Below, piece after piece: positions 1 to 20,338 of a DNA stretch of 20,338 nt. This stretch comes from a virus. The stretch spans positions 1 to 20,338 of IMG/VR virus record IMGVR_UViG_3300046810_000121; one strand, given 5' to 3'. Position 1 is the first letter of the stretch. Each line of letters begins with the position of its first letter. Made by a program: the position numbers and the translations under genes. Below the pieces are notes generated by a model. The model searched no databases, was not told the origin of the DNA, and was given only the letters and a program-made list of their open reading frames with translations.

Positions 1-69
1 GGCAAGGGCATTGCCTTCGACCCGACCGCCAAAAAAGAAGACCTGCAGGCCTTGGTGCCGGCGGAATAA
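1..69 (+). CDS. C-terminal end of a small head-module protein (partial)
   Basis: The window opens inside an open frame that ends at TAA 67-69. The last 22 residues include GIAFDPTAKKEDLQALVPAE. This resembles the end of a HeH/LEM-like helix-extended-helix unit, which often closes small capsid-neighbouring proteins in siphophages (typical form GI-x-Y/F-x-P-x-A-x-K-x-D/E-L-x-A-L). Too little is visible to name the protein. The next gene follows 10 bases after the stop, so both belong to the same late operon. The HeH/LEM assignment is a resemblance only. Confidence 0.6.
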   Translation, partial: GKGIAFDPTAKKEDLQALVPAE

Positions 70-79
70 GGACGAGCAC

Positions 80-457
80 ATGACCGACTTCATCACCGTC
101 GCCGATGTTGACGCCCAGCTCGGTCCTGGCTGGGCCGGCACCGGTGATCCGGTCCTTGCCGTGACCATGGCCAATGCTTGGCTCACGACCAAGATTAAGC
201 GGGCTGTTACAGATCCGGTTCCGACCGAGATCAAAACAGCCGGCGCTCAGGTCGCCAAAGAGGCGGCGGCGGGCAAGCTGTACACGTCCACGGAGAAGGA
301 AGTGCAGAGCAAGACGGTATCGGCGCAGTCCGGCACGTCAGTGAGCAAGACTTACGTTGCCGGATCTACTGATCAGTCAGCGGGTGTGAACTTCGCCTTG
401 GCGCTGCTCGATCCGTGGATCAAGCGCTCCGGCGTAATGATGCTCAAGAGGACCTGA
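80..457 (+). CDS. Head-tail connector (adaptor) protein, 125 aa
   Basis: The start is ATG 80, preceded by AAGGA at 67-71. An in-frame start further upstream would run through the previous gene and lacks a ribosome site. The protein begins MTDFITVADVDAQLG and has an alpha-helical, alanine-rich body. Its length of about 125 residues and its place directly after the head genes and before a head-closure and a gp10-like gene fit the adaptor (HK97 gp6-like, Ad1) slot of siphophages, which docks onto the portal ring. No catalytic motif is visible. The function comes mainly from gene order, because the sequence is not diagnostic by eye. Confidence 0.72.
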   Translation: MTDFITVADVDAQLGPGWAGTGDPVLAVTMANAWLTTKIKRAVTDPVPTEIKTAGAQVAKEAAAGKLYTSTEKEVQSKTVSAQSGTSVSKTYVAGSTDQSAGVNFALALLDPWIKRSGVMMLKRT

Positions 458-459
458 TC

Positions 460-849
460 ATGGGCATGCGCGAAGAGGTCCAGGCTGAAATGGCTGAGGC
501 GTTCGATGATTCTGATGGTCTTGCCGATGCGGTGAAGCCAGTGACCGGTGTGCGCAAGGTTTTGAGCGATTATGACCCTGACCTGGGTGGCGCCCCCGAA
601 GTGACCACCACCTACGGCGGTCGCGGAGTATTTGGCAGTTACCTGGCCAAAGAAATCGACGGCTCCTTGATCCAGACGACCGACAAGAAGTTGCTGGTGC
701 TGCAAAACGAACTATTCGTTTCGGAGGCGGGTGTACCCACGGCGGTACCGGCCGCCCCGGCCATTGGCGATATCGTCAACGGGCTGCGGGTGATGAACGT
801 GTCCGCCGATCCTGCTGATGCAACGTGGACGGCGCAGTTGAGGAAGTGA
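460..849 (+). CDS. Head-closure / head-tail joining protein, 129 aa
   Basis: ATG 460 is chosen over an upstream in-frame start at 415 because AGAGGA lies at 446-451 and the previous gene stops at 457, leaving two bases between them. The C-terminal half ends in a pattern typical of siphophage head-closure proteins (SPP1 gp16 / lambda FII slot): GDIVNGLRVMNVSADPAD followed by a short terminal strand, i.e. a beta-rich domain with a 'G-x-R-V-x-x-V-x-x-x-P' element. Such proteins seal the portal-adaptor channel and present the surface to which the tail binds. The next gene starts one base after the stop. The identification combines position, size and the C-terminal pattern. Confidence 0.72.
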   Translation: MGMREEVQAEMAEAFDDSDGLADAVKPVTGVRKVLSDYDPDLGGAPEVTTTYGGRGVFGSYLAKEIDGSLIQTTDKKLLVLQNELFVSEAGVPTAVPAAPAIGDIVNGLRVMNVSADPADATWTAQLRK

Positions 850-850
850 C

Positions 851-1507
851 ATGGCGAATAAATACGCGAGCATGAACGGTAGCTTCGCCGAGAATATCCG
901 CGACTTCGCCAGGCGCACTCAAGCCGGAATCGACGCAACCATCCGCGAGATTGTGATCGAGATCGGCAGCAGCGTTATCCGCATGTCTCCGGTGGGGAAT
1001 CCTGAAATCTGGGCAGCGAACGTTACTCACCGCCAGACCAACACCCGCGCAGCCGACGACTATGACTTCAAGGTCGCAGTGCGCAACACGATCATCAACC
1101 TAAACGAATCGAACTTCACGAAGGCCGGCAAGCTGCGGCGGGGTGTCAAGCCTGCCAAGCCCCTGACAAAGACCGAGCGTGACCAGAATTTCAATGTGAA
1201 TGGCCTGGTGGCAGGCAAGGATTACGTCGGCGGGCGGTTTCGTGGGAACTGGCAGTTCTCGATCGATTCGCCGGCTGAGGGCGTGCTTGATCAGATCGAC
1301 CCGTCTGGCGGCGTCACGCTGGCGAAGCTCAGGCTTCAGGTCGAGCAACTGACGATAGGGCAAACGGCGTACATCGTGAACAACCTGCCATATGCGGCGC
1401 CACTCGAGTACGGCCATTCCAAGCAGGCACCGGGCGGCATGGTGCGCATCACGCTCGCACGGTTCCAGCAGATCGTCGACGAAGCCATCAGGAACAACCA
1501 GGTATGA
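851..1507 (+). CDS. HK97 gp10-like tail-completion / neck protein, 218 aa
   Basis: The C-terminal half shows the hallmark of the HK97 gp10 family: GRFRGNWQ near residue 126, then a segment YIVNNLPYAAPLEYGHS followed by QAPGGMVRITLARF. The conserved 'N-x-x-x-Y-A-x-x-x-E-x-G' stretch is the signature of this fold. These proteins sit at the head-tail interface and are needed to finish the tail or neck. At 218 residues it is longer than many gp10 proteins (120-160), because of an extra segment around residues 85-120. It overlaps the next gene by four bases (ATGA at 1504-1507), which implies translational coupling. Confidence 0.85.
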   Translation: MANKYASMNGSFAENIRDFARRTQAGIDATIREIVIEIGSSVIRMSPVGNPEIWAANVTHRQTNTRAADDYDFKVAVRNTIINLNESNFTKAGKLRRGVKPAKPLTKTERDQNFNVNGLVAGKDYVGGRFRGNWQFSIDSPAEGVLDQIDPSGGVTLAKLRLQVEQLTIGQTAYIVNNLPYAAPLEYGHSKQAPGGMVRITLARFQQIVDEAIRNNQV

Positions 1508-1920
1508 GCCACAACATCATCGCTTCGATCTACGAGGCCAGACTGATCGCCTGGGCGAAAGCGCTGCCGGTGCCCATCAAGATTGTCGTCGAAAACGAGA
1601 CCTATGAACCCGGAACTGGCGTCACCTACCTGCGAGCTTTCACTCTGCCGGGCGACACCGCAAGCAACACCCTCGGCGGTGATCACAAGCTGTTCACGGG
1701 GGTGTTTCAGATCAGCATCGTGACACCAGCAGGGAAGTATCGCGGCGCGGCGGGCGCGCTGGCTGACCAGATCGCCGCGCTGTTTCCGCTGTACGAGCGA
1801 ATCACGAAGAATGCACTGACCGTGGTGACCATGACGCCAGTCGATCAAGGGCCGGGTATCCCAGACGACACGACCTACACCGTTCCGGTTTCGTTCGCAT
1901 ACCGCGCCGACACCAACTAA
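1504..1920 (+). CDS. Tail terminator protein (gpU-like), 138 aa
   Basis: It starts within the ATGA overlap with the gp10-like gene. Its size, its place between the tail-completion protein and the major tail protein, and its layout (N-terminal helix IIASIYEARLIAWAKA, then strands, then a helix ADQIAALFPLYERI and a final strand YTVPVSFAYRAD) fit the tail-terminator fold of lambda gpU and its DUF4128-type relatives. That protein forms a hexamer that caps the finished tail tube and binds the head connector. The gene ends at TAA 1918-1920, and a hairpin with a U-rich tail follows before the tube gene. Confidence 0.82.
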   Translation: MSHNIIASIYEARLIAWAKALPVPIKIVVENETYEPGTGVTYLRAFTLPGDTASNTLGGDHKLFTGVFQISIVTPAGKYRGAAGALADQIAALFPLYERITKNALTVVTMTPVDQGPGIPDDTTYTVPVSFAYRADTN

Positions 1921-1942
1921 TCCGCCCATTGGGCAAACCCAG

Positions 1943-1966
1943 AACCCGCCATTGAGCGGGTTTTGT
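1943..1966 (+). terminator. Hairpin with U-rich tail before the major tail protein gene
   Basis: Stem AACCCGC (1943-1949) pairs with GCGGGTT (1956-1962) around a six-base loop, and a T-rich run TTTTGT follows. The shape is that of an intrinsic terminator, yet it lies inside the structural operon, 25 bases before the next start codon. The major tail protein is the most abundant tail product. The element may therefore tune expression at this point, or it may be passed by an antiterminated polymerase. Confidence 0.6.
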
Positions 1967-1990
1967 CATTTCTGAAGAGAGGAAAACCCC

Positions 1991-2647
1991 ATGGCCGGCA
2001 TTCAAATGCCCAACGGCGCAACGTTCGAAATTGCTTCCGCCTATGGCGCAGCAATCCCATTCACCGCCCTTACCAATGCGAACCCGGCAGTGGTGACCGC
2101 GGCAGCGCACGGACTGGCCGAGGGCGACATTATTGCTCTCAGCTCTGGTTGGACCCGCCTGGACGGCCGCGCCGTGCAAGTCGGCGAGATTGCCAGCGGC
2201 ACCTTTGCACTCGATGGCGTGAACACCACGAACATTCAGCAATATCCGGCCGGTTCGGGCGTTGGTACCGCTCGCGAGGTGACGACCTTCACCGAGATCT
2301 CGAAAATCACCGAGCTCGGGTCTAGCGGCGGCGACCAGCAGTTTCTGACGTTCGGCTTCCTGGCTGACGATGATGACCGACAGATGCCAACCACCAAGAA
2401 CCCGATCACGCTCACCATCACGGTCGCCGACGATCCATCGCAGCCCTATGTCGATGTTTGCGAGGAGGCTGACGACGACAAGCAGGCCCGCGTTCTACGC
2501 CTGAACCTGCCGGGCGGCAGCCGCATCATCTACAACGGTTACGTCTCGATCACTTCGACCCCGACCATGTCGCGCAACAACCTGATGACTCGCGTGATCA
2601 GCATCGCGCTAACCGGTCGCCCAACTCGTTACAGCGCCTCGGCGTAA
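1991..2647 (+). CDS. Major tail tube protein (gpV-like), 218 aa
   Basis: It starts at ATG 1991 after AGAGAGGA. The position between tail terminator and assembly chaperone is that of the siphophage tube protein. The sequence is beta-rich: residues around 30-80 form a compact unit with TAAAHGLAEGDIIAL and SGTFALDGV, resembling the small 'H-G-L-x-x-G-D' beta domains inserted in pseudomonad phage tube proteins. The C-terminal half (KNPITLTITVADDPSQ, ARVLRLNLPGGSRIIYNGYV, LMTRVISIALTGRPTRY) matches the tube fold. It polymerises in stacked hexamers round the tape measure. No C-terminal Ig-like domain of the lambda gpV kind is present. Confidence 0.85.
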   Translation: MAGIQMPNGATFEIASAYGAAIPFTALTNANPAVVTAAAHGLAEGDIIALSSGWTRLDGRAVQVGEIASGTFALDGVNTTNIQQYPAGSGVGTAREVTTFTEISKITELGSSGGDQQFLTFGFLADDDDRQMPTTKNPITLTITVADDPSQPYVDVCEEADDDKQARVLRLNLPGGSRIIYNGYVSITSTPTMSRNNLMTRVISIALTGRPTRYSASA

Positions 2648-2656
2648 GGAAGGCAC

Positions 2657-3037
2657 ATGGCAAAGTTCACACTCGCCCGGAATCCAACCTTCAACCACGT
2701 CGTCATGCTGCCAACGGTGGGTGATGACCCGGTCAGCGTTGAGTTCGAATTCAAATATCGCGATCGCACCGAACTGGCTGGACTCTACGCGGAGTGGGGA
2801 GAGCGTCATAAGGCCCTCAAAGAACAAGCGGAAGAGGCCGGCATTGAGCAGTTCACGGCTTTGCTGATTGATCTGCAGGTCGAGCAGTTGAAGGCGATCG
2901 TCGCCGGCTGGGATATCGCTGAAGAGTTCACCGACGAAAACCTGCGCATCCTGGTCAGCTCCATCGCCGCCACTCCGGGTGCGGTGCTGGCTGCCTATTC
3001 AGATGCCTTCAGTAACGCCCGCCTGGGAAACTCCTAA
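2657..3037 (+). CDS. Tail assembly chaperone, gpG-like, 126 aa (zero-frame product)
   Basis: ATG 2657 is preceded by AAGGA at 2646-2650. The protein is acidic and helical in its second half (HKALKEQAEEAGIEQFTALL, then AIVAGWDIAEEFTDENL), typical of phage tail assembly chaperones, which hold the tape measure before the tube is built. The frame ends at TAA 3035-3037. Just before the stop lies G GGA AAC at 3025-3031, a canonical -1 slippery heptamer in the correct phase. Most ribosomes should make this 126-residue form, and a minority should continue into the T frame to give a G-T fusion, as in lambda. Confidence 0.88.
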   Translation: MAKFTLARNPTFNHVVMLPTVGDDPVSVEFEFKYRDRTELAGLYAEWGERHKALKEQAEEAGIEQFTALLIDLQVEQLKAIVAGWDIAEEFTDENLRILVSSIAATPGAVLAAYSDAFSNARLGNS

Positions 3038-3354
3038 GCGTCTCCCGCATTCTGTACGAGCCGGGGCCGTCAGCCGAATCGCTGGCCGCCTTCGGCCTTT
3101 CCCTTCGTGACATACCCGACGAAGTCTGCGAGGTCTGGCCTGATGTTTGGCAAGCCTTCAAGGTCTTCGAGGCCATGGGCACTCAGTGGCGTACAGGCGC
3201 GTGCGGCGCTACCGGACTCGATTACACGTCAATTCGCCATGTCGCCGGCTTCCTCGGGCTTACCCGGTCGGAGGTCGCCGACGTCTTTCCAGATATCCGC
3301 GTCATGGAAGCCGAAGCCCTGCGGGTGATGGCGGAACAGAGGGACAGTAGATGA
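2657..3354 (+). CDS. Tail assembly chaperone G-T fusion made by -1 frameshift, about 232 aa
   Basis: After a -1 slip at 3025-3031, reading continues from 3031 (CTC CTA AGC GTC) and stays open to TGA 3352-3354. The extension holds ILYEPGPSAESLAAFGLSL, EVWPDVWQAFKVFEAMGTQW and RTGACGATGLDYTSI, the pattern of the DUF1799 family that follows the chaperone in many pseudomonad and other siphophages (W-P-x-x-W-x-A-F, then T-x-W-R-x-G-x-x-G-A-T-G-L-D-Y). The first ATG in this frame is at 3175, inside that core, so separate initiation would lose half of it. This supports expression as a fusion. The T part is expected to link tape measure and tube subunits. Its stop overlaps the tape-measure start (ATGA, 3351-3354). 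Confidence 0.82.
3025..3031 (+). other. -1 ribosomal frameshift site (G GGA AAC)
   Basis: The heptamer is phased as G GGA AAC in the G frame, giving re-pairing on GGG AAA after slipping. The lambda G/GT site is G GGA AAG, so only the last base differs. The zero-frame stop lies two codons downstream. A weak hairpin can form just beyond the stop (CCCG 3044-3047 with CGGG 3062-3065), but no strong pseudoknot is evident by eye. Confidence 0.85.
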
Positions 3355-6300
3355 GCACCACCTTCGCGTCCCTCGGCATTGAGGTGAACTCCTCGTCGGC
3401 ATCCAAGGCGGCTGACGATCTCGACAAGCTGGTCGATTCGGCGGTCGATGCTGAAAAAGCCATTGATGATCTCGGCAAGTCGGGCGAAGGACTGGCCAAC
3501 ACTGGCAAGAAGATCAGTCAGGCCGAGAACGAGGTTGCTCAGGGTATCGACAAGGCCACGGGCGCCAAAGAGCGCCAGGTCGATGCCAGCCGCAAGGCCG
3601 GTGCCAGCGCGGCTAGTGAAATCGCAATCATCAGCCAGCTCGACAAGGCGATGTCCGGCAACATCGGCAGCATGGAGCAACTGATCCAGGCTGAAGGCTT
3701 GCTGGAGCGCGCTCGCAAGGGCGGTCTCGTCACCATCGAGCAGCAGGAGTCCTATCAGGATCGGCTTGGCAAGGCATATGAGCGGATCGAGAAAGCTGAA
3801 GCCAAGGAAATGGCTCAGAAGCAGCGGCTGATCGATGCTGAAAACCGTCAGATCGAAGCGTTGAAGCGTACGGTCAACGGCATCGACCCGGTCACTGCGA
3901 AGCTGGCAAAGCTGGAGGCGCAGGAGAAAGCGCTCAACGATCTGCACAAGGCCGGCCAGATCGACGCGACTCGTTACGGTGAGGCGCTGGCGAAGATCGG
4001 TAAAGATCGTGACGGCCTGACCGCGACAGAAACTGCATTCGACAAGCTGAAGCTCGGCACCCGCCAGGCGCAAGAAAACGTGATGCAGTTGACCAATGCC
4101 CTGCAGTCTGGGGATTGGGGTAGCGGTGCGCGGGCTGTTGCTCAGTTGGGCGCTGGTGCGGGCGCGTCCGCCAAGAGCTTGGCCGCAGCACTGATTCCTG
4201 CAGGCTTGCTGGCTGGCGTCCTCGGCGCTCTGGGCTATGCCTACTTCGACGCACAGAAGCAGGCCCGCGAGTTCAACGTCGCCATCAATGGCGGATCGAA
4301 CGATGCTGGGCAGAGCATTGCCAGTCTCAAGGTGATGGCTGACACCTCCGGGGCGATCACTGAGAACTTTGCGGGCGCTCGCGAGGCGGTGATTGCCCTG
4401 GCTTCCGGTGCCGCTAACAGCGGCGTCCAGATGCAGAACCTGGCTCAGGCCGCCGCAGCAATAGGTGAAGTGACAGGGAAGGGCGCTGGAGACATCGCCA
4501 AGTCGCTTGCGAATGCCGGAGACACCGCCACAGAAGCAGCGGAGAAGATCAGCGACCAGTATGGGCTGCTTACCTACGAGCAGTACCAGACGATCAAGGC
4601 GATTGATGATCAGGGTGACCATCAGCGAGCGCTGGACACCTTGAGTGAAGATCTCAATCAGTCGGCCCAGGAGCGCTTGAAGCATTACCGCGAATCCCTG
4701 TCCGATATCGAACGCGATTGGGATCGGGTTAAGGTGGCCATCAAGGGCGCCTACGCCGAAGTCCGATCAGAGATTTTCCCAGATCTTGCCAAGCAGATCG
4801 AAATCACCCAGCGCGTGCTGGATACCCGGAAGGGCGGCGGTGTCACAGGCGCGTTATCGAACGGATTGAGTTGGCTGAACTCTTCTTTGGGGCTGGGCGA
4901 GGGACAAAACGACGATTCGACGCCGGCGCTGGAGGCTAGGCTTGCAGGGCTGAAGGCTCGTTTGTCGGCAAGCGAAAACAACGCTGCCGCCACCGGTGAA
5001 GAGACTCGGGCAAACAAGGAGTTGATCGCTGTCCAGAAGGAACTGGATAAGCAGATGGACAACCTCAATCCGCTTGCGAAGCGTGAGGATGCTTACAAAA
5101 AGCTCAACGATCAGTTTAAGACGCTTTATGAAAACTCCGATAAGACCGGCCAGAAATCTCCGTTGCTTGATGGCGTGTTCTACGACGGGGAGAAGTTCAC
5201 TGGTGGAGCCTACGACAAGCTGCGCAAGGCGATTGACGAGCAGAAAAAGGACCCCAAGGCAGCGGCAGGCAGCGTCGATCTATCTGGTTTCAATGACTCG
5301 AAAAACGCGCTCAATGCCGTGCTCGCCGAGTACAAAAATGCTCAAAAGGATTTGGAGGCTTCACAAAAGGCTGGGCTAATCTCGCAGGCTGATTATCTGC
5401 AAGCTCGCGAAGCCATGATCGGCAACGAGCGCGACGAGGTCACTGCTGCGTATGAGGCTGAGATCGCCGCACTGGAAGCAGCTAAGAGCAAGGCAGGTAC
5501 ATCGGCCGCGCAGCGCATCCAGCTTGACCAGAAAATCGCCGACGCCCGGGCTGCCATGGTCAAGGTGCAGCAGGATGCTGACACCGAATTGAGCGTGCTG
5601 GCGAAGAACGAAGAAGGTCGGCTAAAGAAGCAGGCCGATGCCGTCAATACCTACAGCAGCGCGTTGCAGCAACAAGTCAAAACTCTGCGTGAGCAGGGCC
5701 AGCGTGCGGCGGCGGGCATCGGCCTGGGTGATCGTCAGCGCGATCTGATGAGCCAGCAGAACGGCATCGACGATCGCTTCAATCAGCAGAGGCTGGATCT
5801 GGCGAACCAGTACGGCGATGGCTCGCGCGGCATGAACCTCGACGAGTACACGCAGAAGCTGGCGGCACTGAACGTAACCCAACAGGACCTGCACGACACG
5901 GTTCAAGCCAACTACGACGAGATGACGGCAGCCCAGGGTGACTGGAGTGCCGGAGCGTCTTCGGCATGGCAGAACTACCTCGATTCCGCACGGGACGTTG
6001 CGGGGCAGACTAAGGGCTTGTTCACCAGCGCCTTCAGTTCGATGGAAGACGCGATCGTCAATTTCGCCATGACTGGGAAACTGTCGTTCGCAGACTTCAC
6101 CAAATCGATTCTGGCGGATATGGCGCGCATTGCCACTCGGCAGGCCAGTTCGGCATTGCTGAGCAGTCTGGTTGGGGCCGCTACAAGTTACTTCACAGGA
6201 GGCGGGGCGACGGCGTCTGCAACGGCAGGCGGGGCGGAGGCCGGGGCTCAGAGTTTTGGCAGTCAGTTTGATGCCAGCTCAGCATCCGTGTCTTTCGGTG

Positions 6301-6674
6301 GTGGTCGTGCTGTTGGTGGTGGTGTCGAACCGAACACTTTCTACGAAGTGAACGAAAAGGGGCCTGAGCTTTTCAATCAGGGCGGCAGGTCTTACCTCAT
6401 GACTGGCGCGAGTGGCGGTAGCGTCACACCTCTGACTTTCGGTGGCGGGCCAGGGCTTGCCGCAATGTCCGGTACCGGTGGCGGCAACACCTACAACTTC
6501 CCCGTGGCAGTGTCAGTGCAAAACGCAGGCAACGGGGGCGCAGCGAGCACTGAAGACACATCGCAATTGGGCAAGAGCATTCAACAAGCCGCGAAAGCTG
6601 AGGCGGAAACCGCTATTGCCCGAGCGCTTCAACCAGGTGGTTCGATCTGGCGCCTTACAAATGGGAGGGGCTGA
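3351..6674 (+). CDS. Tail length tape measure protein (gpH-like), 1107 aa
   Basis: This is the longest gene of the left tail block and has the usual tape-measure layout. Long stretches are helical and rich in Lys, Glu, Ala and Gln (about residues 20-250, 480-800). There is a hydrophobic segment at about 276-299 (SLAAALIPAGLLAGVLGALG). Residues about 864-925 form a lambda-type C-terminal tape-measure domain with GLFTSAFSSMEDAIVNFAMTGKLSFADFTKSI-type sequence, and the C-terminus is Gly-rich. The protein sets tail length and is ejected at infection. At roughly 0.15 nm per residue, the tail would be near 165 nm. It overlaps the G-T stop (ATGA) and the gpM start by one base. Confidence 0.95.
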   Translation: MSTTFASLGIEVNSSSASKAADDLDKLVDSAVDAEKAIDDLGKSGEGLANTGKKISQAENEVAQGIDKATGAKERQVDASRKAGASAASEIAIISQLDKAMSGNIGSMEQLIQAEGLLERARKGGLVTIEQQESYQDRLGKAYERIEKAEAKEMAQKQRLIDAENRQIEALKRTVNGIDPVTAKLAKLEAQEKALNDLHKAGQIDATRYGEALAKIGKDRDGLTATETAFDKLKLGTRQAQENVMQLTNALQSGDWGSGARAVAQLGAGAGASAKSLAAALIPAGLLAGVLGALGYAYFDAQKQAREFNVAINGGSNDAGQSIASLKVMADTSGAITENFAGAREAVIALASGAANSGVQMQNLAQAAAAIGEVTGKGAGDIAKSLANAGDTATEAAEKISDQYGLLTYEQYQTIKAIDDQGDHQRALDTLSEDLNQSAQERLKHYRESLSDIERDWDRVKVAIKGAYAEVRSEIFPDLAKQIEITQRVLDTRKGGGVTGALSNGLSWLNSSLGLGEGQNDDSTPALEARLAGLKARLSASENNAAATGEETRANKELIAVQKELDKQMDNLNPLAKREDAYKKLNDQFKTLYENSDKTGQKSPLLDGVFYDGEKFTGGAYDKLRKAIDEQKKDPKAAAGSVDLSGFNDSKNALNAVLAEYKNAQKDLEASQKAGLISQADYLQAREAMIGNERDEVTAAYEAEIAALEAAKSKAGTSAAQRIQLDQKIADARAAMVKVQQDADTELSVLAKNEEGRLKKQADAVNTYSSALQQQVKTLREQGQRAAAGIGLGDRQRDLMSQQNGIDDRFNQQRLDLANQYGDGSRGMNLDEYTQKLAALNVTQQDLHDTVQANYDEMTAAQGDWSAGASSAWQNYLDSARDVAGQTKGLFTSAFSSMEDAIVNFAMTGKLSFADFTKSILADMARIATRQASSALLSSLVGAATSYFTGGGATASATAGGAEAGAQSFGSQFDASSASVSFGGGRAVGGGVEPNTFYEVNEKGPELFNQGGRSYLMTGASGGSVTPLTFGGGPGLAAMSGTGGGNTYNFPVAVSVQNAGNGGAASTEDTSQLGKSIQQAAKAEAETAIARALQPGGSIWRLTNGRG

Positions 6675-7012
6675 TGGCCATCGAAAAATTTACTTGGCCG
6701 ACTCAGCATGGTGACTCGCCCGAGATTACCTATCGGGTGCGCACCTCGCAGTTTGGCGGCGGCTACAAGCAGGAAGTTGGCGACGGGCCGAACAACAAGG
6801 AAGACGCTTACCCGATCACCTACAGCGGCTCCCAAGCCAAGGTGCAGGAGATCATGGCGTTCCTCGACCGGCACGCCGGAGCGAAGGCGTTTCTCTGGAC
6901 AACGCCACTCGGCGAACTCGGGCTGTTCACCTGCAAAAATCCCGCTCCCACACCAATGGGCGGCGGCGTCTTCAAACTCACCGCCACGTTCGAGCGGGCA
7001 TTCCAACCATAA
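6674..7012 (+). CDS. Minor tail protein M (tail tip), 112 aa
   Basis: It starts at ATG 6674 in a TGATG overlap with the tape measure. The family pattern of lambda gpM is clear: an N-terminal YRVRTSQFGGGYKQEVGDG ('F-G-x-G-Y-x-Q-x-x-x-D-G'), then IMAFLDRHAGAKAFLWTTP, ending FKLTATFERAF. gpM lies in the distal tail complex and is needed for tip assembly with L, K, I and J. Length is typical for the family. The gene order tape measure-M-L is exactly that of lambda. Confidence 0.93.
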   Translation: MAIEKFTWPTQHGDSPEITYRVRTSQFGGGYKQEVGDGPNNKEDAYPITYSGSQAKVQEIMAFLDRHAGAKAFLWTTPLGELGLFTCKNPAPTPMGGGVFKLTATFERAFQP

Positions 7013-7021
7013 GGGGCAATC

Positions 7022-7771
7022 ATGCCGCTGATCAGTGACATCCAGGTGCTTGAACCTGGCAGCGAAGTGCTGCTCTTTGAATTGGACGGCACGGAATACG
7101 GCGCGGACGTTTTGCGCTTCCACGGGCACGCAATTCCGCACACGGCGGCCGAGCTGATCGCCGCCGGCGACAATGCCGATCAACTGCCGGCGAAGGCGAT
7201 CTACTGGCAGGGCAACGAGTACAGCGCTTGGCCGATGCAAATCGACGGCATCGAGGCGAACGGCGACGGCACTGCCGTTCGCCCTACGCTCTCGGTTGGC
7301 AACGTCAACGGGCGCATCACTGCGCTCTGTCTGGCGTTCGAGGATCTGCTCGAGTTCAAGCTGACGATGCGACACACGCTGGGCACCTACCTCGACTCGA
7401 CGAACTTTCCAGTCGGCAATCCGACGGCAGATCCGACCCAAGAGACGATCGAAGTCTGGTACATCGACCAGAAAATGAACGAGGACGGGGAGACTGTTAG
7501 CTGGGAGTTGGCCAGCCCAGGCGACGTAGGTAACGAATCGATCGGCCGGCAGGCCACGACGCTGTGCCACTGGTGCCTCACCGGTGGTTACCGTGGGCCG
7601 AACTGCGCCTACACCGGACCATATGTGACCAAGGACGGCATCGTCACCGATAACCCGGAATTGGACGAGTGCGATGCCACGCTCGGCAGGGGCTGCATAC
7701 CGCGCTTCGGCGAAGGCAACCCAATGCCGTTCGGTGGCTTCCCCGCTGTATCCCTGATCGCACGGAGCTGA
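7022..7771 (+). CDS. Minor tail protein L with Fe-S-type cysteine motif, 249 aa
   Basis: Start ATG 7022 follows AAGGGG at 7011-7016. The N-terminal half matches the gpL family (LISDIQVLEPGSEVLLFELD). The C-terminal third carries C182, C185, C195, C217 and C225 in the context GYRGPNCAYTG and LGRGCIPRFG, ending in NPMPFGGFPAV, the conserved end of gpL. In lambda, four C-terminal cysteines of gpL bind a 4Fe-4S cluster. The spacing C185-x9-C195-x21-C217-x7-C225 is close to that layout, so cluster binding is likely here. C182 is an additional cysteine. The protein is part of the tail-tip hub. Confidence 0.93.
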   Translation: MPLISDIQVLEPGSEVLLFELDGTEYGADVLRFHGHAIPHTAAELIAAGDNADQLPAKAIYWQGNEYSAWPMQIDGIEANGDGTAVRPTLSVGNVNGRITALCLAFEDLLEFKLTMRHTLGTYLDSTNFPVGNPTADPTQETIEVWYIDQKMNEDGETVSWELASPGDVGNESIGRQATTLCHWCLTGGYRGPNCAYTGPYVTKDGIVTDNPELDECDATLGRGCIPRFGEGNPMPFGGFPAVSLIARS

Positions 7772-7772
7772 C

Positions 7773-8537
7773 ATGCGAAAGCACATCTTGAGCGCGATCC
7801 AGGCGCACGCAGCGGCCGAGTACCCGAAAGAGTGCTGTGGGCTGCTGCTGGCGATCGGGCGCAAGCAACAATATTTCCCCTGCATCAACGTCTCCACCGA
7901 GCCGAACGATGAGTTCCGAATCGATCCTGAGCAGTACGCAGCGGCCGAAGACGAAGGTGAAGTAATCGGCATAATTCATTCACATCCGGACGCCACCAGC
8001 AGGCCGTCACCGCGTGACCTCGCCATGTGCGAAGCGACGGCCATGCCGTGGCACATCCTGAGTTGGCCAGAGGGCGATCTGCGCACCATCGTCCCGACCG
8101 GTGATGTGCCACTGCTCAAGCGGCCATTCGTTCACGGCGCGTGGGACTGCTGGCAGGTCTGCGCGGACTGGTACAAGCGCAAATGGGGGCTTGAGTTCGA
8201 GGCCTTCAAGCGCGCAGATGGCTGGTGGGAGAGCAAGGACAACACCAGCTTGTATGAAGCGAACTATGAGGCAGCCGGCTTCTACCGCGTCGACCAGCCG
8301 CAGCGCGGCGACATGATCGTGATGGAAGTGGGGCGCACCGTTTACCCAAATCACGCCGGGATATTCCTCGGCACTGATCCTACGCTGCCCAGTGAGGATG
8401 CGGCGACGTTCGGCCCCGGGCCGTTCCTGCTGCACCACCTGTACGGCAGGCCATCTGAGGTCATTGTCTTCGGCGGCCCGTGGCTCGACCGCACGCGGCT
8501 AATCCTCAGGCACAAAAACGCACCCTCAAACAACTGA
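7773..8537 (+). CDS. Tail tip protein K: JAMM metalloprotease-like plus NlpC/P60 domains, 254 aa
   Basis: The protein has two domains. The N-terminal JAB/MPN domain has E20 (YPKECCGLLL) and H69-x-H71-x7-S79-x2-D82 (HSHPDATSRPSPRD), the complete JAMM zinc site. The C-terminal NlpC/P60-type domain has the candidate catalytic C126 in GAWDCWQVC and H194 in PNHAGIFLG. Lambda gpK has the same arrangement. It acts during tip assembly and probably trims the peptidoglycan or a tail protein. Both active sites look intact. The gene starts one base after gpL, and the next expected gene, I, is displaced by about 2.3 kb of accessory genes. Confidence 0.92.
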   Translation: MRKHILSAIQAHAAAEYPKECCGLLLAIGRKQQYFPCINVSTEPNDEFRIDPEQYAAAEDEGEVIGIIHSHPDATSRPSPRDLAMCEATAMPWHILSWPEGDLRTIVPTGDVPLLKRPFVHGAWDCWQVCADWYKRKWGLEFEAFKRADGWWESKDNTSLYEANYEAAGFYRVDQPQRGDMIVMEVGRTVYPNHAGIFLGTDPTLPSEDAATFGPGPFLLHHLYGRPSEVIVFGGPWLDRTRLILRHKNAPSNN

Positions 8538-8562
8538 TGCGGCATGGCCGCTGGAAACAGCG

Positions 8563-8787
8563 ATGAAAGAGATGTCTGATTGGCTGGAAACGCAGAACAC
8601 TGCCAACCTCGCTCGCTTCGCGAAAAGAGCTACTCGGGACTTGGAGCAGGTGATCGTTACTCGAGCGATGACGGAGGCGGCAATGGAATATGTTTACAGC
8701 CTCTACGAGCCGTCGATCTCTACCGATCTATTGGAAGAGGTTTTTCGCATCATGGCAGCTCTTCAGCCTCGGGGTCTGGAAGCGTGA
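8563..8787 (+). CDS. Small hypothetical protein, 74 aa
   Basis: It lies 25 bases after gpK in the same direction. Two close ATG codons (8563 and 8572) are possible starts, and the ribosome site in front of either is weak. The product is soluble, charged and helical (LARFAKRATRDLEQVIVTRA, then STDLLEEVFRIMAAL) with no signal peptide or membrane segment. I do not recognise a family. Its 3' end overlaps the convergent minus-strand gene by 38 bases, so it marks the left edge of the accessory insertion. It could be an accessory gene or the remnant of a tail gene. Confidence 0.5.
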   Translation: MKEMSDWLETQNTANLARFAKRATRDLEQVIVTRAMTEAAMEYVYSLYEPSISTDLLEEVFRIMAALQPRGLEA

Positions 8788-9364
8788 GCATCGCGTCTTT
8801 CACCTTCTTGGATATGTTGTCGAGGTTAGCTAACACTTGTTTTAGATCGGCAGTCGGCGATGTCAGGGGGATTAACCCTGAGACCAGTTTGAGTGCTGAG
8901 TAGGTGATGATAAGGCTCACTGAAAGCTGCTTCAGATTGTGCAGGGTGAATTCTTTTATAACTTGGGAGTCGTCGCTGTTTCGCCTCATGACGTTGGAAG
9001 CACTGGCTGTGTCTTCACCTTTTTCGGATGGGTACCACTGCCAATGTGCCACCTCGTTGCGTAATTGAGATAGCTTACGATAATCACCGATCGCCAAAGT
9101 GAGGCGAGAATTCAGGTCGGGGTTTATCGCAGGAGATCTTGTATTGGCGAGGTCCAAAATGGCCTTCGTCATTCCACCAGCCTTTAAATTCAGCGACTGC
9201 ACGAGTATGTACGCAGCAGACCGGGACGTTCCGGAGAGAGTCATAAATAGTTCAAGAAGCGGGTCGTCGCAGAGCGCATGATTAATTACAACTTGGCCGA
9301 TCTCCTGCTTCATCGCATCGCTAGGCCCTGCCTCGTATCCCCATTTTTCGCTTTCTTCTCTCAC
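8750..9364 (-). CDS. HEPN-motif accessory protein (candidate RNase / defence or moron gene), 204 aa
   Basis: GTG 9364 is chosen because GGAGG lies at 9370-9374, five bases upstream. The frame stays open to a TTG at 9445, but without a ribosome site. The protein is helical throughout. Near residue 102 it has QLRNEVAHWQWYP, an R-N-x3-H motif of the HEPN type, within a helix after YRKLSQL. In HEPN ribonucleases the Arg and His form the catalytic pair of a dimer, and such proteins occur in toxin-antitoxin and abortive-infection systems. An acidic, Ser-rich loop follows, then a long hydrophobic helix LKQLSVSLIITYSALKLVSG. It runs antisense to the tail operon. Its HEPN identity is inferred from motif and helix pattern only, and a non-catalytic HEPN-like fold is also possible. 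Confidence 0.72.
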   Translation of the reverse strand: MREESEKWGYEAGPSDAMKQEIGQVVINHALCDDPLLELFMTLSGTSRSAAYILVQSLNLKAGGMTKAILDLANTRSPAINPDLNSRLTLAIGDYRKLSQLRNEVAHWQWYPSEKGEDTASASNVMRRNSDDSQVIKEFTLHNLKQLSVSLIITYSALKLVSGLIPLTSPTADLKQVLANLDNISKKVKDAMLTLPDPEAEELP

Positions 9365-9404
9365 ATTGACCTCCAGGTCATAAACGCGCCGATATTGGCG
9401 CAAT

Positions 9405-9437
9405 CCCAGTCCTTGGGCTTGCAGGCAAAGGACTGGG
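9405..9437 (-). promoter_or_regulatory. 10-bp perfect inverted repeat upstream of the HEPN-motif gene
   Basis: CCCAGTCCTT (9405-9414) pairs perfectly with AAGGACTGGG (9428-9437) around 13 bases. It lies about 40-73 bases upstream of the chosen GTG start. It has no following T-run in the minus direction, so it is not a simple terminator. It could be an operator for a repressor or a leader RNA hairpin. Confidence 0.45.
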
Positions 9438-9509
9438 GAATCCAATGCGTGAGGGCAGGAGGCTACTATCAGCAGGATACGTGTCCATCCTCGCGATAGA
9501 CGCTTAACC

Positions 9510-9809
9510 TCAGATCATGCACGCATCGAAATTTGCATTCAGATCACTTAGGTCGTCCGATAGGGACGCACCAATGTACGAGGCTAATCGGCAAAGGTAT
9601 TTTTCGTCGTCTTTCGTGTAGGCCTGCTGTGTTTTTGCCTGAAAAGGGACGTGCTCTTTCAGTATTTTTTCCAGACGAGGACTCATCTCGGTTTTTGAAA
9701 GGCCCGCACTGAGTACCTGCGCCAGCTTCTTAAGTTGATGTCCCGTTGCTGGAGGTGATGGAGTGGCTGCTAGCAACTTCGCCTCTAACGACGCATTTTG
9801 AGAAATCAT
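9510..9809 (-). CDS. Hypothetical accessory protein, 99 aa
   Basis: The ATG at 9809 overlaps the stop of a short upstream frame in an ATGA junction (9806-9809). The ribosome site is weak, so coupling may drive translation. The product is soluble and mostly helical, with a proline-rich linker (ATPSPPATGHQ) and a helical KLAQVLSAGLSKTEMSP segment. It has two cysteines, one near the C-terminus. No family is recognised. It precedes the HEPN-motif gene on the same strand, 145 bases away. That order resembles a small partner gene followed by an effector, but nothing in the sequence proves a link. Base composition is visibly more AT-rich than the flanking tail genes. Confidence 0.6.
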   Translation of the reverse strand: MISQNASLEAKLLAATPSPPATGHQLKKLAQVLSAGLSKTEMSPRLEKILKEHVPFQAKTQQAYTKDDEKYLCRLASYIGASLSDDLSDLNANFDACMI

Positions 9810-9937
9810 TTCTTATCCATTGTTTTACGCCAGTCCGCACGCCGGGCTTTTGTCATTGTGTTTGCTTCCTGTGCGATTGGAGGCTGAAGGCTAATATCAA
9901 TTGATTGCTGAGCTTCACCGGGGATTTGTACAGGCAA
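9806..9937 (-). CDS. Possible very short ORF coupled to the 99-aa gene
   Basis: A minus-strand frame is open from a stop near 9949 to TGA 9806-9808, which overlaps the ATG of the 99-aa gene (ATGA). The only usual start codons in it are TTG 9937 (about 43 residues) and ATG 9856 (16 residues, MTKARRADWRKTMDKK). The upstream part reads LPVQIPGEAQQSIDISL and looks protein-like, but no clear ribosome site precedes the TTG. It may be a real small gene, a leader peptide that couples translation of the next gene, or the tail of a decayed gene. Confidence 0.3.
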   Translation of the reverse strand: MPVQIPGEAQQSIDISLQPPIAQEANTMTKARRADWRKTMDKK

Positions 9938-9981
9938 AAGCCCAGATTACCCGGGGTTAAATTATGGTCCTGCACAAGCCG

Positions 9982-10242
9982 TCAGTCAGTCGAGTAGATG
10001 CACCAATTAATGGCATGCGCGTTTTTGGCAAGGTATTTAGCCAACACCTCCTCTCCCCAGAAGGTAATCCTTCCATCTGGAGATTGAACCGCCAGCAATA
10101 TAGGCACCTGAGGGAAAAACTTTCTAAAATAAGCGGTAGTTTCTTCTCTAGATCTTTCAGATGAAACCGCTTGCGGACGAACCTTCACGGCAGCGAATGC
10201 CAATCCACCAACTACGAAATATGCACCGTTAAAATCCGACAT
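9982..10242 (-). CDS. Small hypothetical accessory protein with hydrophobic N-terminal segment, 86 aa
   Basis: ATG 10242 has GGAG at 10249-10252, seven bases upstream. This is far better than the upstream in-frame start at 10302. Residues about 7-22 (AYFVVGGLAFAAVKV) are hydrophobic but short for a membrane span and not a clear signal peptide. A basic stretch follows, then a beta-like half, VPILLAVQSPDGRITFWGEE. No family is recognised. It is the first gene of the minus-strand block, divergent from the lipoprotein gene across 132 bases, which should hold the promoter(s) for both. AT-rich codon use suggests it came in with the cassette. Confidence 0.65.
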   Translation of the reverse strand: MSDFNGAYFVVGGLAFAAVKVRPQAVSSERSREETTAYFRKFFPQVPILLAVQSPDGRITFWGEEVLAKYLAKNAHAINWCIYSTD

Positions 10243-10374
10243 AATTACTCCATTTCCGATTTGTGGGCAGAAAGCTACTATTAATGGATCCAATCTGGCC
10301 ACTGTGTTTTTTGCCAGGCTGGATGTCTAAACAGTACCGCGATAAAGTGCCTCTTTCCCACAGGAGTGACCTGC

Positions 10375-10776
10375 ATGAAACTGATCTTAGGAGCGTTGGC
10401 GGTAGCGTTGTTGGCGGGGTGTGCGACTTCGCCGGTGCCGGCGGATAAAGCTGATCCGGTTCCGAGTAACCGCCTGTATGCGTTCAGTGCCAAGTCGGAG
10501 TCGCAGTTGCTCGTCACGCGTGACAGCGGTCTATATGGATCTGGCTGTCATTACCGGCTGTACATTGATGGAACCCTGGCAGCTGAATTCGCCTCAGGGG
10601 AGGTAGCTCGGTTTGGAGTAAAGGCCGGAAAACATATCCTTGGAGTCAAGCCGAGCGCCGCATGCGGTGGCTGGGGCTTGGTTGAGCGCGAGGTTGATGT
10701 GAAAACCGGTGAGACGGTCAGGCGTCGAATCACGCTTTCGGGCGACAATTTTGACATATCCCCCACGGCAATTTAA
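10375..10776 (+). CDS. Phage-encoded lipoprotein, 133 aa
   Basis: ATG 10375 follows AGGAG at 10362-10366. A GTG at 10366 is in frame but overlaps the ribosome site. Residues 1-16 (MKLILGALAVALLAGC) are a textbook lipoprotein signal with lipobox LAGC and acylated C16. The +2 residue is Ala, so outer-membrane sorting is expected. The mature part has two further cysteines (GSGCHYRLYIDG and SAACGGWG) that may form a disulfide. Its beta pattern, YRLYIDGTLAAEF with a later VKAGKHILGV, resembles small DUF2846-like lipoproteins. Prophage lipoproteins in tail regions are often lysogenic-conversion or superinfection-exclusion factors, and that is my inference here. A terminator follows at once. Confidence 0.85.
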   Translation: MKLILGALAVALLAGCATSPVPADKADPVPSNRLYAFSAKSESQLLVTRDSGLYGSGCHYRLYIDGTLAAEFASGEVARFGVKAGKHILGVKPSAACGGWGLVEREVDVKTGETVRRRITLSGDNFDISPTAI

Positions 10777-10788
10777 ATGCATTCCCAG

Positions 10789-10810
10789 GCCCGCATCAGC
10801 GGGCTTTTTT
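10789..10810 (+). terminator. Intrinsic terminator-like hairpin between the lipoprotein and gpI genes
   Basis: GCCCGC (10789-10794) pairs with GCGGGC (10799-10804) around ATCA, followed by six T (10805-10810). It sits 12 bases after the lipoprotein stop, and the ribosome site of gpI follows directly (CGGAGAAG). This is a strong Rho-independent terminator by appearance. It would end lipoprotein transcription in the lysogen and stop it from leading into late genes. Confidence 0.8.
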
Positions 10811-10826
10811 GTGCCCGGAGAAGAAC

Positions 10827-11435
10827 ATGGCTGACGTTGCAGCTGCTTACAATCCAATGACCACGATCCTTCTATCTGGCTCACTGGCCAAGAAGTTTGG
10901 ACGAGTACATCGTCGCCAAGTGGACAGCAAGCGGGTATGGGAGGCCTTCAAGGCGCTTAAGGTGACGTTGGATGGCTTCGAAAATGAGATCCGCCGACTT
11001 GATCGGCTCGGCATGCGCTTCGCCATCTTTCGCAACCGGAAGAACGAAGCGGTTGAGGCTTTTGATCTGGGTGGCACAAGGGAGATCCGAATCGTCCCAG
11101 TCGTATCCGGTAGCAAGCGCGCCGGATTGATGCAAACCGTGTTGGGCATCGTGCTGATCGCCGTTGGCTTTTTCGCCTACGGTTCAACAACGGCTCAGGG
11201 TGCAGCATTGATCGCTGGTGGTATTGCCTCGACCGCTGGTGGCGTGATTCAGATGCTCAGCCCGCAAGCAAAGGGCTTGTCGCAAAGCGCATCCCCAGAA
11301 AACTCACCGTCCTACGCCTTCGGCAGCGCCAAGAACACCACCGCCAGCGGTAACCCGGTCCCGATCTGCATCGGCAGACGGCGTTGGGGTGGCATGATCA
11401 TCTCGGCGTCGATCTACGCCGAGGATAAAGTGTAA
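10827..11435 (+). CDS. Tail assembly protein I (tail tip), 202 aa
   Basis: ATG 10827 follows GGAGAAG. The protein fits the lambda gpI family. The N-terminal half is a ubiquitin-like beta-grasp region (TTILLSGSLAKKFG, FKALKVTLDGFENEI). There is a central hydrophobic hairpin at about residues 100-145 (LMQTVLGIVLIAVGFFAYGS and LIAGGIASTAGGVIQML). A short C-terminal segment ends PVPICIGRRRWGGMIIS, the usual end of the family. gpI is required for tip assembly and is absent or cleaved in mature virions. It directly precedes gpJ, as in lambda, but is separated from gpK by the accessory cassette. Confidence 0.92.
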   Translation: MADVAAAYNPMTTILLSGSLAKKFGRVHRRQVDSKRVWEAFKALKVTLDGFENEIRRLDRLGMRFAIFRNRKNEAVEAFDLGGTREIRIVPVVSGSKRAGLMQTVLGIVLIAVGFFAYGSTTAQGAALIAGGIASTAGGVIQMLSPQAKGLSQSASPENSPSYAFGSAKNTTASGNPVPICIGRRRWGGMIISASIYAEDKV

Positions 11436-11454
11436 TCAGGACAGCATCACACCG

Positions 11455-11477
11455 ACCGCCACCGAGGCGGTTTTTTT
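11455..11477 (+). terminator. Hairpin with T7 tail before gpJ
   Basis: ACCGCC (11455-11460) pairs with GGCGGT (11466-11471) around ACCGA, followed by a seven-T run to 11477. GGAGGAA of gpJ begins seven bases later. The form is terminator-like, but it lies between two genes that must be co-expressed late. Confidence 0.65.
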
Positions 11478-11493
11478 ATGCTTGGAGGAAAGT

Positions 11494-14400
11494 ATGGGCG
11501 CAGCGCAACAGATCGATATCCACGGCGAAAAGGGCGGCAGCAGCAAGCCGAAGTCGCCGACTGAAGCCAGCGACAGCCTGCGCTCAACCAACTTGGCCAA
11601 GCTACTGATCGCGGTGGGCGAGGGTGAGTTCGACGAAGTACCTACCGATTACAACATCTATCTGGACAACACGCCGATTCGCGATGCCAGCGGCAACTAC
11701 AACTTCCCGAACGTGAAGTGGGATTGGCGTCCCGGCTCGGTGGATCAAACCTATATTCCAGGTATTCCGGCGGTTGAGAGTGAAACGTCACTGAACGTCG
11801 AGCTACGCAGCGATTCGCCTTGGGTGCGCTCAATCTCCAACACCCAGTTGTCGGCCGTGCGCATCCGCTTCGCGTGGCCAGCTCTGCAAAGAGTGGACGA
11901 CGAGGGCAATGTAGGCGGCTACCGCATCGATTATGCCATCGACTTGGCAACCGACGGTGGCGCCTATCAGCAGGTTTATCCGGATGCGGTCGACGGCAAG
12001 ACCACCACACGCTACGAGCGCTCTCGCCGCATCGATCTTCCGGACGCCACAACCGGCTGGCAGATTCGCGTGCGCCGCCTGACGCCGAACCAGAACAGCA
12101 ACAAGATCGCCGACACCATGTTGATCGCCGGCATCACTGAGATTATCGACGCCAAGCTGCGCTATCCGAACACCGCGTTGCTCTACATAGAATTCGATGC
12201 TGAGCAGTTCACCAACATTCCGGCCGTGACTGTTGAGTGCAATGCCCGTCGCTGGATGGTGCCGAGCAACTACGACCCGATCTTGCGCACCTACACCGGC
12301 ACGTGGGATGGCTCGATGAAATCGGCCTGGACCAACAATCCGGCGTGGATCACCTACGGCGTGTGCACCGAAGACCGGTTCGGCTTGGGCAAGCGTATCA
12401 AGCCGTTCATGGTCGACAAGTGGGAGCTTTACCGGATCGCCCAGTATTGCGATCAGCTGGTGCCGAATGGTCTGAATGGCATCGAGCCTCGCTTTCTTTG
12501 TGACATGAACCTGCAGGGCAAGGCCGATGCCTGGTCACTGCTGCGCGATATCGCCGGCATTTACCGTGGCATGACCTATTGGGCTCAGGGCCAGCTTGTG
12601 ATGCAGGCCGACATGCCGCGCGCGCAAGACTTCGACTACGTCTTCACTCGGGCCAACGTCATCGACGGCAAGTTCTCCTACGGCAGCGCTTCGGCAAAAA
12701 CGCGGTACACCCGGGCGCTGGTCAGCTACGACAACCCGGCGAACAACTACGACACTGACGTCATTCCGTTTGCCGACCTGGAACTGCAACGCCGCTATGG
12801 CGACCGCCCGACCGAGCTGAGCGCCATTGGCTGCACACGCGCATCTGAGGCGCAGCGGCGTGGTAAGTGGGCGATCTTGAGCAACAACCAAGATCGCACC
12901 GTGTCGTTCAAGACCGGCATGGAAGGTGTAATCCCTCTGCCAGGACACATCATTCCGGTGGCGGATTCGCTGCTGGCTGGGCGCGAGGTAGGCGGGCGCA
13001 TCTCGGTCGCCTCTGGCCGCGTGGTGACGCTCGACCGTGATACGCAGGCCAAGGCCGGTGACCGGTTGATCATCAACTTGCCGGGCGGGCGCGCCGAAGG
13101 CCGCACGGTGCAAAGCGTCAACGGGCGCGCTGTGACAGTGACCACAAACTACAGCGAGCCGCCGAACGCGCAACTGCAATGGGCGCTCGACGCCGATGAC
13201 CTCGCGATTCCGCTGTACCGCGTGTTGCGCACCAAACGCACCACCGAGGGCGATTTCGAAATCAGCGCGCTGCAGTACGACCCGAGCAAGTTTGCCTACA
13301 TCGACACCGGCGCTCGGCTTGAAGAGCGCCCGATCAGCGTGATTCCGATTACAGTCGTTCCTGCGCCGGCCAGTGTGACAGTCGTGTCCACCTCGTCGGT
13401 TATACAGGGGCTGTCCGTCGCCACAATGACCATCAGTTGGCCCGCCGTGGATGGTGCTGTCGGATATGACATCGAATGGCGCAAGGACAGCGGCAACTGG
13501 ATCAAGCTGCAGCGCACCGGCATGACCAACGTCGACGTGGTCGGGATCTACGCCGGCGCCTACGTGGCCCGGGTGCGCGCGGTGAGCGCATTCGACATCA
13601 CGTCAATCTGGCGCAACTCGATCCTGACCAACCTCAAAGGCAAGCAGGGCTTGCCACCGGCACTCAGCTATCTGACAGCTACGCCGCTGCTGTTCGGCAT
13701 CTATCTGAAGTGGGGTTTCCCGCCAGGTGCAGAGGACAGCCAGCGCACGGAGATCTGGCACGGTCCGACGACCGTGCTGGAAGCCGCGACCAAACTGACC
13801 GACCTGGCCTACCCGCAGAGTGATTTCTCCATGCTCGGCCTGCGCGCCGGTGTGACCTTCTATTTCTGGGGTCGGATCGTCGACAAGATAGGCAACATCG
13901 GGCCTTGGTATCCGATCGGCATCGGTGTACAGGGGCAGTCGAGTTCTGACGCGGCGGCAATTCTGGAAATGATCGCGGGCGAGATCGGCCGTACCGAGTT
14001 AGGGCAAGACATCCTCGACGAGATCGACAAGATTCCGGGCCTGCAAGCGCAGATCGATGCGCTGGATGGGCTGAAAGGTTACGACCCGGAAGAGCCCTAT
14101 GAGGAGTACGACCTTGTGGTCGTCGGCAAGCGGATCTATCAAGCCATTGATCCAGTGCCAATCAATACGCCGCCGCCGAATCCCGCTTACTGGCTCGATG
14201 TTGGGCAGACGGTAGAAACGGCAAATGGCCTGGCGCAGCAGGTGGCTACCAACACTGCTGAGATCATCGATCTCGACGGCGCGGTTACGGCACAGGCTAC
14301 GGCGTTTCAGGCGCTGCGAGCTTCTTTCCGTGAGGACGATGGGGAGGGTGAACTGGCGGATGCGCTGAAAGGCTGGTCCAGCACCGCCGCAATCGCTTCG

Positions 14401-15060
14401 GAAGAAAAGGTCAGAGCCTCGGAAAATCTGGCAAGCGCGCAAAAGATCGCCACGCTTGACGTCAAGGTTGGGGAGAACGAAGCCAATGTCACTGATCTGC
14501 GCAAGACGGTAGCGACGGACAAGGAAGCCACTGCGCAGGCGATCACCCAGGTGAACGTGAAGGTTGGCGAGAACACTGCTGCCATCCAGGAAACCTCGAC
14601 GGCGTTCGCCGATACCAACGGCAAGCTGACCACCATGTGGTCGGTGAAGATGCAGGTCACGGCGAACGGGCAATACGTCGCTGCCGGCATCGGTCTTGGA
14701 ATTGAAAATACCGGCGCCGGCCTGCAAAGCCAGTTTCTGGTCGCAGCTGATCGATTCGCCATCGTTAATACCATCGCCGGTGGCGCCATCTCGGTGCCGT
14801 TTGCGGTTCAGGGTGGCCAAGTGTTCATGAACTCGGCGTTTATCGCGGACGCTTCCATCGGAAACGCCAAGATTGGGTTCTTCATCCAGTCGGACAACTA
14901 CATCGCCGGAGTTCAAGGGTGGCGAATCGATAAGGCTGGCAATTTTGAACTCAATAGCCCGCTGGGCGGCGGTGCGCGCCAGACGATCAACAACAACGGC
15001 GGCAAGGTGTTTGATGAAAACGGCGTCAAGCGCTATCAATGGGGGAACTTGGCCGCATGA
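11494..15060 (+). CDS. Tail tip host-specificity protein J, 1188 aa
   Basis: ATG 11494 has GGAGG at 11484-11488. The N-terminal 600 residues match the gpJ hub, with conserved segments such as NLAKLLIAVGEGEFDE, NPAWITYGVCTEDRFGLG and FLCDMNLQGKADAWSLLRDI. Two fibronectin-III-like repeats follow (about 622-709 and 719-806). Next is a short carbohydrate-binding-like module at about 863-905, with aromatic pattern EPYEEYDLVVVGKRIYQA and a later NPAYWLDVGQ. Helical linkers with paired DVKVGENEA / NVKVGENTA motifs come before the central-fibre (DUF1983-like) region at about 1043-1170. This protein closes the tail tip and contacts the host receptor. The divergent C-terminus should set host range. Confidence 0.95.
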   Translation: MGAAQQIDIHGEKGGSSKPKSPTEASDSLRSTNLAKLLIAVGEGEFDEVPTDYNIYLDNTPIRDASGNYNFPNVKWDWRPGSVDQTYIPGIPAVESETSLNVELRSDSPWVRSISNTQLSAVRIRFAWPALQRVDDEGNVGGYRIDYAIDLATDGGAYQQVYPDAVDGKTTTRYERSRRIDLPDATTGWQIRVRRLTPNQNSNKIADTMLIAGITEIIDAKLRYPNTALLYIEFDAEQFTNIPAVTVECNARRWMVPSNYDPILRTYTGTWDGSMKSAWTNNPAWITYGVCTEDRFGLGKRIKPFMVDKWELYRIAQYCDQLVPNGLNGIEPRFLCDMNLQGKADAWSLLRDIAGIYRGMTYWAQGQLVMQADMPRAQDFDYVFTRANVIDGKFSYGSASAKTRYTRALVSYDNPANNYDTDVIPFADLELQRRYGDRPTELSAIGCTRASEAQRRGKWAILSNNQDRTVSFKTGMEGVIPLPGHIIPVADSLLAGREVGGRISVASGRVVTLDRDTQAKAGDRLIINLPGGRAEGRTVQSVNGRAVTVTTNYSEPPNAQLQWALDADDLAIPLYRVLRTKRTTEGDFEISALQYDPSKFAYIDTGARLEERPISVIPITVVPAPASVTVVSTSSVIQGLSVATMTISWPAVDGAVGYDIEWRKDSGNWIKLQRTGMTNVDVVGIYAGAYVARVRAVSAFDITSIWRNSILTNLKGKQGLPPALSYLTATPLLFGIYLKWGFPPGAEDSQRTEIWHGPTTVLEAATKLTDLAYPQSDFSMLGLRAGVTFYFWGRIVDKIGNIGPWYPIGIGVQGQSSSDAAAILEMIAGEIGRTELGQDILDEIDKIPGLQAQIDALDGLKGYDPEEPYEEYDLVVVGKRIYQAIDPVPINTPPPNPAYWLDVGQTVETANGLAQQVATNTAEIIDLDGAVTAQATAFQALRASFREDDGEGELADALKGWSSTAAIASEEKVRASENLASAQKIATLDVKVGENEANVTDLRKTVATDKEATAQAITQVNVKVGENTAAIQETSTAFADTNGKLTTMWSVKMQVTANGQYVAAGIGLGIENTGAGLQSQFLVAADRFAIVNTIAGGAISVPFAVQGGQVFMNSAFIADASIGNAKIGFFIQSDNYIAGVQGWRIDKAGNFELNSPLGGGARQTINNNGGKVFDENGVKRYQWGNLAA

Positions 15061-15383
15061 GTAATTATGGAATGAGGATCTGGGGCGCCGACGGTGCGCT
15101 TCAGATCGACGAGAACTCGTTCACGATCCGCGTCGCGCTTTCAACACTTGTGACTTTCGCGTTAGGGGCGTCGAAGGGAAGTCAGGATTTTGCAGTACCT
15201 GGCGTAGGTCCCGGAAATGGTACCGCTATTGTGGTTCCGACTGGTGCATACAGCGCTTCTCAAATGCAGTTTGAAACCGAAATGCTAGACGGTGTCGCTC
15301 GCGTCTATAACCACACGCGTACCTTTGCGGCGAGCACTACCTCGTCCGGAACCATGCGGCTGATTGTGATGAGGTGGAGCTGA
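15057..15383 (+). CDS. Tail tip-associated protein with YGMRxW module, 108 aa
   Basis: ATG 15057 overlaps the gpJ stop (ATGA). The protein opens with NYGMRIWGADGALQIDE, the pattern of small DUF6453-type proteins found after gpJ in pseudomonad phages ('Y-G-x-x-x-x-x-x-x-G-x-L-x-x-D'). The rest is beta-rich with no signal or membrane segment. The next gene repeats the same opening twice, so this looks like one unit of a duplicated family. A role at the tail tip or in receptor binding is likely from position, but no activity can be assigned. Confidence 0.8.
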   Translation: MSNYGMRIWGADGALQIDENSFTIRVALSTLVTFALGASKGSQDFAVPGVGPGNGTAIVVPTGAYSASQMQFETEMLDGVARVYNHTRTFAASTTSSGTMRLIVMRWS

Positions 15384-16066
15384 TGACGTATGGCGTTCAG
15401 TTCATCAATAACAACAATGTCGTAACCCTCGATTCTGAGTTCGCTCGTTTGATGGTGATCTCATCCGGCCGATTCGCTCCCACAGGAGAGGATTCGGGGA
15501 TGGGCTCAACGACTTATTTCGCCAGACCGGTGACTTCGCAAGAGCCGCCACTGGTGTTTGTTCGTCCCGATACGGTGGGAGGCGTAGCAGGTCTTTGCCA
15601 AATGCGCCTGATCGGTTCTGCCGGCAATTGGACCGGCTTTTACGTCAGAGCCTACAACGCGACAACGGCGCCGCCGAATGGAAAGTACTTCGTTGCCGCG
15701 TTTGGGGCGCAACCGGTGGCCCAGTACGGCATGAGGTTATGGGATGGCTCCGGAACGCTGCTATTCGATTCGGGGACGTCCTGTGCAACCTTCACTCGGT
15801 CGTTCCAAAACTGGACTTACGTCAGGGATGACAAGACTGACCAAGGCTTGACGCGGATCTATTACACAGTGCCGTTCAACTTCCCGCAGAACGAATTCAT
15901 GCTGCTGAACAGCTTCGGCATGCCCATGACGTCCGGCAGCGGGATCCCGCGCGACCTTTATTGTTGGTGGGATTTTCCCAACAACACGCTCTACGCAATC
16001 ACTGTCGCAGCAGCAAACCCGATCGCCTTTTTCCTCCCGGCGGTATTCGCAAAACTCGCTGTTTAA
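15383..16066 (+). CDS. Tail tip-associated protein with two YG-module repeats, 227 aa
   Basis: ATG 15383 overlaps the previous stop (TGATG). A GTG at 15374 is in frame but would sit inside the upstream gene. The protein has two halves that begin alike: TYGVQFINNNNVVTLDSEF at the N-terminus and QYGMRLWDGSGTLLFDSG at about residue 114. Each half is then beta-rich, with aromatic segments such as GNWTGFYVRAYNA and DLYCWWDFPNNTLYAIT. The second repeat is closest to the opening of the preceding 108-residue protein, suggesting tandem duplication and divergence. It probably belongs to the DUF6453-like tip proteins. Confidence 0.8.
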   Translation: MTYGVQFINNNNVVTLDSEFARLMVISSGRFAPTGEDSGMGSTTYFARPVTSQEPPLVFVRPDTVGGVAGLCQMRLIGSAGNWTGFYVRAYNATTAPPNGKYFVAAFGAQPVAQYGMRLWDGSGTLLFDSGTSCATFTRSFQNWTYVRDDKTDQGLTRIYYTVPFNFPQNEFMLLNSFGMPMTSGSGIPRDLYCWWDFPNNTLYAITVAAANPIAFFLPAVFAKLAV

Positions 16067-16090
16067 ACGAAATCTGAATAGGAAGTTGCC

Positions 16091-17092
16091 ATGCCCTGGT
16101 ACAAATCAGGAACGGTTTCTGTCACCCAAAATTCCAACGCGGTCATCGGTACCGGCACGGCATTCATTGCCAACGCCCGCGTCGGCGATGCTTTCCGTGG
16201 CCCGGACGGCGGTTGGTACGAAGTGACCAACATTGCCAGCGATACCGCTCTGTCAATCGCACCGATCTATCAAGGCGCAAGCAATGCAAGCGGCGCATAT
16301 GCGCTGGCGCCGATGCAAGGCTACGTCAAAGATTCGGCCGACGCTCTTCGGGCGCTCGTTAACCAGTTCGGTGGCGTGCTGGCTGTTCTCGGTCAAACAC
16401 CAACAACTGCTGGGGTTCGCGCAGCTCTCAACCTGACCAATACAGACGGCCTTCCCGAGGGGGCGACCAACAAGTACATGACCGCCTCAGGTGTTCGGGC
16501 GATCACCTTGAGTGGAATCGATGTGGTAACGCCAGGCGCCGTTGCTTCGACGGACAGCATTCTTCTGGCGCTCGGCAAGCTCCAGGCAACAAAAGCCGAC
16601 CTGTCCGGAACGAACAAAACCGTATCGATCGCGCAGGGCGGAACTGGTGCCGCGACGGTGGTGGATGCGCGCACCGCCCTTGGCCTTAAAAAGGCGGCAC
16701 TCGCGGATATCGTAGGCACGGTAAGCCAGTCTTCAGGCGTGCCAACAGGCTCGATTATTGAGCCGGGTACGACAGCCAACGGCACATTCACAAAGTTCGC
16801 AGACGGCACGATGATCTGTCGCTCGTCGACCGTTTACGCATCTACCAGCATCCTTGCGGTCGCTGGCGCGGTGTTCAATGGTTCCCCGGCACCGTCACAG
16901 GTCTATCCCGCTGCATTCGTCGGTGTTCCGGCCACCAATCAATACTTTGAGCCAAGTACCGGCCAAGTGTGGGCGGCAACTACCGGGGTCAGCACAAGCT
17001 CGCTCTGGTCTGCTGTTTACCCCTTCAGCCAGGTGCAAGTTTCCTCATTGTCATTGACGCTTCATCGCATAGCTTACGGTCGGTGGTTCTAA
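16091..17092 (+). CDS. Tail fibre protein, 333 aa
   Basis: ATG 16091 follows AGGAAG at 16080-16085. The N-terminus (MPWYKSGTVSVTQNS, AVIGTGTAFIANARVGDAF, GGWYEVTNIASD) is a virion-anchoring module common in pseudomonad phage and tailocin fibres. The middle carries the fibre-repeat motif SIAQGGTGAATVVDARTALG and the linker LPEGATNKYMTASGVRA, both typical of trimeric phage fibres. The C-terminus (about 225-333) is Ser/Thr/aromatic rich and should be the receptor-binding tip. It overlaps the next gene by one base (TAATG). Confidence 0.88.
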   Translation: MPWYKSGTVSVTQNSNAVIGTGTAFIANARVGDAFRGPDGGWYEVTNIASDTALSIAPIYQGASNASGAYALAPMQGYVKDSADALRALVNQFGGVLAVLGQTPTTAGVRAALNLTNTDGLPEGATNKYMTASGVRAITLSGIDVVTPGAVASTDSILLALGKLQATKADLSGTNKTVSIAQGGTGAATVVDARTALGLKKAALADIVGTVSQSSGVPTGSIIEPGTTANGTFTKFADGTMICRSSTVYASTSILAVAGAVFNGSPAPSQVYPAAFVGVPATNQYFEPSTGQVWAATTGVSTSSLWSAVYPFSQVQVSSLSLTLHRIAYGRWF

Positions 17093-17427
17093 TGAAAATT
17101 CATCTGTCACCAATACGCAGCGATCAGGAAATTGTCGCCACAAAATCGGGCGATTCATTGATCATCAACGGAGAACTGTTCGATTTCTCGCCCATGGGGG
17201 ATGGCGATACATTGCCGGCCGAGGCGATCAACTCCCCATGGTTTCCGGCCGATGTCGAAAAACAAGATGGCGAGCTGATCCTGACGCTACTTTTCCCGAT
17301 CCCGCGAAACTTCAGCCCTGAGCAGGCCTTTCCTGTGCCTATTGAAGGTGTTCCAGACGGCGAAATTGTTTTACCCCAGCCGCTGCCCGCCATCAACGAT
17401 CAGGAAAGCATCGAGGAGCAGTCATGA
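17092..17427 (+). CDS. Small fibre-associated hypothetical protein, 111 aa
   Basis: ATG 17092 overlaps the fibre stop. Longer frames starting at 16969 run inside the fibre gene and are less likely. The protein is acidic (many Asp/Glu), opening MKIHLSPIRSDQEIV, with strands and a proline-rich C-terminus (VLPQPLPAINDQESIEEQ). Pseudomonad phages often have such a small acidic protein directly after the fibre. A role as tail-fibre assembly factor or as a further virion protein is inferred from position. It overlaps the next gene by four bases (ATGA at 17424-17427). Confidence 0.78.
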   Translation: MKIHLSPIRSDQEIVATKSGDSLIINGELFDFSPMGDGDTLPAEAINSPWFPADVEKQDGELILTLLFPIPRNFSPEQAFPVPIEGVPDGEIVLPQPLPAINDQESIEEQS

Positions 17428-17783
17428 GTATCGACTGGACCAGGCTCATTACCAAAGCCATGAAGGACGCCGCCGCGCAGGCGGAGCAGTTGGGCTCCGC
17501 CAAAGCAGAGCTGTTCGTAAAAAACGCAAAAGCCGTCGCTCAGATCAACCGCATTCAAGACCGAATCGATACGATCGGTTTCGGCATTGATATCGGCGAG
17601 GCAACCGCAGAGGACGAAGCCGAACAGGATGCATTGCTGCTCAACCTGAAGGCGTGGAAAACGTACAAGTTCGCGCTTGGCAAGGTGACTGTGCAGCCGA
17701 CTTGGTATGCCGCACCGGTTTGGCCGGCTGAGCCTCCAACCCCCGTGATCGTCGCCGCGCCAGAGGAGTTCGGCGCCGTTTGA
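17424..17783 (+). CDS. Putative tail fibre assembly / chaperone-like protein, 119 aa
   Basis: It starts in an ATGA overlap with the preceding gene. The N-terminal two-thirds are helical, possibly coiled (AMKDAAAQAEQLGSAKAEL, VAQINRIQDRIDTIGF). The C-terminal third contains NLKAWKTYKFALGKV and a Trp/Pro-rich tail, QPTWYAAPVWPAEPPTP. The 'L-x-x-W-K-x-Y-x-x-x-L' segment followed by a W/P-rich end resembles the C-terminus of tail fibre assembly proteins (lambda Tfa type). It lacks enough of that family to be certain. It is the last structural gene before the lysis module. Confidence 0.75.
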   Translation: MSIDWTRLITKAMKDAAAQAEQLGSAKAELFVKNAKAVAQINRIQDRIDTIGFGIDIGEATAEDEAEQDALLLNLKAWKTYKFALGKVTVQPTWYAAPVWPAEPPTPVIVAAPEEFGAV

Positions 17784-17811
17784 TGAAGTGATTCAAGCCT
17801 GCATTACGCGG

Positions 17812-17837
17812 CCCGCCATCGAGCGGGTATTTTTTTG
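17812..17837 (+). terminator. Hairpin with T-run before the endolysin gene
   Basis: CCCGC (17812-17816) pairs with GCGGG (17823-17827) around CATCGA, followed by TATTTTTTTG. The GGAG of the lysin gene begins at 17841. It is the fourth element of this design in the window and could separate structural from lysis gene expression. Confidence 0.65.
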
Positions 17838-17851
17838 CCTGGAGAAAAGTG

Positions 17852-18274
17852 ATGACTGTAACCGAGAGAGACCGCGACATCCTCGCCCGCACGCTGTGGG
17901 GAGAGGCTCGCGGCGAAGGAACAGCCGGCCAGATCGCCGTGGCCTGGGCGATCCGCAACCGCGTGTTCGATGGAAAGGAGAGGTCGTGGTGGGGTGAAGG
18001 CTATGCCGGCGTCTGCCAGAAGCCCTATCAGTTCAGTTGCTGGAACAAGACCGACCCGAACTATCAGTTCCTGATCGGCGTGAAGCAGATTCCGTTTCGT
18101 GAGCTGGCGCAGTGCCGGATCGTTGCTGACCAGGTAATCGACGGAAAGGTGCAGGATCCAACCGGCGGTGCCACGCATTACTACGCCACCAGCATCAAGG
18201 CGCCGGCATGGTCGGTGAAGGCCAAGCAGACGCTCAAGCTGGGCGGACACGTCTTCTTCAAGGATGTGCCGTGA
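17852..18274 (+). CDS. SleB-type cell wall hydrolase (endolysin), 140 aa
   Basis: ATG 17852 has GGAG at 17841-17844, seven bases upstream. GTG 17849 is a less likely alternative. The protein matches the hydrolase_2/SleB family: RDILARTLWGEARGE with the probable catalytic E18, GQIAVAWAIRNRV, YQFSCWN, and the family end GGATHYYATS followed by HVFF. These enzymes cut the peptidoglycan glycan strand. There is no signal peptide, so it needs a holin to reach the wall. The stop overlaps the Rz start (TGATG at 18272-18276). Confidence 0.93.
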   Translation: MTVTERDRDILARTLWGEARGEGTAGQIAVAWAIRNRVFDGKERSWWGEGYAGVCQKPYQFSCWNKTDPNYQFLIGVKQIPFRELAQCRIVADQVIDGKVQDPTGGATHYYATSIKAPAWSVKAKQTLKLGGHVFFKDVP

Positions 18275-18777
18275 TGGTCGTTCCTTGGAAAGCGTTAGGC
18301 GTGCTGGTGTTGGTTCTCGCCGGCTTCGGCAGCGCCTGGCAGCTTCAGGACTGGCGCTACGGCAAACAGTTGGCCGAGCAATCCAGTTTGCACACTGAAG
18401 ACTTCAATCAACTCACCCAAGCTGCCGCTACAGCACAGCAGGCCGAGCAGGATAAGCGCCGAGCGCTCGAGCAGAGGCTGGCGACCAGCGAGCAAGCACA
18501 CTTCGAGAAAATGACTGATGCCCAAAAGAATCAAGATCGCCTGCGCGATCGCCTTGCCACTTCTGATCTGCGGCTGTCAGTCCTCCTCGACACGGGTTCA
18601 GCCGGTGGCTGTTCAGTGCCTGCCGCCCCCGGCGCCGGCGGCGTGGATCATGCAGTCGTACGCGCCCGACTTGACCCGGCGCATGCTCAAAGAATTGTCG
18701 CAATCACCGACACCGGCGACCGCGGACTGATCGCGCTGCAGGCTTGCCAGGCGTATGTGAAGAGTCTGCAGCAGTGA
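18274..18777 (+). CDS. Rz: i-spanin (Rz-like), 167 aa
   Basis: ATG 18274 overlaps the endolysin stop by one base. Residues about 5-23 (WKALGVLVLVLAGFGSAWQL) form an N-terminal membrane anchor. A long periplasmic coiled coil follows (LTQAAATAQQAEQDKRRALE and beyond), with conserved features of DUF2514/Rz-like spanins, and C-terminal cysteines at GGCSVPA and ALQACQAYV. A second lysis gene is embedded in the +1 frame at 18518-18730, the classic Rz/Rz1 arrangement. The protein spans the periplasm with Rz1 to fuse inner and outer membranes at lysis. Confidence 0.92.
   Translation: MVVPWKALGVLVLVLAGFGSAWQLQDWRYGKQLAEQSSLHTEDFNQLTQAAATAQQAEQDKRRALEQRLATSEQAHFEKMTDAQKNQDRLRDRLATSDLRLSVLLDTGSAGGCSVPAAPGAGGVDHAVVRARLDPAHAQRIVAITDTGDRGLIALQACQAYVKSLQQ
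18518..18730 (+). CDS. Rz1: o-spanin lipoprotein (Rz1-like), nested in Rz, 70 aa
   Basis: This gene lies wholly within Rz in another frame. The product starts MPKRIKIACAIALPLLICGC, a lipoprotein signal with lipobox LICGC and probable acylated C20. A short mature region follows with the proline-rich stretch CLPPPAPAAW, both marks of Rz1 proteins. It would sit in the outer membrane and bind the Rz C-terminus. The ATG at 18518 is the first good start; its ribosome site is weak, as is common for nested Rz1 genes. Confidence 0.9.
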   Translation: MPKRIKIACAIALPLLICGCQSSSTRVQPVAVQCLPPPAPAAWIMQSYAPDLTRRMLKELSQSPTPATAD

Positions 18778-18792
18778 TGGCGCCGCGCCATT

Positions 18793-18808
18793 CTTGCGAG
18801 GTCGCAAG
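18793..18808. promoter_or_regulatory. Palindrome CTTGCGA-GG-TCGCAAG after the spanin genes
   Basis: Two 7-base arms (18793-18799 and 18802-18808) are perfect inverted repeats separated by two bases. No T-run follows, so it is not a standard intrinsic terminator. It may be an operator-like site or part of a weak 3'-end structure. It begins 15 bases after the Rz stop. Confidence 0.3.
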
Positions 18809-18850
18809 CCGTGAACCATCATTTAGACTCGGACGGGATGAATGGTGAAC

Positions 18851-18937
18851 ATGGACAAGCAACTGGCGGGCTACTCAATTTTGATGACGATTATTTGGGT
18901 TTCAGTCGTTCTTTCCGTCATGTATTGGATGTCGTAG
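18851..18937 (+). CDS. Very small membrane protein, 28 aa
   Basis: The frame reads MDKQLAGYSILMTIIWVSVV and continues to a total of 28 residues. After a six-residue polar start it is almost wholly hydrophobic, forming one transmembrane segment. It lies between the spanins and the next small gene, in the lysis module. A GTG at 18845 is an alternative start. A competing 39-residue soluble frame at 18838-18957 overlaps it. A single-span peptide here could be a holin-like or accessory lysis factor, but its size alone does not show that. The ribosome site is poor. Confidence 0.45.
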   Translation: MDKQLAGYSILMTIIWVSVVLSVMYWMS

Positions 18938-18949
18938 TGAAGGTAATAG

Positions 18950-19189
18950 GTGGCTGAATTGGAAGGCGTAGTGCTGAGCGAGAAGATGCAGAGAGAAGCG
19001 GATCGGCTGCTGGCGCAAATTGTCCGAGCTGATTCGATGATCATCGCTGTAAAGGCGGGAGCACGAGCGGATGGCTTCGTGCTTGGGCTGGACACCGGCG
19101 GGGCTCTGCGCGCCGGCGATGCTGAAAGGCTGTACATCATTTTCGAAGCCGCACTGGTGGAGCGCCTGAAAACGCTGGCACGTAGTTAA
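18950..19189 (+). CDS. Small hypothetical protein at the end of the lysis module, 79 aa
   Basis: The start is GTG 18950, with AAGG at 18940-18943, six bases upstream. The product is soluble: a helical N-terminal half (SEKMQREADRLLAQIVRADS) followed by GLDTGGALRAGDAERLYIIF, a compact mixed pattern. I do not recognise the family. It is the last plus-strand gene of the prophage and runs convergent with the LexA-associated minus-strand gene, whose stop lies 45 bases away. Its separation from host genes suggests a late phage gene. Confidence 0.7.
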   Translation: MAELEGVVLSEKMQREADRLLAQIVRADSMIIAVKAGARADGFVLGLDTGGALRAGDAERLYIIFEAALVERLKTLARS

Positions 19190-19233
19190 TCAATGCTTTA
19201 TTGGTCAGGCCGCCAATTCCTAGCACGGCTTCT

Positions 19234-19959
19234 TCAGCGTGGACCTGCAGGAGCTAGCTTTGTCACAAACCCCTTTCCGGCGCAGGTCGAGCAGTCATCC
19301 CGCGCACTAAAGTTGTCGAGACAATCCGGGCAAATACAGAAAGCTGCCGATTCAATGTGAGGTCGCACTTTTTCAAAAGCGCGTAGATTCCGCTCCTCCT
19401 GAGCGACCTGTGCTGCATCTATAAGCGCCCGGTAAGCATCGGCATCGGATAGTGGTCGGTGCGTTACGCCAGCGATCATTCGTTCGGTCTCTACCAACTG
19501 ATATCGGCGGCCATTCATTTCCAGCACCAAGCCTGAAATCCGCCCAATTTTCCGAGAAAGATTCAGAGTCAGCCGCATACCATCAGCAGCAGAATAGACC
19601 TTGCCGTCGTAGGCGAAGGAAGCGCCGCGCGGTTCATCGCTTTCGAAGTTGAAGATTGACCGGCTGATGGTGCCCAGCAGATTCCCGTTGTCGATCTGAA
19701 CGACATCATAGGTAGAGGCGCCGCGGTAGTGCCCGGGCGAGTTCTGCAGCTCCTCGACGGCGTGCCAGTACGCGGCGTTTGCCATTTCGTTCATGTCGAA
19801 TTGCTCAAGCTGGTCGATCAGGCCCTCATCGCGAAGCGTAGCTGCCATTTCGTGGAGGGTTTCCCGATGCCCCTCTGGGTTTTGCATACGGAAGTCCTGA
19901 TCGTCGAGAGTAGCGCGCCATCGCTGGAGCCGTAGGGTTTTTGCCTGGTCGAAATTCAT
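19234..19959 (-). CDS. Probable SOS-regulated protein with C-terminal zinc ribbon, 241 aa
   Basis: ATG 19959 is chosen because a LexA box lies 22-42 bases upstream; the in-frame start at 20067 would put the box inside the coding region. A ribosome site is not obvious. The N-terminal 110 residues are helical and charged (MNFDQAKTLRLQRWRATLDD, LHEMAATLRDEGLIDQLEQF). A beta-rich middle follows (YDVVQIDNGNLLGTISRSIF, RISGLVLEMNGRRYQLV), then a helix. The C-terminus has C210-x2-C213 and C223-x2-C226 (CPDC, CSTCAGKGF), a DnaJ-like zinc ribbon. The family is not recognised, and a nucleic-acid-binding or regulatory role is only a guess. It may belong to the prophage's right end or to the host. Confidence 0.75.
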   Translation of the reverse strand: MNFDQAKTLRLQRWRATLDDQDFRMQNPEGHRETLHEMAATLRDEGLIDQLEQFDMNEMANAAYWHAVEELQNSPGHYRGASTYDVVQIDNGNLLGTISRSIFNFESDEPRGASFAYDGKVYSAADGMRLTLNLSRKIGRISGLVLEMNGRRYQLVETERMIAGVTHRPLSDADAYRALIDAAQVAQEERNLRAFEKVRPHIESAAFCICPDCLDNFSARDDCSTCAGKGFVTKLAPAGPR

Positions 19960-19981
19960 GCTGCGGGGTTCGCTGTACAAA

Positions 19982-20001
19982 TACTGTATGCGCGTACAGT
20001 A
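19982..20001. promoter_or_regulatory. LexA (SOS) box
   Basis: TACTGTATGCGCGTACAGTA contains CTG-N10-CAG, the LexA operator spacing, with near-perfect dyad symmetry and the TACTGTAT/TACAGTA flanks usual in Pseudomonas. It lies 22 bases upstream of the minus-strand zinc-ribbon gene. A possible -35 (TTACTG) overlaps the box in the minus direction. LexA cleavage after DNA damage should open this promoter. Confidence 0.85.
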
Positions 20002-20068
20002 ATCTAGGCGAGAAAGGTGGGCGAGGGTGAGGCGACGAACTGTAGCGGTGCGGCTGCTTTCGGCCATG

Positions 20069-20115
20069 AGCGGACGTTTGGAAGCGCCCGCTACCGGCCA
20101 ATAGCGGACTTTGGA
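20069..20115. repeat. Imperfect direct repeat flanking a GC-rich spacer
   Basis: AGCGGACGTTTGGA (20069-20082) recurs as AGCGGACTTTGGA (20103-20115), one base shorter. Between them is GCGCCCGCTACCGGCCAAT. The 'CCGCTA-CCGGCCAATAGCGGAC' core looks like degenerate intergenic repeats scattered through pseudomonad chromosomes. It lies between the SOS gene and the response regulator, close to the expected prophage border. Confidence 0.4.
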
Positions 20116-20154
20116 CTTATTTCACCTCAACAATACCGAATCTTCAGTGAGGCT

Positions 20155-20160
20155 TATAAT
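20155..20160 (+). promoter_or_regulatory. Possible -10 box for the response-regulator gene
   Basis: TATAAT matches the sigma-70 -10 consensus exactly and lies 52 bases before the ATG at 20212. No good -35 hexamer is seen at 16-18 bases upstream, so the promoter may be weak or activator dependent. Confidence 0.35.
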
Positions 20161-20211
20161 AAGCTCCACACATCAATCTGTAGCAGAATTGGTCGAGTCA
20201 GGAACGATGTC

Positions 20212-20338
20212 ATGAATGAGGATTACGAAAAATCTTGGCATCTGGCTGAGCCGGTAATCGTCGTTGAGGACGACTCTATACTTCGCGGCCTGATGATAGA
20301 TATTTTGTCCGAAATAGGTTTGCGCTCGCAGAGCTTTG
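20212..20338 (+). CDS. Response regulator, N-terminal receiver domain (partial)
   Basis: ATG 20212 has AGGA at 20200-20203, eight bases upstream. An ATG at 20207 meets a stop after two codons. The visible 42 residues include PVIVVEDDSILRGLMIDILS followed by EIGLRSQSF. This is the opening of a CheY-like receiver: strand one, the acidic pocket E20-D21-D22 (E-D-D), then helix one and the next strand. The phosphorylated Asp and output domain lie beyond the window. Such genes are chromosomal, so this marks host DNA to the right of the prophage. Confidence 0.85.
   Translation, partial: MNEDYEKSWHLAEPVIVVEDDSILRGLMIDILSEIGLRSQSF

Follow-up and report, generated by a model that had tools for sequence, protein, structure and literature searches.

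A HEPN-like gene and its convergent partner in a prophage tail operon: a candidate defence and self-immunity pair

What is the role of a gene that runs antisense inside the tail operon of a prophage? The question is raised by a complete IMG/VR record of 20,338 bases, referred to here as the window. The record contains a lambda-like tail operon of a Pseudomonas-type prophage. In the direction of the operon, the genes ahead of the antisense gene are major tail protein, chaperone, tape measure, M, L and K. Beyond it lie the lipoprotein, I, J and fibre genes. These names rest partly on gene order and partly on homology.

An antisense gene with a conserved R-x4-H motif

The antisense gene occupies positions 8750-9364 of the minus strand and encodes a HEPN-like protein of 204 amino acids. 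The reading frame is intact. It starts with GTG at 9362-9364, and the sequence GGAGG (9370-9374) is located 5 bases upstream. A first-pass annotation had described the reading frame, its start and its antisense position in the tail operon, and all three are confirmed. That annotation had missed a partner gene at 8563-8787 (plus strand) and a conserved leader upstream, both of which are described below.

The protein matches phrog_26374 (family E 1.7e-37), to which no function is assigned; it qualifies for no curated family in Pfam, NCBIfam or PADLOC. Relatives were found at 37 loci in viral contigs, in two genome contigs (one titled Pseudomonas sp., the other a Methylotenera MAG) and in three phage records. 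The phage records are all from P. aeruginosa phages, two of them versions of one phage. Within the genus to which the Pseudomonas sp. locus belongs, six of 350 genomes carry a relative. Neither the gene nor the leader upstream of it gave a plasmid match.

HEPN proteins have an R-x4-6-H motif, with a polar N, D or H following the arginine, at the end of helix-3 where the loop to helix-4 begins (PMC3710099). The window protein contains the sequence QLRNEVAHWQW. Hence, R102-N-E-V-A-H107 is a candidate catalytic R-x4-H motif with a polar residue after the arginine. It is encoded at 9044-9061 of the minus strand (R102 codon 9059-9061, H107 codon 9044-9046). In 21 aligned relatives, which share 19-91% identity with the window protein, residues R102, H107, W108 and W110 are invariant. 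Residue 103 is N in 19 of the 21; the two most distant relatives have H. The first-pass annotation had pointed to this motif and had staked its reading on conservation of the R/H pair among homologues; the pair is kept throughout. Judged from the alignment, the motif is beyond chance. The C-terminal sequence PxPxAEE is also invariant. We do not read this as a sign of function because the codons overlap the coding sequence of the partner gene.

The AlphaFold2 model of the protein (pLDDT 85.6) has a long helix, residues 82-107, that ends at H107 and is preceded by two further helices. Hence, in the predicted structure, the motif is positioned at a helix end as the HEPN rule describes. Behind the motif, the model has a beta-hairpin (residues 119-140), and the earlier description of an all-helical protein does not stand. 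Searches of the PDB with Foldseek gave no significant match, and no HEPN protein was among the best 50 matches listed. The best viral match in BFVD was A0A4Y5TZQ9 (E 1.2e-3), an unnamed protein. Of 15 Pfam families that were matched weakly, HEPN_Cthe2314 was matched by the largest number of members (4 of 21, with a best E of 0.025, below the cut-off). HEPN_Swt1 was matched by one member (E 0.048). Local hhalign comparison with HepT placed the two motifs in register, with scores of 18-20 versus 18-23 for the best decoys. The acidic Ex3[KR] motif of many, though not all, HEPN families is absent; E21 is nearly invariant, being lost in L121 and L129, and there is no K or R at +4. Taken together, the motif, its position and the weak profile matches make HEPN membership probable. 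The earlier reading, a HEPN-like RNase that limits rival phages, is compatible with these observations. By analogy, the protein is probably an RNase that cuts RNA through R102 and H107.

It is fairly unlikely that the protein is instead a helical, non-HEPN protein with a coincidental R-x4-H. Such a protein would act by binding and could, for example, block virion assembly in the manner of Tab, which binds the tape measure protein (PMC10884400). The lack of a HEPN fold match and the weak profile scores fit this reading. So does the company that the gene keeps, since the cassette described below is also home to numerous small proteins for which an enzymatic role is unlikely. Conversely, coincidence does not sit well with an R/H pair that stays invariant in relatives as distant as 19% identity, where the arginine is followed by N or H, and that is positioned at a helix end. 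The presence of two HEPN families among the 15 weak Pfam matches also argues against it.

The convergent partner gene

The gene opposite, here called p74, is located at 8563-8787 of the plus strand and begins 25 bases after K, although its exact start codon is uncertain. It encodes a 74-residue protein of family phrog_25599, and we consider it a candidate inhibitor or self-immunity protein. The 3' ends of the HEPN-like gene and p74 overlap by 38 nt (8750-8787); in relatives, the overlap is 38-107 nt. The structure model of p74 (pLDDT 67) is too uncertain for use.

The first-pass annotation had stated that no nucleotidyltransferase antitoxin was adjacent. Domain and family searches of the window agree, and found no nucleotidyltransferase (MNT) domain in the neighbours of the HEPN-like gene. 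A HEPN-MNT pair is hence ruled out. Conversely, the implication that there is no antitoxin next to the gene is probably wrong in substance, given the linked convergent gene.

Of 30 distinct loci, 26 carry p74, in each case convergent with the HEPN-like gene and in the same place. One of the other four loci is cut by a contig end (L098), two have another convergent gene (L121 and L129), and L014 has an unrelated neighbour and no recognisable p74. The two genes occur together at three tail-operon sites. Most loci have them between K and I. They are between L and M in L010, L030 and the P. aeruginosa phages, and between the chaperone and tape measure genes in L028, L050 and L151. In the non-overlapping part of p74, dN/dS is 0.06-0.14 where computable. 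Thus, p74 is a real gene under purifying selection. Purifying selection likewise acts on the alternative partner in L121 and L129 (dN/dS 0.20).

Searching viral contigs with p74 alone identified 42 loci, of which 39 have the HEPN-like gene. In the other three (L160, L166 and L175), p74 is intact and the HEPN-like gene has been deleted to between its last few and about 30 codons. Hence, none of the 42 loci has p74 away from the HEPN-like gene or its remnant. No locus of the main clade showed the reverse situation, a HEPN-like gene kept with p74 lost. The three phage records with HEPN-like relatives are the same three that have p74 relatives.

The main difficulty for a functional pair is the uneven divergence of the two genes. 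Between L003 and L010, pN is 0.04 for p74 and 0.40 for the HEPN-like gene. A near-identical p74 beside a strongly diverged HEPN-like gene is contrary to tight co-evolution of an inhibitor and its target. Thus, p74 may act broadly, or the HEPN-like protein may not be its target at all.

Conserved leaders and an exchangeable cassette

The 86 bases upstream of the HEPN-like gene (leader A, 9365-9450, minus strand) are more conserved between loci than the protein. They include the Shine-Dalgarno sequence noted above and hairpins, the main one at 9405-9437. The leader A pattern matches 96 stretches of viral contigs. A profile of leader A matches once per locus, and never twice, in 137 loci, many of which are overlapping or duplicates. 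In the main hairpin, both bases have changed in two of the pairs, and 96.9% of cells are paired. Leader A is hence probably structured as RNA. Searches of Rfam gave no family at gathering level and only sub-threshold chance matches. A crude scan for the sigma-70 consensus upstream of the HEPN-like gene in the window gave no match. At its opposite end, the cassette has a second conserved stretch, leader B (8501-8562, plus strand), made up of the 3'-terminal part of K and the spacer before p74. It has an inverted repeat, GCGGC-ATG-GCCGC, at 8539-8551.

One 35% relative of the HEPN-like protein has neither leader A nor p74. It is encoded at 5977-6621 (plus strand) in L014/L053, antisense beside terminase-like genes (named from sequence), and its placement resembles that of tab in phage JBD26.

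Behind leader A, we find some 22 antisense gene families that have no BLAST match to one another. Many encode proteins of 75-95 residues, which are unlikely to be enzymes. Most of the families have a small convergent ORF opposite. Among 66 non-redundant loci, 103 of 180 pairs with the same antisense family share a partner family (shuffle mean 13.4, maximum 35, 2000 shuffles, with no correction for common descent). When the HEPN family was left out, the figure was 34 of 60 (shuffle mean 4.3, maximum 16). Antisense families are thus usually tied to their own convergent partner, far above shuffles. Convergent overlap occurs at 54 of the 66 loci, a count that is partly built in because partners were picked by a stop near that of the antisense gene. 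Partner ORFs in L060/L143, L065/L072 and L073/L141 lack purifying selection; hence, those partner calls may be wrong. At four loci where the cassette lies behind the chaperone gene (L080, L091, L096 and L146), the 3'-terminal part of K has come with it. Thus, the cassette left the K/I site in one piece.

Other cargo deserves mention. In L059 and L119, a 157-158-residue antisense protein behind leader A has the retropepsin-like motif LLDTGAD (DTGAD) and, from its sequence, is a possible aspartic protease. Ten of 82 partner proteins are BLAST-similar to part of the tail-tip protein J, mostly its C-terminal region (L067, L077, L094, L107, L061 and others). These might be tail-tip decoys or J derivatives. 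In the window, antisense ORFs at 9982-10302 and 9510-9809 (both minus strand) are also upstream of the HEPN-like gene. The former matches phrog_23950, a family found antisense and directly behind leader A in L063/L064. A 50% relative is located upstream of the leader of L143. Accessory genes may hence be stacked in the window upstream of the HEPN-like gene. A 277-residue antisense gene downstream of the lysis region (19234-20067, minus strand; phrog_19595, function not assigned, E 2.8e-95) is possibly another accessory gene.

We suggest, tentatively, that lambda-like Pseudomonas phages have in their tail operons an exchangeable cassette whose two ends are conserved leaders carrying inverted repeats. 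Some 20 convergent defence and self-immunity pairs, each with its own inhibitor and with HEPN-p74 among them, could be swapped into it. If so, the cassette would be a reservoir of uncharacterised anti-phage systems.

The same mobility could mean that p74 is an unrelated accessory gene of the tail operon, which travels with the HEPN-like gene through exchange at the two conserved ends. Movement of the cassette as a unit is expected under this explanation, as are the near constancy of p74 beside diverged HEPN-like genes and its persistence without them. Nevertheless, we consider it unlikely; p74 is found only beside the HEPN-like gene or its remnant, and the association between partner and antisense families across the cassette well exceeds that in shuffles.

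Proposed mechanism and comparison with known systems

On balance, we favour the view that the HEPN-like gene and p74 form a prophage-borne defence and self-immunity pair. The late tail operon should be silent in the lysogen. In that state, the antisense gene would be expressed from its own upstream region to yield the HEPN-like RNase. The enzyme would stop an incoming phage, probably after sensing a late (structural) product, by analogy with a known tail-protein trigger, and probably with RNA cleavage through R102/H107. On prophage induction, the tail operon would be read through the partner gene. Hence, p74 would be made and the HEPN-like gene would be transcribed against. By the same analogy, p74, perhaps helped by antisense transcription, would keep the HEPN-like protein from stopping the phage's own burst. 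Several observations speak against this view: the uneven divergence of the two genes, L014 with its lack of a recognisable p74, the absence of a significant HEPN fold match, the decoy-level hhalign scores and, from a weak test, the missing sigma-70 match.

A conventional toxin-antitoxin addiction module would also predict a linked pair whose partner is kept where the HEPN-like gene is lost, the reverse not being seen in the main clade. Here, p74 would always restrain a HEPN toxin and the outcome would be prophage maintenance, not defence. We regard this as quite unlikely. The genes are convergent, hence not co-transcribed. As a gene of the late tail operon, p74 should be off in the lysogen, precisely when an antitoxin would be needed.

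PADLOC gave no match in the window. We found no description of the HEPN-p74 pair, or of the cassette, in the open-licence papers searched. The novelty is provisional because the search covered open-licence papers only. If the defence and self-immunity reading is correct, each partner should be undeletable unless its antisense gene is also deleted. Furthermore, the rule of leader A, antisense gene and convergent partner would flag many more defence and self-immunity pairs that are missing from defence databases.

Among known systems, HEPN/MNT (HepT/MntA) shares the R-x4-H motif, which is RNxxxHxY in HepT and RNxxxHWxW in the window protein. Conversely, the window has no MNT nucleotidyltransferase, and the partner is a small helical protein encoded on the other strand. 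AbiF/RCd22, of a C. difficile prophage, also has a structured RNA upstream of an Abi protein, which the authors link to an ancestral Cas13 (PMC12373285). Despite that precedent and the conserved, covarying hairpin directly upstream of the HEPN-like gene, it is most improbable that leader A serves the HEPN-like protein as an RNA antitoxin; the leader is not HEPN-specific, being common to some 20 unrelated antisense families, and has no Rfam family at gathering level.

The Tab/anti-Tab genes of P. aeruginosa phage JBD26, one of two proven systems arranged in this way, are convergent, with an annotated 3' overlap of 47 nt. Here too, a minus-strand defence gene is located in a late operon and a small plus-strand partner lies behind a late gene. 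Tab blocks tail assembly; anti-Tab interacts with Tab and cannot be deleted alone (PMC10884400). However, Tab has 83 residues, is not a HEPN protein and is encoded between terminase genes. A promoter of its own precedes tab; a conserved leader precedes the window gene, where the crude sigma-70 scan gave no match. BLASTP and HMM searches found no homology to Tab or anti-Tab.

The second proven system is Tha/Ith of the S. aureus prophages 80alpha and PhiNM2. In 80alpha, tha encodes a HEPN RNase whose motif is R-N-x3-H and whose trigger is a minor tail protein; its inhibitor is the product of ith, annotated xis (PMC11087260). As in the window, a small convergent gene lies on the opposite strand and can be kept alone. 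The 3' overlap is 64 nt for tha/ith and 38 nt for HEPN-p74. A phage with Ith alone evades Tha (PMC11087260), which would explain why p74 is kept without the HEPN-like gene. There are also differences. Tha has 301 residues, including an N-terminal part, compared with 204 for the window protein. Furthermore, tha belongs to the cI operon and ith is driven by a promoter of its own; in the window, the HEPN-like gene is antisense inside the late tail operon, of which p74 is part. There is no homology to Tha or Ith (best BLASTP E 1.0; HMM scores of about 0 bits). If our reading is correct, the logic of a HEPN effector and an opposite-strand inhibitor has a sequence-unrelated counterpart in Pseudomonas phages. 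Judged by gene arrangement and sequence comparison, HEPN-p74 is laid out like Tha/Ith and Tab/anti-Tab and is a member of neither.

Follow-up and report, generated by a model that had tools for sequence, protein, structure and literature searches.

Gene X, near one end of the 20,338-base virus record analyzed here (the window), is predicted to be the first gene of a prophage operon under the control of host LexA. In relatives, X is followed by a gene for an SRAP protein in a predicted two-gene SOS operon (X-SRAP), and the first position of that operon can be occupied by X, by an unrelated gene (Y), or by neither, in which case SRAP alone follows the LexA box. To our knowledge, most prophage genes described as LexA controlled encode antirepressors or DinI-like proteins. 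As judged from sequence, the operon described here is distinguished by a LexA box in a prophage setting, SRAP in second position, an exchangeable and uncharacterized first gene, and LexA-boxed methyltransferase genes nearby.

The predicted LexA operator of gene X

Gene X (positions 19234 to 19959, minus strand) encodes a 241-aa predicted SOS-controlled protein of the phrog_19595 family. In the window, the ORF translation begins with MNFDQAK, ends with CICPDCLDNFSARDDCSTCAGKGFVTK, and contains the C-terminal motif CPDC...CSTCAGKG. The start codon could be fixed because MNFDQAK is strictly conserved throughout phrog_19595-type homologues. Comparison of X with seven homologues gave dN values of 0.04 to 0.13 and dS values of 0.44 to 1.5 (dN/dS of about 0.1). 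This strong purifying selection, with dN well under dS, supports the ORF as truly coding.

A predicted LexA operator (TACTGTACGCGCATACAGTA; positions 19982 to 20001, minus strand) precedes X and differs from the full LexA consensus (TACTGTATNNNNATACAGTA) by a single mismatch. No other site in the window matches this consensus at three or fewer mismatches (0.00 were expected in shuffled sequences), and homologues share its position. The distance from operator to ATG is 22 bp in the window and 19 to 22 bp in homologues; a spacing of 20 to 22 bp recurs in nearly all of the viral loci and in the bacterial genomes. The original prediction had placed a LexA operator 22 bases from the start of a 241-residue protein ending in CPDC/CSTC, and the ORF, the operator, and the spacing were all confirmed. 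Right after the box, a conserved GTACAG(C/T)GAA sequence includes a possible −10 element (TACAGC/T; positions 19972 to 19977, minus strand); a scan for a consensus promoter for X found none. The X mRNA would have a very short 5′ leader with no obvious Shine-Dalgarno sequence.

Conservation of the box was assessed against 5,055 control ORFs from the same loci as the X homologues; the scan of viral contigs for X had returned 71 loci. CTG-N10-CAG was present within 70 bp upstream of 130 of 132 distinct full-length homologues versus 140 control ORFs (2.8%), and CTGT-N8-ACAG was present in the same interval for 94 of the 132 versus 46 control ORFs (0.9%); the homologues are mutually related, so these counts reflect conservation and not 132 independent events. 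Homologues without the box, which according to the original prediction would have argued against LexA control, are thus essentially absent (2/132). The box is also kept in X relatives of about 30% identity from the Pseudomonas aeruginosa phages LPPA36 and Meadow, in which the sequence after the box is otherwise unlike that of the main group. The pattern TACTGTN8ACAG was found in all 24 carrier records (50 to 60 kb), usually at X alone, while the reversed pattern, used as a control, gave 0 matches in the same 24 records. The pattern search also found a site 40 bp before recA in the host flank of locus L110, which served as an internal positive control. Control of X by host LexA, as originally proposed, is therefore strongly supported by conservation of a box that in most carrier records is the sole such site.

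The SRAP operon and its exchangeable first gene

The tail genes of the window are of the siphovirus type, and these, together with the endolysin and spanin genes, are oriented opposite to X. Facing the operon is an Rz-like spanin gene of the lysis cassette (positions 18208 to 18777, plus strand; phrog_2466, 9.5e-56), followed by a late-strand gene for a 79-aa protein (positions 18950 to 19189, plus strand; phrog_36962), a conserved neighbor that marks the operon slot. In 83 of 138 loci, this side of X holds the lysis gene Rz, oriented opposite to X. Of the 30 contigs that are at least 30 kb long, 28 (all but L038 and L054) have X no more than 6 kb from the end that lies behind the gene, and in phage Meadow an integrase-annotated gene is close upstream of X. 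The X family sits after the lysis genes and before the attachment site, in the orientation opposite to that of the late genes.

Beyond X, the window ends within a response-regulator gene carried as prophage cargo (partial, positions 20212 to 20338, plus strand), with full-length relatives in L100, L013, L017, and L021; the relative in L100 (L100:7438-7848) has a PF00072 receiver domain (8.3e-10). A tRNA-Ser gene is found upstream of X in L100, L102, and L117, and in L100 the response-regulator gene lies between tRNA-Ser and X. Because the window's partial ORF at 20212 begins like these regulators, which lie on the tRNA-Ser side of X, the window probably stops shortly before the attachment site and not at it. 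X accordingly lies not quite at the right edge of the prophage, where the original prediction had put it. The possibility that X is a host gene outside the prophage was set aside, as the adjoining response regulator is carried by the phage as cargo and most recurrences of the locus are in the company of phage genes. Large STAND/AAA NTPase genes, possibly for defense, occur upstream of X at L022:136-5082 (1,649 aa) and L109:3786-7958 (1,391 aa).

SRAP proteins of the YedK/HMCES type covalently cap abasic sites in single-stranded DNA. Clustering of neighbors brought out a gene of this type directly after X on the same strand, typically after a gap of 22 to 23 bp; among the 137 loci with at least 1 kb downstream of X, 73 have it. 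The encoded partner matches PF02586 (1.1e-47), and the translation contains the Cys2, Asn, Glu, and His residues of the YedK active site, the roles of which have been described (PMC9436759).

A reverse search from SRAP gave 80 loci, 79 of them with a readable start. X was directly upstream of SRAP in 39 of these 79 phage loci, and most of the others had gene Y (L298:1900-2265 and relatives). Y encodes a protein of 106 to 127 aa with coiled-coil character that begins (V/M)DPLYIEDTDDWLG from a GTG start; it has its own LexA box 16 to 19 bp upstream and gave no match to PHROG profiles. Among the SRAP-side loci with at least 300 bp of upstream sequence, the box was present at 31 of 31 Y loci, 32 of 37 X loci, and 4 of 5 others. 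Four of the five boxless X loci are on contigs that end short of the box position, and one (L048) truly lacks it. Of 80 loci anchored on the 79-aa neighbor, X was present in 48 and Y in 23; another 6 had SRAP and neither X nor Y, and in 3 none of these was detected; in L401, L407, L408, and L410, SRAP lies directly under the LexA box. At the Y-SRAP junctions, about 45 bp still match the X 3′ end, which indicates that the first gene has been exchanged by recombination while the operator and SRAP were kept.

In the window itself, the SRAP gene after X is absent and only a 44-bp remnant is left. Comparison with L033, L049, and L054 identified this stretch (positions 19190 to 19233, minus strand) as the scar that deletion of SRAP left behind: after X come the SRAP leader with its AGGA (GTGCTAGGAATTGGC) and then the SRAP stop-codon region (ATTGATTAAC). 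By this comparison, the window operon was ancestrally X-SRAP, from which SRAP was lost and X kept. Since about half of X loci, the window included, are without SRAP, X is likely to have a function of its own.

Another gene near X also carries a box. A D12-class (Dam-like) DNA methyltransferase gene on the strand opposite X has a LexA-like box (CTGTATGGATAAACAG) 8 to 16 bp before its start in 23 loci, among which the boxes are near-identical and so do not represent independent events. The gene lies about 2.7 to 4.8 kb from X (L111, L112, L060, L143, and others), and the Meadow copy matches PF02086. It is apparently a second SOS-controlled gene of these phages.

Domains and family of the X protein

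X matches phrog_19595 over its full length (residues 4 to 237 on positions 1 to 227 of the 240-position profile; 1.7e-95). This family is a bare sequence cluster of unknown function that comes with no annotation of operon, regulation, or domains. Pfam, NCBIfam, and PADLOC searches with X gave subthreshold matches only (UPF0047 at 0.035, YlmC/YmxH at 0.19, and a partial match to LmuB at 0.006), and a search of phage records with DNA of the X region gave no match. The earlier statement that the family could not be recognized was therefore right in substance: phrog_19595 is the only assignment, with nothing reliable in Pfam or NCBIfam. Matches to phrog_19595 at an E value of 1e-20 or better were found in 23 of 299 Pseudomonas genomes, and a search of 398 genomes across the phylum added to the center genome a single weak and partial match (8.6e-16). 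Within this sample, the X family appears nearly confined to Pseudomonas. Residues W14, P28, E29, E69, E70, Y84, D118, G119, C210, C213, C223, and C226 are invariant over 48 diverse members.

An AlphaFold2 model of whole X (pLDDT 85.9) divides the protein into an N-terminal helical domain, a small beta-barrel, a pair of helices, and the cysteine motif. The helical domain (residues 1 to 75; positions 19735 to 19959, minus strand) is related to phrog_6137, which matches the first 65 or so residues at 2.6e-8. Versions of this domain also occur as stand-alone proteins of about 80 aa on Pseudomonas plasmids (H8 to H12, e.g., L229:3986-4219). In VIA comparisons, the N-terminal helices resembled ribosomal protein S20 and YlaN with Z scores of 7 to 8, which are common for helical bundles. 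The barrel (residues 78 to 168; positions 19456 to 19728, minus strand) was also modeled alone, with a pLDDT of 89.5. Its nearest fold matches were avidins, at nonsignificant Z scores of 6.0 or less and Foldseek E values of 0.1 or more; VIA likewise returned bradavidin (Z of 6), and the middle domain alone gave the same result. Foldseek comparison of the whole model with PDB and BFVD found nothing with an E value below 0.001, and the RIG-I entries that topped this search, with TM scores near 0.1, were dropped as noise.

The C-terminal motif CPxC-x9-CxxCxGxG (residues 210 to 232; positions 19264 to 19332, minus strand) has four invariant cysteines and is a predicted DnaJ-like zinc ribbon. Its CxxC-x9-CxxCxGxG spacing is that of the DnaJ cysteine-rich and anti-TRAP zinc motifs, and the cysteine-pair spacing is invariant in the 48 sequences. 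X differs, however, in having only one motif unit, and the corresponding profile E values are 0.16, for a weak match to the DnaJ cysteine-rich domain 1exk, and 0.39. A sequence search of solved structures with X gave Met-tRNA synthetase and DnaJ at nonsignificant E values of 0.14 to 0.16.

A proposed role in DNA damage tolerance

We propose that these prophages carry a LexA-controlled accessory operon serving DNA damage tolerance, with X as its first gene and, in the window, the sole one left; to this reading we assign about an even chance. In an undamaged lysogen, host LexA would keep the operon off; RecA-triggered self-cleavage of LexA would switch it on directly, independently of the phage CI repressor. 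The SRAP partner would then protect abasic sites in single-stranded DNA. X itself, with its helical domain, small beta-barrel, and zinc ribbon, would most likely be a nucleic acid- or protein-binding accessory factor, and by association with SRAP it would help the lysogen and the induced phage genome to tolerate damage. A damage-response accessory factor is suggested because the SRAP partner points to abasic-site protection; both induction by damage and the tolerance role are inferred. The original suggestion of a phage-carried SOS effector agrees with the presence of SRAP as a partner and of a LexA-boxed methyltransferase close by. Against a tolerance operon, SRAP is missing from about half of the X loci, and X thus does not depend on it; X belongs to no recognized enzymatic or DNA-binding family and has no significant fold match; and guilt by association does not show function.

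The same features might instead suit an SOS-induced effector that blocks host division, transcription, a nuclease, or a defense system in favor of phage production or competition, which we regard as possible but rather less probable. Many genes at phage edges have host targets, first genes that are small and exchangeable, such as X and Y, would suit variable host factors, a zinc ribbon and a barrel would suit protein binding, and the boxed methyltransferase could reflect an anti-restriction set. However, X has no match to known defense or antidefense proteins (the best PADLOC hit, LmuB, is partial, with an E value of 0.006 and 12.9 bits), its partner SRAP is a DNA damage protein, and X is stably kept under purifying selection. 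A study of antiphage defense by DNA glycosylases found that loss of host YedK left immunity unchanged (PMC11078745) and therefore offers no lead to a counterdefense role for SRAP. A further and unlikely reading makes X and Y interchangeable partners of SRAP, e.g., adaptors that read, recruit to, or resolve SRAP-DNA cross-links at abasic sites; the prophages would thus carry an SOS-induced module for handling cross-links, with the adaptor swapped by recombination and the operator and SRAP kept.

Two other explanations turn on the phage repressor. LexA-controlled antirepressors such as Tum of 186, AntC of N15, and GfoA/GftA of Gifsy follow a known logic in which LexA-controlled genes lie outside the immunity region (PMC3121763), and X, being phage borne, LexA boxed, and far from the repressor, could in principle bind and inactivate the phage repressor upon SOS induction and so induce the prophage. 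The antirepressors of the Gifsy phages, however, pair with noncleavable repressors (PMC3121763), whereas 23 of 24 X carriers encode an S24 repressor, and all 12 main-group carrier repressors read have an Ala-Gly site together with Ser and Lys; these features come from relatives, as the window record does not include its repressor. Because of them, carrier phages look SOS inducible without X. Moreover, one X family occurs across phages whose repressors differ widely, and the slot of X can be filled by Y or by SRAP alone. An antirepressor is therefore doubtful. The link between the SOS response and phage development raised in the original prediction is disfavored in this form, since the carriers' repressors look cleavable. 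Alternatively, CI and LexA both belong to the S24 superfamily, so their operators can look alike, and the box could be an operator of the phage's own repressor. We consider this highly improbable, as the only site in most carrier records lies at X, tens of kilobases from the S24 gene, CI operators are expected at cI/cro, and the same pattern precedes host recA (L110).

The proposed damage tolerance operon has partial parallels among known systems. Like the LexA-controlled operons of the Salmonella Gifsy phages (a dinI homologue, an antirepressor, and an irsA homologue) and tum of coliphage 186 (PMC3121763), it is a phage-borne SOS operon outside the immunity region and, by its sequence, directly under host LexA. 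It differs in that no homology to DinI or an antirepressor was found, in that its partner is SRAP, and in that most X carriers have S24 repressors with cleavage features, so that induction does not require X. The portions consulted of a survey by Aravind et al. (2013; PMC3765255) record SRAP genes both within SOS operons and among some prophages, with a possible role as a damage sensor for phage lysis, and report Zn-ribbon neighbors in SRAP-Ku operons. The SOS-controlled setting, temperate phages included, is shared with those operons, but here SRAP is second and the first gene comes from at least two unrelated families (X and Y), and the X/Y operon is without a polymerase, Ku, or ligase. X is not described in those portions of the survey. 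A literature search for an X/Y-SRAP operon found nothing specific, which does not prove that none exists.

The slot is widespread in Pseudomonas prophages and appears to hold an SRAP operon under LexA in phages whose own repressor already seems to be SOS cleavable. If the proposed function is correct, prophages would extend the host SOS regulon with DNA damage tolerance genes, a form of lysogenic conversion that promotes survival of damage, and both X and Y would be candidate bacterial partners of SRAP.

LexA boxes were also observed at two other kinds of genes. In LPPA36, a GAF-domain gene (L073:8723-9667) directly follows X and has a LexA box 13 bp upstream. At L415:212-637, a UmuD-like S24 gene has a LexA box 17 bp upstream; L415 and L038 share one record, which also holds X-SRAP and the LexA-boxed methyltransferase.
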